Position numbers and translations under genes: made by a program. The notes beneath the pieces were generated by a model, which was given only the letters and a program-made list of their open reading frames with translations, had not been told where the DNA came from and ran no database searches. From Sulfurovum sp. (lineage in GTDB: Bacteria; Campylobacterota; Campylobacteria; Campylobacterales; Sulfurovaceae), in contig JALXCZ010000029.1 in NCBI GenBank assembly GCA_026990595.1, positions 1 through 53,534 of the forward strand: a stretch of DNA of 53,534 nt. Reading direction: 5' to 3'. Positions 1-53,534 of this stretch are shown here, piece by piece (position 1 is the stretch's first letter; every line of letters begins with the position of its first letter).

Positions 1-598
1 CACCATCAACATCGACAATGACCAGAGTGAAACCGTAGGGCATGATGAGTCTTTCAGTGTAGGTAATGACAGAACAAAAAGCATAGGACATGATGAAAGT
101 ACTGATGTAGGAAACAACAGAACAGAGTCTGTAGGTAAAGATGAGCGTATAAGCATTGGACATGACCAAAAACTAGATGTAGGACATGACCAGGAGATAC
201 ACATCGCTAACTCTCAGTCTACCAAAGTAGACAAAGACCAAGTACTTTATGTAGGGAACCAGAGACTTGAAACAACCTATGCGAACTATACGCTTAAGAC
301 CAAAGGGCATTTTAGTCATACGGTGAATGGGAAACTTGACGTTAAAGCCGGAACGCACATCAAAGAGATCACCAAGCTTAAAGAGATGCACGGCAGTGAC
401 AGAGTAGTCTTTAAGTCTAAAGGTGGGACTATCATTATAGATGGCGGTGGGATAACGCTTAAGGGGAATGTGACTATCAAAGGGAATGTGGCAATCTCTG
501 GTGGGAGTCCTGACTCTGTGGTTAAGTGGGATGCTGTAGTCAATAAGGGTGACAAAATTTGTCTAAAGTGTCTGCTTGATGATGTGATGAAAGGATAA
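1..598 (+). CDS. vgrG: Type VI secretion tip protein VgrG, C-terminal part (5' end outside window)
   Basis: Open reading frame entering from the left edge (frame starts at base 2, about 198 residues visible). The visible part is a run of short repeats of the form [VI]-G-[HNK]-[DN]-[EQR], typical of the trimeric beta-helix needle at the end of VgrG (DUF2345/VgrG_C region). It continues into GTIIIDGGGITLKGNVTIKG, the gp5-like end of the needle. VgrG sits on the Hcp tube and carries effectors. The last residues contain a CLKC pair and may be an adaptor-binding tail. The next gene starts 3 bases downstream and encodes a DUF4123 adaptor, which supports the assignment. The N-terminal gp27-like domain is not visible, so the full length is unknown. 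Confidence 0.88.
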   Translation, partial: TINIDNDQSETVGHDESFSVGNDRTKSIGHDESTDVGNNRTESVGKDERISIGHDQKLDVGHDQEIHIANSQSTKVDKDQVLYVGNQRLETTYANYTLKTKGHFSHTVNGKLDVKAGTHIKEITKLKEMHGSDRVVFKSKGGTIIIDGGGITLKGNVTIKGNVAISGGSPDSVVKWDAVVNKGDKICLKCLLDDVMKG

Positions 599-600
599 AG

Positions 601-1167
601 ATGATAGAACAACTATACAAGACAATAGACCCAAAAAAAATAGCGTATGAAGAGTATACCTTTCAAAGCTATGCCGTCATAGAAGGCGCTAAAGTACCGA
701 TGCTCTATAGTGATCTTGAGGAGGGGATTTTAGCGTATGATATACTCTTTCGTGAAGAAGCACTCAGAGAGAAACTGCAAACAAGAGGTCCCTTTTTTGT
801 GCAGCTGGACTTTGAGAGTGAAGACGCAAAAGAAGAGAGTATGCAGCTTCTTGAGCAGTGCTACGGTAAAAACGCAATGCTTCTGTTTGCAACCCCTTTG
901 CACTTTGCCGAAGCACTGGAGAGGATGCGGGAGATATTTTACCTCAAGGATGAGGCGGGTGAAGTGGAAGGGATTATACGATTTTATGAGCCTGATATTT
1001 TTAGAGAATTGATGTATGAGAGCTATAAAGAAATCCATTCTCTCTTTAACAATATCTACTGCTACTGGTGTGAAGAGAAAAAGCCGCAAACTGTAGTAGA
1101 ATACCGCTACACCCCTAAAGGGATCGGCTACAGAAAAACAGATTTAACTGACAAGGAAACCTCATGA
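601..1167 (+). CDS. DUF4123 (Tap/TEC) type VI effector chaperone-adaptor
   Basis: 188 residues. The order of blocks fits the DUF4123 family: an early YAVIEGAKVP strand-helix, a central GPFFVQL segment, and the late RFYEPDIFREL motif that corresponds to the family's FRFYDP signature. These cytoplasmic proteins load a specific effector onto the C-terminus of VgrG. The gene lies 3 bases after vgrG and overlaps the next gene by 4 bases, so one translationally coupled cargo operon is likely. The effector it would load is the DUF2235 phospholipase two genes downstream. The family call is from recognised motifs; the partner is inferred from context. Confidence 0.8.
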   Translation: MIEQLYKTIDPKKIAYEEYTFQSYAVIEGAKVPMLYSDLEEGILAYDILFREEALREKLQTRGPFFVQLDFESEDAKEESMQLLEQCYGKNAMLLFATPLHFAEALERMREIFYLKDEAGEVEGIIRFYEPDIFRELMYESYKEIHSLFNNIYCYWCEEKKPQTVVEYRYTPKGIGYRKTDLTDKETS

Positions 1168-1970
1168 AACACCCTCTGCGTTATTTGGCAGCTATTGCGG
1201 TACTGATTGGACTCTATATTGTTGCAGTCGTGCTGCCCGATGCCAAAGCCTACGAAAAAGAGATGAAACAGAAAAACATAGACTACTATGAGTCCCGCTA
1301 CGTTGACCCTGAGGAGTGGGCACAAGGCAGGGTCTGCGACAAGCTGCTTTGGAAGTGTCTGCCTGAGAGTAACGACACCAAACGGTGGCAGAAGCCTCTT
1401 GAAAATGGGCTGGATAGTTTTGAGCTGACTAAAGAGGTATTGGAAAAGGAAAAAGCCATCATTCAAAGATGGAGAGATGAAGAAGATGGAAAAGTAAAGG
1501 AGCAAAGTATGAAACTATCACAACTAAGCGAAGGCTTTTACGATAGAGTAGAGGCGAAGAAATTTCTTTCAAAAATGGAACAAAGACTCGCCAAAGAGTT
1601 CCCCGGATTCTGGAGAGATGTAGAGCTTGAGGTACGCTTTCGCTGGATACAGCGGGCGATGAATAAGGCGAAGAGGTTTGGCAGTGATCCTAAACAAAAT
1701 AATGTTATAGTTGAACTCTGCGCCCGTATCGGACTGGACTTCGATAAAGATCCGAAATGGGATGCTATAGTCAAGTTTATCACCAGTGATCCAAGAAATA
1801 TAGAAACTCATATGAGCATAGCCTGTGATTATATTGACTGGACTGTATTTGGTAAACCTGTAGGCTATAGCGGTGTACCTATCACCGACTGGTCAATGCG
1901 AAGAGCCATAGGCAAACTCCCTTACCCTAAAAAACCCTACCCCAAACTCCATGCACAAAGGAGCAGATAA
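1164..1970 (+). CDS. T6SS-operon accessory protein with N-terminal membrane segment
   Basis: 268 residues, no confident family. One hydrophobic segment lies near residues 7-24 (membrane anchor or uncleaved signal). A charged helical middle follows. A segment around residues 120-195 (EKMEQRLAKEFPGFWRDVEL-like, later RIGLDFDKDPKW) resembles a small domain I have seen encoded beside DUF4123 adaptors and lipase effectors in other T6SS cargo operons. The gene overlaps the adaptor by 4 bases and its stop shares one base with the effector start. It could be a second loading factor. Alternatively, because a Tle1 lipase acts in the periplasm and this protein has an export/anchor segment, it could be the immunity protein. 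The sequence alone does not decide. Confidence 0.55.
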   Translation: MKHPLRYLAAIAVLIGLYIVAVVLPDAKAYEKEMKQKNIDYYESRYVDPEEWAQGRVCDKLLWKCLPESNDTKRWQKPLENGLDSFELTKEVLEKEKAIIQRWRDEEDGKVKEQSMKLSQLSEGFYDRVEAKKFLSKMEQRLAKEFPGFWRDVELEVRFRWIQRAMNKAKRFGSDPKQNNVIVELCARIGLDFDKDPKWDAIVKFITSDPRNIETHMSIACDYIDWTVFGKPVGYSGVPITDWSMRRAIGKLPYPKKPYPKLHAQRSR

Positions 1971-3448
1971 TGGCGTGTAAAAGCTGTAGATATGGTGTCT
2001 TTTTTGACGGAACAGGCAACTCGTTGGGCATTGACGGCGATGCCAAGAGTAACGTAGCAAAGCTCTATGAACTCTACCTTACCGGAGAGGTGCAGGATAA
2101 CTTCTTTGTGGGGAAACACTATGAGGTGGGCATAGGTACCTACATGAGCAAAGCGCAATACGAGCTCTACCCCATACAACGCAAGATCGACAAAGGCTAT
2201 GGTGGTGGAGGTGCCAAGCGCATCTACAAAGCAATCGATGTGGCGTGTGCTTTTTTTGATGCTCATCCTTTTGGTGATAAAAAGGAACAATTTAAGGTAC
2301 GCACCATCGACGTTTTTGGCTTCAGCCGCGGTGCGGCAGAGGCACGGGACTTTGTGAATACGTTTTATTCTGATAAGGTTAAAAGACTCCAACAATACCA
2401 AGACATTCGCTTCAACTTCATCGGTATCTTCGATACCGTAGCCAGCTTCGGGGAGGCAGGCAACAATATCAACATGAAGCCTGCCAGCAGTGATTTCGCT
2501 CAGGATGTCAGTGAAGCTGACGGACTGGGAGATGAACACACAGGAAGCAAGCAGATCAAAAAAAAGAGGATCTTTGCCACACAGCATGAAGCCGATGCCT
2601 TCGCTGCCAAAAAAAGAGAAGCGGGTTGGGAGATACTCTACAATGCAAAGGGCACGGTAGTGTATGCCCAACAAGAAGAGATACTCTATACCCCTTACAA
2701 CTTCGATCTCAAACAAGGTGCAAACGCTTCAGCCAAACATATCATACACTTCATCGCTCACGATGAGAAGCGATACAACTTCCCTCTTACCAATATTGCA
2801 AGTTCAGGTGGATTTGAATGCAAGATGATGGGTGTACACTCCGATGTAGGCGGCGGATACCCCAAGCAGATGACACAAGCGCTCTCCTTTAGGGTTGATT
2901 ACAAAAATATTCAAGCCAGAGCCAAAGCCAGAGCACAAGGATGGCAGGAAGGAGAAGTCTCTTACTTTTACGGTACGCCTACAAGCATTAAGATGACAAA
3001 AAACAAAGTAGTGAGCAATGCACTCTCTGTAGTCTATCTACATCTGATGACACTGCTGGCAGCAAAGTATGATGTTCATTTTAAAGCACCTTCAGAGAGT
3101 ATAGCCGCTGAACTTATGCCTTATTTTGAAGAAAGTAAAAAAAATATTCTCAATGCATATGCCTATGCAAACACACCACAAGGTGCTTTGATCAAAAAAG
3201 AGTATGTTCACTACTCCGCAGTAGATATTGCCGATATAGATACATTCAATGATGGAGATACTAAAAAGCTTGACATGCTTACAGAGGATTCTCCTGATCT
3301 TATGGGTGGTAATGACATACGTTATACCGATAAGATATCAGGGAAAAGAGTAGATGCCAGAGAACATCCCGCTTTCCCAAGAGAGAGACTTGTCACCAAA
3401 CGAGAGATTTTTAACAATGATCCCAATGGGGCTATTTTGCCTGTGTAG
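1970..3448 (+). CDS. Tle1-like DUF2235 phospholipase, T6SS effector
   Basis: 492 residues. The DUF2235 alpha/beta-hydrolase blocks are all present: N-terminal GVFFDGTGN (residues 9-17), nucleophile elbow GFSRGAAEAR with Ser119, FDTVAS with acidic Asp155, IAHDEKRYNFPL (263-272) and HSDVGGGY with His290. Ser-Asp-His spacing agrees with Tle1 phospholipases, which T6SSs deliver to the periplasm of neighbouring bacteria to cleave glycerophospholipids. The gene is last in the VgrG-adaptor operon, the usual effector position. The roughly 190 residues after His290 match nothing I recognise and may bind membrane or adaptor. No separate immunity gene follows: the next gene is on the other strand. Confidence 0.85.
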   Translation: MACKSCRYGVFFDGTGNSLGIDGDAKSNVAKLYELYLTGEVQDNFFVGKHYEVGIGTYMSKAQYELYPIQRKIDKGYGGGGAKRIYKAIDVACAFFDAHPFGDKKEQFKVRTIDVFGFSRGAAEARDFVNTFYSDKVKRLQQYQDIRFNFIGIFDTVASFGEAGNNINMKPASSDFAQDVSEADGLGDEHTGSKQIKKKRIFATQHEADAFAAKKREAGWEILYNAKGTVVYAQQEEILYTPYNFDLKQGANASAKHIIHFIAHDEKRYNFPLTNIASSGGFECKMMGVHSDVGGGYPKQMTQALSFRVDYKNIQARAKARAQGWQEGEVSYFYGTPTSIKMTKNKVVSNALSVVYLHLMTLLAAKYDVHFKAPSESIAAELMPYFEESKKNILNAYAYANTPQGALIKKEYVHYSAVDIADIDTFNDGDTKKLDMLTEDSPDLMGGNDIRYTDKISGKRVDAREHPAFPRERLVTKREIFNNDPNGAILPV

Positions 3449-3492
3449 ATGCCTAGAAGTTTGTAAATTTTAGGAAACCTCTAATTTCCACT

Positions 3493-3512
3493 CGTTCCAT
3501 TGCTGTGGAACG
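3493..3512. repeat. Short palindrome (REP-like hairpin)
   Basis: CGTTCCA / TGGAACG, a perfect 7-bp stem with a 6-nt loop, lies between the convergent phospholipase and permease genes. Neither strand has a T-run directly after it, so it is not a classic intrinsic terminator. It resembles the short extragenic palindromes clustered near 41.4-41.8 kb. Confidence 0.5.
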
Positions 3513-3595
3513 AAAAAACCTTATAAAACCTAAGGCTTATAGTAAAGATGAAATGAGGATGAGAATGTTTAGGGTACTTTTAATAATAGCAAATT

Positions 3596-4348
3596 TTATT
3601 CCCTGCTATTATTCCCAACTACCAACGCACTCAACACCCCAATCAAAGAAGCAATAAAAACGATGGTATATCCTGTAGGTAAATCCATAGTGTAAGAGAG
3701 TATCATCGAGACAATAATAAGTACAGAACCCATCACCCATGAAAAAGCCAAGGGTCTAAACTTGCTTTGCATTAAGGCTAAAAAAGCAGGGACGATGAGC
3801 AGTACAAAGACTACCAGTACCCCTGCGAGTTGTACAGATGAGGTCACCGTGAGTGCCAAGAGACTAAAAAAGAGAAGCTCCTTGGCTACGCCTGTAAGTT
3901 TATGATAAAAAAGAAAAAACACAGTTGCTACAAAACCATAGAGTATTAAAGGCTCCCACAAATCAGAAGTCGTGGTAAAGAGAATGTCAGTAGCTTGTAG
4001 TTTGTTAAAGAGTTCTGTACCCTGAGTGGTGTTGGAGAGCAGCACGATAATACCACTCGCACCCAAGGCGTAGAGCATACCGATAAAAGCTTCTATATGT
4101 TTAACCCTGTAGCTTGCCAAGGTGATGAGTCCTGCCCCGATGAAGGCAAAGACAAAGGTGAGGGCAAAGCTGTATTTTCCATCAAAAAAGAGTAGACTCA
4201 TTGCCACGCCTATGGCAGCGAACTGTCCTATGGCAAGGTCTGTAAATATGACCCCTCGTTTGATGATTTCCAATCCAAAAATGGCATGGATAAACACCAA
4301 CAAAATCGCCAAGATAAAAGCAGGGTAGAGCAGTACAATTAGTGACAT
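3596..4348 (-). CDS. znuB: Metal (Zn/Mn) ABC transporter permease, ABC-3 family
   Basis: 250 residues, almost wholly hydrophobic, with 7-8 predicted membrane helices and the ABC-3 family features: an early GLEIIKRGVIFTDLAIGQFA block and a conserved central QLAGVLVVFVLLIVPA segment. It would form the inner-membrane channel for a divalent metal delivered by the cluster A-I binding protein encoded immediately upstream, whose gene it overlaps by 10 bases. The metal is inferred as zinc from the neighbours and not proven; manganese or iron are alternatives. No ABC ATPase gene is adjacent on either side, so the ATPase must come from elsewhere. The symbol is by family resemblance. Confidence 0.8.
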   Translation of the reverse strand: MSLIVLLYPAFILAILLVFIHAIFGLEIIKRGVIFTDLAIGQFAAIGVAMSLLFFDGKYSFALTFVFAFIGAGLITLASYRVKHIEAFIGMLYALGASGIIVLLSNTTQGTELFNKLQATDILFTTTSDLWEPLILYGFVATVFFLFYHKLTGVAKELLFFSLLALTVTSSVQLAGVLVVFVLLIVPAFLALMQSKFRPLAFSWVMGSVLIIVSMILSYTMDLPTGYTIVFIASLIGVLSALVVGNNSRE

Positions 4349-5220
4349 AATCTCTCTCTAATGGTAGTGTAGAATGACTCTAAACTTTTTGTACCACTGA
4401 CACTGCCTACATCATGAGGTAAAACAACTACTTTTGCATCAGTTTTTCCTGCGATGAAACGTGCTGTTTTTTTCTCGTGGTAAGGGTCTTGTAGTATGGT
4501 GGTAATATGCTCTTTTCTCATCTGTTGTATCAGCTCTAGCGTATGCTTAGAACTAGGAGCAATGCCTGGAAGTGGCTCTATGTTGGCTACAGACTTGATG
4601 CCATAACGTTTGAGTAGGTAGTTGTAAAGTTCGTGGTACTGGATGACCTTTTTACCTTTACAGCTTTTCATCCCTGCATCAAAGGTATGTAGAAACTGCT
4701 TCCATTTTTGAGTAAAGGCTTTGAGATTATCTTGGTATTCTTTTTGGTGACTGGCATCGAGTGCACTCAGTTTTTTAGCGATACGCTTCGCCATAGGCAA
4801 CACATTGTGTGGGTCAGTGTCAAAGTGTGGATTTCCCTCTGGGTGTATGTCTCCCATAGAACGTGAGACAGATTTGGGTACATCTATGAGGTGGATGGCA
4901 CGGCTGATGTCTAAAAAACCTTGTGAGCCTATGCGTACTTTGGGGTTATTGGCACTTTTAAGTAGGGGTGGAAGCCAACCTATCTCCAGTCCTGCACCAT
5001 TGGCTACGAGTAATTGGGCACGTGCGATGGCAGGAATGAGCGAGGGTTTGGGTATGACAAAGTGTGGGTCACGCTTGGGTGAAGCAAGGACTTTCACATG
5101 TACATTGTCTCCTCCTATGGCTTGTACGATTTTCCCTAGGTAAGGGTAAGATGCCACAACGTTGAGTTTGGCAAAAGTGAGTGTGGAGAGTAGGGTAAGT
5201 AATAGTAATAATCTTTTCAT
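4339..5220 (-). CDS. znuA: Metal ABC transporter substrate-binding protein (ZnuA/cluster A-I)
   Basis: 293 residues with a short signal peptide (cleavage near residues 17-18, LTFA-K). The mature protein begins LNVVASYPYLGKIVQAIGGD, typical of the family. Metal-ligand candidates are in expected places: DPHFVIPKPS (near residue 52), GNPHFDTDPHN (about 129-139), YHELYNYLL (about 195) and a late Asp in LPHDVGS. There is no long His-rich loop, so this is the shorter form of the family. It binds metal in the periplasm and docks to the permease encoded by the overlapping downstream gene. It is co-transcribed with the outer-membrane barrel gene 9 bases upstream. Confidence 0.82.
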   Translation of the reverse strand: MKRLLLLLTLLSTLTFAKLNVVASYPYLGKIVQAIGGDNVHVKVLASPKRDPHFVIPKPSLIPAIARAQLLVANGAGLEIGWLPPLLKSANNPKVRIGSQGFLDISRAIHLIDVPKSVSRSMGDIHPEGNPHFDTDPHNVLPMAKRIAKKLSALDASHQKEYQDNLKAFTQKWKQFLHTFDAGMKSCKGKKVIQYHELYNYLLKRYGIKSVANIEPLPGIAPSSKHTLELIQQMRKEHITTILQDPYHEKKTARFIAGKTDAKVVVLPHDVGSVSGTKSLESFYTTIRERLCH

Positions 5221-5229
5221 GTTCTGCTC

Positions 5230-6540
5230 CTAAAATGCATGTGCGCCATGTGCGCCTGCTTCGATGGTAACTCCCAAAAGAATCTCTGAAGTGTTTTTAC
5301 GTTCATCATTGATGCCAAATACTTTGGATCTGTCATAGGTATATTGCAGTCTGAATTTGGTAAATTCAAAAGGTTTGTACTCTAGCATAGCAGTATATTT
5401 ATCCAAATCATCTGGCTGTGCATCTAGATTTTTGTAGAGGTCATCATAGCGTACCCCTGCTGCCCAGTTCTGGTCGTATTGGTAGATAAGTTGGGTGTAG
5501 AAACCTGCCTGCTTGAGCGTTTCGGTACTCGTTTCTTTGTTTCTGTAAAGTAACTCAGATTGCCACATAAGAGTGCTGTACCCCTCCAGTGCTGTTTTAA
5601 GTGTAAAGTCTACACCATAGATGTCAGTATTGCCACCTTCATTGTTTTTACCATGAAGTATGGACGCTCCTGCAAGTGCTGTCGTGTCATCACTAAGGTC
5701 AAAACTGCTTTTGAGGTAACCAATGTAAAGGTTATTTGTCTCCGTATCTCCAAAGCTAATGTCGTTGTTGCCCTGTAAGGCTTCAAAGCCTGCCATAAGG
5801 TAGGTATCTTCTGTAGGTAGAACCCACTGAAGCTGTACGCCTGCATCGTTGATGCCTTCTGTACCAAGTAACCCTTCAAATACAAGTGGTTGAGAGGTAA
5901 AGTGCCAAGAGTGTTGGTGCTTGGCATTGATGCGTCCAAAGTTACTTCTAAATTTACCTACTTTGGCACGTAATCCATACGGCATGCTTCTACTGGTAAG
6001 GTAGGCTTCCTCTATCTCAAATGCATCGGCTTTAAGGTGAAAAATAGCATCGGCATCAAACCATGGTCCTACGGTTGAATGTAATGCCAACTCAGCATAG
6101 TTTAGGTTAAATCCTCTGTTTTTGTTAAACGGTATCTCTGCCTCTTCATTAGCATCATAGCTGCTGAACCCTGGGATGTAATAGCTCTCATAGGTACTGT
6201 TGTCTACATTTCTAGAGACCATTGAACCATCTAAAATCAGTGCAATATCTGGCAAAAATGATTTTTGGTCAAATGTTTTTGCTGTCTGTACAGTAGGCTG
6301 TTCCTCTTGTTGTGTTTGGGCTACAGCAATCTGTTTTTTAGCCTCGCGTATTTTTTTGGCTTGGCTTTTTGTTATTCTTGACTGTCTAGCTTGTTTTTTT
6401 TCCAGTTGTACTACACGTTTTTGTAATGCCTGTGTTGTTTTCATCTGTTGGGCTAAAAGCGATTTTAACTCGTCTAGTTCACTTTGTGCAGAAAGCATTG
6501 TTGATGCACAGAGTGAGAGAATTATGAGTTTTTTTGTCAT
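5230..6540 (-). CDS. Outer-membrane beta-barrel protein of the metal-uptake locus
   Basis: 436 residues: signal peptide (about 1-18), coiled-coil segment (about 20-70, heptads around LAQQMKTTQALQKRVVQLEK), linker, then a long run of alternating amphipathic strands ending in aromatic/hydrophobic residues, as in porins. The extreme C-terminus is GAHGAHAF, with two His that could contact metal. It is encoded directly before the binding-protein gene in the same direction (9-bp gap), which fits the zinc-regulated outer-membrane porins seen next to znuA in several Gram-negatives. Role as metal import channel is inferred from context. Confidence 0.7.
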   Translation of the reverse strand: MTKKLIILSLCASTMLSAQSELDELKSLLAQQMKTTQALQKRVVQLEKKQARQSRITKSQAKKIREAKKQIAVAQTQQEEQPTVQTAKTFDQKSFLPDIALILDGSMVSRNVDNSTYESYYIPGFSSYDANEEAEIPFNKNRGFNLNYAELALHSTVGPWFDADAIFHLKADAFEIEEAYLTSRSMPYGLRAKVGKFRSNFGRINAKHQHSWHFTSQPLVFEGLLGTEGINDAGVQLQWVLPTEDTYLMAGFEALQGNNDISFGDTETNNLYIGYLKSSFDLSDDTTALAGASILHGKNNEGGNTDIYGVDFTLKTALEGYSTLMWQSELLYRNKETSTETLKQAGFYTQLIYQYDQNWAAGVRYDDLYKNLDAQPDDLDKYTAMLEYKPFEFTKFRLQYTYDRSKVFGINDERKNTSEILLGVTIEAGAHGAHAF

Positions 6541-6598
6541 TATTTTTCCTCTTAATGTATAAAATATATTGATATGAGTATGGTGTGTGATATTTTAG

Positions 6599-6880
6599 TT
6601 ATGAAAATAAAAGAGGTGGAGCTTGTGCGTAAAAACCTTTTGGAATTGGGCTGACATAACTTAAGTATAAAAAGTTTAGAGGTAATTCATAGTTGGAGAG
6701 TACAATAGCAACCAATGGCTCAGCTACAACATCTCCCCCATGCATAGAGTTTGAAAGCAGACAGATTTTACAGTCTGTGTGTACCCCTGTCACATCTTTA
6801 TGGATATGCGTGGCACTTGCAAATGCACCCAGAATATAAAAAAGAAGAAGCAGACGAGTGATCATTTTATGATGTTTCAT
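6599..6880 (-). CDS. Small exported His/Cys protein, DUF2946-like
   Basis: 93 residues with an N-terminal hydrophobic export segment (about 8-24), then THIHKDVTGVHTDCKICLLS, which contains a C-x2-C pair and several His, and a C-terminus ending in APPLLFS. This layout fits the DUF2946-like small proteins often found beside metal transport genes. Their function is not known to me; periplasmic metal binding is a guess. A strong Shine-Dalgarno (AGGAGG) lies before the ATG. A TATAAT hexamer (minus strand, 6901-6906) upstream suggests that transcription of this gene and the metal-uptake genes starts here. Confidence 0.6.
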   Translation of the reverse strand: MKHHKMITRLLLLFYILGAFASATHIHKDVTGVHTDCKICLLSNSMHGGDVVAEPLVAIVLSNYELPLNFLYLSYVSPIPKGFYAQAPPLLFS

Positions 6881-6917
6881 GCCTCCTCCTTTTTAGTGGC
6901 ATTATACTCTATTGGGT

Positions 6918-8072
6918 TTAAAAATGATAATTAGCAAATACCCTCAAATGTTTGGCTGTGTCTTCTCCCACGTTTTTACCATCTAAATCAGAGCAGATCA
7001 TATGCATTTCAATCTGTTTGTTTATCTGATAACTAATGTCCAAATCTGTTTCAGTGGCTTTTTGACTGTTTTCATTTTTTAAAATGGCTTTACTAAGCCC
7101 TAGTGTTAAACCATCTATCCCTATGCTATTGGCATCCCACTCTACACCAAACCATGTCTGACTCCCATTGCTGCCTGCATTGTCTATGATAAGGTATTCA
7201 GAATTAGAGAAAAATGGTCCACCCCCAAAGCCAGAAGTGACAGCATTTCCATCTGCTTTGTTGTAGGCTGCACCAACCGTGAGTCCAGTAGCTTCATGAC
7301 TTATGCTTGTATTGATCCCATAGACTGAAGCATCTTTCTCTTCCAGATAGGTTTGTTTGGCATATTGTACGCCTAGCCCATACCCCATACCATAAAATGA
7401 ACCTTCATAGCTTGCCTCAAGGTATGCAATACTATCTATCTCTGCATCCTTTAGGCGATAGTACCATGCATTAAGATTAAAATGTTTGATACCTTCATAA
7501 GTGACTCCTAACACTTGCATGTTGTTTGTACCATTGACACGGGTAAATTGGTCTACTACTTCTGCATCTACTCCAGCCATCTTTTGTATCTGTCCTAAGA
7601 ACAGTGTAGTATCAGGAATGTCTCTATTTTCTAAAATATAAGCTTCAAAAGTATTGGGTACCATACCTATGTCATCTACCTGTGCAAAGGGTGTTTCTAT
7701 CTCTTGTCGACCTAACTTCAGTGTGGTTTTACCTAGCACTGTTTTTAAGTAAGCTTCTCCAAGTATGGTGTATGAGTGTGCAACCTCTCCCCTAAAAGGA
7801 ACAAGACCCTGATTGTCTGCAGAGTCAAAGCTGTTGGAAGTATAGAAACTAGCTCCCATGCTTATACTAGAAATAGGAGCTGTCTCAATGTGTAACTTCC
7901 CTCCCAATGCACCATGATTAAATGTATCATTATCTTTTAGATTGTGTATTTCGTATCCTGCTCTCACATAACCATCCACTGTGGCATTCTGAAACGCATT
8001 AGTTATTGTATTGGCATTAATTACAATAGTCATTATCATTAAAATTGTTATACTTTGTACTGTTTTATTCAT
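6918..8072 (-). CDS. Outer-membrane porin (OprD-like, Campylobacterota type)
   Basis: 384 residues. A signal peptide of about 20 residues precedes NTITNAFQNATVDGYVRAGY, a start typical of Campylobacterota major porins, and the chain ends in the barrel signature HLRVFANYHF. Blocks such as LGRQEIETPF and NTFEAYILEN match the second porin in this window at 10980 (LGRQLLSSPM, PGAFEAYTIAN), so the two are paralogues. It lies 47 bases downstream of feoA in the same direction. The short gap contains a hairpin, and the gene may be the last member of the feoB-feoA unit. The substrate is unknown. Confidence 0.75.
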   Translation of the reverse strand: MNKTVQSITILMIMTIVINANTITNAFQNATVDGYVRAGYEIHNLKDNDTFNHGALGGKLHIETAPISSISMGASFYTSNSFDSADNQGLVPFRGEVAHSYTILGEAYLKTVLGKTTLKLGRQEIETPFAQVDDIGMVPNTFEAYILENRDIPDTTLFLGQIQKMAGVDAEVVDQFTRVNGTNNMQVLGVTYEGIKHFNLNAWYYRLKDAEIDSIAYLEASYEGSFYGMGYGLGVQYAKQTYLEEKDASVYGINTSISHEATGLTVGAAYNKADGNAVTSGFGGGPFFSNSEYLIIDNAGSNGSQTWFGVEWDANSIGIDGLTLGLSKAILKNENSQKATETDLDISYQINKQIEMHMICSDLDGKNVGEDTAKHLRVFANYHF

Positions 8073-8093
8073 TTTATTTCCCTTGTTTATTGT

Positions 8094-8117
8094 GTAGGGT
8101 GGTAATGCCTACCCTAC
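8094..8117. repeat. Hairpin between feoA and porin (GTAGGGT family)
   Basis: GTAGGGT (8094-8100) and ACCCTAC (8111-8117) form a perfect stem with partial inner pairing. The same GTAGGGT arm recurs in the palindrome cluster at 41492-41577, suggesting a dispersed REP-like family. It lies between two same-strand genes and could attenuate or process the transcript. Confidence 0.5.
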
Positions 8118-8119
8118 GG

Positions 8120-8344
8120 TTAAATTTTTTCTACTTCAATCTTTTCTGCCTCATCTCTACGTAGTGCAATGAGGGTAGCGCCTACTTCTATCTCCATGGT
8201 CTGTTTGGCAAGAGAACATCCTTTTACCAGGAGTTCCTCTCCACGCATTACCCCAAAAGAGTTAAGTCTGTCTTTGAGTGCTTTGTTGGCATGGATCTTT
8301 AAGATCTCTGCCTTATCACCTTTTGTCAGTTCTGTTAATTTCAT
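8120..8344 (-). CDS. feoA: FeoA ferrous iron transport accessory protein
   Basis: 74 residues, the usual FeoA size, with an SH3-like fold signature: MKLTELTKGDKAEILKI, then LKDRLNSFGVMRGEELLVKG, then an ending with ALRRDEAEKIEV. FeoA is a small cytoplasmic partner needed for FeoB function. A good Shine-Dalgarno (AGGAGG, 8352-8357 on the minus strand) sits just outside an inverted-repeat element that separates this gene from feoB. The order feoB-feoA is reversed from the common feoA-feoB arrangement. Confidence 0.9.
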   Translation of the reverse strand: MKLTELTKGDKAEILKIHANKALKDRLNSFGVMRGEELLVKGCSLAKQTMEIEVGATLIALRRDEAEKIEVEKI

Positions 8345-8360
8345 CTATTTATCCTCCTAT

Positions 8361-8629
8361 TAACCTGAATTCGATGGAATACTATATCCACAAAAGCCTA
8401 AAAAGAGGTAAGATTTTCAAAATCTAATTCGTAGGACTAGCTGTAGCTAATTCAAGAATTTTATTTGGGAAAGATTGCCTCTTTTTAGGGTTCCCTTTGG
8501 GTTTTACGAGGTTTCCCATATGCTTAGACAAATTTTTTTGAATTAACTAGTTAGTCCTGTAAAAATCTGTCGTTGCCTATGAAAAACCTCGTAAAATTGT
8601 GGATATAGTATTCCGTTGAACTCAGGTTA
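8361..8629. mobile_element. MITE-like element with 33-bp terminal inverted repeats, inserted between feoB and feoA
   Basis: Arms 8361-8393 and 8597-8629 are inverted repeats with 30 of 33 positions matching. Inside are further paired segments: CCTAAAAAGAGG (8397-8411 with 8475-8489, one mismatch), TTTTACGAGGTTT (8502-8514 with 8584-8596, perfect, abutting the right arm), AGGACTA (8433-8439 with 8552-8558) and the small palindrome GATTTTCAAAATC at 8412-8424. TA dinucleotides stand at both ends, so a TA target duplication typical of Tc1/mariner-IS630 MITEs is possible. There is no coding capacity. The right arm supplies the TGA stop of feoB. Confidence 0.75.
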
Positions 8630-10742
8630 TTATCATTAATGTAACTCTGTAAGCCAGGAAACTTAGTATCCAAGCACTGGCAGTGGTCATCACAAAAAGA
8701 TAGACCAGATATTTCCATCCACCTGCTTCTCTTGCAAAGACTGCTGATGCTGCAAAGCATGGCAGGTAGATCATAACAAAGACAATGAAGGCAACGGCTG
8801 ATGCCAACGGTATCTGTGCACGAATCTGAGCGAGCAGACTGTTACTCTCCTGATCTACCTGATCACCAAGGGAGTAAAGCACACCAAGGGTTGAGACGAC
8901 TACTTCTTTGGCTGCCAGTCCTGCTTCGAGTGCTACAGACATTTTCCAGTCAAAACCAAGTGGTGCAAAGAATGGCTCACTGGCATGACCGATCTTTCCA
9001 AGGTAGCTCTGTTCAAGCAGTTTTGCCTGAAGTTCATTGTCCAGTGCTGCCTGTACTTTTTTGTTTTGGGTCTGTTCTATTTTGGTCTGGTAAGTCTGTT
9101 CAATTGTTTCATTTTTAGGATAATTGCTCGCAAACCATACCATTACAGAAGCTGCTAAAATGAATGTACCGGCTTTGTTCAGGTAACTTTTTGCCTGACC
9201 ATATACAGTATGCCAGATGAGTTTGAGTGAAGGCATACGGTATTTTGGCATTTCCATCACAAAAGGTTCATCATCTCCTTTAAAGACAAATGTTTTCAGT
9301 GCCTTTGCCATAAAAAGACCAAGCATGGCACCTGAAATATAGATAAGAAAGAGAATATTCCCTGCCTTCTCTTGTCCAAAAAAAGCACCTGCAAAGAGTA
9401 CATAAATAGGCAGTCTGGCACCACAGCTCATGAATCCGATGATGAACAGGGTTATGAGTCTGTCTTTTTCATTTTTAAGTGTACGTGCAGCCATGTATGC
9501 CGGTACGGAACATCCAAATCCGGTAACTAAGGGGATAAAACTTTTCCCATGCAAGCCAAATTTATGAAAAAATCCGTCAAGTAAAAATGCCACACGGCTC
9601 ATATACCCTGTAGTCTCCAGTAAGGCAATACCCAAAAAGAGTATGATAATGTTCGGTAAAAACATGATCACTGCACCCACACCGCCTATGATACCGTCAG
9701 CTATTAAAGAGGCAAGTTCTCCATCTCCAAGCAGGGTACGTACTTCATCGGCCAGCCAGGTAAATCCTGCATCAATCCAGTCCATAGGTACATTACCAAG
9801 GGTAAAAGTCAGTTGGAAAAGTCCCCACATAAGAAAAAGGAAGAGGGGGATACCCAAGATTTTATTAATCATGAGATTATCAATTTTTTGTGTAAGATTC
9901 TTTGCCCGCATACTTTTAACTGACATGACCTCCATCTTTGCACCTTTGGCAAAGGCAAAATGTTCATCGGCAAAGATTTCACTCAAATCTTTGGTGTTAT
10001 AATGAAGATAAATATGCTCCAGTGCTTCTCTTATAATTGGAAGTAATTCAATCCAGATAGGCTCATCATGCATTTTTTTATACACATCTTCATCTTCCTG
10101 CAAAAGCTTCACGGCAAGATGGCGGTAGGGAAGAGATGTTTTGTATTTTTTCTCTTTCATAAAGCTAACAATACGTGCGATCTCTTCTTCTATAGGATCA
10201 GAATAAATGACTTTAGAAGTAGTCTGTTGTTTTTCAAAAACTTCAACAATGGCATGCTTAAGCTCCTCTATACCCTCTTTGGTATTGGCAGAAGTTTTAA
10301 TACACGGGACACCTAAAATAGCAGAGAGTTGCTTTTCATCTATCTCTATACCTTCTTTAGATGCTTCATCACTCATATTAAGGGCTACAACTACTTTTTT
10401 ACCAGTTTCAAGAAGTTGGGTTGTAAAGAGGAGATTACGTTGTAGATTGGTTGAGTCTACGACATTTACGATGATATCATACTCATCACTTTGCAGGAAA
10501 CTTTTAGTCACTTTTTCTTCAATGGTATATTCGGTAAGTGAATAGGCACCGGGAAGATCAATGATATGCACTTCGTAATCTTTACAGGCTACTTCATCAC
10601 AAATATTGAAAATGACTTCAGTTTTATCTACGGTAACTCCGGAGAAATTTCCTACTTTGAGTTTGGCATTGGAGATGGCATTTATTAGAGAGGATTTTCC
10701 TACATTGGGCTGACCTGCCAGTGCAACTATAATTGGTTTCAT
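8622..10742 (-). CDS. feoB: FeoB ferrous iron permease with GTPase domain
   Basis: 706 residues. The N-terminal G domain shows G1 GQPNVGKSS (residues 10-18), a G2 region with NFSGVTVDKTEV, G3 DLPGAYSL and G4 NMSD. A helical spacer follows, then a membrane domain with gate repeats (LETTGYMSRVAFLLDGFFHK, GFGCSVPAYMAARTL, GFMSCGARLPIYVLF). It imports Fe2+ across the inner membrane. The stop codon lies inside the right inverted repeat of the adjoining MITE-like element, so the C-terminal few residues may have been altered by the insertion. Two Fur-box-like sites lie upstream, and AAGGA precedes the ATG. Confidence 0.95.
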   Translation of the reverse strand: MKPIIVALAGQPNVGKSSLINAISNAKLKVGNFSGVTVDKTEVIFNICDEVACKDYEVHIIDLPGAYSLTEYTIEEKVTKSFLQSDEYDIIVNVVDSTNLQRNLLFTTQLLETGKKVVVALNMSDEASKEGIEIDEKQLSAILGVPCIKTSANTKEGIEELKHAIVEVFEKQQTTSKVIYSDPIEEEIARIVSFMKEKKYKTSLPYRHLAVKLLQEDEDVYKKMHDEPIWIELLPIIREALEHIYLHYNTKDLSEIFADEHFAFAKGAKMEVMSVKSMRAKNLTQKIDNLMINKILGIPLFLFLMWGLFQLTFTLGNVPMDWIDAGFTWLADEVRTLLGDGELASLIADGIIGGVGAVIMFLPNIIILFLGIALLETTGYMSRVAFLLDGFFHKFGLHGKSFIPLVTGFGCSVPAYMAARTLKNEKDRLITLFIIGFMSCGARLPIYVLFAGAFFGQEKAGNILFLIYISGAMLGLFMAKALKTFVFKGDDEPFVMEMPKYRMPSLKLIWHTVYGQAKSYLNKAGTFILAASVMVWFASNYPKNETIEQTYQTKIEQTQNKKVQAALDNELQAKLLEQSYLGKIGHASEPFFAPLGFDWKMSVALEAGLAAKEVVVSTLGVLYSLGDQVDQESNSLLAQIRAQIPLASAVAFIVFVMIYLPCFAASAVFAREAGGWKYLVYLFVMTTASAWILSFLAYRVTLMIIT

Positions 10743-10774
10743 GGATTAACTATCCTTATATTTATAAAGTAAAT

Positions 10775-10789
10775 TGAAAACTATTATCA
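10775..10789. promoter_or_regulatory. Fur-box-like site proximal to feoB
   Basis: Reads TGAAAACTATTATCA, 13 of the 14 fixed positions less one (two mismatches) against the TGATAAT-n-ATTATCA 7-1-7 Fur motif, with a perfect right half. It lies 33-47 bases before the feoB start. Repression of feoB by Fe-Fur is established in many bacteria; here it is inferred from motif and position. Confidence 0.6.
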
Positions 10790-10841
10790 TTTAGTTTTTC
10801 TAGAGGTAATTTACTCTTTTGATGCTTAAGTAAAGTTAAAA

Positions 10842-10856
10842 TGAGAGTTATTATCA
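10842..10856. promoter_or_regulatory. Second Fur-box-like site upstream of feoB
   Basis: Reads TGAGAGTTATTATCA, again two mismatches to TGATAAT-n-ATTATCA with a perfect right half. It lies 67 bases (centre to centre) upstream of the first site. Paired sites of this kind often give cooperative Fur binding. Confidence 0.55.
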
Positions 10857-10916
10857 ATAAAAAGTTTTATTTTGAAGATAATACTTTAAAAAAAGAGAGA
10901 AAAGAGAAAAAGTATT

Positions 10917-10954
10917 TCCCAAACACTCCCCAAAAAGGAGAGTGATGTATTCAA
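10917..10954 (-). terminator. Stem-loop downstream of the major porin gene
   Basis: TCCCAAAC / GTTTGGGA form the outer 8-bp stem and enclose a second imperfect stem (ACTCCCC with AGGAGAGT). In the porin's direction the stem is followed by a T-rich stretch. Its position 26 bases after the porin stop fits a terminator that also insulates feoB. Confidence 0.6.
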
Positions 10955-10979
10955 AAGTTTGGGAGATTACACGTTTGTA

Positions 10980-12170
10980 TTAAAATTTGTAAGTTGCAAA
11001 TACTTCAAGTGCATTTACATCATCAGCATGAGATACATTTGGCTTAGTATTTGTATATACAGTACCAACATTAATACAGTCAGTTACATCATAACCTAAG
11101 ATGAGGTCAGTTTCGTTACCGTTATCGTAATCAGCATATGATAATTCTGCACTGAGTCCGGCAAATTTTGTTGAAGCACCGATTTTGAAAGCATCTAGGT
11201 CTTCTCCATTCCATGAATGAGAAACAAATGTATTCCAAGAACTTGTATAAAGCGAATCAACACCTACATAACCTGTTTGATTATCTTGGATTCTGTTGTA
11301 TGCTGCATAAAGATCAAAGTTTGCAACGCTACCGGAAACCTTTACCCCGTATGCGGTAGAAGAATCAGCAGTATTATAGTCAGTATTTGCATATTGTGCT
11401 TCTACTTTTGCAATACCAAAGTTATAACCACCATCTACATATACTTGTGTATAGTAGTCAACATTTCCTGCTGCAGCACCTGAATCTACATTGTAGTACC
11501 AAAGGTTTCCACTGATCGTTTTATTGTCATATGCTGCACCAAATGCATAGTTGTTCTCATCTACAATTCCTGGAGTTTTATCACTGTTAAGATTTACCCA
11601 AGTATTACCAGAGTTGTTTGGTCTCCATGTCCTTAAATATGTACCTACCAATGTAAGGTTTTCGATTGAGTTGTTAGCAATCGTATATGCTTCAAATGCA
11701 CCTGGAGCCAATAACCAGTCAAAACCACCTACCATAGGAGAGGAAAGAAGTTGACGACCTAAGATTAAAGTAGTATCACCAAATTTTGCAGTAATGTTCG
11801 CAACATTAATGAAAGCACCTGTTTGAGAATTTTCCATATATCCACTATTTCCACGCCCCTCATCATCCAATAAGTTAGCATATCCTACTGCAGAAAAGTT
11901 TGCTGTGATACCGTCAAACAGTTTGTGGGATACATCAAATGTTACAGCTGTACCAAGTTGAGAATTTTCTTTTGAAAATATATCATTTGGTGTAGTATCT
12001 GTTGTATAATAGTATGCAACTGCTTTAGAGTTGATTGTTGTGTCACTGTTACAAGCTTCTGCTTTAATAGCCGGAGTTTCTACTACTGGCTCAACAGGAG
12101 CTATGTCCCCACCTGCAAATGCAGCACTTACAGCCAATGCTGCAACTAGGCTAAGTTTTGTAAATTTCAT
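10980..12170 (-). CDS. Major outer-membrane porin
   Basis: 396 residues. A signal peptide ends at about residue 19 (AAFA), and the mature chain begins GGDIAPVEPVVETPAIKAE, followed by a beta-barrel ending VFATYKF. The pattern of strands and the LGRQLLSSPMVGGFDWLLAPGAFEAY block match Campylobacterota major porins and the paralogue at 6918. A single ORF with its own terminator suggests a monocistronic, strongly expressed gene. The peptide GGDIAPVEP just after the signal recurs exactly in an unrelated barrel protein at 14393. Solute range cannot be told from sequence. Confidence 0.8.
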   Translation of the reverse strand: MKFTKLSLVAALAVSAAFAGGDIAPVEPVVETPAIKAEACNSDTTINSKAVAYYYTTDTTPNDIFSKENSQLGTAVTFDVSHKLFDGITANFSAVGYANLLDDEGRGNSGYMENSQTGAFINVANITAKFGDTTLILGRQLLSSPMVGGFDWLLAPGAFEAYTIANNSIENLTLVGTYLRTWRPNNSGNTWVNLNSDKTPGIVDENNYAFGAAYDNKTISGNLWYYNVDSGAAAGNVDYYTQVYVDGGYNFGIAKVEAQYANTDYNTADSSTAYGVKVSGSVANFDLYAAYNRIQDNQTGYVGVDSLYTSSWNTFVSHSWNGEDLDAFKIGASTKFAGLSAELSYADYDNGNETDLILGYDVTDCINVGTVYTNTKPNVSHADDVNALEVFATYKF

Positions 12171-12256
12171 TTTTTTTCCTTGTTTTAAATTGGATAGGGA
12201 AATATACCATAAGTTAACAAAGGGTAAATGAAATAGAATGATTAATTTTTAGGCAA

Positions 12257-12805
12257 TTAAGTGTATAAGGTACTATTTTGGAAGAAATCCCTTACATATT
12301 CATATCCTGAATAGAGTGTAAGTAATACAGCGGTCCATAAAAGAAATTCAGCTCCAGGCCATTCCATCAGTAAAAAACCGATGGCAATCATCTGTACAAC
12401 TGTTTTTACTTTACCCATCCATGATGCAGCAATGTCAAGTCCCTGACTTACAGCAGAAACACGGAGTCCAGTTATGAAAAGTTCACGGGTAAGGATGAGA
12501 AAGATCGCCCATGCTGAAGCACGATCAAGTAGCATAAGCCCCAAAAATCCTGCAAGAGTCAACATTTTGTCAGCTAGAGGATCAAGGATCTTTCCCAGAG
12601 TGGTGACCTGGTCAAATGTACGCGCGATGTATCCGTCAAAGAAATCTGTTGCACTTGCTACTACGAAGATAAATGCAGCCATGTAGTCAAGCCAGGTATA
12701 ATGTATACCGCTTAAAAGCAAACTGTCACGATTCACCAGCAAGAAAAACATTACCGGTGCAAGTAAGAGACGAATAAAAGCTAAAATATTTGGGATATTA
12801 AACAA
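12257..12805 (-). CDS. pgsA: CDP-diacylglycerol--glycerol-3-phosphate 3-phosphatidyltransferase
   Basis: 182 residues with several membrane helices and the CDP-alcohol phosphotransferase signature D-x2-D-G-x2-A-R-x8-G-x3-D-x3-D, seen as DFFDGYIAR...GKILDPLADK at about residues 63-90. It makes phosphatidylglycerophosphate, the committed step to phosphatidylglycerol and cardiolipin, in the inner membrane. Length is normal for PgsA. It is transcribed with the upstream lipoprotein gene (14-bp gap). I choose PgsA over phosphatidylserine synthase because of the N-terminus MFNIPNILAFIRLLLAPVMF and the size. Confidence 0.9.
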   Translation of the reverse strand: MFNIPNILAFIRLLLAPVMFFLLVNRDSLLLSGIHYTWLDYMAAFIFVVASATDFFDGYIARTFDQVTTLGKILDPLADKMLTLAGFLGLMLLDRASAWAIFLILTRELFITGLRVSAVSQGLDIAASWMGKVKTVVQMIAIGFLLMEWPGAEFLLWTAVLLTLYSGYEYVRDFFQNSTLYT

Positions 12806-12819
12806 AATGAAATATCCTC

Positions 12820-13920
12820 TTACAATTTCTTACTGAAAACAGCCATTACTTTTTTATATTTTCCAACATTGATCTTTTTGGCAATATAAACTTTTTTCAA
12901 AGATCTTGGGTAAAGAGATTCAATAACAATATAATATGTTCCTGCAGGTACACCAAAGAAATTAAAATTCTTATTTAAGTCCAGTGTTGTGCTATTAAGG
13001 TAACTTACTGCAGTAGGTGTAAGATTTTGTCCTTTATTCTTTAAATAATAGTTAGTGTACCAATGATTTATTTTTGCACCAACGGGCAATAGGTAAACCT
13101 TTTTTTGGGCTAAGTCTATTTCTTGTCCTGTGTGATCAAGATATATAACATGTCCGTGAAGTTCAGAAGTACCAAATTTTTGATAGGTTTTATTGATTCT
13201 TTTAAAACGAAGAGGCTGAGAGAAAGAAGGATTATAGACTGTGATGGTTTCAGTTTCAGTCTTCTTCTTTTGTAATGCTTGAAGTCGTTTTTGTTTTAAG
13301 CTTTCAGCCTCTTTACGGTTTTTCTCTTCCATTTTCTTTTTTAATGCTTCAGCTTCCTGAAGTTTTTTTGCTTCCAATAAATTTGCAGCTTCCAATTCTT
13401 TACGCTTTTTTAGCTCACGTTGCTCTTTTTCCAAAGCCAGTTGTTTCTCTAATACTTTTGCCTCAGCCTCTTTCTTTTTTGCTTTTAATGCCTCTATTTC
13501 TTTTTGTTTTTGTAGACGTGATTCTTCAACCCTCTTCTCTTCTAATGCTTTTACCCTTTGGGTTTGGAGTGTTTGTTGCTCTTTTTCTTTTAAAGCTTTT
13601 GCATCCTGAAGTTCTTTGGCTTTCTGTGCTGCTTTTCTCTGTTTTTCCCTCATGCGTGCAAGTTTGGCTCTTTGCGCTTGTCTCTGGGCATATTTTTGTC
13701 TTTGTTTTTTTACTCTTTTTTTCTTGAGTTCTTTCTTTACAGCCGCTTTCATTTTGGAAAGTTCATCATTCGTACTTTTGGTCGTGTCTCGTATATCACT
13801 GCTCATTTGTGCTGTGATCGTGTGGGTAGCAGGGGTTGAAGTAAGTACATAACCTCTTTCCGCACAACCGGAAAATAAAAAGAGTGTTGCCAGAAGAAGA
13901 AAAAGTCTGTTCTTTAACAT
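12820..13920 (-). CDS. Lipoprotein with long charged coiled coil and C-terminal beta domain
   Basis: 366 residues with lipobox LFSGC (Cys19), so it is lipid-anchored. Residues about 50-225 are an unbroken Lys/Glu/Arg/Gln-rich helix with continuous heptads. The C-terminal 130 residues (about 235-366) form a compact beta domain (LHGHVIYLDHTGQEIDLAQK... FFGVPAGTYYIVIESLYPRS) resembling carboxypeptidase-regulatory-like (Ig/transthyretin) folds. The architecture suggests a periplasmic spacer that holds a binding domain away from the membrane, as in TolA-like proteins; this is inference. Mature N-terminus CAER is identical to that of the next lipoprotein. Confidence 0.65.
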   Translation of the reverse strand: MLKNRLFLLLATLFLFSGCAERGYVLTSTPATHTITAQMSSDIRDTTKSTNDELSKMKAAVKKELKKKRVKKQRQKYAQRQAQRAKLARMREKQRKAAQKAKELQDAKALKEKEQQTLQTQRVKALEEKRVEESRLQKQKEIEALKAKKKEAEAKVLEKQLALEKEQRELKKRKELEAANLLEAKKLQEAEALKKKMEEKNRKEAESLKQKRLQALQKKKTETETITVYNPSFSQPLRFKRINKTYQKFGTSELHGHVIYLDHTGQEIDLAQKKVYLLPVGAKINHWYTNYYLKNKGQNLTPTAVSYLNSTTLDLNKNFNFFGVPAGTYYIVIESLYPRSLKKVYIAKKINVGKYKKVMAVFSKKL

Positions 13921-13980
13921 AGTTGAATCCTTGAAAATGAATTTATAATAATTTTAATTAGAACCTTGCATATTAAGGTT

Positions 13981-14256
13981 CTATATGAATACCATGATCC
14001 CAATGATCAAAATAAAAATACCGGTTATTGTGTTTTTTGTAGAATTTTTTAAAGCGTTCTCTTTGTTTCCATCTTCAATTGCTCTTACTTTACCGGTTGC
14101 CCTTTGAAGATTTTTTGTTTTTGTGTTGGAGGAAGCAGTATCTTTAAAAATCTCTTTTTGTATATGTGTCGGTATGATACTTTGAGCTCTTTCTGCACAT
14201 CCGGTGAATGTTAAAGTTGAGATAAACAGTAAAATAAGCAATATTTGTTTTGTCAT
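13981..14256 (-). CDS. Small lipoprotein with C-terminal membrane segment
   Basis: 91 residues: lipobox FTGC (Cys20), mature start CAERAQSIIPTHIQ, a polar middle, and a C-terminal hydrophobic helix (about 74-91, NTITGIFILIIGIMVFI). Lipid anchor and hydrophobic tail together are unusual for so small a protein; it could span or bridge membranes. It shares the CAER mature N-terminus and strand with the larger coiled-coil lipoprotein 60 bases downstream, suggesting a shared function or co-transcription. No known family recognised. Confidence 0.55.
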   Translation of the reverse strand: MTKQILLILLFISTLTFTGCAERAQSIIPTHIQKEIFKDTASSNTKTKNLQRATGKVRAIEDGNKENALKNSTKNTITGIFILIIGIMVFI

Positions 14257-14392
14257 GATTTCCCCATTGCATATTGTGTAAAATAATTATAACTTTAACG
14301 TAATATTGGTAAAAGAGAGATTTGTTCTTTAGATATTAAGCTTATACAGTATACAATAACCTAAAATTTGTTATGTGGACTAGGGGAATAAA

Positions 14393-15010
14393 ATGAAAAA
14401 AGTAGTAAGTACAGTAGCGTTGTTGGCAATAGCAGGTAATCTTTTAATGGCTGGTGGGGATATCGCTCCGGTTGAGCCAAAAGTAACTATACCTGTTAAA
14501 GAGACAGTTGTTGTAGACAATGTAAAGTATGATGGTTTCTATGCAGGTGGTGCTTTAAGTTATTTAAGAATGAATGAAAATGGTATTTCAAGCGGTTATG
14601 CACTTACGATACTGGCAGGTTACTATTTCAACAAATATTTTGGTATAGAAGGTAGATATACACGCACAATAGGCGATGTGGATGTAGATAACGGACCGAC
14701 TACCGTTTCTCAAAGTGATGTACTTAGCAATGTGGGTATCTATTTGAAACCAATGTATAATGTTACGACAGGATTTTCTATCTATGCTCTCGCAGGATAC
14801 GGTAAGTCAAACTATGAGAACAGTGCAAAAAATATTGATGCAAGTGAAAGTGGTGTACAGTGGGGACTTGGTGCCAAATATGAACTAGCAGGCGGTTTAG
14901 GTTTCTTTGTTGATTATCTAAATATGTATAGTGATGACAATTATGACGGTATTGTAGCAGAAGATATACTCTTTAATGCAATGACTGTCGGTGCAACCTA
15001 TACATTTTAA
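14393..15010 (+). CDS. OmpA/OmpW-like outer-membrane beta-barrel protein
   Basis: 205 residues. The signal peptide ends MA, then GGDIAPVEPKVTIPVKETVVV. An 8-stranded barrel pattern follows, with FYAGGALSYLRMNENG at the start, FGIEGRYTRTIGDV in the middle and a terminal AMTVGATYTF. The family is the OMP beta-barrel (OmpA-like transmembrane) type without a peptidoglycan-binding domain. Function is unknown. It is a single gene followed by a perfect 12-bp hairpin and the heptamer repeat. The GGDIAPVEP leader peptide is identical to that of the major porin at 10980. Confidence 0.7.
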   Translation: MKKVVSTVALLAIAGNLLMAGGDIAPVEPKVTIPVKETVVVDNVKYDGFYAGGALSYLRMNENGISSGYALTILAGYYFNKYFGIEGRYTRTIGDVDVDNGPTTVSQSDVLSNVGIYLKPMYNVTTGFSIYALAGYGKSNYENSAKNIDASESGVQWGLGAKYELAGGLGFFVDYLNMYSDDNYDGIVAEDILFNAMTVGATYTF

Positions 15011-15016
15011 AACTAC

Positions 15017-15042
15017 TTGACACATTCTGAAGAATGTGTCAA
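15017..15042 (+). terminator. Perfect 12-bp hairpin after the barrel gene
   Basis: TTGACACATTCT-GA-AGAATGTGTCAA lies 7 bases after the stop codon. The stem is long and perfect but has only AATT after it, so termination is likely but not certain. It lies between convergent genes. Confidence 0.6.
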
Positions 15043-15044
15043 AA

Positions 15045-15112
15045 TTAACTCTTAACTCTTAACTCTTAACTCTTAACTCTTAACTCTTAACTCTTAACTC
15101 TTAACTCTTAAC
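15045..15112. repeat. Heptamer tandem repeat (TTAACTC), about 9.7 copies
   Basis: Uninterrupted identical 7-bp units fill the gap between convergent genes. The last unit runs into the 3' end of the reductase gene, giving its TAA stop and part of its Arg codon. Copy number is likely to vary by slippage. The unit is not a multiple of three. Confidence 0.95.
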
Positions 15113-15887
15113 GAAAAGTAGTCCCACCGTCTACTACCAGCGTTTGACCTGTGATCCAAGATGCTTCTGGTGTACAGAGGAAATATACTGAACCTGCAAG
15201 ATCTTCCGGACTACCCATTCTGTTTACTGCTGAACGTTTGATGGTTTCAGCTTTTACCTCTTCATAGTTTGTAAAAGCTTTTAGTGCATCTGTATCAATA
15301 GGACCACCTGAGACGGCATTAACCCGAATACCCATCTCTCCCAGTTCAACAGCAGCATAACGGCTCATAGCTTCAACAGCTGCTTTGTTCGTACCGTGAC
15401 CTGCATAGTTTTCTATGTAGATGAGATTACCTGTTGAAGAGAGGGTAACAATGGCACCGCCACCCACTTTTTCCATACGTACAGCAGCTTCCTGTGAACC
15501 ACGTACAAAGGCACCAACGGTTGCAGTAAAGATATTTTGAAGTCCTTTGGTCGGACGAAGTTTCATAAACTTGCCGTATCCTCCTACGACAGGACGACCA
15601 TAGATCATCGCATTGGAAACAAAGAAATCTACTCTATCAAAATCTTCATCGATGGCTTGGAAAAGCGGTTTAAATTCATCTAGTTCTAAAATATTCAATG
15701 GGTAAGCTTTGGCTTTAATTCCATATTTGCTTTCCAGATCTGCTGCAATATTATTGGCTGCTTCTTTGTTGCTGTTATAGGTAAATGCAACATTTACACC
15801 GTTTTGTGCAAATTTCTCGGCAACAGCTTTTCCGATCCCTTTAGTAGCACCTGTAATTACAAGTGTTTTACCTTTCATTTCTGACAT
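15108..15887 (-). CDS. fabL: SDR-family enoyl-ACP reductase, FabL-like
   Basis: 259 residues, classical Rossmann SDR with cofactor loop TGATKGIG (residues 12-19) and SNA near 91-93. The catalytic pair is Tyr161 and Lys168 (YAGHGTNK), a Y-x6-K spacing characteristic of enoyl-ACP reductases FabI/FabL. Ordinary SDRs have Y-x3-K. Presence of TGATKGIG favours FabL over FabI. It would reduce trans-2-enoyl-ACP with NAD(P)H in fatty acid synthesis. A gene in this position next to dapA is also found in Campylobacter, as I recall. The 3' end merges with the heptamer repeat, and the start is 1 base from the dapA stop. Confidence 0.75.
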   Translation of the reverse strand: MSEMKGKTLVITGATKGIGKAVAEKFAQNGVNVAFTYNSNKEAANNIAADLESKYGIKAKAYPLNILELDEFKPLFQAIDEDFDRVDFFVSNAMIYGRPVVGGYGKFMKLRPTKGLQNIFTATVGAFVRGSQEAAVRMEKVGGGAIVTLSSTGNLIYIENYAGHGTNKAAVEAMSRYAAVELGEMGIRVNAVSGGPIDTDALKAFTNYEEVKAETIKRSAVNRMGSPEDLAGSVYFLCTPEASWITGQTLVVDGGTTFR

Positions 15888-15888
15888 C

Positions 15889-16782
15889 TTAAGCTCCTAC
15901 AACTTTATATTTTTTCATCACTTCTTCTATTTTTTTCATATTCCCACTGTTAGGTGCTACCAATGGCAGTCTGTATTCCAATGTACCTATAAGACCGGCA
16001 ATATACATGGCAGCTTTGATCGGAATAGGATTGCTCTCACAGAACATGACTTTATTAATAGCAAAAAGATCATCGTTGATGGCTTTTGCTGTTTTAAAAT
16101 CACCTTTCAGTGCGGCATGTGCTAAATTAGCTTTCATATCTGGTAGAAGGTTGGATGTCACTGAAGTGATTCCTTTCCCCCCACTTGCCAAAATGGGAAA
16201 GTCAATAGCATCATCCCCTGAAAAAACGTAAAGATCAGGCACTTTGGCCAAAAGTTCGACAGTTCTTTCTATAGAGCCTGTTGCCTCTTTGATACCCATG
16301 ATGTTTTCTACATCATCAAAAAGTCTTTTGACAGTGTCAGGTAAGATGTCAACCCCAGTACGTCCAGGTACATTGTAAAGCATAAAAGGTACCTTCACCG
16401 CTGATGCTATGGCTTTATAATGCTGGTAAAGACCTTCCTGGCTAGGTTTGTTGTAGTAGGGGCTTACAGAGAATAGAGCATCTACACCACATGCTTCTGC
16501 ATGCTTGGCGATGTCTATGGCTTCATGTGTGGCGTTTGAGCCAGCACCTGCCAGTACTTTTGTGTTTGTACCTTTACAAACCTCTACAGCAATTTCTATA
16601 CATCTTTTATGCTCATCATGGCTCAGTGTTGCGGACTCTCCGGTAGTCCCTACAGGACAGACAGCATCGATACCATTGTCTATCTGTCTTTGGATGAGTG
16701 TGGCAAAGGTTGCCTCATCTAAAGTACCGTTTTTAAACGGAGTGATCAGTGCAGTAGTAGCACCTGTAATGTAATTATTCAT
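15889..16782 (-). CDS. dapA: 4-hydroxy-tetrahydrodipicolinate synthase
   Basis: 297 residues, normal for DapA. Seen are the GTTGESATLSHDEH block (about 45-58), Tyr in PFMLYNVPGRTG (about 131-142) and the Schiff-base lysine in NIMGIKEATGS (about 160). It condenses pyruvate with aspartate semialdehyde, the first step to meso-diaminopimelate and lysine, serving peptidoglycan and protein synthesis. It is encoded between the M16 protease and FabL-like genes with gaps of 15 and 1 base, indicating one transcript. Confidence 0.95.
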   Translation of the reverse strand: MNNYITGATTALITPFKNGTLDEATFATLIQRQIDNGIDAVCPVGTTGESATLSHDEHKRCIEIAVEVCKGTNTKVLAGAGSNATHEAIDIAKHAEACGVDALFSVSPYYNKPSQEGLYQHYKAIASAVKVPFMLYNVPGRTGVDILPDTVKRLFDDVENIMGIKEATGSIERTVELLAKVPDLYVFSGDDAIDFPILASGGKGITSVTSNLLPDMKANLAHAALKGDFKTAKAINDDLFAINKVMFCESNPIPIKAAMYIAGLIGTLEYRLPLVAPNSGNMKKIEEVMKKYKVVGA

Positions 16783-16797
16783 TCTAAGTTTCCTAAT

Positions 16798-18105
16798 TTA
16801 GTTACTTTTTTTCAAGATCACAGTGGTTGAAAAATTGTGATCAAAATACTTTTTAGCCACACGGCTAATATCTTTGAGTGTAATTTTATCTAATTTCTCT
16901 TCATATTCAAGTAAAGGCTGAATATTTCCTTTTGCAAAATAGTCTCCATAAAGTCCTGCAACAGAGCTTGAACTCTCTAAAGAGTAAATAAATTCTGCTT
17001 TAGTATTGATCTTTACCTTGTCAAGTTCAGCTTGTGTTACGTCACCGTTTTTAATTTTTTCCAATTCTAAAAGAATCTCTTTTTCGACATTTTCCGGTGT
17101 AACTCCAGGAGCACAAAGTGCCATAATAAGAAAAACACCGGGATCTTTCATTTCCATATTATATCCGTATATCTGGTTTACAAGATGTTTTTCATGTATG
17201 AGTGTTTTCTCAAAACGGCTGCTTTTCCCACTGCTTAAAATATGACTTATTGCAGAAAGTACCACCTGATCATCATCTTCAAAATTTGGGATAGAGTAGG
17301 TCATTGCAATGGTATCGACTTTATTGCTTTCTTTGTGCAAGATGGCACGTTTACTACCGTCTACTTTAGGTTCTACTGCATGTACTTTTGGTATTTTATG
17401 TTCATTTTTTATGGTTCCAAAATATTTTTCAGCCTCCTTGAAAACAAGTTGGGGATCAATATCTCCTGCAACTACCAGAACAGCATTGTTTGGTTGGTAA
17501 TAGGTATGGTAAAATTTTCTAATATCTTCAATCTTCCAACTTTGGATATCTTCCATAAAACCAATAGGAAGCCAATGGTAAGGATGGTAAGTGAAGTGTG
17601 TATTGAATATCCTGAAGTAAAGATATCCCATAGGATTGTTGTCTGTTCTAAGCCTTCTCTCTTCCGCGACAACATTACGCTCTTTTTGGAACTCTACCTC
17701 TGTCAGTTTGAGATTATGCATGAGTTCTGCAAAGAGATCAAAAGTCATACTTAGGTTTTTGCTGGCTGTTTTAATGAAATAGTGTGTTTTATCAAAACCG
17801 GTTGCAGCATTATTGACACCGCCCTTACTTTTGACGATCACATCAAATTCACCTTCTTTAAGCTTTTTGGTCGATTTAAAACTGAGGTGTTCAAGCATGT
17901 GTGCCATACCGCTTTTACCCATAACTTCATTTCTACTGCCTACTTTGTAGTAGATATCTGTAGTAATGACTCCGGAGTCATTATCCATAGGAATAACAAC
18001 AATTTGTAATCCGTTCTCTAATGTTTTCGTAAAATGTTCTGGTAGTGAATTTGCCATTAATGTTCCTGTTAATAGTAAGCATGAAATTAAAATATTTTTC
18101 AACAC
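16798..18105 (-). CDS. M16-family zinc metalloprotease, exported
   Basis: 435 residues with an N-terminal export segment (about 1-19). The inverted zinc motif H-x2-E-H is at 69-73 (HMLEH). The distal acidic ligand lies in the RNVVAEERRLRTDN helix about 75 residues on. The remainder has the paired M16 domains (pitrilysin/processing-peptidase type). It probably degrades peptides in the periplasm. Conserved neighbours pyrD and dapA match the C. jejuni order from memory (Cj0804-Cj0806). A single ~50 kDa M16 unit would be expected to act as a dimer. Confidence 0.85.
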   Translation of the reverse strand: MLKNILISCLLLTGTLMANSLPEHFTKTLENGLQIVVIPMDNDSGVITTDIYYKVGSRNEVMGKSGMAHMLEHLSFKSTKKLKEGEFDVIVKSKGGVNNAATGFDKTHYFIKTASKNLSMTFDLFAELMHNLKLTEVEFQKERNVVAEERRLRTDNNPMGYLYFRIFNTHFTYHPYHWLPIGFMEDIQSWKIEDIRKFYHTYYQPNNAVLVVAGDIDPQLVFKEAEKYFGTIKNEHKIPKVHAVEPKVDGSKRAILHKESNKVDTIAMTYSIPNFEDDDQVVLSAISHILSSGKSSRFEKTLIHEKHLVNQIYGYNMEMKDPGVFLIMALCAPGVTPENVEKEILLELEKIKNGDVTQAELDKVKINTKAEFIYSLESSSSVAGLYGDYFAKGNIQPLLEYEEKLDKITLKDISRVAKKYFDHNFSTTVILKKSN

Positions 18106-18175
18106 TTCTTTCCTTTTATTCTTGGGTCAATAGTATCGACCATTTATTTATATACAGATACCTGGTGGTACTTTA

Positions 18176-19246
18176 CTATTTCCAATCTGCTCCGATAGCT
18201 TCCGAAATATGAGTGTAACCATCTTTCTTTAATAATACAATAATCCCTTCGTTAATCTCTTTAATAAGTGTAGGACCCTTGTAGACCAGCATAGAGTAAA
18301 CTTGCACCAGTGAGGCACCGGCTTTAATGCGTCTGTAAGCCTCTTCTGCTGAATCTATACCACCGACTGAGATAAGTATGGTCTTGCCATAAAGTGCCTT
18401 ACCTATGGCTTCAAAAAGCCGATAAGACTTTTCTGTAAGCAGCGCACCGCTGATACCGCCAAAATCTTTTTTGCGAGGACTGTCTGTCAGCGAATAGTCA
18501 ATGGTTGTGTTGGTAGCGATGATCCCTGCTGCTCCTGCATTTACTGCTGTATGACAAAGATCAATGGCATCCTGTATTTCCATGTCAGGAGCGATCTTAA
18601 GAAAAACAGGTTGATCCGTAATACGCTTTGCCAATGCGAAGATCGCTTTGATAAAATGTTCATTTTGCAGATCTCTAAGACCCGGAGTATTAGGGGAAGA
18701 GATGTTGATGACAATGTAATCCCCGTAGTTTTTAAATGCTTTAAAGAGTGTTTCGTAATCATTTAGTGCTTCATTTTCAGGCGTTATTTTGTTTTTACCG
18801 ATATTGATACCGACAGGGTAGTCAAAAAAGTAAAGTCTCTTGAGTTGTTGAAGCATGTAGTGGCTTCCCTTATTGTTAAAGCCCATGGCATTTTGGATAG
18901 AGTTGTCTTCAATGAGTCTAAAAAGTCTGGGTTTTACATTACCTGGTTGTGGTTTGGGTGTTACTGTGCCTATTTCTGTAAATCCAAAACCAAGTGCAGG
19001 CATGGCAATGATATACTGCCCATTCTTGTCAAAGCCTGCACCAAGTCCAACAGGGTTTTTGAAAGTACGACAAAAAAAGCTTTGTTCAAGAACAGGGTCT
19101 TCTACAAAATAGTGTTTGGTTAAATATTTTTGTAAAGGTGGACAGTAGGAAACGGCTTTTAACCCTAATCCAGCCAGGGTATGTGCTGTTTCAGGGTCAA
19201 GTTTAAAAAGTAATTTTTTGAGGGTTTGGTAAGAAAAAAAAGACAC
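18176..19246 (-). CDS. pyrD: Dihydroorotate dehydrogenase (quinone), class 2
   Basis: 356 residues. The N-terminal extension (about 1-45, FFSYQTLKKLLFKLDPETAH) is the membrane/quinone-binding helix pair of class 2 enzymes. FMN-site blocks follow: KNPVGLGAGFDKNG, NAMGFNNKG, INISSPNTPGLRDLQ (with the catalytic Ser region), FLKIAPD and ISVGGIDSAEEA. It oxidises dihydroorotate to orotate and passes electrons to quinone. It is followed closely by the M16 protease gene. Confidence 0.95.
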   Translation of the reverse strand: MSFFSYQTLKKLLFKLDPETAHTLAGLGLKAVSYCPPLQKYLTKHYFVEDPVLEQSFFCRTFKNPVGLGAGFDKNGQYIIAMPALGFGFTEIGTVTPKPQPGNVKPRLFRLIEDNSIQNAMGFNNKGSHYMLQQLKRLYFFDYPVGINIGKNKITPENEALNDYETLFKAFKNYGDYIVINISSPNTPGLRDLQNEHFIKAIFALAKRITDQPVFLKIAPDMEIQDAIDLCHTAVNAGAAGIIATNTTIDYSLTDSPRKKDFGGISGALLTEKSYRLFEAIGKALYGKTILISVGGIDSAEEAYRRIKAGASLVQVYSMLVYKGPTLIKEINEGIIVLLKKDGYTHISEAIGADWK

Positions 19247-19286
19247 GATAATCTCCGTAATAAATTACAAAGATTATAGCTAAAAG

Positions 19287-19772
19287 TCAATAAAAGTAGT
19301 GTAAGGCGAGTGTTCCGCCCTGGATATTATCCAAGGTGTCAAATTCTTCAACTTTATAGTAATGGTAACTGAGATCAGCATCTATTTTGTCTGTTGCATA
19401 GATGATAAGTCCCAAATCCCCTCCATAAAAATATCCGCGGGTATCTGTCAAACTGCTGTCTTCATATTTTACAGTTCCCAAACTAAAGCCTAAGTAGGGT
19501 CTTACTTTAGGAGTTCCGAACATTTCATCCATGAGTATTTTATCGATCTCCAGAGCAAAACTTTTGTAGCTGCTGTTTCCAAAATAGCTAAACATAGTAC
19601 GCCAGTCAACGGTTTGTTTACCATATCTTATTCCTAAAGTTGTTTCATTATTGCTGTGTGCAATATCAATACTCTGCGTAGAGACAGTAACACCTAAAAA
19701 AGGAAACTCTTCGGTCTCTTGGGCAAAGAGAGAGCTAAAAAGAAGTGAAAAGAGAACAAGTATTCTCGACAT
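19287..19772 (-). CDS. Small outer-membrane beta-barrel protein under c-di-GMP riboswitch
   Basis: 161 residues: signal peptide (about 1-17, LLFSSLFAQ), then alternating strands (ETTLGIRYGKQTVDWRTMFSY, KVRPYLGFSLGTVKYED, GLIIYATDKIDADLSYHYYK) and a C-terminal GTLALHYFY with terminal aromatic residue, as expected of an outer-membrane barrel. No named family recognised. The leader contains a c-di-GMP-I riboswitch (about 19797-19865), so expression is expected to respond to the second messenger governing biofilm and motility. The start is supported by GGAG 8 bases upstream. It sits between msbA and pyrD, which are adjacent in Campylobacter. Confidence 0.65.
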   Translation of the reverse strand: MSRILVLFSLLFSSLFAQETEEFPFLGVTVSTQSIDIAHSNNETTLGIRYGKQTVDWRTMFSYFGNSSYKSFALEIDKILMDEMFGTPKVRPYLGFSLGTVKYEDSSLTDTRGYFYGGDLGLIIYATDKIDADLSYHYYKVEEFDTLDNIQGGTLALHYFY

Positions 19773-19796
19773 GGGGTATCTCCAAAATAAAATAAA

Positions 19797-19865
19797 TAAT
19801 GTAACCCGGCTGACTTAAGTAAGTCCCGTGGCTTTCTGTCCCATCTTTACAAATGGTTTAGCAAT
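19797..19865 (-). ncRNA. Cyclic di-GMP-I (GEMM) riboswitch
   Basis: On the minus strand the order is GCTAAACC, GATGGGAC, AGAAAGCCACGGGAC, a short hairpin loop, then CAGCCGGGTTAC. These are the conserved GEMM-I blocks: the tetraloop-receptor helix with AAACC, the GAAAGCCACGG ligand-binding core, and CCGGGTTRC closing the second helix. It lies about 25 bases upstream of the 161-residue outer-membrane protein gene in the same direction. Whether c-di-GMP turns expression on or off is not decided by the sequence. Confidence 0.9.
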
Positions 19866-19914
19866 ATAAACAGTATCATATCTTTATTTGTGTTAAGAAA
19901 ATCTTACTGTGTTA

Positions 19915-21618
19915 TTATAATTTTTTTGCTAATTGCCTATATGTCCCACACTCCTGTAATAGAGAATAATGGGTGCCCTGACAGATGATCTCTCCTTCTT
20001 TAAAGACCAATATCGTATCGGCGTCTTTAATCGTACTAAGTCTATGGGCAACAGTGAATGTGATCATTTCTGATTTAAGTGCATGTAGGGCTTTCTGTAT
20101 GAGTGCTTCACTTTTGTTATCAAGCGCAGACGTGGCTTCGTCAAGTATGAGTATATCAGGATTTTTGTAGAGTGCACGTGCCAAGGCTATACGTTGTCTC
20201 TGCCCTCCAGAAAGGTTGTCTCCACTTTCAGATAAGACAGTATGGATACCATTATCCAATTTTTCAATAAACTCCATAGCATAGGCTTTTTCTAGTGCTT
20301 GTTGTACACGATTTTCATCTATCTCTTTAGCATAAGCAACATTGGCTGCGATGGTGTCGTTAAAAATGTAAATACGCTGCGTTACATATGCTATTTTTTT
20401 GTGAAGTGAAGGCAGTGTAAAACTTCTATAATTTTGATCATTGATAAGGATATCGCCACTACTAGGGTCATAAAAACGTACGAGTAGATTGACCAATGAA
20501 CTTTTACCTGCCCCTGAGTCACCTACCAATGCGACGGATTCACCTTTTTTAACTTCAAGCTGAATATTTTTCAGTGCAGGTGTGTCACCATAATATAAGG
20601 AAATATTGTCAAGTGTTATACTTTCAATGGTGTTTTGAAGTTCTTTTTCTCCAGAAACTATCTCCGGTTTTGTGTTTAATAGTTCATGCATACGTGTATT
20701 GGCGGTGATGGCATCTTGTGCTTTGTTATAAAGAGAGGAGAGACGCTTGATAGGGGTATAGAGCATAAAAAGTGCTGTAGCAAAGGCAAAGAATGCACCT
20801 ACTGTCATATGCTCATCAATGACTTCTTTCCCTCCAATATAGATAACCATACCGATGGCCACAGCACCCAGTATTTCCATAATAGGTGAGGTCAGGGCAT
20901 TGGTTTTGATCTGTTTCATAATGAATTTAAAGACATTTTGGTTTTCTGCTTCAAAACGTTTTTGCTCATAGATTTGTGAAGAATTGGATTTAATCACTTC
21001 AATGTTAGATAAAATTTCTCCCAGTCTTGTAGTCATGTCAGCAGTACTTTCTTGTGAAAGTTTGGAATATTTACGCATTTTCTTTGCCAGAAGTGTCAAT
21101 GGGAAAATAGCCAATGGCATGATAATAAGAAAATAAAAAGAGAGCTTTGGACTTTCATAAATAACGTAGCCTGTGAGGGCAAGTACAGTGAGGGTTTCTC
21201 GTATGAGATCAGGAATGATATTTGCTACAACAACTTGTATACGTGTAATGTCATTGGTGACACGAGAGAGGATCTCCCCTGTATGGATAGTTTTAAAAAA
21301 GTCCATATCCATGTAGGTTAAATGTGAGACAAGTCTGTCACGTAGTTTTCGGACAACATCCTGACCTATGTATGATGTGTAATAAGTTTGTATATAGCCA
21401 CCTATACCTTTAAGGGCAAAAACACCAACCAAAAGAAAAGGCATAAGTGTTAACATTTGTGTATCTTTGTTTATAAAAACATCATCAAGTACAGGTTTAA
21501 TAAGCTGTGCTGTACCTGCCGTACCTACAGCAACAGCTATCATTCCTAGGATTGCAAAGAAGAACTGTTTTTTGTAACCGATGAGGTAAGGCAGATACTG
21601 TTTTAAGAGGTTTTTCAT
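19915..21618 (-). CDS. msbA: Lipid A export ABC transporter MsbA-like
   Basis: 567 residues: six-helix export domain (about 1-310) fused to an ABC ATPase with Walker A GDSGAGKSS (about 365), signature LSGGQRQRIALARAL, Walker B ILILDEATSALD and H-loop VAHRLSTI. A half-transporter that dimerises and flips lipid A-core across the inner membrane. The family (MsbA versus other exporters) is supported by the conserved position beside cysS as in Campylobacter. It begins 2 bases after the cysS stop, so translational coupling is likely. Confidence 0.88.
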   Translation of the reverse strand: MKNLLKQYLPYLIGYKKQFFFAILGMIAVAVGTAGTAQLIKPVLDDVFINKDTQMLTLMPFLLVGVFALKGIGGYIQTYYTSYIGQDVVRKLRDRLVSHLTYMDMDFFKTIHTGEILSRVTNDITRIQVVVANIIPDLIRETLTVLALTGYVIYESPKLSFYFLIIMPLAIFPLTLLAKKMRKYSKLSQESTADMTTRLGEILSNIEVIKSNSSQIYEQKRFEAENQNVFKFIMKQIKTNALTSPIMEILGAVAIGMVIYIGGKEVIDEHMTVGAFFAFATALFMLYTPIKRLSSLYNKAQDAITANTRMHELLNTKPEIVSGEKELQNTIESITLDNISLYYGDTPALKNIQLEVKKGESVALVGDSGAGKSSLVNLLVRFYDPSSGDILINDQNYRSFTLPSLHKKIAYVTQRIYIFNDTIAANVAYAKEIDENRVQQALEKAYAMEFIEKLDNGIHTVLSESGDNLSGGQRQRIALARALYKNPDILILDEATSALDNKSEALIQKALHALKSEMITFTVAHRLSTIKDADTILVFKEGEIICQGTHYSLLQECGTYRQLAKKL

Positions 21619-21620
21619 GA

Positions 21621-23021
21621 TCAGATCTTTTCCCAGACAGTACCGTCTGCAGTATCCATAAGGGAGATTCCCATTGCTATAAGTTCATCACGTATGGTAT
21701 CAGAACGTATAAAATCTTTTGTTTTTTTAGCTTCAATACGTTCAGCCACCAATACTTCTATTTTTTCTTTTAGTGCATCGTCTACACCGATTTGAAAGTA
21801 AGAGAAAGGCTCTTTACCTCCAAAGCCCAAAAGTGTTTCCATGAATTCTATATTTGCAATGGTCTCTTTTTTTAAACTTTTATCTTTGGGATTTGCATCT
21901 AAGGTATCATTGGTGTTTGCTATCATCTCGTCTATAACAGCAAGAGCCGTAGAGATATTGAGATCATCGCTCATTGCATCAAGGAGTACCTGTTTAAAAT
22001 TTTTATTGACCATTGAGCCTTTCCCAGGACTGACACGCTTTTTAAGCCTATAGAGTTTATCCAGTCTTTTTTTCGCTGTAAGCAGATCCTCTTCGTTGAA
22101 GTTAAAGTCATTTCTGTAGTGTACAGAGTTGAGGTAGTAGCGCAGTACTTCCCCGTCATAGACTTTGAGTGCATCTTTGAGAAAGAAACTGTTTCCCAAA
22201 GATTTACTCATCTTCTCTCCGTCTATCTGTACAAAACCGTTATGCATCCAGTATTTGGCAAGTTCATGCCCTGTGGCACAACGACTCTGTGCTGCTTCAT
22301 TTTCATGATGTGGAAAGAGCAGGTCTGCCCCGCCTCCGTGGATGTCTATACTGTACTCCTCTGTCCCTTTGAAGTATTTTTCTATCATGGCGGAACACTC
22401 TATATGCCAGCCGGGACGACCTTTGCTGAAAGGGGTATTAAAGCAGATATCCTCTTCGCCTTTACATGCTTTCCAGAGAGCAAAATCTTTAGGATTTCTT
22501 TTTTCAGAAATATGTTCCACACGACTTTGTGTCTCTTCATCGTCAGCTACACGGTGTGAGATCTCTCCATAATGCGTATCTTTAGATGTGTCAAAATAGA
22601 CATCCCCGTTGTTGACTATATAGGCACAATCTTTATCTATGAGCTTCTGTATCATTGACTCAATCGCCTGAAGTGATTCTGTAGCTTTTGGTTCTATATC
22701 GGCACGCTGTACACCCAAAGCCTGCATCTCATCAAGATAGCGTTCTATGTAAAAAGAGGTGATTTCCTCCATGCTTTTGCCGGTAGCTTCTACTTTTTTG
22801 ATGATCTTGTCATCAATATCGGTAAAGTTCTTTGCCATGGTGACTTTATAACCCAGTGCCTTGAGTATACGAGAGAGCAGGTCAAAAGCCAATGAACTAC
22901 GTGCATGACCTAAGTGTGCATCATCATAGACAGTAGGCCCACAGACATAAATGCTTGCTTCTCCTGCATGAATAGGTTCAAAAGGAACTTTTGTTTTTCT
23001 GACAGAATCATAGAGTTGCAT
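21621..23021 (-). CDS. cysS: Cysteinyl-tRNA synthetase
   Basis: 466 residues, standard for CysRS. The HIGH-equivalent is HLGH in GPTVYDDAHLGHARS (residues 29-43). Zinc ligands are in CGPTVY, HIECSAMIEKY and the HHENEAAQS block. KMSKS is at IDGEKMSKSLGN (about 263-274). It charges tRNA-Cys. It is the first gene of the cysS-msbA pair and is divergent from the riboswitch-controlled PAS gene. Confidence 0.97.
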   Translation of the reverse strand: MQLYDSVRKTKVPFEPIHAGEASIYVCGPTVYDDAHLGHARSSLAFDLLSRILKALGYKVTMAKNFTDIDDKIIKKVEATGKSMEEITSFYIERYLDEMQALGVQRADIEPKATESLQAIESMIQKLIDKDCAYIVNNGDVYFDTSKDTHYGEISHRVADDEETQSRVEHISEKRNPKDFALWKACKGEEDICFNTPFSKGRPGWHIECSAMIEKYFKGTEEYSIDIHGGGADLLFPHHENEAAQSRCATGHELAKYWMHNGFVQIDGEKMSKSLGNSFFLKDALKVYDGEVLRYYLNSVHYRNDFNFNEEDLLTAKKRLDKLYRLKKRVSPGKGSMVNKNFKQVLLDAMSDDLNISTALAVIDEMIANTNDTLDANPKDKSLKKETIANIEFMETLLGFGGKEPFSYFQIGVDDALKEKIEVLVAERIEAKKTKDFIRSDTIRDELIAMGISLMDTADGTVWEKI

Positions 23022-23088
23022 AGTATAGATAAACCTTTGATCATTAATAATGCTGTGATTATAGCTAAAGTTTGGTTAGGCTTGTTGT

Positions 23089-23117
23089 TTGACAATTTTT
23101 TGACATTTTTTATGTAT
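23089..23117 (+). promoter_or_regulatory. Candidate promoter for the riboswitch/PAS transcript
   Basis: TTGACA at 23089-23094 with TATGTA 16-17 bases later; the start of transcription would fall about 10 bases before the riboswitch. A second TTGACA at 23100 lacks a good -10. Moderate support only. Confidence 0.4.
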
Positions 23118-23131
23118 CATATGTTTTTTAT

Positions 23132-23201
23132 AAGCCAAACTTATCGTGAGGTAAGGACGGAAAGCCACGGGACTCTTGGTATTGAGTCAGCCGGGTTGCA
23201 T
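23132..23201 (+). ncRNA. Cyclic di-GMP-I (GEMM) riboswitch upstream of PAS gene
   Basis: Conserved GEMM-I blocks in order: AAGCCAAAC, GGTAAGGAC, GGAAAGCCACGGGACTC, a loop, GAGTCAGCCGGGTTGC. The core is nearly identical to the riboswitch at 19.8 kb. The PAS gene starts 33 bases later. GACTC in the second helix (23171-23175) can pair either with GAGTC at 23184-23188 or with GAGTC at 23224-23228, which overlaps the Shine-Dalgarno. This suggests translational control, an inference from a 5-bp complementarity. Confidence 0.92.
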
Positions 23202-23233
23202 TATGTAGATACATATCAACACGGAGTCAAAGT

Positions 23234-23755
23234 ATGAATAATCCTCTTATTATTATAAATACGATCACAGGGGAAAAGATATTTAAAAGTCTGCCGGTGA
23301 ATGAAGAAGTATTTTTTGACGGTGGTGTGATGATCACAGAAACAGATATCAACGGTATTATTACCTATGCAAACCGTAAATTCAGAGAGATGACCGGTTT
23401 TTCAAAGAGAGAGCTTATTGGCTCTCCACATAGTATCAATCGTCATCCTGATATGCCTAAAGGTGCATTTAGAGGGATGTGGAGGACGATCACAGACAAG
23501 AAAATATGGAGTGGATATATAAAGAATATGCGAAAAGACGGTAAATTTTACTGGGTGCAGGTATTTATTCAGCCTAAAGTAGATGAAGATAATACAATCA
23601 TAGGATATGCGGCTACCAGAAAAATAGCTACTCCAGAAGCAGTAAAAGAGATAGAGGAAATATATAATGAACTTCAGGGCGATGAACATATAGAACATAA
23701 GTTCTTCATGAGCGGAGAGGTCATCTACGGTGAAGAGATAGCAAGCCGTAGTTAG
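23234..23755 (+). CDS. CetB-like PAS-domain energy-taxis protein, c-di-GMP-riboswitch controlled
   Basis: 173 residues with a single PAS domain (about 30-140): ITETDINGIITYANRKFREM, TGFSKRELIGSPHSINRHPD, MPKGAFRGMWRTI, MRKDGKFYWV and IIGYAATRK. This is the Aer-type redox PAS, which in E. coli Aer binds FAD. There is no HAMP or MCP signalling domain, as in Campylobacter CetB/CetC, which work with a separate membrane receptor. No CetA-like partner is in the window. A near-duplicate follows at 23923. The c-di-GMP riboswitch in the leader links taxis sensing to the sessile/motile decision. Confidence 0.8.
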   Translation: MNNPLIIINTITGEKIFKSLPVNEEVFFDGGVMITETDINGIITYANRKFREMTGFSKRELIGSPHSINRHPDMPKGAFRGMWRTITDKKIWSGYIKNMRKDGKFYWVQVFIQPKVDEDNTIIGYAATRKIATPEAVKEIEEIYNELQGDEHIEHKFFMSGEVIYGEEIASRS

Positions 23756-23763
23756 ACTGTTCT

Positions 23764-23782
23764 ATATTGCAGTTAGCAATAT
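23764..23782 (+). terminator. Hairpin after first PAS gene
   Basis: ATATTGC-agtta-GCAATAT, a perfect 7-bp stem 8 bases after the stop. It has no strong T-run. It could partly separate the first PAS transcript from the second. Confidence 0.4.
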
Positions 23783-23786
23783 GTTG

Positions 23787-23815
23787 TTGACATACGTTTG
23801 CTATTTTTGTATTAT
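23787..23815 (+). promoter_or_regulatory. Strong sigma70-type promoter for the second PAS gene
   Basis: TTGACA (23787-23792), 17-bp spacer, TATTAT (23810-23815). This leaves a leader of roughly 100 bases before the ATG at 23923, in which no riboswitch core is visible. Confidence 0.65.
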
Positions 23816-23922
23816 GTATAAATTAAAGTCATTGATCATTTATAAAATAACAAATCATAAAGTCTTTTTTAATCTTAAAAAATAGTTGGATTAACTTTTG
23901 GATTACATAAAATAGGAAAACC

Positions 23923-24441
23923 ATGATGAACAATCCTCTTATCATAGAAAATACAATTACAGGTGAAAAAATATTTAAAAGTCAGCCGGTTGATGAAGAG
24001 GTGATTTTTGACGGTGGTGTAATGATCACTGAAACAGATACTCGAGGGATCATCACTTATGCAAATCGTAAATTCAGAGAAATGACAGGATTTAGTAAAG
24101 AAGAGCTTATCGGTTCTCCACATAGTATTAATCGTCATCCTGATATGCCTAAAGGTGCATTTAGGGGTATGTGGAAAATCATATCATCTAAAAAAAAGTG
24201 GCGTGGTTATGTAAAAAATATGAGAAAAGACGGTAAATTCTACTGGGTACTTGTCTATATTCAACCAAAACTTGATGAAAATGATAAGATTGTAGGTTTT
24301 ATAGCAGGCAGAAAAATAGCTTATCCTGAATCTATTGAAGAAGCAAGTGCATTATATGCGAAACTTCATGGCGATGAGCATATAGATGATAAGATTTTCA
24401 CAGATGACAGTTATGACAGTTACTTGAAAACAGGGAAATGA
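23923..24441 (+). CDS. CetB-like PAS-domain protein, tandem paralogue
   Basis: 172 residues and clearly a duplicate of the preceding PAS protein: the N-terminal NNPLII.NTITGEKIFKS segment and the block GSPHSINRHPDMPKGAFRGM are identical or nearly so. Differences gather in the C-terminal third (IIGYAATRK versus IVGFIAGRK) and the tail. It is expected to be a cytoplasmic redox/energy sensor acting with an MCP. Unlike its neighbour it has its own consensus promoter and no visible riboswitch, so the two copies may be expressed under different conditions. Its stop lies 3 bases from the convergent murJ stop. Confidence 0.8.
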   Translation: MMNNPLIIENTITGEKIFKSQPVDEEVIFDGGVMITETDTRGIITYANRKFREMTGFSKEELIGSPHSINRHPDMPKGAFRGMWKIISSKKKWRGYVKNMRKDGKFYWVLVYIQPKLDENDKIVGFIAGRKIAYPESIEEASALYAKLHGDEHIDDKIFTDDSYDSYLKTGK

Positions 24442-24444
24442 TTT

Positions 24445-25851
24445 TTATCTTATATGTTGAATAAAGAATGCATTGAGAGACGATAGTAAAATAGCAAATA
24501 AAAACAATCCAACTACAAAATAGACCGATCTTCTTGATTTTATAATCTCTAAAAATCTATCAAACCCTACCTCTTTTACAGTCAGACCAAAGAGTACCCA
24601 ACCTCCGATACTTCCGGCAAGTGCCAATCCTGAAGCTCCCATGAACTGCATGAGTATAAGTGATGCACTTACAGATGTAATAAGTGCATAGACTGCTATT
24701 TTAGCTGCTTTTTTATGACGATGTGAGGCATAAAGAAAGAGTGAGAAGAGTTTTGCCAGTCCAAAAGGCAGAAGCCCTACCATGTACATTTGAAGTACAT
24801 TTACAGTCTCAATCGTTTGTAACTGAGTGAATTTTCCTCTCTCAAAGAGCAGCCACACAATGGGCTCAGCCAGTAAAATACCGCCTATCATGGCACCCCC
24901 AAGTAAAAAAGCAAGCAGCCAAAAAGCTTTGTCGAGGTTTGCATAGGCACTTTTTTCGTCATTATTTTTCAGAGACTTTGAGACGGAAGGAAACAGTACT
25001 GTAGCTGTAGCAATGGCAATGATGGCAAGTGGAAGTTGAAATACACGGTTGGCATAAAAGAGGTAGGAGACAGACCCTGTCATAAGAAAGGTAGCCAGTA
25101 TAGTGTCTATAAAAGCAGAGATCTGCGGTGTGGAATTTCCAATGATACCGGGAAGGAAAAGAGACTGAAAATGTTTTTTCTCTTCTTTGACATCTTTGTG
25201 TTTTCTGTATTTCCATCCTCCTATAAGTAGTTTATGCAAGTTGAATCTGTTTAGCGTAATGAGATGGGCGACAATTTGCAACCCACCCCCTATGAGTACC
25301 GCAAAACTCAATGCATAGGCAACTGTTTTTGGATCTTCTTTCATGTAAAGCCACAGTGCTGTGATCATGGAGATATTCAGTAAAGCCGTAGACATGGCGG
25401 TGGTAGCAAAATGCTCTTTGTATTGTAGCAGTGTAGCTAAAAAAGTAACAATAAAAATGAGGTCAAGATACCAAAAATTGATAGCGGTAAGCGGTGCTGT
25501 ATCAGCAATAAGATCTTTCCCCCATCCCCATGCCAAAAGTTTGGTAATGGGTTCGGGAAAGAAGGTGATGAACAGGGAGAATGCCATTAAGAAAAGCAGG
25601 AATCTCAGGAATATGGCTGTGGCAAAAACACCTTTATGTCTACTGGCTATAAAAGAGGGCATAAAGGCCTGCGTAAAGGCACCTTCTGCAAAGATACGGC
25701 GAAAAAGATTTGGAAGTTTAAAGGCAACAAAGAACATGTCTGACCAGACTGAAGCTCCCAGTGCAGATGCCATGAGAACATCACGCCCCAAACCGGTTAC
25801 TCGTGAAAATAAAATACCAAAGCTGTTGGTAAAGATAGATTTTAATCGCAT
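24445..25851 (-). CDS. murJ: Lipid II flippase MurJ (MviN family)
   Basis: 468 residues from the chosen start MRLKSIFTNSFGILFSRVTG. A longer frame reaching the ruvA start is possible, but it adds 46 residues unlike MurJ, and this ATG has AAAGAG upstream. Fourteen-helix MOP-superfamily pattern. The early SRVTGLGRD block and the LFRRIFAEGAFTQAFMP block are MurJ hallmarks. It flips lipid II to the periplasm for peptidoglycan synthesis. It is divergent from ruvA, as in Campylobacter from memory. Confidence 0.92.
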   Translation of the reverse strand: MRLKSIFTNSFGILFSRVTGLGRDVLMASALGASVWSDMFFVAFKLPNLFRRIFAEGAFTQAFMPSFIASRHKGVFATAIFLRFLLFLMAFSLFITFFPEPITKLLAWGWGKDLIADTAPLTAINFWYLDLIFIVTFLATLLQYKEHFATTAMSTALLNISMITALWLYMKEDPKTVAYALSFAVLIGGGLQIVAHLITLNRFNLHKLLIGGWKYRKHKDVKEEKKHFQSLFLPGIIGNSTPQISAFIDTILATFLMTGSVSYLFYANRVFQLPLAIIAIATATVLFPSVSKSLKNNDEKSAYANLDKAFWLLAFLLGGAMIGGILLAEPIVWLLFERGKFTQLQTIETVNVLQMYMVGLLPFGLAKLFSLFLYASHRHKKAAKIAVYALITSVSASLILMQFMGASGLALAGSIGGWVLFGLTVKEVGFDRFLEIIKSRRSVYFVVGLFLFAILLSSLNAFFIQHIR

Positions 25852-25987
25852 AATGCTCTTTGATTTTAAATTGAAAGCTATTGTATCCAAATGTTGATTT
25901 AAAAGAAAAATATGACAATTTGACATATTTTTAGTTTTTTCCAAAAAGAGTTGATATACTTCACCTATCAATACATAAAGGTCTGTC

Positions 25988-26545
25988 ATGATAGTAGGAA
26001 TAGAAGGTGTAGTAGAAAGACGTGATCCAACATTTGTGCATCTTAATGTTCATGGGATCATCTACGAAGTCCATGTCTCCATCAATACATCCAATGCTAT
26101 ACAGGAGAAAAGCGTTAAACTCTATGTCACGCAGGTCATCCGTGAAGATGCTGATCTGTTGTTCGGGTTTATGGATACCAATGAGAAAAAGATGTTTGAC
26201 ACGGTACTTAAGATAAACGGGGTAGGTCCCAAAGTGGGGCTGGCTATCTGTTCTACTTTTACCCCGAGCACCTTTGCCAAAGTGGTTGCTTCCAAAGATG
26301 TGAGTATGCTTAAACGAGTTCCCGGTATAGGCCCTAAGGCTGCCAGCCGCATCTTGGTGGAATTGGCAGACTTTATTGTGGATGGAAATGAAGAGAGTGG
26401 AGTTTCCGGAGCTTTAGGTGAAGCGGTCATGGCACTGGAAAGTCTAGGCTTTAAAAAAGATGCCATCCGTAAAGCACTTTCAGGATGTTCCGGAGATACG
26501 AGTACACTTGTCAAAGAGGGGTTAAAGAAACTGCAGAGACTATAG
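25988..26545 (+). CDS. ruvA: Holliday junction branch-migration protein RuvA
   Basis: 185 residues: OB-fold domain I (1-65, [20 protein letters not shown]), helix-hairpin-helix pairs in domain II ([26 protein letters not shown]), and flexible domain III (about 138-185, [20 protein letters not shown]), which contacts RuvB. It recognises Holliday junctions and guides branch migration. The gene ends 3 bases from a convergent gene of the accessory block. Confidence 0.95.
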
Positions 26546-26548
26546 CTA

Positions 26549-27358
26549 TTACCAAAATTTATACCCAATTTTAAAATTTAATGAATCATGCAAGTCCTCA
26601 TCTATTTCTCTATTATATGAGAGCGTTGCAAACCAGTCTTTGTTTATTTTATAGTAGAGGGTACTACCTAAACTTCTAGTAACATGTTCATTGGTAAATT
26701 TACTTTCAGAGAGTCCAAATGTGAGATTGGCATAAAATTTATTTGTAAAAAAGTATCCTGCTCCAATATAGAAATTATTGGTGTCTCGTAGTGGGGTAAT
26801 GACTTTTTCATCTTGTACAAAGGTATGACTAAGTCCAGTAAAAACAGAAAGTGAATGGGTAGGATAATAACTTAATGAAGAGTAAAGTGTATAATCTGTT
26901 TTATTTCCGGTAAAGTCATAAGTAGGGAACTTTATCCCCATGCCCAAACCAAGTTTTAGTTTTTTTGTGAGCTTGATTCGTTTTCTAATTTTAAATGTGG
27001 TATCTAAAATACCACTGTTTGTATTGTGTGAATAGTAGCCGCTTCTTAGAGAGTAACTCCAGTTGTTATGATAATAACTGAGTTGTACCGTACCGGTATC
27101 TTGTTGTTTTCTTCCTACCAAGTCTTCGTTGGTACTAAAGCCATACCCTAGTGTGAGTGTCATACTGTCGTATTCGGTTTCATTAGGGAGTGTTAGTATC
27201 GTTGTTGTGCATCCTTGGGCATTGACTTGATTTAAGAAAGGAGTGTGCGGACATTGGTCGAGACTATCGGGTACTCCATCAAAATCTTCATCATTGATAC
27301 CTTGGGCATAACTTAGTGTACTTGCTAATAGTCCTAGAGCCAATAGTTTTTTAGTCAT
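26549..27358 (-). CDS. TSP3-repeat plus beta-barrel outer-membrane protein (cassette 1)
   Basis: 269 residues from MTKKLLALGLLASTLSYAQG, which gives a clean signal peptide; an in-frame upstream extension is Arg/Lys-rich and overlaps the neighbour. The mature N-terminus NDEDFDGVPDSLDQCPHTP is a thrombospondin-type-3/OmpA-linker calcium motif, with a second Cys in AQGC. About 210 residues of amphipathic strands follow, ending LNFKIGYKFW, a barrel C-terminus. A paralogue with the same layout lies in cassette 2 at 45693. Last gene of the RR1-HK1 operon (overlaps the preceding gene by 8 bases). Probably an outer-membrane channel or sensor accessory; function unknown. Confidence 0.65.
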   Translation of the reverse strand: MTKKLLALGLLASTLSYAQGINDEDFDGVPDSLDQCPHTPFLNQVNAQGCTTTILTLPNETEYDSMTLTLGYGFSTNEDLVGRKQQDTGTVQLSYYHNNWSYSLRSGYYSHNTNSGILDTTFKIRKRIKLTKKLKLGLGMGIKFPTYDFTGNKTDYTLYSSLSYYPTHSLSVFTGLSHTFVQDEKVITPLRDTNNFYIGAGYFFTNKFYANLTFGLSESKFTNEHVTRSLGSTLYYKINKDWFATLSYNREIDEDLHDSLNFKIGYKFW

Positions 27359-27875
27359 CATTATGCTCCTCTTCATGTCTATCTTCTGTCTCATTCTCAA
27401 CATGCTCCTGTGTTTGTGTTTCGATATTGTCCTCTGTTTCATTACTGGTTTCATTCTCTACACTATTGTCAGTTTCATTGGAAGTTTCGTTTTCAACATT
27501 GTTTTCGGTCTCATTGGAGGTTTCATTCTCTATATTATTTTCTGTCTGATTGGTAGTGCTCTCTTGTGCATCATTGTCTTTGATCCTCTCTAATGTATCA
27601 TTATGATGTTTGGAATATCTACGTGGTTTATGTCGAGTGATTTCTCTAAGTGCAGCATTCGCATGTTTACTACTATTGATCGATCTTAGTTTCGTTAGTG
27701 CCTCTATTCGCTCTGTCTCTTTCATTTGTACTATTTCACGTTTAAAAGCATTCATTAATTTAAAGCGTTCTGATACAGAAGCCTTTTGTATAGCTTCTAT
27801 CTGGGAATCTACATCAGAGATAATGGGCAGTGACAATGCAATGCATAACACCCATGGAAGAAAAAAATATTTCAT
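27351..27875 (-). CDS. Secreted helical protein with acidic repeat tail (cassette 1)
   Basis: 174 residues. Signal peptide (about 1-20); a short helical domain (about 22-80, IEAIQKASVSERFKLMNAFK ... ERIEALTKLR); then a tail of 12-residue repeats built on ENET-SNET (about 100-150); then an acidic His end. The overlap with HK1 is 4 bases (ATGA), showing translational coupling. The helical domain looks distantly similar to that of the cassette-2 protein at 46500 (IxxIK...MN/IN..K...M....R). A periplasmic ligand-binding regulator of the kinase would fit the position, but nothing in the sequence proves it. Confidence 0.6.
   Translation of the reverse strand: MKYFFLPWVLCIALSLPIISDVDSQIEAIQKASVSERFKLMNAFKREIVQMKETERIEALTKLRSINSSKHANAALREITRHKPRRYSKHHNDTLERIKDNDAQESTTNQTENNIENETSNETENNVENETSNETDNSVENETSNETEDNIETQTQEHVENETEDRHEEEHNDD
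27427..27544. repeat. In-frame 36-bp tandem repeat in the acidic tail
   Basis: About three degenerate copies of a 36-bp unit encode the ENxxENETSNET repeats. Multiples of three keep the frame, so length can vary between strains without breaking the gene. Confidence 0.7.
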
Positions 27876-28927
27876 CTGTTCTCCTCCGGGAGGTTTTTAA
27901 AATCAAGTATGACCTCTGTCCCCTGATTTAACTTGCTTTTTATATGTAGGATAATATTGAGTTCATTTGTCAGCTTTTGGACAATATGCAATCCCAAACC
28001 TATGCCTCTGTCCTGTTCTTTATAATAACGATCCAATACTTTTTGGATCTCTTTGATCCCTTTACCGGTATCTTGTATGACCAGTCTGTTTTGAGCAATA
28101 GTGAGCTTCACTTCTCCGTTGGGTTTATTATATTTTGCAGCATTGCTTAGTAGATTATCGAGTATACGGGTAAGTAGTTCTTCATTGCTCCATTTAAGAA
28201 GATCATGCTTTTTGTAATACACAAAAGAGATCTTTGGGTAGATGTTCTGTATGAATTCCAAACGTTTTTTTGCCAATAGTGCTATATCTATATGACTGTT
28301 TTGTGAAGGAGAGTGATGCAGGAAACTTTTTAGATTATTCTGCAACAAAAGAATAGTATTGATACTCTTTGAGACCTTGTTAATGAAAGGATCTTCTCCT
28401 TTTTCTTTTTTGAACATATTGATATTGAGTAACATTGCAGTAATGGGTGTATTAAAATCATGCAGGATATCTTTAATGAATTCATCGTTGATACGTAATG
28501 CTTTTCGAATAGGTTTAAGACTATAGAGGGTAAAGAAGAAAGCAATTCCCATGAGTAAGAAAGTTGCAACAATGAACTTAATCCAGAGAATATTTCGTAT
28601 ATGGGTCATATCTTTATGTAGTGCTTTTTTAGGATAGGAGATCCTGATCAGATACTTTTGGGATTTTGGAATAGTAAAAAAACTATATAAACCGCTGTTT
28701 TCATACAGTCTGTTCAGCTTATGGTTGTCTTTGGGTGCAAAATTGAACTGAAATTGGTCACATTTCATCGTATAGCTGCATAATTGCATGGTTTTATGTA
28801 TATTTTGCTTATACTCTTTGATCTCTGTATGATTAAGTTCCCCAAAAAGCAAAACAAGCAACACTTCCAACAGTGAAAAAAATACAAGAAAATTTTTGAG
28901 CAGAGACTCTTTTTCATAACTTTTCAA
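27872..28927 (-). CDS. Sensor histidine kinase HK1
   Basis: 351 residues from a TTG start at 28927 that overlaps the RR1 end by 14 bases and has AGGAT 6 bases upstream; the two paralogous kinases start at the same aligned position. Two membrane helices (about 12-30 and 115-137) flank a periplasmic domain of about 85 residues. The phospho-acceptor is His156 in DILHDFNTPITAML; note N in place of the usual R/K of HExRTP. N box: ILDNLLSNAAKYNKP; G boxes: DTGKGI and RGIGLGLHIV. OmpR-type partner is RR1. The ligand is unknown. Confidence 0.85.
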   Translation of the reverse strand: MKSYEKESLLKNFLVFFSLLEVLLVLLFGELNHTEIKEYKQNIHKTMQLCSYTMKCDQFQFNFAPKDNHKLNRLYENSGLYSFFTIPKSQKYLIRISYPKKALHKDMTHIRNILWIKFIVATFLLMGIAFFFTLYSLKPIRKALRINDEFIKDILHDFNTPITAMLLNINMFKKEKGEDPFINKVSKSINTILLLQNNLKSFLHHSPSQNSHIDIALLAKKRLEFIQNIYPKISFVYYKKHDLLKWSNEELLTRILDNLLSNAAKYNKPNGEVKLTIAQNRLVIQDTGKGIKEIQKVLDRYYKEQDRGIGLGLHIVQKLTNELNIILHIKSKLNQGTEVILDFKNLPEENR

Positions 28928-29540
28928 GAATATATCCTCTGCCTCTGATATTTTTAATCGTGATACCAAGTCTTTGTTTTATTTTGGTTAATGCCACGCG
29001 AAGGGCTGTATCTGAAATATGGTCAAGACATTCATAGAGTTCTTCTTTATTTACGATTTTGCCTTGATGAAGAAGGAGTTTCTCAAAAATCTTAAACTGC
29101 ACATTTCCAATATCAATGATCTCCCCACTCAATCGTAGAATTCTTGCATATGAATCATAGTTTATATTGCCATAATGTATTGATCTCTTCTTGAATTTCG
29201 CATCAATACGAATCAGTAATTCTTCTGGAGAAAAAGGTTTTTTGATGTAGTCAACAGCACCCAGATCAAACCCTTTTGCCATAGAGTTCATATCAGTAAG
29301 TGCAGTAATAAATATAACAGGTGTTCGGTCTTCAGCATTTCTGAGTGACCCCAACAAAGACAGACCACTCCCTTCCGGCAGATTAATATCAAAAAGATAA
29401 AGATCATATTTTTGGGAAAAAGTAAGTTCTTCAGCCTCTTCAATATTTAGGGCTGTATCTACACCATAGCCTTCACGAGAGAGAAACAGTTGTAGTGTTT
29501 CACTTAGTATTTGGTCATCTTCTAAGAGCAGGAGTTTCAT
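28914..29540 (-). CDS. OmpR-family response regulator RR1
   Basis: 208 residues. The receiver domain has the acidic pocket EDD (7-9), phospho-accepting Asp51 (LFDINLP), Thr near 79 (FITAL) and Lys near 101 (KKPF). The C-terminal winged helix ends in the typical RGRGYILEKL. It is first gene of the RR1-HK1-repeat protein-barrel operon. Two GAGTGTTA/TAACACTC direct repeats at 11-bp spacing lie upstream, the geometry of OmpR-family sites, and a matching triple repeat precedes the nine-haem cytochrome gene. This suggests autoregulation plus control of the cytochrome. Confidence 0.88.
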   Translation of the reverse strand: MKLLLLEDDQILSETLQLFLSREGYGVDTALNIEEAEELTFSQKYDLYLFDINLPEGSGLSLLGSLRNAEDRTPVIFITALTDMNSMAKGFDLGAVDYIKKPFSPEELLIRIDAKFKKRSIHYGNINYDSYARILRLSGEIIDIGNVQFKIFEKLLLHQGKIVNKEELYECLDHISDTALRVALTKIKQRLGITIKNIRGRGYILEKL

Positions 29541-29612
29541 TTTATACCTTTTGTGGGTGCATTTATTTTAACATAAAAATTGACTTTTGGTTGTGAAGGA
29601 TTGTATCAAAGA

Positions 29613-29631
29613 GAGTGTTAAGGGAGTGTTA
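29613..29631 (-). promoter_or_regulatory. Two TAACACTC direct repeats upstream of RR1
   Basis: GAGTGTTA at 29613-29620 and 29624-29631 (TAACACTC on the minus strand) are spaced exactly 11 bp, one helical turn, as for OmpR/PhoB-type regulators. The motif matches the repeats before the cytochrome gene. A TACAAT hexamer (29600-29605, minus) lies close downstream, so the site could overlap the -35 region. Confidence 0.6.
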
Positions 29632-29650
29632 TTTGAAATGTGGATGGGAG

Positions 29651-29672
29651 AAAAAGGGAGAGAGACTCTCCC
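29651..29672 (-). terminator. Intrinsic terminator of the nine-haem cytochrome gene
   Basis: On the minus strand GGGAGAG-TCT-CTCTCCC is followed directly by TTTTT, a textbook rho-independent terminator 30 bases after the cytochrome stop. It separates this gene from the RR1 operon. Confidence 0.85.
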
Positions 29673-29701
29673 TCCCCGCGAAGCAAACAGGAATTTCTCT
29701 T

Positions 29702-32017
29702 TTATGGGTTTGGTCCGTTATGACAGTCATAACATGAGACCTGATGATCTTTTTGCAGGGTTTTGTTTCCATGTTCAACACTGAGTGTACGTGTTGTGAA
29801 CATTTCAGAAAGTGCAGAACCTCTGTAGTTTTGTCCATGACAAACTTTACATTGTGCAGCATTTCTTTCTGCAACATGTTTATGACCGCTGACCCAAGAC
29901 TGTCCAACAGGGTGCATACCGTGTGGTCCGCCTGTAGTAGTGTTTGGTACAGAACTGTGACATGAGGCACATTCACCGATAGTTCCTGTATGTCCTTGAA
30001 TACCTTCACTTAAAATATTGTCCGCATTGTGTGCAGGGTAGATGGCATGTGTTGCACCGTGACAAGCTTCACACTGTAACTTACCATGACCGGTACTAAA
30101 TCTATATAGACTGACACCTGTCATTGGTGTATTGGTGTTGGTAGCAAATTTTGTATCTACCACATGTCTGAGTGTATTGGTCGCTGGATCAATTGCTGAT
30201 GTTTCACGCATACCATCATGGTGACATGCTTGACAGTTTGGCTCACTTAGCCAACCTTTTCTATTGGCATCTCCTACATTGCTCATATGACCATGACAAC
30301 TTTGACATTGCATTGTGTTCTGTCCGTTTGCATCTTTAGAATCTCCCATAGCACCTCTAAGACATTTAGTTGCTGCCCCTGGGTGACAAGCATAACATGC
30401 ACCTCTATTGGTACTGTCATTCATTGCTAAGTTGGTATATGGATCGATAACTTTAGCATGGTAACTATGTATAGCTGTAGTAAAGGCTTTAATATTATCT
30501 ACACCTGTACCTGGTAATGCATTGGAGCTGTGACATGCTGAACATAAGATAGGCGTACCTGCTCTTGCACTTGCTTCAAGTCCTGCTGCATCATAAGTGT
30601 AGCCTTTTTTATTGAGTGATGCCATATGATCTTTGACTGCATTTGGCATACGTTCATCATGCAGACGTAGTACGTTCAGCTTGAAGTCTTTTTCTGGGTC
30701 TGTGTCAGCAACCCATCCTGCATTTGGTTTTGCTTTTGGTGACAGTGAATTGGTTGCGTGACAACGCTTACAATCCATCTCATCACTAATAGGCAGTACC
30801 ACTTTAGCTGTAGCAAGTACATTTCCTGCAGTGTCTTTTGCTGTGACTTTGACCAGTGGATAGTAGTTTTTACTTCCGTCATCATTATAAGGTGTAAGTG
30901 GTAAGCCTTCTGCTTTCCACCACTTCTCTTGTGTATCAAATAACATACTTTGAGGTATGGTACTTGGTGTTTTCTTACCCGTCAAACCTACGTCAGGCTG
31001 TAAATTTGAATTTGGAAAAAGTTTATTACTAAAGTCCCAGAAGTTGGTTTTATCTGCACTTGACGTGTTGATTTTACCATCAGTTCCTGTGGTAGATTCA
31101 TAGGTCAATGTTACACCGCTAGTGACTAAACCACCATTTTTATCTTTGAGTTGTGCATGGAGATTATTGTAAGGAGGAAGTACTGAGAATACAGAGAAGT
31201 CATTTCCATCCATACAGTGCATTCCTAGGTCATTCCATGCTGTGAGTATATATCCGTTGGATGTAGTTGTTCCACCACCAGTTGTTCCACCACCTGTTGA
31301 AGTGTTGGTATCGGTAGTTCCTCCATCATCATGGTCATCATCATGACTACTATCATTTTGAGTATCATTGTTTGAATCCATAATATCTGGTGTACCATTA
31401 TGATTGCTGTCATCTTGGATGTCAGGTGTTCCATTATTATTGGTGTCTTCATACGCTGTAGGTGTACCGTTGTGATTTGGATCTTCATAGACATCTACGG
31501 TACCATTTTGATTGCTATCGTATGTAGTGTCAGGGGTCGTTGTTTCAGTTGCTCCTTGAGGAATATCTATCACCATAGGTGTATCTTTGACATGGTCACT
31601 ATTGTTATCGTCCATAGCAGTTGGGTCTTGTGGAAGATCTACATATCCTAAATCAACGATATCACCTGTCATCTGGATACGTGTAGATTCATTACCTGAT
31701 GCATCTTGGAATGCTAACATAGTAATGGTTCTTTGTGCAGGATTGTCTTCATTCATTGTCATCACAATATAACAACTACTGTCTTTTTTCACATCCAGTT
31801 CAAAAGGATGACGGTTGGTATCGTTATTATTTGATTTGGTTGTGTAATATTTTCCGTTATCACAGAAAGCCTCGATTTTGGTTCCCGGTACTGTACCTAT
31901 AAGCTTTGTTGTCTGTGTGGTAGTTGTTGTTGCAGCAGTTGTTCCGCCACCTCCACCACCACAGGCAACAAGTAAAGGTATAGCTGACAAACTAAGTAGT
32001 ATGGATCTTTTTTTCAT
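29702..32017 (-). CDS. Nine-haem c-type cytochrome lipoprotein with calcium-type repeats
   Basis: 771 residues from the ATG with AAGGAG upstream (MKKRSILLSLSAIPLLVACG, lipobox LVAC). A Gly/Thr linker follows, then an acidic DxNxNGTPD-type repeat region (about 160-235), then a beta-rich block beginning AWNDLGMHCMDGNDFSVFS. The C-terminal half has nine C-x2-C-H sites: CKRCH, CSACH, CYACH, CQSCH, CQACH, CEACH, CASCH, CKVCH, CYDCH. It should be exported, matured by cytochrome c biogenesis, and act in extracytoplasmic electron transfer. Substrate unknown. Three TAACAC repeats precede its TATAAT promoter. Confidence 0.88.
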   Translation of the reverse strand: MKKRSILLSLSAIPLLVACGGGGGGTTAATTTTTQTTKLIGTVPGTKIEAFCDNGKYYTTKSNNNDTNRHPFELDVKKDSSCYIVMTMNEDNPAQRTITMLAFQDASGNESTRIQMTGDIVDLGYVDLPQDPTAMDDNNSDHVKDTPMVIDIPQGATETTTPDTTYDSNQNGTVDVYEDPNHNGTPTAYEDTNNNGTPDIQDDSNHNGTPDIMDSNNDTQNDSSHDDDHDDGGTTDTNTSTGGGTTGGGTTTSNGYILTAWNDLGMHCMDGNDFSVFSVLPPYNNLHAQLKDKNGGLVTSGVTLTYESTTGTDGKINTSSADKTNFWDFSNKLFPNSNLQPDVGLTGKKTPSTIPQSMLFDTQEKWWKAEGLPLTPYNDDGSKNYYPLVKVTAKDTAGNVLATAKVVLPISDEMDCKRCHATNSLSPKAKPNAGWVADTDPEKDFKLNVLRLHDERMPNAVKDHMASLNKKGYTYDAAGLEASARAGTPILCSACHSSNALPGTGVDNIKAFTTAIHSYHAKVIDPYTNLAMNDSTNRGACYACHPGAATKCLRGAMGDSKDANGQNTMQCQSCHGHMSNVGDANRKGWLSEPNCQACHHDGMRETSAIDPATNTLRHVVDTKFATNTNTPMTGVSLYRFSTGHGKLQCEACHGATHAIYPAHNADNILSEGIQGHTGTIGECASCHSSVPNTTTGGPHGMHPVGQSWVSGHKHVAERNAAQCKVCHGQNYRGSALSEMFTTRTLSVEHGNKTLQKDHQVSCYDCHNGPNP

Positions 32018-32045
32018 GTGCGCTCCTTTTTCATGTGCATTCAAA

Positions 32046-32099
32046 ATTATAGGATACATGGTATTACTGTTGTGTTAGGGAAGTGTTAGGGGAGTGTTA
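32046..32099 (-). promoter_or_regulatory. Promoter with three 11-bp-spaced TAACAC repeats, nine-haem cytochrome gene
   Basis: Minus strand: TAACAC at 32099-32094, 32088-32083 and 32077-32072, then TATAAT at 32051-32046. The proximal repeat covers the expected -35 place and no good -35 hexamer is seen, as for promoters that need an OmpR-type activator. The same repeat occurs upstream of RR1. Confidence 0.7.
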
Positions 32100-32112
32100 A
32101 TTGAAAAATAGT

Positions 32113-32793
32113 TTAGGATTCTTTTTGCAATACTCTTTTGGCAGTAACCAATTTCTTTGCATAATATCCGTGGTCAATAGGGGAGATAATGATCCCTTTT
32201 TTCCTGGAGGCAGCATGAATGAACTTTCCACCCCCTATGTAGATACCCACATGGGTGACAGGAATACCGCGTGACTTGTCGGTAAGAAAAAAGAGAAGAT
32301 CGCCTTTTTGAAGGTTGTTTTTCTCAACTGGGGTTCCTTTTTTAGACTGTGCCCATGCTGTGCGGGGAAGATGGATATTATGTTTGTTATAAAGGTATTG
32401 CACATATCCGGAACAGTCAAATCCTTGTGGTGTAGTACCGCCCCAGACATATTTTCCGCCTTTGAAAACTTTAGCATCTTTGAGTAGTTGTTTTCTGTCT
32501 GCTTTTGAAAGGTGATAGATTTTTCCTGCTTTTTTTGCAGCTGCTTTGGCTTTGGCAATACGCTTGGCTCTTTGTCTTGCAGCTTCTGCCATACGGGCAA
32601 GGTTTTCTGCACGATGCAGTTCATTATAGATGGCCTGGAGTGAATATTCTGTGGCTTTTTGGTTCAAGTAGGCATTTTGGGTATGTGCAATCTGCTTACT
32701 GTGGAATACTTTGCCTTTTTTATCGGTAATAGTAAAGAGATTCCCGTATGCAAAGGATAAAACAGTAGTTATAATGATCACTTTTTTGAACAT
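32113..32793 (-). CDS. NlpC/P60 (C40) peptidoglycan hydrolase
   Basis: 226 residues from MFKKVIIITTVLSFAYG, chosen for the GAGGGG upstream and clean signal peptide; five more residues are possible. A basic, Ala-rich helical region (about 60-110) precedes the catalytic domain: Cys127 in FDCSGY, His181 in THVGIYIG, His193 in FIHAAS. It cleaves peptide stems of peptidoglycan, usually gamma-D-Glu-diaminopimelate bonds. Export places it in the periplasm. Single gene; no clear regulation seen. Confidence 0.88.
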   Translation of the reverse strand: MFKKVIIITTVLSFAYGNLFTITDKKGKVFHSKQIAHTQNAYLNQKATEYSLQAIYNELHRAENLARMAEAARQRAKRIAKAKAAAKKAGKIYHLSKADRKQLLKDAKVFKGGKYVWGGTTPQGFDCSGYVQYLYNKHNIHLPRTAWAQSKKGTPVEKNNLQKGDLLFFLTDKSRGIPVTHVGIYIGGGKFIHAASRKKGIIISPIDHGYYAKKLVTAKRVLQKES

Positions 32794-32857
32794 GATCCCC
32801 TCATCCATATTTTTTACTATTATAACATAAAAAAACAGAAGGGTTTATAAAGTTTTT

Positions 32858-33211
32858 CTAATGATGTGTTCCGCAGAAGTTTGCATCGCAGCCGTGTACT
32901 TTCCCGGAGAATTTTGAATTATTTACCAAGAATTTTTCTAAACGTTTTTTATGCTGTTTGAAAAGAGAAGACTTTAGGCTGCTAAGTCCCTTGGGCTTGT
33001 TCTTATGAATCTTCTCAAGTTTACCTTCTGTTTCAAAATAGAATTCCCAATCATCGTCATCAACCTGTTTTGCCATGTAAAAAGGTGTACCATGGCAAGA
33101 TTTACAGAGTTTTGTAAGTATTCGAAACGCTCTTGTGTCGTAATTCTCCGCAGCAGGGGAGAAAGTCATGAATGTAGAGAGTAGAAAAAAAATAATAATC
33201 AGAAGTTTCAT
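32858..33211 (-). CDS. Small monohaem c-type cytochrome-like protein
   Basis: 117 residues with a signal peptide (about 1-20), one haem site CKSCH (36-40) followed by GTPFYMAKQVDDDDWEFYFE, a Lys-rich middle, and a C-terminus HGCDANFCGTHH. That end contains a second Cys pair with C-G-T-H-H, which is close to but not a standard haem motif (the preceding Cys is 5 residues before). The protein is secreted and probably takes part in electron transfer. It is divergent from the flavoprotein gene, and TGTGTA direct repeats with 11-bp spacing lie in between. Confidence 0.6.
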   Translation of the reverse strand: MKLLIIIFFLLSTFMTFSPAAENYDTRAFRILTKLCKSCHGTPFYMAKQVDDDDWEFYFETEGKLEKIHKNKPKGLSSLKSSLFKQHKKRLEKFLVNNSKFSGKVHGCDANFCGTHH

Positions 33212-33248
33212 AGATACACCTTTTTTATATGTATTCTAATCGTTTACA

Positions 33249-33265
33249 TGTGTAATTTATGTGTA
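33249..33265. promoter_or_regulatory. TGTGTA direct repeat, 11-bp spacing, in a divergent promoter
   Basis: TGTGTA at 33249-33254 and 33260-33265. TAGAAT (minus, 33238-33233) could be the -10 of the monohaem gene and TATAAT (plus, 33274-33279) that of the flavoprotein gene. Resembles an OmpR-type site but only two copies; weak. Confidence 0.35.
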
Positions 33266-33285
33266 GCTTTAGCTATAATTCCATT

Positions 33286-34428
33286 ATGCATAATGAGATA
33301 ATTATTATAGGAGGAGGGGCAAGTGCTTTAATGCTGGCCTCTTTGCTTCCAAAAAACAGTGCAACTGTCATAGAACATAATGCAGAACCCGGAGCTAAAA
33401 TACTTATTTCCGGTGGAGGAAAGTGCAATATAACGAATGTAGTTATGGGCAGTGAATACTATGTGGGTAAAAGTACTTTTGTGCAGAGTGCTCTGGATCT
33501 TTTTGATGAGAAAGCACTTTTAAAATGGTTACAGTCCCGTCAACTTAGACCTGTACTTAAAAAGAACCATCAATATTTTTGTTCACAGAGTGCCAAAGAG
33601 CTTTTGGATGTTTTTTTGAAAGAAGGTAAAAAACAGAAGATGTTTTTAGGCGAAAATGTTACTAATGTAAGTAAGCGGGGTGCCTTTTTCAGTGTTAGGA
33701 CAGACAAACGGACGTTAAATGCCAAATATGTGGTGGTTGCCTCCGGTGGGCTTAGTTTCCCTAAACTTGGAGCAAGCCCCATTGGCTATGAAATAGCAGC
33801 ATCTTTTGGACATAAGATTAAAAGAACAGCACCTGCTTTGGTAGGATTTACAGTACAAAAAGAGCAGTTCTTTTTTAAAGCGCTTTCTGGTGTTTCTACA
33901 GAAGTGGAGATCAAAGTAGCAGATCAGTACTGTAAAGGTTCCTTACTCTTTACCCATAAAGGTATTAGCGGTCCGGCTATTCTGGATGCCTCCCTATATT
34001 GGGAAAAAGGAAAAATAGAGGTAGATTTTCTGCCGAATTTTGCATGGGAGAGTATTCAAAAGAGTAAAAAACAACTCTCTTCACTCTTACCTATGCCTAA
34101 ACGTGTTACTAAGGCATTTTTGGTACAATTGAATCTGGACGATAAACAAGGGGTTAAAATAACACAGGAAGAACTGTGCTTATTACAAACATTGAATCAT
34201 TACAGTTTTGCACCCGCAGGTACATTTGGCTATGCCAAAGCAGAAGTGACCAAAGGCGGGATTTGTACCAATGAAGTGCATGCAGACTCAATGATGAGTA
34301 AAAAAACAGAGGGACTCTATTTTACAGGTGAAGTACTGGATGTAACAGGGCGTTTGGGAGGATATAACTTTCAATGGGCATTTTCAAGTGCTTATGCATG
34401 TGCGAACAGTATAAAAAAGTATCTGTAA
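33286..34428 (+). CDS. BaiN/YhiN-family (HI0933-like) flavoprotein
   Basis: 380 residues from the ATG at 33286. FAD-binding Rossmann motif IIIIGGGASALMLA (residues 4-17), then GAKILISGGGKCNITN, the family hallmark, VVASGGLSFPKLGAS, and C-terminal GLYFTGEVLDVTGRLGGYNFQWAFSSG-like block. Cytoplasmic oxidoreductase of poorly known substrate. I prefer this start because TATAAT ends only 6 bases before it, which would make a leaderless mRNA; an ATG 27 bases earlier adds nine unlikely residues and would lie upstream of that promoter. Confidence 0.85.
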   Translation: MHNEIIIIGGGASALMLASLLPKNSATVIEHNAEPGAKILISGGGKCNITNVVMGSEYYVGKSTFVQSALDLFDEKALLKWLQSRQLRPVLKKNHQYFCSQSAKELLDVFLKEGKKQKMFLGENVTNVSKRGAFFSVRTDKRTLNAKYVVVASGGLSFPKLGASPIGYEIAASFGHKIKRTAPALVGFTVQKEQFFFKALSGVSTEVEIKVADQYCKGSLLFTHKGISGPAILDASLYWEKGKIEVDFLPNFAWESIQKSKKQLSSLLPMPKRVTKAFLVQLNLDDKQGVKITQEELCLLQTLNHYSFAPAGTFGYAKAEVTKGGICTNEVHADSMMSKKTEGLYFTGEVLDVTGRLGGYNFQWAFSSAYACANSIKKYL

Positions 34429-34503
34429 GGTAAAATTGACATTTTTTGACAAGTTAGTGTTGTATTATTGTGTTGAATTAAGGGATACTCTGAAAAAAGG
34501 AAG

Positions 34504-35757
34504 ATGATGAGATTAAAGGTTTTATGGAGTGTCGTACTGGCAGTACTTCTAAGCGGTTGTGTGGGAACACCGGACAATGAAGGCTGGAGATACGGTCAGA
34601 AAAATGAATTCTTAAAAATACTTGAGACAGATAAATATGCCTCGATCTGCGATAAGCAGAGACTTTATGAAAAGGTTAAACAGAGCAGAAATTCCAAACT
34701 GATGACCAAAATGCTTGTAGCCTATGCAAATAACCTTGCCAACGGCTGTATAGACCTTAAAAGTTTTAAAGCATCCCAACGTGAGAAAAAAGCAAAAGAT
34801 ATAGATACGTATTATGAGACTTATATGCAGAAGGTCAAGAAATCAGATATTGTCATGAAGCTCAAAGCCGGACAGTCTATCGATATGATACTTAAGCCGT
34901 ATGTGCCTCAAACACCACAGTTTTCCAAACTTATTCATACATATAAAGTTTTGAAAAAAGATGGTAATGTCTCTGCTGAGACATTGCATAAGGTACGTCT
35001 TAATATTGAGAGAACAAAACTCATGAAACCGGAAATGGGTACAAATTATGCACTTATTAATGTCCCAGAGTTTAAAGTACGACTTATAGAAAGCGGTAAA
35101 ACAACGCTTAAATTTCCTGTGATCGTGGGTAAGCCAAACATGCAGACACCTATTTTTTCAGAACGATTGAAGTATGTTGAGATCAACCCACAATGGAATG
35201 TGCCTGACTCCATTATGAGAAGATCGTATGTTGCAAAGATCAAAAGAAATCCGGGATGGGTAGCGGCAAAGGGGATGGAACTGCATAAAGAATCCTACGA
35301 TCTTCGTTCACCAAAAGTAAATCCTGCTTCTGTAGACTGGTCCAAATACCCTAAGGATGGCAAGGGTTATATCCCATACAAACTTGTCCAAGTACCATCT
35401 GTTAAAAATGGTCTGGGAAGAGTGAAGTTCATTTTTCCTAACTCACATGCTGTCTATATGCATGATACGCAGGGAAAATCTCTTTTTAAGAGAAAAATAA
35501 GATGTTTCAGTCATGGGTGTATTAGACTTAGTAAGCCGGTTGCACTGTTAAATCATGTGACGACACACTACAGTAACAAGGATCTTCCTACGGTCAAAAA
35601 CTGGTATGATTCTCTAAAAACAAGACATCTTATCCTCAATAAAAAGTTGCAGGTACATACAGCCTATTATACAGCCTATGTTGACGAATCGGGTCATTTG
35701 GAACTTTTTCCTGATGTTTATGGATTTGACAGATCACAAAGACTCAAGATCCAATAG
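34504..35757 (+). CDS. L,D-transpeptidase (YkuD/YcbB-like) lipoprotein
   Basis: 417 residues with signal and lipobox LLSGC (Cys19), placing it in the periplasm on a membrane. An N-terminal helical region (about 30-165) precedes a YkuD catalytic domain (about 170-370): NVPEFKVRLIE start, VGKPNMQTPIF, the HMPNS-like FPNSHAVYMHDT, and catalytic Cys339 in SHGCIRLS. It forms 3-3 cross-links in peptidoglycan or ties envelope proteins to it. ATG at 34504 or 34507 both fit GGAAG upstream. Neighbours hydrolase and murF are also envelope genes. Confidence 0.85.
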   Translation: MMRLKVLWSVVLAVLLSGCVGTPDNEGWRYGQKNEFLKILETDKYASICDKQRLYEKVKQSRNSKLMTKMLVAYANNLANGCIDLKSFKASQREKKAKDIDTYYETYMQKVKKSDIVMKLKAGQSIDMILKPYVPQTPQFSKLIHTYKVLKKDGNVSAETLHKVRLNIERTKLMKPEMGTNYALINVPEFKVRLIESGKTTLKFPVIVGKPNMQTPIFSERLKYVEINPQWNVPDSIMRRSYVAKIKRNPGWVAAKGMELHKESYDLRSPKVNPASVDWSKYPKDGKGYIPYKLVQVPSVKNGLGRVKFIFPNSHAVYMHDTQGKSLFKRKIRCFSHGCIRLSKPVALLNHVTTHYSNKDLPTVKNWYDSLKTRHLILNKKLQVHTAYYTAYVDESGHLELFPDVYGFDRSQRLKIQ

Positions 35758-35818
35758 TTAGTGTGGTAATAAAGTGCCATTATGTTAAAATACTTCAATT
35801 TTAATACAATGGTACAGC

Positions 35819-36547
35819 ATGGCATCAAAAGAGATAACCTATAAAAAACACTCCTTCCGACTCGCTTATGAACTGGTCAACCCTGCACAGAAAAAAGTAC
35901 TTCTTGTGCTGCATGGCTGGGGAAGCAATAAAGAAATAATGAAACAGGCATTTGCTAAGCTCTTACCGGAATATAAACATATTTACCTTGATATGCCGGG
36001 ATTTGGTAAATCAACCAACGATATGATACTTACTACCAAAGACTATGCAGAGATTGTAAAACTTTTTTTAAAAATACTTGATGTTACACCCACTATTGCG
36101 ATGGGACACTCTTTTGGCGGTAAAGTCTCTACACTGCTTCATACACCGTGCCTGGTGCTTCTTTCAAGTGCCGGTGTAGTGACAGAAAAACCGTGGTCGA
36201 TCAAACTTAAGATCGCTACAGTGAAGTTTTTAAAACCGCTTGGTATAACATTTATCCGTGATATGTTCAAGAGTAAAGATGTGGAAAATATGAGCCATGA
36301 GATGTATGAGACGTTTAAAAATGTGGTAGATGAGGATTTTGAAGCCTCTTTTGCCCAAAGTAAAAGCAAGACCATGTGTTTCTGGGGCAAAGAAGATACT
36401 GCCACACCGCTTTACACCGGAGAGAAGATAGCCGGACTCATCAAGGACTCAGTATTCTATCCGTTGGATGGAGATCATTTTTTCTTTTTGAAACATGCAA
36501 ATTTTATTGCACAAACCATTTCTGAACACTGTAAGGATCAAGACTAA
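35819..36547 (+). CDS. Alpha/beta hydrolase
   Basis: 242 residues, typical hydrolase fold: VLLVLHGWGSNKE (oxyanion loop), LDMPGFGKS, nucleophile elbow GHSFGG (Ser near 100), later FWGKEDTATP (acid) and GDHFFF (His). No signal peptide, so cytoplasmic. Substrate unknown. It overlaps murF by one base (TAATG), an arrangement also present in Campylobacter (hydrolase Cj0796 beside murF Cj0795, from memory), which suggests a role tied to cell wall synthesis. Confidence 0.8.
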   Translation: MASKEITYKKHSFRLAYELVNPAQKKVLLVLHGWGSNKEIMKQAFAKLLPEYKHIYLDMPGFGKSTNDMILTTKDYAEIVKLFLKILDVTPTIAMGHSFGGKVSTLLHTPCLVLLSSAGVVTEKPWSIKLKIATVKFLKPLGITFIRDMFKSKDVENMSHEMYETFKNVVDEDFEASFAQSKSKTMCFWGKEDTATPLYTGEKIAGLIKDSVFYPLDGDHFFFLKHANFIAQTISEHCKDQD

Positions 36548-38010
36548 TGCTACAAATATTCAATGCACTTTTTTATGGACTTTTTATTTTGGCTATGGGT
36601 TACTATGCCATTACAAACCTGCAGTGGTACAGCTACAAACTTGAACGTGTCATCCTTCACCACACCAAAACCTGGTGGCACTTTGCTTACTTCCTCGTCC
36701 CGTTTGCTCTGTATGAGTTGGTAAATTATGCTACTGACAACCGTTACGGATTTGTTGTGGTACTCATCTATTTGGCAGCACTGTTTCAATGGTACAGAGG
36801 ACTGGACAAACCGTTGGTCTGGACAGGAAGGGTCAAACGTTTCTTTGCTGCCATGCTTCTGTTTGCCATTTTTATTGCTGTTGCCTTCAAACACTTTGCT
36901 GTCATTCTTCCTATCTTTTTGGCCTACTTTATCTCTCTTTTCATTGAGAAGATGCTCTTTAACGGTTTCAAGGTCAAAGCACAGAAGAAGATAGAAGCTA
37001 TGGAGAACCTTACGGTTGTAGGTGTGACAGCAAGTTACGGTAAAACAAGTATTAAGAACTATATAGAACATCTGCTCAAAGCCAAGTATAAAACCTATGC
37101 AACCCCGCGATCGGTCAATACACTGGGTGGCGTGATGAAAGATGTCAATGATGAACTGCCTGAAGATACGGAAGTCTATGTGGTAGAGATGGGGGCAAGA
37201 GGAGAAGGAGACATCGCTGAGATCACTACATTTGTTAATCCTCACTATGTGGTGGTAGGGAAGATCGGTCCTGCACATATTGAGTACTTTAAAACTATGG
37301 AGAACATTCGCAATACCAAAATGGAGATACTCCAAACATCAAGATTAAAACAGGCATGGATACATGAGAGTGCCATGGTCAAGCCTGAGTCCAATGTACA
37401 TACTTTCGGAACAAAAGAGAATTTGGATATCCGCTCAGGTCTGCCTGCACCGGAATTTACTATAGAAGATGTAGAGGCTACACTGGATGCTACAAGCTTT
37501 ACGCTGAATGGTGTACGCTACTCTGCAAGTATTTTGGGTGCCTTTAATGCCATGAACCTGGCAGCTGCCGTACTGGTAGCCAAAGAGCTTGGACTCAGTG
37601 ATGAAGAGATACAAAAACAGCTTTCTACACTCAAGCCGGTAGACCATAGACTCCAGCGTATTGATGCAGGTGGCAAAGTAATATTGGATGACTCTTTTAA
37701 CGGAAACATAGATGGAATGATGGCTTCATTTGATCTGGCTTCTACCTACAAGGGCAGAAAAGTAGTCATCACTCCGGGGCTTGTTGAGGTAGATGATGCA
37801 CTGAATGTGCAAGTAGCCAAACGTGCCAATGAAGTATTTGATGTGGTAGTAGTCACGGGTGATTTAAACTATACTATCTTTAAAGAGCATGTTGATGCAG
37901 ATAAATTGGTGAAGTTGGCAACTAAAGGTGAGATGGAGAGTATGCTTGTGGAGCAGACGAGAGTAGGAGATTTAATACTCTTTGCGAATGATGCACCTAG
38001 TTTTGTATAA
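36547..38010 (+). CDS. murF: UDP-N-acetylmuramoyl-tripeptide--D-alanyl-D-alanine ligase
   Basis: 487 residues. An N-terminal region with several membrane-type hydrophobic segments (about 1-140) precedes the Mur ligase core: ATP loop GVTASYGKTS (about 157-166), VVEMGARGEGDIAEI, VGKIGPAHIEYF, the ligase central block and C-terminal domain (VDHRLQRIDAGGKVILDDSF, NGNIDGM). It adds D-Ala-D-Ala to the UDP-MurNAc-tripeptide. The membrane-anchored N-terminus is a known trait of Campylobacterota MurF and is unlike E. coli MurF. No D-Ala-D-Ala ligase gene is found in the window. Confidence 0.88.
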   Translation: MLQIFNALFYGLFILAMGYYAITNLQWYSYKLERVILHHTKTWWHFAYFLVPFALYELVNYATDNRYGFVVVLIYLAALFQWYRGLDKPLVWTGRVKRFFAAMLLFAIFIAVAFKHFAVILPIFLAYFISLFIEKMLFNGFKVKAQKKIEAMENLTVVGVTASYGKTSIKNYIEHLLKAKYKTYATPRSVNTLGGVMKDVNDELPEDTEVYVVEMGARGEGDIAEITTFVNPHYVVVGKIGPAHIEYFKTMENIRNTKMEILQTSRLKQAWIHESAMVKPESNVHTFGTKENLDIRSGLPAPEFTIEDVEATLDATSFTLNGVRYSASILGAFNAMNLAAAVLVAKELGLSDEEIQKQLSTLKPVDHRLQRIDAGGKVILDDSFNGNIDGMMASFDLASTYKGRKVVITPGLVEVDDALNVQVAKRANEVFDVVVVTGDLNYTIFKEHVDADKLVKLATKGEMESMLVEQTRVGDLILFANDAPSFV

Positions 38011-38028
38011 ATTTCTTTCATTCTTTTT

Positions 38029-38053
38029 TTTCTTTGTTGATGCAACAAAGAAA
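38029..38053. repeat. Perfect 11-bp hairpin after murF
   Basis: TTTCTTTGTTG-atg-CAACAAAGAAA, preceded by a T-rich and followed by an A-rich run, so it could end transcripts from either strand. The following 70 bases (to about 38115) look like part of the same conserved intergenic element. Dispersed copies are suspected but none is in this window. Confidence 0.55.
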
Positions 38054-38121
38054 GAAAACGGACCCAAAAAAAGAAAATGCAACCACTGTCGCGACTGCAA
38101 ATTTTCTTGACAGGCTAATTT

Positions 38122-38559
38122 TTATTCTTTCCCCATTCTCTTAAAAAAGAGTTCATGATTTTGGCTTTTGATAGTGATGCCTTCTACACCGTATTTTGTA
38201 TCTTCTGTTATATTGAAGCCCTCTTCAAGTGTTTCGTGTAGACGTTTGCTTACCCAGTTCTCAAGAGGCTCTCTGCATGCCATTCTGGTTGCCATAAGCA
38301 TAGGAACGGTGATGTTTGTATCACTGTTTTTATGCAAAGCTCCGCCTATGCGGTTACAGCTGTCAAAACCGCTGAGTTTCATCTTCTCTATATCAAAATC
38401 CAAAATGGCTCTGGCTTTGCGTACCTCCATGCTGTCCATGACACGCAGGTGCCAGACACCGTTAAGTTTCTCCAAAGGCATACTTTTGATCTCTGCCGAT
38501 ATGGAAGATGTCAATAAAGTTATCAATGCAGTGATGATAACAGTTCTTTTAATAAACAT
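38122..38559 (-). CDS. META/HslJ-like domain secreted protein
   Basis: 145 residues from MFIKRTVIITALITLLTSSISA (AAGGA upstream; a 16-residue longer frame lacks a site). After the signal peptide the META fold appears: LNGVWHLRVMD, ARAILDFDIEKMKLSGFDSC, NRIGGALHKN and a late LMATRMACREP block. Two Cys (in DSCNR and MACRE) may pair. HslJ-like META proteins are periplasmic or outer-membrane and associated with stress or drug resistance in E. coli; the precise role is unknown. Confidence 0.75.
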   Translation of the reverse strand: MFIKRTVIITALITLLTSSISAEIKSMPLEKLNGVWHLRVMDSMEVRKARAILDFDIEKMKLSGFDSCNRIGGALHKNSDTNITVPMLMATRMACREPLENWVSKRLHETLEEGFNITEDTKYGVEGITIKSQNHELFFKRMGKE

Positions 38560-38621
38560 TAAAAAGCTTCCTTGTAAATCTATTTTTGGTATTATATTGA
38601 GAATCAATCAATGGAGTATAA

Positions 38622-39428
38622 ATGAGATCCATTTTACTGTTTTTTTTACTGTTTTCCACACTCTTTAGTAACGAGATCAAACTAACACCCAAACAAGCCA
38701 ACTTCCTTGCCAAAAAAGTATGGCAAAACGAGGGTGCAGGCAAAGACAAGTATCTTATTTGGTGGAACGAAGGAGAGGACTTTGCAAGTCTGGGCATAGG
38801 GCATTTCATCTGGTTTCCCAAAGACCATACCGAACGCTTTAGAGAAGTGTTTCCTATGGTGGTAGCGTTTATGCAAAAAAAAGGTGTAGTGTTACCCTCA
38901 TGGCTCACCCCTGAAACAGACTTTCCTTGGCAGAGTAAAATAGCATTTTTTGCAGCTAAAAAAGCCAAAACAAAACAGTATATGGAACTTTTTTCTTTTC
39001 TTAAAAAAACTTTTGGCTACCAAGCAGAATTTATGGTACAAAGGCTCAGTCAGGCATTGCCTCAAATACTAGAGAGTATAGATGATAAGAGGAAAAGAGA
39101 GATCATCCAAAGACGTTTTTATGAAGTGATGCACAATAAAGACGGCTCAGTAAACGAAAGAGGGCTTTATGTGCTACTTGACTATACGAATTTCAAAGGT
39201 GAGGGAACACTTAAAAGTGAACGCTACAAAGGGCAGGGATGGGGGCTCTTGCAAGTCCTTTGGAATATGGATGACAAAGAGCCTAACAGACTCAGAGCTT
39301 TTGCAGAATCTGCAAACCGAATACTCAGTAAACGCATTAAAAATTCACCTCCAAAACGTGGAGAAGAACGTTGGCGTAAAGGGTGGAACAAACGTTTAGA
39401 AACATACTGGAGAGAAAATGCAAAATAG
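38622..39428 (+). CDS. Exported protein, possibly lysozyme-like
   Basis: 268 residues with a signal peptide (about 1-16). Residues 33-62 read VWQNEGAGKDKYLIWWNEGE then FASLGIGH. A glutamate (Glu37) in NEG followed about 20 residues later by LGIGH echoes the catalytic Glu ... TIGIGH layout of phage-type (GH24) lysozymes. The rest is helical and not recognised. A peptidoglycan-cleaving role would suit the neighbours murF and L,D-transpeptidase, but the match is short. The 3' end overlaps the TRAP permease start by 11 bases. Confidence 0.55.
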   Translation: MRSILLFFLLFSTLFSNEIKLTPKQANFLAKKVWQNEGAGKDKYLIWWNEGEDFASLGIGHFIWFPKDHTERFREVFPMVVAFMQKKGVVLPSWLTPETDFPWQSKIAFFAAKKAKTKQYMELFSFLKKTFGYQAEFMVQRLSQALPQILESIDDKRKREIIQRRFYEVMHNKDGSVNERGLYVLLDYTNFKGEGTLKSERYKGQGWGLLQVLWNMDDKEPNRLRAFAESANRILSKRIKNSPPKRGEERWRKGWNKRLETYWRENAK

Positions 39429-41298
39429 AGAGTTTTCTTACTATTTGGATCGGATAAGTAAATATGCAGGTTATTTTGCCGCTGTTTTGGTTGTGGTACT
39501 TTCATTTTTGGTAGCCTATGATGCAGCGATGCGTTATTTGTTCTCGGCAGGTTCTATTGCCTTACAGGAAATGGAGTGGCATCTGTTTGACATTATTTTT
39601 CTGCTTGGGCTTAGCTATGCACTTAAACATGACAAACACGTAAGAGTGGACATTTTCTTTGAGCGTTATTCACCCAGTACAAAAGCGATCATTCAAATAC
39701 TCTCTATGTTGTTGTTGGTCATTCCTTTTTCACTACTTTTCCTAAATGATGCATTTGACATGACTTACCAGAGTTATTTGCAGCATGAAGTTTCTTCCGA
39801 TCCGGGAGGATTGACACACCGCTGGCTTATCAAGGCGATGCTGATAGTGGCTTTTGTACTGCTGCTGCTTCAGTCTGTGAGTGAAGTACTCAAAGCATAC
39901 CATCGCTTGGAAAACAAAACTATACTTTGGAAAACCCTTGGTGTGGTCGTACTTTTTGGTGGAGTGGTCTACTTTGCCTGGTTTGAACGTATGGCATTTT
40001 GGTTTGATCCTGTGTTTCTTATGTTTGCTATGGCTTTGGTGTTACTCATGGCTGGATTTCAGGTAGCCTTTGTCTTTGCAGCTGTGGCACTCTTCTTTGC
40101 GCTTATATCCGATGAAGTAGGGCTTGAGGTGTTGGAGATGCTGCCGTACCGAACGTATGGGATTATGGGCAATGTCACGCTCATGGCAGTACCGCTTTTC
40201 ATTTTCATGGGGCTTGTTTTAGAGAAGTCCAAAATGGCGGAGAATCTGCTTAGCTCCATGGGAAAACTTTTTGGTTCAGTACGTGGCGGTCTGGCTATCT
40301 CTGTGGTACTGGTAGGGGCGATACTGGCAGCAAGTACAGGCATCGTCGGGGCTTCAGTGGTGATGATGAGTCTTATTGCTCTGCCGCTAATGCTCAAACA
40401 CAACTACTCTCCTGCGCTGGCTTCAGGGAGTATAGCAGCTTCGGGGACATTGGGACAGCTTATACCTCCATCCATCGTACTCATTGTGCTGGGTGATCAG
40501 ATGCACCTGAGTGTGGGTGATCTTTTCCGTGCAGCGGTAGTACCGGGATTGTTGTTGATCATCCTTTATATTGTGTATATTCTACTCATCTCTTTTTTCA
40601 ACAAAGAGGTTGCTCCTGCCATCATTTCCAATGAACCGTATGGTAAGGTTGTCAAGAATGCTGTGAAAGCCATCATTCCGCCACTTCTACTTATAGGAGC
40701 AGTGCTAGGTTCCATCTTTGCAGGGATCGCCTCTCCTACGGAATCTGCGGCTATCGGTGTGTTGGGGGCAATGGGCTTGGCTCTGTTCAACAAAGCTTTT
40801 AACTTTGAGCTTGTACGCTACGCAGCTATAGAGACTGTCAAACTCACTGCAATGATATTTATGATATTGATAGGGGCAACGGCATTCTCACTTGTGTTCA
40901 ACGAACTGGGTGGTGGAGATATGGCACTGCAGTTCTTTACCGGAGATGTAGGGAGTAAATGGACATTCGTTTTGGTTGCCATGCTTGTCATCTTTCTGCT
41001 GGGCTTTTTCATAGACTTCATAGAGATAGCTTTTGTAGTTGTCCCTATTTTGGTACCCATCGTTGCAAGCTTCCACATAGACCCCATCTGGTTTGCCATA
41101 CTCATCGCCATGAACCTGCAGGCAAGCTTCCTCACCCCACCGTTTGGCTTTGCCCTGTTCTATCTTAAGGGTGCAGCGGGAGATAAGGTGAGTACAGGAG
41201 ATATCTACAGAGGAGTAGTACCGTTTATCGGATTGCAGGTGTTGGCACTGTTGATTATTGTCTTGTTTCCTGATTTGATTTATTTGTTTGGGGAGTGA
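39418..41298 (+). CDS. Fused TRAP transporter permease (DctQ-DctM)
   Basis: 626 residues. The first ~165 residues form a four-helix DctQ small subunit (LDRISKYAGYFAAVLVVVLS, YALKHDKHVRVDIFFER). The remainder is the 12-helix DctM channel (MLPYRTYGIMGNVTLMAVPLFIFMG, GAILAASTGIVGASVVMMSL, ASGTLGQLIPPSIVLIVLGD). Such permeases import organic acids with Na+ using a periplasmic binding protein. No DctP binding-protein gene is adjacent, so the substrate cannot be inferred. Start overlaps the preceding gene, suggesting translational coupling. Confidence 0.88.
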   Translation: MQNREFSYYLDRISKYAGYFAAVLVVVLSFLVAYDAAMRYLFSAGSIALQEMEWHLFDIIFLLGLSYALKHDKHVRVDIFFERYSPSTKAIIQILSMLLLVIPFSLLFLNDAFDMTYQSYLQHEVSSDPGGLTHRWLIKAMLIVAFVLLLLQSVSEVLKAYHRLENKTILWKTLGVVVLFGGVVYFAWFERMAFWFDPVFLMFAMALVLLMAGFQVAFVFAAVALFFALISDEVGLEVLEMLPYRTYGIMGNVTLMAVPLFIFMGLVLEKSKMAENLLSSMGKLFGSVRGGLAISVVLVGAILAASTGIVGASVVMMSLIALPLMLKHNYSPALASGSIAASGTLGQLIPPSIVLIVLGDQMHLSVGDLFRAAVVPGLLLIILYIVYILLISFFNKEVAPAIISNEPYGKVVKNAVKAIIPPLLLIGAVLGSIFAGIASPTESAAIGVLGAMGLALFNKAFNFELVRYAAIETVKLTAMIFMILIGATAFSLVFNELGGGDMALQFFTGDVGSKWTFVLVAMLVIFLLGFFIDFIEIAFVVVPILVPIVASFHIDPIWFAILIAMNLQASFLTPPFGFALFYLKGAAGDKVSTGDIYRGVVPFIGLQVLALLIIVLFPDLIYLFGE

Positions 41299-41336
41299 TT
41301 AGCTTGATTCATTATTTCCATTAATAATATCTTTGG

Positions 41337-41772
41337 GCATATTTTCTGTTAATATGCTGAATAAGTTAGTGGTTGATTCTTGTGCAAATCTTGAAGCTGG
41401 CTTAATGATTTCAATGATTGTATTTTCTCGTTACCACGTTGCACGTGGTAATGCATACTTCAAATTTGATTATACAGTAAACTTTACTTACGTAGGGTGT
41501 TGTACCATGACAACACCAATGATTTGAACTTTTATCAATCTCAGATTTTTTGGTGTTGTGAGGGCACAACACCCTACATATTTAAATCTTTTTAGTCCTT
41601 GCTGCGAGAGTATGATTGTTGTTATACTCCCTTATGTGGTGCGATGGTAATCGCATCTTACAGAAATTTTAACTCGTAACGAAGCTCCAGCTTCGTTATG
41701 CAATATCGGTATCTGATTTATGTATAGACCCAATATACCGATAAAAAGTATCACAGCTGGAGCTGTGATACT
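41337..41772. repeat. Cluster of nine palindromes in a 480-bp gene-free region (REP-like)
   Basis: Stems at 41337-41357, 41431-41451 (TTACCACGT/ACGTGGTAA), 41496-41517 and 41552-41573 (both GGTGTTGT/ACAACACC), 41608-41629, 41640-41655, 41677-41698 (TAACGAAGCT-CC-AGCTTCGTTA), 41704-41743 and 41747-41772. The two GGTGTTGT hairpins are themselves the arms of a larger inverted repeat (GTAGGGTGTTGT 41492-41503 with ACAACACCCTAC 41566-41577). Two share an AGCTCCAGCT core in opposite orientations. No convincing coding sequence lies between 41299 and 41780. Confidence 0.85.
41742..41772 (-). terminator. Intrinsic terminator of the metal-chaperone/thioredoxin unit
   Basis: On the minus strand AGTATCACAGCT-CC-AGCTGTGATACT (perfect 12-bp stem) is followed by TTTTTAT, 8 bases after the HMA-domain gene stop. 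One member of the palindrome cluster thus serves as a rho-independent terminator. Confidence 0.75.
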
Positions 41773-41780
41773 AGCTAAAA

Positions 41781-42059
41781 CTATGTATTCATCTTCCCAA
41801 CAGCACAAGAGACAAAACTCTTTGCCGTAGTCGTAAAACCCTCTACAGTAGACAAATCTTCATCACTTATAGGGTAGCCTAGGCTTTTGAGGGCTTGGCG
41901 TAGGGCAGGGACTTGTGACTCTTCTATCTCTAGAGTGATTTGTCTTGGTTCTACTTCAAGGTTGACTTCTACTTCTCCAAACTCCTCTAAAAGTTTGGTT
42001 TTAAGGGTGTTGGCACAGCCTCCACACTTTACATTTACGACTTCAAATGTCTGTTTCAT
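41781..42059 (-). CDS. Heavy-metal-associated (HMA) domain protein
   Basis: 92 residues, single HMA ferredoxin-like fold: FEVVNVKCGGCANTLKTKL (the metal site is C-G-G-C at about 12-15), VEVNLEVEPRQITLEI, then ALRQALKSLGYPISDED. Short C-terminal extension with a further Cys (VSCAVGK). Usual role is cytoplasmic metal chaperone, for copper in CopZ-type proteins. Here G-G-C-A-N replaces the common CxAC. It is 9 bases from the thioredoxin gene, so co-transcribed. Confidence 0.8.
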   Translation of the reverse strand: MKQTFEVVNVKCGGCANTLKTKLLEEFGEVEVNLEVEPRQITLEIEESQVPALRQALKSLGYPISDEDLSTVEGFTTTAKSFVSCAVGKMNT

Positions 42060-42068
42060 ATTTGTCCT

Positions 42069-42422
42069 TTAGCTAAAAAGTCTGGAAAAGAAAGAGCCTT
42101 TTCCTGCCAGTTTGTCAATAAGATTAAAGTAATAGCTCTCATCTTTAAGCCCAAGTTCCGGATACTTTAATTTTTCATTCGGCATGACTACAATAGTGAA
42201 AGGGACAGATTCTATTTTAAAGGCTGAAGCAAGTTTAGGGTTATGACTTACATCACATTTTACTACAGGTATACCATTTTCCTCTCCATACTTTTCCAAT
42301 CGTTCATCTATGAGTTTTGTCAACATTTGACAAGGTCCGCAGGTAGGGGAGTAGAAGTCTATAAAGACGGGCTTTTCATTGTTTTTAATGATATTTTCAT
42401 AGTTTTTATCTGTAAGTTCCAT
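42069..42422 (-). CDS. Thioredoxin-family protein
   Basis: 117 residues with active site C-G-P-C in FIDFYSPTCGPCQML (about 25-38), cis-Pro in ESVPFTIVV, and the usual five-strand layout. No signal peptide, so a cytoplasmic thiol-disulfide exchanger. The residue before CGPC is Thr rather than the Trp of classical thioredoxin, suggesting a specialised thioredoxin. It is co-transcribed with the HMA metal protein, perhaps keeping its Cys reduced; that link is inference. Confidence 0.85.
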   Translation of the reverse strand: MELTDKNYENIIKNNEKPVFIDFYSPTCGPCQMLTKLIDERLEKYGEENGIPVVKCDVSHNPKLASAFKIESVPFTIVVMPNEKLKYPELGLKDESYYFNLIDKLAGKGSFFSRLFS

Positions 42423-42458
42423 GAGAGTAGTGTAACAATATTATGTTAAAATAGTGCT

Positions 42459-42680
42459 ATGAAAGATACAATAAATATACATTTTAAACAAAGCACCATA
42501 GATGATCTTTTGGGATTTTCCGAGATCTTGAAAAAAGATATCAATACCATGATAGAAGAGGCGCTGGAGCAGTATTTCGAGAATGAGCAGAAGAAGCTCA
42601 TAGAAAAAGGTATAGAAGAGGATGCCTCTATGACAAACTTGGATTATGATGAGTTTTGGGATGGATTGGATATCGGTTAA
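42459..42680 (+). CDS. Small ribbon-helix-helix-like protein
   Basis: 73 residues. Strand INIHFKQS, helix TIDDLLGFSEILKKD and helix INTMIEEALEQYFENEQKKL give the strand-helix-helix order of CopG/Arc-type DNA-binding proteins, followed by an acidic C-terminus with NLDYDEFWDGLDIG. The layout resembles antitoxins, but the next gene is a kinase-like protein and not a recognised toxin. The stop codon directly abuts the ATG of that gene, so they are coupled. Possibly a local regulator. Confidence 0.5.
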   Translation: MKDTINIHFKQSTIDDLLGFSEILKKDINTMIEEALEQYFENEQKKLIEKGIEEDASMTNLDYDEFWDGLDIG

Positions 42681-43535
42681 ATGGAGTACCTTCAAGCAGA
42701 ACTTTCTCAGTGTTTAAACCAAGAGATATGTTCTATAGATTTTTTTTCTCAAGGTCAGATTGGCGATATATACAAAGTAAATACTGCCAATAATACATAT
42801 ATACTCAAAACTTCACAACCCTCAGACAGGCTTCAAATAGAAGCAGAGATGCTTATAGATATTAAAAAATATAAAATAGGAGTGCCTGAAGTGCATGCTT
42901 CTTCAGAAACATATTTGCTGATGGATCTGATCGAAGAACAGAGTATCGGTACAGAGGCAGAAGCATTGGCAGCAGCCAGAGTTTTGACAGATCTTCACTC
43001 TGTAACCAATGAGAGCCGTATGTATGGTTACTATTATGATACGACTATTGCCTCTTTTGTGCAAAAGAATGAACAGACACAGTACAACTGGGGACTTTTT
43101 CTGGGACAGATGCGTATTATGCCTATGGCTCAGGTATGTTATGACAAAGGACAGATAAGCCACGAGACGGTAAGCCGGTTAGAAAGAGTGTGCCGTGACC
43201 TTTATAAGCGTATAGATATGAGCAAGATCACACCTTCGCTTTTGCATGGAGACCTGTGGAGAGGCGACATACTATTTAATATGAATGGTGCAACCCTTAT
43301 AGACCCTGCACTCTATTTTGGAGACAGAGAGATGGAGTTGGCATTTATTGTCATGTTCCATACCTTTGGGAAAAGCTTCTTTGATGCATATAACGAAGTA
43401 CATCCTTTAAGTAACGATTTTTATGAGACAAAGGTACCGCTTTATCAGATCTATCCGATACTGGTACATACAGCACTTTACGGCAGTACATACAGAGGAG
43501 AGTTGGAACAGGTATTAAAAAGGTTGCAGATATGA
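42681..43535 (+). CDS. Fructosamine-kinase-family protein
   Basis: 284 residues of the fructosamine-3-kinase/aminoglycoside phosphotransferase fold: glycine loop region GQIGDIYKV, ATP lysine Lys43, GVPEVHA, the family block NWGLFLGQMRIMPMAQ, catalytic HGDLWRGD (189-196) and LIDPALYFGDREMEL (Asp208). Family members phosphorylate ketosamines so that glycation is reversed. The Asn expected at the end of HGDxxxxN is Asp196 here, which could alter Mg2+ binding. Encoded between a small RHH-like protein and a thioredoxin-like protein with 0- and 4-base junctions. Confidence 0.8.
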   Translation: MEYLQAELSQCLNQEICSIDFFSQGQIGDIYKVNTANNTYILKTSQPSDRLQIEAEMLIDIKKYKIGVPEVHASSETYLLMDLIEEQSIGTEAEALAAARVLTDLHSVTNESRMYGYYYDTTIASFVQKNEQTQYNWGLFLGQMRIMPMAQVCYDKGQISHETVSRLERVCRDLYKRIDMSKITPSLLHGDLWRGDILFNMNGATLIDPALYFGDREMELAFIVMFHTFGKSFFDAYNEVHPLSNDFYETKVPLYQIYPILVHTALYGSTYRGELEQVLKRLQI

Positions 43536-44032
43536 GTAGTAAATGGCATATAAAAAACATATTCAAAGAGATCATCATTGGAGGAATACTTTTATTTATA
43601 TTAAGTAATATAATAAGTTATATCCGTAAACCTGAACTTGACAGCATATCGCTGCCAAAGATAGAAGCAGTGCTTTTGGACGGTAGCAGTTACAGAGTCA
43701 AAAAGGGCAGACCGTTGGTGATACACTTCTGGGCTACATGGTGTCCTACCTGTAAACTTGAAGCCGCCAATATACAATCGGTATCGGAAAAATATGAAGT
43801 ATTGACTGTTGCTGTCAGCTCAGGAGAGAACCCCAAGGTAGAAGCGTATATGAAAGAGAGAGGATTGACATTTAAAGTCTTAAATGACAGTGACGGCAGA
43901 TGGGCAGCGCAGTTCAAAGTCAACGCTTTCCCCACTACATTTATATATGACAGTAAAGGCAAGTTGAAATTTACAGAAGTCGGATACACGACAACCGCAG
44001 GGTTGTTCGCACGACTGAAGATGATGGACTAA
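43532..44032 (+). CDS. Membrane-anchored TlpA/ResA-like thiol-disulfide protein
   Basis: 166 residues. An N-terminal membrane helix (about 12-30) anchors a periplasmic thioredoxin fold with active site W-C-P-T-C in FWATWCPTCKLEA, conserved NDSDGRWAAQFKVNAFPTTFI with cis-Pro, and GYTTTAGL near the end. TlpA/ResA proteins reduce disulfides outside the cytoplasm, often apocytochrome c haem sites, which would suit the cytochromes in this region. Overlaps the kinase-like gene by 4 bases. Confidence 0.85.
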   Translation: MSSKWHIKNIFKEIIIGGILLFILSNIISYIRKPELDSISLPKIEAVLLDGSSYRVKKGRPLVIHFWATWCPTCKLEAANIQSVSEKYEVLTVAVSSGENPKVEAYMKERGLTFKVLNDSDGRWAAQFKVNAFPTTFIYDSKGKLKFTEVGYTTTAGLFARLKMMD

Positions 44033-44039
44033 AGGTGCC

Positions 44040-45080
44040 CTAAACTACTTTACTCATATCCAAATGAACAGTAACGATATTCTCTTTGACTTCCAAGCTC
44101 TTTGCTATGTCAAGTTGTTGACAGAGTTTCTCGACAATATGCAAGCCGATACCCAGACCCCGTTCATTCTCTTTGTAGAAACGTTCAAAAGCCTTGGTGG
44201 GGTTCTTGATCCCGTCATAAGAACTGTTTGCTATTGAGAGTGTTGTTCCCTGCATAGAAATCTTGATGAAACCGTCTGAAGTATTGTATTTACAGGCATT
44301 GCTCAGCAGGTTGTAAATGATCCTTGCAAAAGCGTTAGGGTCACTTTTGATGATACTGCTTTGAATGTTGACTTCCCAGTTCAGGTAGTCATACATGGGA
44401 GCAAAAAAATCAACCTGTTCCTGTACAATCTCCTTAAGATCGAATTTTTCTCGTTCAAATATTGCCTCTTTGAGGTATGCATCAAGATTGTTCTGCAGCA
44501 TAGAGATAGTTTGAGCACTCTTGCCGATATTCTCTACTTCTTCATTGTCTGCATCCATCATCTTGAGATTGACAAGTATGGATGTAAGAGGTGTGTTAAG
44601 GTCATGAATGATGTCTTTGATGAACATCTCCAGAAGCTGCAGACTTTTTCGCAGTGGACTGAGTACATAAAAAGAGAAGAGTACTGAGATAAAAACAGCA
44701 ATAAAAGAGAGTAGAAGAAACTGTCTTAATAGTGATATTTTTGTTCTATGAAGCAGTTTATAGTATTTGTTAAGCGGATAGAATACTTTTACTGCATCTT
44801 TTCTACTCTCCGGGAGAGGGACTAAAATATATATATTTTTTTGATCATGATAGAGTTCATAAAAGGTTTTTGTGCTTTTTTTTAAGGAAACTACATCAAT
44901 GTCAAACCGGTCATCATCAAAAAAAAGACTATAGTTTTTCATCTCCAAAACAAGCTCTCTGTCAATATGCACTTTTTCAACTTTATAGTAAAAATAGAAA
45001 ATAGAGACAAGAAAAATTTCGATCACAAGAAAGAAGAGGGTAAAACTCTTAAGCAGGGACTCTCTTTCAGATAATTTGAT
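44040..45080 (-). CDS. Sensor histidine kinase HK2 (probable AUC start)
   Basis: 346 residues if it starts at ATC 45080-45078, which aligns with the TTG starts of HK1 and HK3 and has AGGAG 6 bases before. The nearest standard start, GTG at 45026, would delete half of the first membrane helix (SLLKSFTLFFLVIEIFLVSI). Two membrane helices enclose a periplasmic domain of about 80 residues. Phospho-acceptor His159 is in DIIHDLNTPLTSIL; N box IIYNLLSNACKYN; G box GLGIGLHIVEKL. The start overlaps RR2 by 14 bases. Paralogue of HK1. Confidence 0.8.
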   Translation of the reverse strand: MKLSERESLLKSFTLFFLVIEIFLVSIFYFYYKVEKVHIDRELVLEMKNYSLFFDDDRFDIDVVSLKKSTKTFYELYHDQKNIYILVPLPESRKDAVKVFYPLNKYYKLLHRTKISLLRQFLLLSFIAVFISVLFSFYVLSPLRKSLQLLEMFIKDIIHDLNTPLTSILVNLKMMDADNEEVENIGKSAQTISMLQNNLDAYLKEAIFEREKFDLKEIVQEQVDFFAPMYDYLNWEVNIQSSIIKSDPNAFARIIYNLLSNACKYNTSDGFIKISMQGTTLSIANSSYDGIKNPTKAFERFYKENERGLGIGLHIVEKLCQQLDIAKSLEVKENIVTVHLDMSKVV

Positions 45081-45696
45081 AACCGACTCCTCTCACATTG
45101 TTAATTTGAAGATCGAACTTTTTTTTGAGTTTGGAGATGTGTACCCTGAGTGTAAGGTCAGAAGGTTTGTCCAAAAGGGACATCAAATCATTCTTATTGA
45201 CAGGATCGGGATAATGTTTAATGAGTGAAAGCAAAATACTCTTTTGTACTTTTCCTAAAGAGATAGATGATCCGTTATAGGAAATTTCCTCTTTTGTCAT
45301 ATCGATTTCAAAATTTTTGAATTGAAGTGCTTTTTGCAAAGTAGATGTTTTTGCTCTGATACGAATAAGAAGTTCTTCAGGATCAAAAGGTTTTTTCATA
45401 TAGTCATCTGCGCCAGCAATAAAGCTTTGTGTTACAGAAGTGACATCCCTCAGTGCACTGATGATAATGGCAGGTGTATGATCGTCTGCATCTCTGAGTG
45501 CCTTAAGCAGGTCTATACCGTTAAGTAGAGGGACATTGATATCTAAAAGATAGAGATCATATCGGTTATCATAGCTCAGGTCTATGGCCTCTTCTCCATT
45601 TTTTGCCCAGTCAAGTTCATGACCATGGCTGCTCAGATACTTGATGAGTGTTTTGGAGAGACTAGGGTCATCTTCAAGAAGAAGAAGTTTACTCAA
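45067..45696 (-). CDS. OmpR-family response regulator RR2
   Basis: 209 residues. The receiver has EDD (8-10), phospho-accepting Asp52 (LLDINVP) and Lys near 103 (KKPFDPEELL). The C-terminal winged helix ends VRGVGYQII. It is close to RR1 in length and sequence (LLLLEDD, DLYLxDIN, KKPFxPEELLIRI). The start overlaps the barrel gene stop by 4 bases. The operon order here is repeat protein, barrel, RR2, HK2. No direct repeats like those of RR1 were found upstream of this operon. Confidence 0.88.
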   Translation of the reverse strand: MSKLLLLEDDPSLSKTLIKYLSSHGHELDWAKNGEEAIDLSYDNRYDLYLLDINVPLLNGIDLLKALRDADDHTPAIIISALRDVTSVTQSFIAGADDYMKKPFDPEELLIRIRAKTSTLQKALQFKNFEIDMTKEEISYNGSSISLGKVQKSILLSLIKHYPDPVNKNDLMSLLDKPSDLTLRVHISKLKKKFDLQINNVRGVGYQII

Positions 45697-46487
45697 AACT
45701 TTACTCCAATGTTAAAAGAGAATAGGTGGTCATAGTCTGAAGAGTGGTTCAATGTACGTGCATAGTTGCATGAAATATAGAAATCATGCGGTAAAGTATA
45801 GTAGTTGAACCATGAGAGTGCTTTGTAGGATCTTATATTGGCATAAGGTGATTGTGCATAATTATAGGAGAGGGCACTGTACCATTTTTCAGTGAATGCA
45901 TACCCTGTTCCTATGGAAAATGAGTGAAAATTCTCATAGTCGGTTGTGTCGCTGTTGCCACTGAATGTATAGCTGTAGTAGAGAAATATATTCTGTTTTG
46001 GGCTGATGAAGTAATCAAAATTTGTAGAAATGAAATAATCATTGTCCCTATCGATAGCATCATCATCCATAAAAGCAAACTTGGTTCCTACAGAGATTTT
46101 GGTATTTAATTTGTTTGTTTGAAAGAGGTATCCGGCTGTTAAATAAAGGTCATCTTCTGTGTCAATGAGTGTGTTAATGTTGGTTGCATTGTAATTGGTA
46201 CTTGAAAGAGAAAAGTCCCATTTTTTGTAGTTGTAATTCAAAAAGAGATTAAGGATATTTGTTTTATTGGAAAAAGAGTTAAAGCTGATATCTTCACCTA
46301 TTTGAAATGTAAACTTTTTTGTACCGGTTGTATCATAGGGACATCCGTTCTCATCAACGATCTTATCAAAAGGGGTATTGATACACAGATCATGTGCATC
46401 ATCAACACCATCAATATCTTGATCATTCACTGCAAAAAGTGATGTTGTGAGTATCAATAAAAAGTAGGGTATAGGTAAAAACTTCAT
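45693..46487 (-). CDS. TSP3-repeat plus beta-barrel outer-membrane protein (cassette 2)
   Basis: 264 residues: signal peptide (about 1-19), mature start VNDQDIDGVDDAHDLCINTP with calcium-type Asp positions and a Cys, a second Cys in ENGCPYD, then about 200 residues of alternating strands ending FSFNIGVKF. The N-terminal motif, size and barrel end match the cassette-1 protein at 26549, so they are paralogues despite low identity in the barrel. It is translationally coupled to RR2. Could be a surface sensor or channel monitored by the kinase. Confidence 0.65.
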   Translation of the reverse strand: MKFLPIPYFLLILTTSLFAVNDQDIDGVDDAHDLCINTPFDKIVDENGCPYDTTGTKKFTFQIGEDISFNSFSNKTNILNLFLNYNYKKWDFSLSSTNYNATNINTLIDTEDDLYLTAGYLFQTNKLNTKISVGTKFAFMDDDAIDRDNDYFISTNFDYFISPKQNIFLYYSYTFSGNSDTTDYENFHSFSIGTGYAFTEKWYSALSYNYAQSPYANIRSYKALSWFNYYTLPHDFYISCNYARTLNHSSDYDHLFSFNIGVKF

Positions 46488-46499
46488 CTGTATCTCCGT

Positions 46500-46982
46500 T
46501 TATGTTTTATGAAAGGGTGTATTTATTTGATTTGGGATCGAAGTTGGAACCGATGTTGGAATTGGAACTGATGTCGGTACCGGAACCGATATAGGCACTG
46601 AAATAGGAACAGATGTTGGGGTTGATGTCGGAATTGAACTTGGAACTGTTGTCGGTGTGGAAGCTGGTGTTGGCTGTTGTGCCGTTCCCTGATGGTGACT
46701 GACCTGTTCTGTAGATGTATGCTGTGTAGGCTGAATGGTATGACCACCTAAAGAATGCTGAAGGTCAAGCATGATCTTTCTTCGGATCTCAATGTTCATA
46801 TTCCGCAGTCTGATCTTCAGTCTGTTGATAGAAATTCGTCTGTTCATAGGGTTGCTTTTGATCTCTTTGACAAGTTCTTCTATGGTTTGTTCATCTTTAT
46901 TTTGTTTGGTTTTCTTCTCTTTTGCATAGACTGTATTCGTTAACAAAGAAAAAAACAGAAGTAATATAGAGAGATATTTCAT
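46500..46982 (-). CDS. Secreted helical protein with Pro/Thr/Ser/Val repeat tail (cassette 2)
   Basis: 160 residues: signal peptide (about 1-20), Lys-rich helical domain (about 22-75, IEELVKEIKSNPMNRRISIN, IRRKIMLDLQHSL), His/Gln linker, then a tail of SVP/TSVP/TSIP repeats (about 105-150) that should be extended like cell-surface linkers. The helical domain corresponds in place and pattern to that of the cassette-1 acidic-tail protein at 27351. Here it is the first gene of the operon (12 bases before the barrel gene). No family known. Confidence 0.55.
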   Translation of the reverse strand: MKYLSILLLFFSLLTNTVYAKEKKTKQNKDEQTIEELVKEIKSNPMNRRISINRLKIRLRNMNIEIRRKIMLDLQHSLGGHTIQPTQHTSTEQVSHHQGTAQQPTPASTPTTVPSSIPTSTPTSVPISVPISVPVPTSVPIPTSVPTSIPNQINTPFHKT

Positions 46983-47039
46983 AACCTATCCTTATTTATA
47001 TGATAATATAGTACTGATTTTAATTAAAAGTTTGCTTTG

Positions 47040-47089
47040 AACCCAAATCTCTTGTTAAAATATAAATTTTCTATTTCGAGATTTGGGTT
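47040..47089. promoter_or_regulatory. 12-bp perfect inverted repeat upstream of cassette 2
   Basis: AACCCAAATCTC (47040-47051) and GAGATTTGGGTT (47078-47089) are separated by 26 AT-rich bases, about 60-110 bases before the first cassette-2 gene. It could be a two-site operator or a leader hairpin. It is not followed by a T-run. Confidence 0.5.
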
Positions 47090-47179
47090 GAAACTTGAAA
47101 ATAAAAACTAAAAGTATCTATAGTGAGATGATAGTTAAGAAGTATTACTTTGTTGTTAAAGCAGGAAAGAAGATACTTG

Positions 47180-47207
47180 AAAGAGTGTCGTTTTTCAGAC
47201 ACTCTTT
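47180..47207 (-). terminator. Hairpin after the 47.2 kb porin gene
   Basis: AAAGAGTGTC / GACACTCTTT, a perfect 10-bp stem with an 8-nt loop, 11 bases after the porin stop. T-run weak (CAAG follows), but place and strength suggest a terminator. Confidence 0.6.
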
Positions 47208-47217
47208 AAGTTAAATA

Positions 47218-48615
47218 TTAAAACTGATATCTTAGGTACACTCTTACGTCCTGTGCTTTATCTACAATGTATTTTGCCATAGGTGAGTTTTTTGCATCCT
47301 CTATCTTCATGGCTGCACCGGTCGTACTTCCAAAGAAACCTTGACTTCCAGTATAATCATAATCCATATATGTATAGCGTGCCTGGAAGCTTAATCCATC
47401 CATGATCTCTTTTGTATAGTAGGCTTCATAGGCATTACCTCTTACAGCAAGTTTCGATCCTGCAACTGTATCTTCCGCATAGGTAAATGATCTCCAGTAT
47501 TTGCTGCCATGATTGTACTCAAGTCCAAATCTTCCACCAAGCAATGCTGTTTGTGCACCAAACCAGTAGCTTGTACCTGTCTCTTTGTCAGGGCTTCCCA
47601 GCATTGTTTGGTTATTGTTAGGATCTGTTTGACTCACAGCAAATGAGGCAAAGAATTTTGTATTGTTAAAGTTTTTGGCATTATACGTCATCATAAAATC
47701 CGCAAGATCCATGTTTCCAACAGTGTCAAATCCCTGATTCGGGTTCTGTGGATCTTTAAGGTCGATCAGATTGGTTACATGCATGGCTTGAAGTTCTGCA
47801 TGTAGTGCTTCGTCTGAATAGAAGACAAAATTCACATCAAACATATTGATATTTTTTCCCCAGTCAATATCTGGAGTAGGTGAAAGTGAAGGAGAGACAT
47901 AGCTGGCTCCTCTACCTGCGGCAAATTTAACTTTCATTCCTGAAACACCTGTAATTTTGGAAAGATTGAAAGCAAGATGACCTCCGTCAAATTCAGCAGA
48001 GACAATATGTCCAAGAGGAGAGTTGGCTTTGGTGTCATCTCTCCAGCTTATGAGTTGATTGTAAGAAGTAGAGCGTCTTCCTACCCCAAAACTCCAGGGA
48101 AGTTTCCCGTCCAAAAGTGTATCACGATAGTTGATATAGGCATTTTTTACTCTAAATCTATCGTCTGTATTGGTCGTTGAAGCAAGCCAGTCAAATCCGT
48201 CAAAAGGTGCTTTACCTCCTGGATAGTAGATAAATCCTTGTCCAAAAACTTTGTTGAATGCCAGTTTGGTGTTGAAATCTATATGTTCATTTGGTTTATA
48301 ACTGAAATTCAGCCAAAGTCTGTTTGTCAGCAGTGCATCATTTTTTGCAGTAGAACCATCTGCAAGGTCATAATGAAGATTGTCAACAGCAAAACGGTAG
48401 TCACCACTGATCTTTAATTTCCCGTAAGGAGAGTTGTTTTCTATTTGTGCTACAGGAGCAACATATTTTTCTTTGTGTGATGTTACTTTTTTATTCTTGG
48501 CAACCTGAAGTTCAAGTTGTTCTATACGTTTGAGTAGCTGTGCATTACTTGGTGTAGCTGCGTATAACGATGAGGTTGCAACAAATGCCGCAATACTTAA
48601 TCCAATTTTTTTCAT
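47218..48615 (-). CDS. Outer-membrane porin, DUF3373-like
   Basis: 465 residues from MKKIGLSIAAFVATSSLYA (AAGGA upstream; an 18-residue longer frame is unlikely). A signal peptide and a short coiled coil (AQLLKRIEQLELQVAKNKK) precede a large barrel with motifs SGDYRFAVDN, FNKVFGQGFIYYPGG, WSFGVGRRSTSYNQLISWRD and C-terminal DVRVYLRYQF. It resembles the DUF3373 porins common in Sulfurimonas-type bacteria. Function unknown. A strong inverted repeat lies in its predicted 5' leader, and it is divergent from the RR3 operon with 422 bases between. Confidence 0.75.
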   Translation of the reverse strand: MKKIGLSIAAFVATSSLYAATPSNAQLLKRIEQLELQVAKNKKVTSHKEKYVAPVAQIENNSPYGKLKISGDYRFAVDNLHYDLADGSTAKNDALLTNRLWLNFSYKPNEHIDFNTKLAFNKVFGQGFIYYPGGKAPFDGFDWLASTTNTDDRFRVKNAYINYRDTLLDGKLPWSFGVGRRSTSYNQLISWRDDTKANSPLGHIVSAEFDGGHLAFNLSKITGVSGMKVKFAAGRGASYVSPSLSPTPDIDWGKNINMFDVNFVFYSDEALHAELQAMHVTNLIDLKDPQNPNQGFDTVGNMDLADFMMTYNAKNFNNTKFFASFAVSQTDPNNNQTMLGSPDKETGTSYWFGAQTALLGGRFGLEYNHGSKYWRSFTYAEDTVAGSKLAVRGNAYEAYYTKEIMDGLSFQARYTYMDYDYTGSQGFFGSTTGAAMKIEDAKNSPMAKYIVDKAQDVRVYLRYQF

Positions 48616-48653
48616 ATTCTTTTTCCTTTGATATAAACTTCTTTGAGCATTAA

Positions 48654-48700
48654 ATGCATCAAATATCATAAATAGATGCTATCTATCATATTTGATGCAT
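48654..48700 (-). promoter_or_regulatory. Inverted repeat in the porin leader with upstream TATAAT
   Basis: ATGCATCAAATAT (48654-48666) pairs perfectly with ATATTTGATGCAT (48688-48700). A TATAAT on the minus strand (48715-48710) puts the predicted RNA start beside the stem, so the porin mRNA would begin with a 13-bp hairpin, as in RNA-stabilising leaders. An operator is the alternative. Confidence 0.55.
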
Positions 48701-48909
48701 TTTAAAATAATTATAAGTTATAATTTTTTTAAGGGAATGCTATATGAAAAGTATTACCAAAATGTTAATTTTAAATATAAAGCTGAATTTTTAATTTCTC
48801 AAAATCTAAGTAAAGTACAGTACTATTAGAGTCTAAAAAGGAATTATTTATAAGCAGATTATGAAGTAGGGGAATCTTGAATAATATTTTTTTGAGGTTC
48901 CCTTTAAAT

Positions 48910-48930
48910 CATATGAAATATTTTCATATG
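48910..48930. promoter_or_regulatory. Perfect dyad operator upstream of RR3
   Basis: CATATGAAA-TAT-TTTCATATG, a 21-bp dyad with 9-bp arms, centred about 55 bases before TATAAT at 48975-48980 and 118 before the RR3 start. Dyad form suggests a dimeric helix-turn-helix regulator rather than an OmpR tandem site. The rest of the 48616-49037 gap holds only AT-rich sequence. Confidence 0.5.
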
Positions 48931-49037
48931 TTTATTTACACTTTTCTATTCATATATAATTCACATTACTTTCTTATAATACAGAATATCTTACGTATGA
49001 TAAGGGAAAAAATGATGAAAGGCCAGGGTAGATAAAG

Positions 49038-49703
49038 ATGACTCCAACCCTTTTACTACTTGAAGATGATCTGCAGCTAAGCGATACGGTAAAACACTTT
49101 CTTGAACTGAAAGGGTACGAAGTCTATTGTGCATATGATGGTCTGCAGGCACAGGATATAGTCTATGAAAAACATATTGATCTTATGCTTTTGGATGTGA
49201 AAGTTCCATATATCAACGGTTTTGAGTTTTTAAAGAGTGTCCGCAGTGAAGGTAAAGAGATACCGGCGATATTCATTACTTCTCTGCATAGTACAGAAGA
49301 TGTAGAACAGGGATTTGCATCGGGATGTGATGACTATATCCGAAAACCCTTTGCTTTAAAAGAGTTGCTTGTCAGGGTGGAGTCTCTGCTGAAACGTACT
49401 TTTGGTACACATGATGATAAAATAGAGTTAAAGGAAGGGCTTGTTTTTGATACGAAAGAACTGCTTTTAATACAGGATGAACAAAAAGTATCTCTGAAAA
49501 CAAAAGAGCTGAAACTATTGGCACTTTTTTTGCAGCATAGTAATGAACTTTTGGAATATGAAAAGATATTTGAAGCCTTGTGGGAATATGGTGAAGAACC
49601 AAGTCCGGGTTCACTTCGAACCTATATTAAAACACTTCGTGCAGCCATAGGCAAAGAGAAGATAGAGACGATCAAAAATATAGGATATCGTTTTGTTAAG
49701 TAG
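49038..49703 (+). CDS. OmpR-family response regulator RR3
   Basis: 221 residues. The receiver domain has EDD (9-11), phospho-accepting Asp53 (LLDVKVP), Thr near 81 (FITSL) and Lys near 103 (RKPFALKELL). The winged helix is in the C-terminal third (SLRTYIKTLRAAIGKEKIET, IGYRFVK). First gene of a three-gene unit with HK3 and a monohaem protein. A dyad and TATAAT lie upstream. It is more distant from RR1/RR2 than these are from each other. Confidence 0.9.
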   Translation: MTPTLLLLEDDLQLSDTVKHFLELKGYEVYCAYDGLQAQDIVYEKHIDLMLLDVKVPYINGFEFLKSVRSEGKEIPAIFITSLHSTEDVEQGFASGCDDYIRKPFALKELLVRVESLLKRTFGTHDDKIELKEGLVFDTKELLLIQDEQKVSLKTKELKLLALFLQHSNELLEYEKIFEALWEYGEEPSPGSLRTYIKTLRAAIGKEKIETIKNIGYRFVK

Positions 49704-50841
49704 TGAGAAAAGAAGTCTCATCCGGTTTTTACTGATCTATCTGACTTCTACCTTCTTGCTTTTTTCTTTAGCTTCCTGGATATTTTACAGCTCTGCTAAA
49801 CATCACTTGCTTGACCAACAAAGAGAAACATTGAAATATGAAGCAGAACATATCAAGTCACAGTTAAGAGTACTGCACAGATCAGATGCTAAAATACTGT
49901 ACTATCCTAAAAGTAAGCATATACAATCTGCTATCTATGATCTCGACAAAGCCTATATATTCGGTACTTTTAAGACAAAGCATACCCTTAATGACCATAA
50001 AGATGAAAATGTTCTTTATCATATTGTAAAAATAGAACCCTACTATCTGGGCGCAGCATACCTTCTTGTATCCAAAGAAATAGATTTTAAACCTATTGAA
50101 GATTTACAAAAGAATATACTTTTTTTTATGTTCGCAGCTGGGATCTTTTTCTCTATATTGGGATATTTCCTTGGAAGACTGTTTGTGGCACCGATGCGTG
50201 ACTCCATTGAACAGATGAATCATTTTATTCAAGATACAACTCATGAACTCAATACGCCTATTAGTACTATACTAACCAATATTGAGATGATAGAGACTTT
50301 TGGGAAACATGAAGAGAGTAGAAAAGAACTGAAACGTATAGAAATAGCATCTAAAACACTCAGCCGTATTTATGATGATCTGACCTATTTGAACCTGAAT
50401 CATCATTATCACCGTAAGATCATTACACTCAATATGAGTGATCTTCTTAAAGAACGTATCATTTATTTCTCAGCAATGGCTGAAGCAAAAGGCTTGAAAG
50501 TCACGATAGATATTGAGCCGGATGTTATTTTTAAAATGGATAAAAATGATGCCGTGCGTTTGATAGATAATATTATCTCCAATGCGATCAAATATAATAA
50601 ACCCAAAGGTATACTCTATATCAAACTTACCAAGGATGCTTTTATTGTAAAAGATGAAGGTATAGGTATTAGAGCAAAGGATCTTACTACTATCCTACAG
50701 CGTTTTAAGCGGGCAAATAAAAGTGAAGGCGGGTTTGGAATAGGACTTGATATCGTTGATCAGGTAGTACAGAATTATGGATTTGATCTACGGATAAAAT
50801 CTCAGGAAGGTAAAGGTACGGAGGTAATGGTCAAATGGTAA
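49693..50841 (+). CDS. Sensor histidine kinase HK3
   Basis: 382 residues from a TTG start that overlaps the RR3 stop by 11 bases, with AGGAT 6 bases upstream. Membrane helices at about 12-32 and 142-163 flank a periplasmic domain of about 110 residues. The phospho-acceptor is His184 in DTTHELNTPISTIL, with the same N-for-R change as HK1 and HK2. N box IDNIISNAIKYNKP, G boxes DEGIGI and GGFGIGLDIV. Ligand unknown; the downstream haem protein might be involved. Confidence 0.88.
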   Translation: MLSSEKRSLIRFLLIYLTSTFLLFSLASWIFYSSAKHHLLDQQRETLKYEAEHIKSQLRVLHRSDAKILYYPKSKHIQSAIYDLDKAYIFGTFKTKHTLNDHKDENVLYHIVKIEPYYLGAAYLLVSKEIDFKPIEDLQKNILFFMFAAGIFFSILGYFLGRLFVAPMRDSIEQMNHFIQDTTHELNTPISTILTNIEMIETFGKHEESRKELKRIEIASKTLSRIYDDLTYLNLNHHYHRKIITLNMSDLLKERIIYFSAMAEAKGLKVTIDIEPDVIFKMDKNDAVRLIDNIISNAIKYNKPKGILYIKLTKDAFIVKDEGIGIRAKDLTTILQRFKRANKSEGGFGIGLDIVDQVVQNYGFDLRIKSQEGKGTEVMVKW

Positions 50842-51194
50842 AAATAGTTTTTATTTTAAGCTTTATGAGTCTATGGGTATGTGCAGAAGAGTTGGATGTA
50901 CAAGAACAGTCTGTTGAGCAGAATTGTTTGCATTGTCATCAACAACAGCAGATACCCAGCAACTTGATCTACAAACGTTACTTGATGAAGTACAGTACTG
51001 ATAAGCGTATGGAAAAGGCGATATTTTCCTATTTAAAACATCCTGACAAAGTCCACTCCATTATGCCTTCTGCATTTTTTTCAAAATTTCCTATGAAAAA
51101 ATCTACAACAATGGATGACAGGCGTTTATATAAATATATTGAAAATTATTTAAAGATCTTTGATATCAAGAAAAAACTGGTTTTAGAGAAGTAG
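50835..51194 (+). CDS. Small exported monohaem protein
   Basis: 119 residues: signal peptide (about 1-17, WVCAEE), one haem site C-L-H-C-H (about 31-35), and a Lys-rich helical remainder with HPDKVHSIMPSAFFSKFP, whose Met could be a sixth haem ligand. It overlaps HK3 by 7 bases, so it is made with the two-component pair. A haem protein encoded in one unit with its kinase suggests redox, oxygen or NO sensing in the periplasm, but this is inference. It is unlike the 117-residue monohaem protein at 32858 except in size. Confidence 0.65.
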   Translation: MVKIVFILSFMSLWVCAEELDVQEQSVEQNCLHCHQQQQIPSNLIYKRYLMKYSTDKRMEKAIFSYLKHPDKVHSIMPSAFFSKFPMKKSTTMDDRRLYKYIENYLKIFDIKKKLVLEK

Positions 51195-51254
51195 TTCACA
51201 TTGGGTTTATATATAAAAGATATCCTATCGACATAAAATGATAGGAGTATCTTT

Positions 51255-52541
51255 ATGAGACAACTTTTCTTACTATGGTTCATCACGGTATCTGTATATT
51301 CAGATACTCTGAATGGACTTATAGCATATGCTACAAAGCACAGTACAGTCATAAAACAAAACCAAGCACAACTCACACTCTCGGAACTAAAACGTAAAGA
51401 GAGTCAGGCACAAAATTTTGGTGAACTCAATGTAGTTGGAGACTATACTCACTACAATATAGAACGTACTCTTGCACCACTTGTACCTAGCTCTATTGCT
51501 GGTGGTTCACCTATAACAACGAGTAAAGATATCTACTCTGCTGGGCTTAAATATACAGTACCTCTTTTTACAGGGTTTGCACAGACAAGACAAATTGAGA
51601 TAGATTATATTGCTGAACAGATGAGTCAAGCAAGTGTGAAGCTTACTAAAGAGCAGTTGGCATATAATATTCGTTCACTCTATCTCTCTATTTTGGCACA
51701 ACAAGAGATACGTAATGCCCAACACATCTATGCAAAAGCACTTCAAAAACTGAGTAAGCAGATTGCCTATGAGGTGAAGGTGGGTAAAAAAGCTAAAATA
51801 GACTTACTTAAGGCACGATCAGATGAACAAGCTGCACGTACACAAGAAAATATACTCTCTTCAAATATAGAGACAACCAAAGCTTCACTCTCTGCATTGG
51901 TAGGGAAACGTGTAAAAAAACTACGTCCAATAAAAATCAAAGTGAAAAAACCGCACTACTCTGTAAGTAGACTGTATGCAAAAACTATACATCTGGCTAA
52001 AGTTGAAGTAGAAAATATGGCACTTAAAAAAGCAGATAAAATGATAGCAAAGAGTAAAGCTTCTACGTTACCACAGGTGAACCTTGCTGCATATGCAGGT
52101 AAAAACTATGGAGAAGACATAGCCACAAATAATTGGGATAACGAAACCCTCTGGCAAGTAGGAGTAAATGTGAGTTACAATCTTGTGGACTTTGGCAAAA
52201 GAGATATCGCTACACAAAAAGCAAAGATAGCCAAAATGCAAGCAGGATTTAAAAAAGATCAGACCCTGCTAGACTTAAAAAAACTACTCACACAAGGTGT
52301 TGAAAAAGTTAAACAGAGTTATGCAGAGTATTTAGGCAAGAGTGCCCAATACAGACTGAGTAAAAAAGCACAAAATATTGAACAGGTACGTTATAACAAT
52401 GATGCAAGTACCTTAAATGATTTACTCTTGGCAAAAGGGAAGACATGGTTGGCACAGGCAAAAGTAATAGAGAGTAAATATAACTATCAAAAGAGTAAGT
52501 TTTATATAGATTATCTATTGGAAAGAGGAGTAAATGAATGA
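51255..52541 (+). CDS. TolC-family outer-membrane efflux protein
   Basis: 428 residues with a signal peptide (about 1-17) and the duplicated long-helix/strand layout of TolC: GLIAYATKHSTVIKQNQAQL, GLKYTVPLFTGFAQTRQIEI (first barrel strands), long coiled helices, and the second repeat VGVNVSYNLVDFGKRDIATQ. It forms the outer-membrane duct of a tripartite exporter. It overlaps the membrane-fusion gene by 4 bases (ATGA). A promoter may lie in the 60-bp gap after the monohaem gene. Confidence 0.9.
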   Translation: MRQLFLLWFITVSVYSDTLNGLIAYATKHSTVIKQNQAQLTLSELKRKESQAQNFGELNVVGDYTHYNIERTLAPLVPSSIAGGSPITTSKDIYSAGLKYTVPLFTGFAQTRQIEIDYIAEQMSQASVKLTKEQLAYNIRSLYLSILAQQEIRNAQHIYAKALQKLSKQIAYEVKVGKKAKIDLLKARSDEQAARTQENILSSNIETTKASLSALVGKRVKKLRPIKIKVKKPHYSVSRLYAKTIHLAKVEVENMALKKADKMIAKSKASTLPQVNLAAYAGKNYGEDIATNNWDNETLWQVGVNVSYNLVDFGKRDIATQKAKIAKMQAGFKKDQTLLDLKKLLTQGVEKVKQSYAEYLGKSAQYRLSKKAQNIEQVRYNNDASTLNDLLLAKGKTWLAQAKVIESKYNYQKSKFYIDYLLERGVNE

Positions 52542-53534
52542 AAAATAAAAAAATGATTATCACGGTACTTGTGGTATTGGCTGTTGTTGTTTTAGGTATA
52601 AAAGGAAAAGGTTTACTTGAAAAGCGAAAAGAAGAAGTAGTCAATGAAGCACTACCCAGTACAGTACAAGTGAGTATAGAAGTTGTGAAAGCAAAGCAGG
52701 GTACATTGAGAAACTCAGTCTCTTTTTTAGCACAGGTGCTTTCAGATAAAAGCATCAAACTTTCTACCAAGTTGGCAGGGTATGTTGAAAAAGTTATGGT
52801 AGAAGAAGCACAAAACGTGAAGAAGGGAGATATTCTTGTTATGATTGATACAGTTGAACTAAAGTCAAACATTGAAGCCCTTGAATCAACGTTTCAGGCG
52901 CAAAAAAATGATGTACAACTGGCACAAAGTATCTATGCACGTAATCAAAAACTATATGAAGTAGGAGGACTCTCAAAAGAGAAACTCGATATTTCAAAAG
53001 TGACACTTGAGACGAAACAATCTATGTTAGAGAGTAGCAAACAAAAAATCGCACAACTAAAACATCAATTGAGTTATTTGAAAATAGTAGCACCTTTTGA
53101 TGGTGTAGTAGATGCAGTACTACTTCATGAAGGAGACTTGGCAGCCACAGGTAAGCCTATCATAGCTATGAGTAATGGAGAAAAAAAACTGCTCTTTTCT
53201 TATGCTCCAAGCAAAAAGAACAGTATTGCTAAAGACCAAATGGTACTTTTTAATGATGAAAAAATTGGACATGTCAAATCTATTTATCCAACCTCTAAAA
53301 ATGGTCTTATTTCAGCAGAAGTAAGCCTTTCAGAAGCACTTTCTTATCCTGTAGGGACGAATATCAATATTGATGTCCTTACAGAAGAAGAACAGGGGTG
53401 TCTATTACCTTCAGACACTTTAGTACATAAAAAAGAGGGTACTTTTATTATGGTACACAGTAATGGTAGTTTCAAATCCATGAAAGTAAATGTTGGGATT
53501 GAAAATAATAATGAAATCATTGTGACACCTTGTC
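52538..53534 (+). CDS. Periplasmic membrane-fusion (HlyD/RND adaptor) protein, 3' end cut by window
   Basis: 332 codons are visible from MKNKKMIITVLVVLAVVVLG (membrane anchor) and the frame is open to the window edge. Order of domains: first lipoyl half LSTKLAGYVEKVMVEEAQNV, a helical hairpin (about 105-175), second lipoyl half LKIVAPFDGVVDAVLLHEGD, then the beta-barrel. It links an inner-membrane pump to the TolC-like protein encoded just before it. The pump gene (RND or ABC) is expected beyond the right edge. Substrate unknown. Confidence 0.88.
   Translation, partial: MKNKKMIITVLVVLAVVVLGIKGKGLLEKRKEEVVNEALPSTVQVSIEVVKAKQGTLRNSVSFLAQVLSDKSIKLSTKLAGYVEKVMVEEAQNVKKGDILVMIDTVELKSNIEALESTFQAQKNDVQLAQSIYARNQKLYEVGGLSKEKLDISKVTLETKQSMLESSKQKIAQLKHQLSYLKIVAPFDGVVDAVLLHEGDLAATGKPIIAMSNGEKKLLFSYAPSKKNSIAKDQMVLFNDEKIGHVKSIYPTSKNGLISAEVSLSEALSYPVGTNINIDVLTEEEQGCLLPSDTLVHKKEGTFIMVHSNGSFKSMKVNVGIENNNEIIVTPC

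Follow-up and report, generated by a model that had tools for sequence, protein, structure and literature searches.

Introduction

In the E. coli Cpx system, CpxP is a main target and likely direct inhibitor of CpxA, and CpxP and NlpE together set a precedent for envelope proteins that serve a two-component system (PMC6737893). In the Rcs response, RcsF-OMP complexes show a beta-barrel being used in envelope signalling (PMC4942254).

The locus described here lies in a window (the whole stretch of DNA that was analysed, 53,534 nucleotides) from Sulfurovum sp. (GCA_026990595.1, contig JALXCZ010000029.1), and encodes a response regulator (RR), a histidine kinase (HK), a small secreted protein (SEC) and a barrel protein with a TSP3-type motif (BAR). 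Like E. coli CpxRA with CpxP and NlpE, this cassette combines an OmpR-type pair, a small secreted helical protein and a protein held at the outer membrane; unlike them, its SEC has no LTXXQ match, all of its parts are in one operon, its outer-membrane part is a TSP3 barrel, and its predicted target is an adjacent surface lipoprotein. As in RcsF-OMP, a beta-barrel is proposed to be paired with envelope signalling, but the cassette has no RcsF, IgaA or phosphorelay, and BAR is a dedicated protein whose gene accompanies that of the kinase. BAR shares its 12-strand barrel fold and similar size with FapF, the COG4313 channel and KdgM/NanC, and differs from them in sequence (11-17% identity), in an N-terminal TSP3 motif that replaces the plug, and in having a kinase gene alongside. 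OmpA/OprF-type proteins with TSP3 repeats share the DxDxDGxxDxxDxC motif with its second Cys (5wtl chain, E 5e-6), whereas the BAR motif is single and N-terminal to the barrel, and Pfam reported no OmpA peptidoglycan-binding domain. No description of the cassette was found among open-licence papers.

Results

Two copies of the cassette in the window

The genes of copy 1 and copy 2 were as follows.

28914..29540, minus strand: RR1, OmpR/PhoB-type response regulator (PF00072, E 7.7e-26; PF00486, 26.1 bits against a cut-off of 26.2)
27872..28927, minus strand: HK1, sensor histidine kinase with a TTG start and two TM helices
27351..27875, minus strand: SEC1, signal peptide, small helical domain and disordered acidic tail
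26549..27358, minus strand: BAR1, signal peptide, one TSP3-type motif with two Cys, and a 12-strand outer-membrane barrel
46500..46982, minus strand: SEC2, helical domain as in SEC1 with a Pro/Thr-rich tail; profile match to the SEC1 family
45693..46487, minus strand: BAR2, TSP3 motif and barrel; 29% identity to BAR1, profile E 4e-50
45067..45696, minus strand: RR2, 46% identity to RR1; PF00486 above cut-off
44040..45080, minus strand: HK2, HDLNTP kinase; 33% identity to HK1, without C-x5-C

An earlier sequence-only reading had placed four overlapping genes at 26549-29540 and the same protein types, in another order, at 44040-46982, and both placements agree with the coordinates. In copy 1, RR1/HK1 overlap by 14 bases, HK1/SEC1 by 4 (ATGA) and SEC1/BAR1 by 8, or by 11 if the alternative BAR1 ATG at 27361 is used. 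Copy 2 runs SEC2-BAR2-RR2-HK2 on one strand, with overlaps of 4 bases (BAR2/RR2) and 14 bases (RR2/HK2). The HxxNTP kinase box that had also been read from the letters is HDxNTP in both kinases (HDFNTP in HK1). By Pfam, PF00072 and HATPase_c scored above cut-off in both copies, and PF00486 and HisKA were above cut-off in copy 2 and 0.1-0.6 bits below it in copy 1, so that each copy is predicted to encode an OmpR/PhoB-type system with a receiver and winged-helix regulator and a HisKA/HATPase_c kinase; HK1 had no Pfam match for a HAMP domain. The plus strand carries one more RR-HK pair (49038-50841), only a distant relative of the cassette kinases, with a DUF3373 porin (47218-48669) between it and copy 2.

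Conservation, gene order and ancestry

A search with BAR1 gave a match in 66 of 150 genomes of its own family, and RR, HK, SEC and BAR adjoined one another in almost all neighbourhoods around these matches. A SEC profile matched 53 of 347 genomes of its own class, and the 40 SEC-first loci showed the full set, except in the f8 genomes, where SEC-BAR stands alone, and in f10 and related loci, where there is no full-length barrel; HK or RR lay beside SEC in 36/40. All four genes were found at strict cut-offs in 81 of 102 related loci, several of the others being interrupted by contig ends. The commonest orders among the 102 were RR-HK-SEC-BAR (45) and SEC-BAR-RR-HK (36); the cassette is built of an RR-HK block and a SEC-BAR block, either of which can come first. 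Starting from HK, a scan of named genomes reached records of Sulfurovum, Sulfurimonas, Sulfuricurvum, Hydrogenimonas, Nitratiruptor and Sulfurospirillum and others labelled Arcobacter, MAGs for the most part. Of these HK-first loci, 38 had full context and a high HK score, with SEC and BAR at 22, SEC only at 6 and neither at 10. Among 121 sampled genomes, those of families f2 and f3 almost entirely lacked the HDxNTP DNA pattern. Whether the search started from BAR, SEC or HK, the barrel and tail genes were mostly beside the kinase, the co-occurrence on which the sequence-only reading depended. The cassette is real and widespread, being present in several free-living families of Campylobacterota, and no name for it turned up in the libraries searched.

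The same genome has a third RR-HK pair of this family (G000:C52:34615-35658, L163), which lacks SEC and BAR and lies beside PTS-like genes, and about ten such orphan loci were seen in Sulfurovum. One contig binned as Aquificaceae has another kinase of this family at its edge (L293), by transfer or by binning error.

Pairwise BLAST alignment of the two copies gave the identities listed above for HK, RR and BAR and no significant alignment of SEC1 with SEC2. The type 1 and type 2 families were related by profile (hhalign) for both SEC (98.2%, E 3e-14) and BAR (100%, E 4e-50), against 2-4% for reversed decoys as controls (2% for the SEC comparison). In two-copy genomes, each gene was nearest to the same-type copy in another genome and far from its in-genome partner, with SEC in G001 as the sole exception; this marks the copies as ancient paralogues, each a unit of its own, and rules out recent duplication. 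The word "duplicated", used for the cassette at the outset, needs correcting: no recent event is involved, the units having been inherited by type.

Distance matrices of the four genes correlated with one another (Mantel r 0.73-0.89; 0/500 permutations), of which species history alone would account for some, and one co-inherited system is supported. The idea that chance or recent duplication keeps unrelated genes side by side has nothing in its favour beyond genome compactness; conservation across families in many genomes with order swaps, and the ancient split of the copies, leave this explanation a negligible probability, and the cross-genome counts refute it. The further claim of one functional system holds for co-inheritance and is weakened by RR-HK pairs that stand alone (10/38 HK loci). 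These lone pairs, and the split of SEC-BAR and RR-HK in f8, mean that the kinase does not strictly require SEC-BAR and that a working pair can do without SEC.

The same observations bear on a reading in which SEC and BAR are outputs only, RR-HK controlling their synthesis for envelope maintenance, as with a regulated porin and chaperone, and neither protein feeding back on the kinase. It is favoured by the lone RR-HK pairs, by the separate SEC-BAR and RR-HK loci in f8 (G161: L125, L168), and by the direct-repeat box (see below) that precedes SEC in many SEC-first operons. However, SEC is nearly always joined to one HK family, and this joining together with the four correlated matrices goes beyond what a target gene usually shows. 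We regard the outputs-only reading as a tentative possibility, on the unlikely side.

Kinase and regulator

HK has two TM helices and a short periplasmic domain of about 75 residues, which in HK1 carries C-x5-C. This motif was present in 40/40 same-family type 1 loci and 24/29 loci of other families (f7/9/11), 64/69 in total, versus 0/16 type 2 loci, and may point to a metal or redox role in the sensor. The recognition-helix motif ALRVxxxKxK is common to the cassette RRs.

Within the RR/HK overlap, 73 of 93 related loci, HK1 (28927) among them, start HK with TTG, and in the HK-first set TTG accounted for 65/80 starts and ATA for 5. Type 2 HK begins at ATA (11) or ATC (2), right after an AGAGGAG-like sequence; HK2 has no ATG, GTG or TTG in the RR2 overlap, and its conserved N-terminus starts at ATC 45080 after AGAGGAG. 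An in-frame stop lies closely upstream of the HK start in L077 and L088. These codons suggest a conserved weak or non-canonical initiation, or a frameshift, the choice of codon being partly forced by the overlapping RR codons.

The secreted protein SEC

A motif, ERxKLMNxLKxxLxxMNExER, is conserved in a 50-member alignment of SEC, and the SEC1 model (AF2) has four helices with a core pLDDT of about 90. SEC has no Pfam family. Its disordered tail varies in composition by cassette type (acidic, Pro-rich or Gly/Met/His-rich); one tail (L047:8489-9208) consists of about nine near-perfect repeats (QTQNQVQSQVEE), which suggests fast length change of the disordered tail.

Across 50 SEC members, LTXXQ was not among the 25 commonest Pfam families, and membership of LTXXQ (PF07813, CpxP/Spy) was ruled out by hhalign (0.1%); SEC is therefore not filed in CpxP/Spy, and a CpxP-like mode of action is kept as an analogy. 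A fold search in the PDB gave none at E <= 0.001, the best Z of 5.9 being within the chance range for helices, and the best PDB sequence match of the SEC profile, a MotB-related chain (E 0.003), looks like a membrane-helix or coil match and was set aside. DUF1104, small secreted proteins of Campylobacterota, share a similar motif spacing with SEC (MxxEER) and are found near type 2 cassettes with the box, but hhalign to SEC gave a probability of only 14%, a weak link that does not support homology. Small secreted proteins near type 2 cassettes, often with a box upstream, were seen at L077, L078, L079, L083 and L089, and one is a confirmed DUF1104. At L177 (G208), the SEC slot behind a same-family RR-HK pair holds a true LTXXQ (Spy/CpxP) protein (E 1e-11); after it come a cytochrome c and genes identified by eye as probable FTR1, ArsR-type and mercuric-reductase-like.

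The barrel protein BAR and its TSP3 module

In BAR, a DxDxDGxxDxxDxC...GC motif follows the signal peptide and is invariant in 61 relatives (D23 D25 D27 G28 D34 C36 G49 C50). The Pfam score of BAR1 for TSP3 (PF02412) was 18.5, below the 25-bit cut-off, and 42/61 members matched at E<=0.01; judged by its residues, the motif is a putative TSP3 calcium/cystine motif. The BAR model is a 12-strand barrel (pLDDT 90) whose nearest structures were FapF (Z 23.5 over 213 residues, rmsd 2.4), the COG4313 channel (Z 22.5), KdgM (21.4) and NanC (21.0). Families of the fap (amyloid) operon did not appear among the flank genes scanned.

A small TSP3 lipoprotein takes the place of the barrel in f10/f12 loci (at L123, L127 and L129, about 90 residues with two TSP3 motifs and no barrel), which argues against the pore being the essential part. 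A TSP3 motif as universal partner was also ruled out, since six full-context loci have SEC without it. From both observations, RR-HK ranks first in the likely core, SEC second and the TSP3 module third, the barrel being what most often carries that module.

A direct-repeat box ahead of the cassette and of neighbouring lipoprotein genes

Direct repeats with a period of about 11 bp are expected of OmpR-type regulator sites. Upstream of cassette operons, a direct repeat TAACA-N6-TAACA with an 11-bp period was found, exact at 13 of 80 operon fronts (0.14 expected) and with at least 9/10 match at 30/80 (1.6 expected), expectations being taken from first-order Markov shuffles. The period was 11 in 30 loci, against 0-5 loci at periods 8-10 and 12-15, and the box is thus a candidate site of the OmpR/PhoB type. 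It was upstream of 24/76 flanking lipoproteins versus 9/667 other flank ORFs (Fisher p 9e-19). The window holds 3 exact boxes against 0.34 expected, all upstream of RR1 or of a cytochrome gene.

29616..29631, minus strand: box TAACACTCCCTTAACA, 91 nt before the RR1 start; predicted RR site
32073..32099, minus strand: tandem boxes, three TAACA at 11-bp period and a fourth half-site TAATA, before the 9-haem lipoprotein
29702..32017, minus strand: 9-haem MtrC/MtrF-like lipoprotein (LLVACGGGGGG; PF22113, E 4.8e-14), likely target

The listed ORF of the 9-haem lipoprotein begins at 32059, and a TATAAT comes after that ATG, so that a start at 32017 is likelier. Cassette 2 has no exact box in the window, its nearest candidates having one mismatch and being within chance. 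The box count over the whole genome was not above control (11 vs 10), and the case for the box therefore rests on its position and conservation.

Homologues of the 9-haem lipoprotein lie near 16 cassette loci. The adjacent lipoprotein is a 9-haem cytochrome in type 1, a DUF2202 ferritin-like protein in type 2 and a beta-propeller in a third type. A lipoprotein with a Ser/Gly run adjoins 41/102 loci, several with 9 haems, and this, with the match of the BAR model to FapF, the COG4313 channel, KdgM and NanC, favours SEC and BAR as biogenesis helpers of the lipoprotein, BAR serving as a conduit or anchor at the outer membrane (like MtrB or FapF), SEC as a chaperone in the periplasm, and the two-component system as a gauge of surface-export success. 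Against it, the lipoprotein type varies widely, none was recognised next door in over half of the loci, some loci carry a TSP3 lipoprotein only, and a shared barrel fold shows no function; we consider a biogenesis role improbable.

Copper receptor and NosL genes

The box core was also found upstream of 20/28 copper-receptor-like TonB receptors and 13/29 NosL genes, and it occurs in genomes without the barrel as well. Most of these have a separate kinase of about 280 aa, near the cluster in several, which may be the real regulator of those copper receptors and NosL genes; the box may thus be read by more than one RR. On these grounds copper was rejected as the cassette signal and is not claimed for cassettes 1 and 2. 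The repeat core at copper receptor and NosL genes has TT flanks (TTTAACAC..ATTTAACAC), as at G000:C25:1709 and 2550 and C30:12721 (L306, L307, L311) and in L334-L393. Two SEC-only cassettes are directly followed by NosZ (L164) and by NosL-like genes, by CPxCGM motif (L264).

Discussion

The best model, to which we give about even chances, is an OmpR-type two-component system that regulates itself, has a dedicated accessory module of two envelope proteins, and controls a surface redox or metal lipoprotein. Through its periplasmic domain, HK would sense the envelope's metal or redox state and would phosphorylate RR, which would then bind the TAACA-N6-TAACA repeats (11-bp period) ahead of a -10 box and turn on, rather than repress, the cassette and the adjacent large lipoprotein. 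SEC, made from the same operon, would return to the periplasm as a CpxP-like modulator in contact with HK, an analogy suggested by its position, secretion, small helical fold and operon membership and by the LTXXQ protein at L177. BAR would hold the TSP3 Ca2+/cystine module at the outer membrane and either dock SEC or report outer-membrane state, and the module may play an NlpE-like part. The original proposal that the envelope proteins present or gate the signal may hold in this form; it had not taken in the box, the predicted lipoprotein targets or the exchange of the barrel for a TSP3 lipoprotein.

A stronger version, which we consider decidedly improbable, is a dedicated trans-envelope relay, in which the disordered SEC tail would be held in or under BAR by the TSP3 module, a metal or redox change at the surface would free the SEC helical domain and switch the kinase, and each cassette type would sense its neighbouring surface lipoprotein.

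The cassette is a case of an accessory barrel swapped for a lipoprotein with the same TSP3 module. In free-living vent and sediment relatives of Campylobacter, it appears to be a means, not described before, of sensing cell-surface state, lying repeatedly beside genes for predicted surface electron-transfer or metal proteins, with an apparent shared DNA switch. Vent and sediment Campylobacterota thereby gain a defined envelope-signalling module with two protein families that have no Pfam name and a predicted DNA site. Its predicted targets include multihaem outer-surface cytochromes, and with site and targets both predicted, the regulation of surface electron-transfer and metal proteins becomes directly testable in these bacteria.

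Follow-up and report, generated by a model that had tools for sequence, protein, structure and literature searches.

A predicted two-component regulon marked by TAACAC repeats at 11-bp spacing and linked to surface multihaem cytochromes in Sulfurovum

The window analysed here is a stretch of 53,534 nucleotides from contig 29 of a draft Sulfurovum genome (2.05 Mb, 52 contigs). On its minus strand, an NlpC/P60 protein gene is followed by an array of TAACAC repeats, the gene for a nine-haem c-type cytochrome, a terminator-like hairpin, a TAACAC pair and the genes for the response regulator RR1, a histidine kinase, a small acidic protein and an outer-membrane barrel (Table 1). An earlier note, made from the letters of this DNA, had called RR1 part of an orphan two-component system. 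It is not an orphan in the sense of lacking a kinase, because the gene of a cognate histidine kinase overlaps the 3' end of the RR1 gene.

Table 1 Features of the RR1/cytochrome locus and of sites in related genomes
Feature	Position	Strand	Remark
NlpC/P60 protein	32113-32808	minus	upstream of the array
TAACAC, three units before the nine-haem cytochrome	32094-32099, 32083-32088, 32072-32077	minus	direct reading
Fourth, imperfect unit, TAATAC, before the cytochrome	32061-32066	minus	missed in the earlier note
Whole four-unit direct-repeat array before the cytochrome, 11-bp period	32061-32099	minus	
-10 box TATAAT, cytochrome promoter	32046-32051	minus	9 bp after last unit
Nine-haem c-type cytochrome	29702-32017	minus	lipoprotein signal, MtrC/MtrF-like domain
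Intrinsic terminator-like hairpin and T run	29655-29677	minus	between cytochrome and RR1 promoter
TAACAC, two units before RR1, TAACACTCCCTTAACAC	29615-29631 (units 29626-29631, 29615-29620)	minus	direct reading
-10 box TACAAT, RR1 promoter	29600-29605	minus	9 bp after last unit
RR1, OmpR/PhoB-type response regulator	28914-29540	minus	208 aa
Cognate histidine kinase	27872-28969	minus	overlaps RR1 3' end
Small acidic protein, predicted secreted	27351-27875	minus	conserved third operon gene
Outer-membrane protein, weak thrombospondin type 3 (TSP3) repeat, then predicted 12-stranded beta-barrel	26549-27358	minus	start 27358 chosen by us
Array-preceded NiFe hydrogenase operons, relatives	L079 1833-6425, L084 1485-5668, L189 279-4524		
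TTCAT-N6-TTCAT sites before cytochromes, relatives	L215 1347, L223 1321, L226 3232, L233 1354		

The receiver domain of RR1 scores far above its threshold (PF00072, 90.9 bits, cut-off 30.2), the winged helix falls just short (Trans_reg_C, PF00486, 26.1 bits against 26.2), and the protein aligns over its full length with residues 1-205 of BasR (E 3.5e-24). The NCBIfam models that would name RR1 (PmrA and PhoB among them) or the kinase all score far below their cut-offs, and we did not adopt those names. The predicted periplasmic loop near the N terminus of the kinase contains a Cys-X5-Cys motif (residues 64 and 70 of the listed ORF, the start codon of which is uncertain). All 11 related kinases examined keep the motif, as do 28 of 29 RR1-linked kinases; in the exception, L080, this part of the gene seems to be translated in the wrong frame. 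This conservation suggests that the kinase may read redox state or metal; a thiol or metal switch is a guess, if a reasonable one. The barrel model at the end of the operon (pLDDT 77) has its nearest folds among small porins and secretion channels, namely NanC, OmpG, FapF and COG4313 channels, and such matches of a predicted fold do not identify a function.

The cytochrome ORF was listed from 32059, just upstream of the -10 box; the true start is likely the lipoprotein methionine at 32017 (MKKRSILLS...), which opens a lipoprotein signal with a Cys-Gly run. The protein contains an MtrC/MtrF II/IV domain (PF22113, 52.7 bits, cut-off 30) and, like its full-length orthologues, nine CxxCH motifs rather than ten. 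No PDB relative was found by sequence up to E 1, and the structure model (mean pLDDT 39) was too poor for a fold search. In relatives, the N-terminal domain of 200 residues is also found by itself, as separate lipoproteins encoded at this locus; several of these lipoprotein genes follow a TAACAC array of their own.

All TAACAC units lie on the minus strand, which is the coding strand of both RR1 and the cytochrome. The earlier note had placed two of them at 29613-29631, before RR1; both are present, with a true start 2 bp away, and its three units at 32072-32099, spaced by 11 bp, are likewise present and are extended by the fourth. The RR1 promoter reads TAACACTCCCTTAACAC-TCTCTTTGA-TACAAT and the cytochrome promoter ends in TAATAC-CATGTATCC-TATAAT. 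The earlier note had seen the cytochrome repeats as covering the -35 place of a TATAAT promoter, and indeed a -35 element with a 16-18 bp spacer would overlap the third unit and the spacer that follows; the -10 box at the RR1 site, with the same 9-bp gap, had not been noticed. Neither window promoter has a usable -35 element at 16-18 bp (best at most 3/6 matches), and the 24 sigma-70-like sites detected in the region include neither of them. Taken with the -10 box at 9 bp, this places the array in the position of the -35 element, and such promoters should need an activator. The same features bear on the idea that the sites are real but repressive, RR1 covering the promoter until a signal releases it. 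Repeats over the -35 place would suit a repressor, but neither promoter has a usable -35 element or counts among the sigma-70-like sites, and the array ends at a fixed 9 bp before the -10 box, as it does at a fixed distance in the Pho box, an activation site. We therefore consider repression unlikely and RR1 the candidate activator of both promoters.

How unusual the repeats are depends on how strictly they are defined. The window contains four TAACAC pairs with up to one mismatch (100 shuffles: mean 0.41, largest 2), and the whole genome five exact pairs, three of them the window sites, against one for a reversed-pattern control. The other two look unrelated: one (C1:56280) lies inside an ORF predicted for the other strand, and the second (C30:12720), with an AT-rich spacer, about 42 bp before the gene of a small secreted protein. 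When the pattern is loosened, the control is just as common: 13 pairs with up to one mismatch against 20, five composites with the -10 box and up to two mismatches against 11, and totals about equal to the control in relatives. A single loose pair is thus uninformative, and we rejected loose genome-wide counts as evidence; it is exactness and location that are enriched. The earlier note had proposed a genome-wide scan for three units and had taken many repeats at random positions as the outcome that would speak against the regulon. With up to two mismatches, the cytochrome site is the one place in the genome with three units, matched in two registers; the control has none. Scattered repeats are what loose pairs give, but not what exact three-unit arrays or two units with a -10 box give.

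For a comparison across relatives, RR1 orthologues were defined by at least 60% identity or as broken copies, and occur in 27 of 78 genomes of the genus and, from a different family, in the genome G099. Their neighbourhoods make up 32 stretches from 28 genomes, all chosen for RR1 except L184, L192 and L193, which were chosen for composite matches. These neighbourhoods hold 31 exact TAACAC pairs at a spacing of 11 and six at 22, and no pair at the remaining spacings between 6 and 25; under a Markov model of these stretches, 0.1 exact pairs are expected. A gap of 9 to the -10 box occurs in 25 cases over the 32 stretches, other gaps from 0 to 21 in at most eight each. The gap of 9 has no case in 24 control stretches, a set that is not clean: eight come from the genome of the window (L094-L101, most chosen for containing a TAACAC pair, with L094 the locus of the paralogue RR2) and four are RR1-like loci at the level of the order (L204-L207). 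Positions of the -10 box left free in the search pattern are conserved as well, base 4 being A in 30 of 35 sites and base 5 A or C in all 35. For this count, eight of 42 matrix matches (see below) were omitted: a contig-end duplicate, an identical sequence, five that were weak or oddly placed, and the window cytochrome match, which was replaced by its register from the composite scan.

The exact composite TAACAC-N5-TAACAC-N9-TANNNT has 17 matches in the 78 genomes, compared with four for the reversed pattern. Sixteen lie within the RR1/cytochrome locus, including two in G004 (C21 and C50) that are probably one site on two contig ends; the exception is in G010, which lacks RR1, and is not part of this locus. 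The 16 precede RR1, the nine-haem cytochrome, lipoproteins sharing its N-terminal domain, lipoproteins with one, two or three haems, and a beta-propeller lipoprotein. The composite is present in 12 of 27 genomes with RR1 and in one of 51 without (Fisher p = 4e-6, uncorrected for the kinship of the genomes). A position weight matrix was trained on the exact sites, the genome under test being left out each time, and its threshold was set after the control scores were known. It gave 42 matches in 333 kb of RR1 loci and one in a 172-kb control set, made up of the paralogue loci L194-L203 (ten in all) and the remainder of the window. Thirty-eight of the 42 stand directly before haem/lipoprotein, hydrogenase or RR1 genes, two run off a contig end and two point elsewhere. 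The repeat consensus is CTAACACTYCN. Matches occur in 23 of the 28 genomes; G029, G053, G058, G108 and G112 have none above the threshold, of which G029 and G053 still show multi-unit arrays and G058 carries a site before an unlinked cytochrome gene. An autoregulatory site before RR1 itself exceeds the threshold in seven of the 28 genomes and is missing at that threshold in 21. The RR1 gene of G022 (L191 408-1030) is read in two frames, through a frameshift or an assembly error, and has retained its promoter array.

These counts bear directly on whether the repeats might be chance products of AT-rich DNA. Such an origin would fit the one-mismatch single pairs, which are no commoner genome-wide than the reversed pattern, but not an exact 11-bp period with an exact -10 gap across 28 genomes, nor the gathering of 16 of 17 exact composites at a single locus. 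Chance is excluded for the whole arrangement by the composites, the spacing and gap, the matrix and the scores of cytochrome upstream regions (see below), and we give it a negligible probability. Geometry, conservation, linkage to RR1 and gene content can all be read from the genomes themselves, and the predicted RR1 regulon is very probably real.

The upstream regions of the cytochrome genes provide a further comparison, from which L227 (cytochrome cut short) was left out. All 16 RR1-linked nine-haem cytochrome genes have matrix scores from 9.8 to 26.5, whereas eight of nine genes that are unlinked or in RR1-less genomes (four from each group) score from -9.0 to 0.8. The ninth, an unlinked copy in G058, scores 20.2 and may thus be regulated in trans. 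A second code, TTCAT-N6-TTCAT, again with an 11-bp period, precedes the cytochrome genes of the RR1-less genomes G024, G055 and G030 and the unlinked copy of G029; the cytochrome gene of the fourth RR1-less genome (G041) has neither code. In G024, G055 and G030, another response-regulator gene diverges from the same intergenic region, and in two of the three this gene is short or merged with other frames. From its upstream sequences, this looks like one cytochrome rewired between two regulators.

A regulator other than RR1 might bind the repeats, with RR1 a mere neighbour. The genome has 23 matches to RR1, and the candidates include RR2 (on contig C52, 49-53% identical to RR1) and the OmpR-family regulators at 45067-45696 and 49038-49703. 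The G058 contig that bears the unlinked cytochrome and its site also bears a relative of the 45067 regulator. Moreover, a related pair with an AT-rich spacer, TAACACTAAATTAACAC and variants of it, stands before TonB- or TonB-receptor-like genes in L058, L060, L073 and L099, and in L060 it follows relatives of the kinase (49693-50841) and one-haem protein (50835-51194) of the window. Related regulators may therefore read a similar core, and these pairs suggest a second regulon. Yet 12 of the 13 genomes with an exact composite have RR1, sites precede RR1 itself in seven of 28 genomes, and ten paralogue neighbourhoods of the genus contain none; nine of these belong to RR2, and L201 is, by its match range, of the 45067 type. 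We accordingly regard control by another regulator as improbable and keep RR1 as the predicted reader of the code. Its recognition helix also differs from that of RR2, with ALRVA(I/L)TKIKQ(K/R)L in most RR1 orthologues against ALRVNLAKLKNKL in RR2 (core RVA(I/L)TKIKQ against RVNLAKLKN). RR1-like systems of other families, with an A-type helix and the same kinase cysteines, have TAACAC repeats in three of four loci. The RR1 regulon proposed in the earlier note is upheld insofar as the code tracks RR1 orthologues and is absent at the paralogue loci, and it is wider than the two genes then named. In three relatives (G060, G031 and G106), an RR1-type array precedes the small and large subunits of a NiFe hydrogenase, followed by a five-haem cytochrome; the G060 proteins, on which the family test was made, match TIGR00391 and PF00374 above the cut-offs.

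Taken together, these results make RR1 a likely activator of the OmpR/PhoB type, one that substitutes for the -35 contact and governs a regulon for electron transfer at the cell surface. We infer the binding by RR1, its activating rather than repressing effect, the signal and the electron-transfer role from the arrangement described. The kinase encoded beside RR1 would phosphorylate it; phosphorylated RR1 would bind the 11-bp repeats head to tail, ending 9 bp upstream of the -10 box, and would do the work of a -35 element in recruiting RNA polymerase. It would thereby activate its own operon (RR1, kinase, small acidic protein and outer-membrane barrel) together with genes that encode multihaem cytochromes of the cell surface and lipoproteins related to them, and in some relatives the same promoter type would drive the NiFe hydrogenase with its five-haem cytochrome. 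The system probably serves to turn on a pathway of electron transfer at the cell surface. A fuller picture, offered tentatively, is that Sulfurovum-type bacteria use a dedicated redox-sensing pair, the Cys-X5-Cys kinase and RR1, to turn on electron transfer at the surface (and hydrogen oxidation in some relatives), and that in RR1-less members of the genus control of the same cytochrome has passed to a different regulator of the OmpR type, which reads TTCAT-N6-TTCAT.

This provides a testable regulon for surface multihaem cytochromes in uncultured or little-studied vent and sediment Campylobacterota. An operator-promoter formula with a named regulator and kinase allows target genes of unknown role to be found in any genome, the conserved cysteine pair of the sensor offers a first hypothesis as to the signal, and the code swap upstream of the same cytochrome would be an example of regulatory rewiring in nature. 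Passages of two papers mention multihaem proteins or genes of electron transfer from Campylobacterota and name no regulator there (PMC9769843, PMC11748539). No such regulon is described in the literature searched, most subscription journals lying outside its coverage. As an OmpR/PhoB-type system it is of a known kind; its regulator, code and target set appear undescribed in the literature searched.

Among known electron-transfer proteins, the window cytochrome resembles the outer-membrane cytochromes MtrC and OmcA in its MtrC/MtrF II/IV domain, lipoprotein signal and many haems, but differs in its haem-motif count, nine against ten, and in its N-terminal domain. A large MtrB-type porin was not found beside it, the operon barrel having 12 predicted strands, and no decahaem neighbour that could serve as a periplasmic partner appears in the loci read. 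Compared with the Geobacter Ext conduits (ExtH-ExtL), the window cytochrome matches none of the NCBIfam Ext models even at E 10. One order-level relative from another family has a rhodanese lipoprotein gene (L205 8837-10360) that is ExtH-like (NF040901, 77.7 bits, below the cut-off of 200) and lies behind a TAACAC array beside an RR1-like system. Among regulators, DccRS of C. jejuni reportedly reads TTCAC-N6-TTCAC with an 11-bp period. It is described in a review as activating a handful of genes for periplasmic and membrane proteins (PMC9449129). By description, DccRS is like the RR1 system an OmpR-type pair of Campylobacterota with an 11-bp period, but the RR1 code is TAACAC rather than TTCAC and its targets are multihaem cytochromes. 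A close parallel in architecture is PhoB of E. coli, an OmpR-family regulator in an autoregulated operon with its own kinase, and its Pho box, in which tandem 11-bp direct repeats of CTGTCAT replace the -35 element and end a fixed short distance before the -10 box. The RR1 system shares the regulator family, the 11-bp repeats in the -35 place and the apparently autoregulated kinase operon, and is set apart from PhoB by its repeat (CTAACACTYCN), its multihaem cytochrome targets and the cysteine pair in the sensor loop of its kinase.
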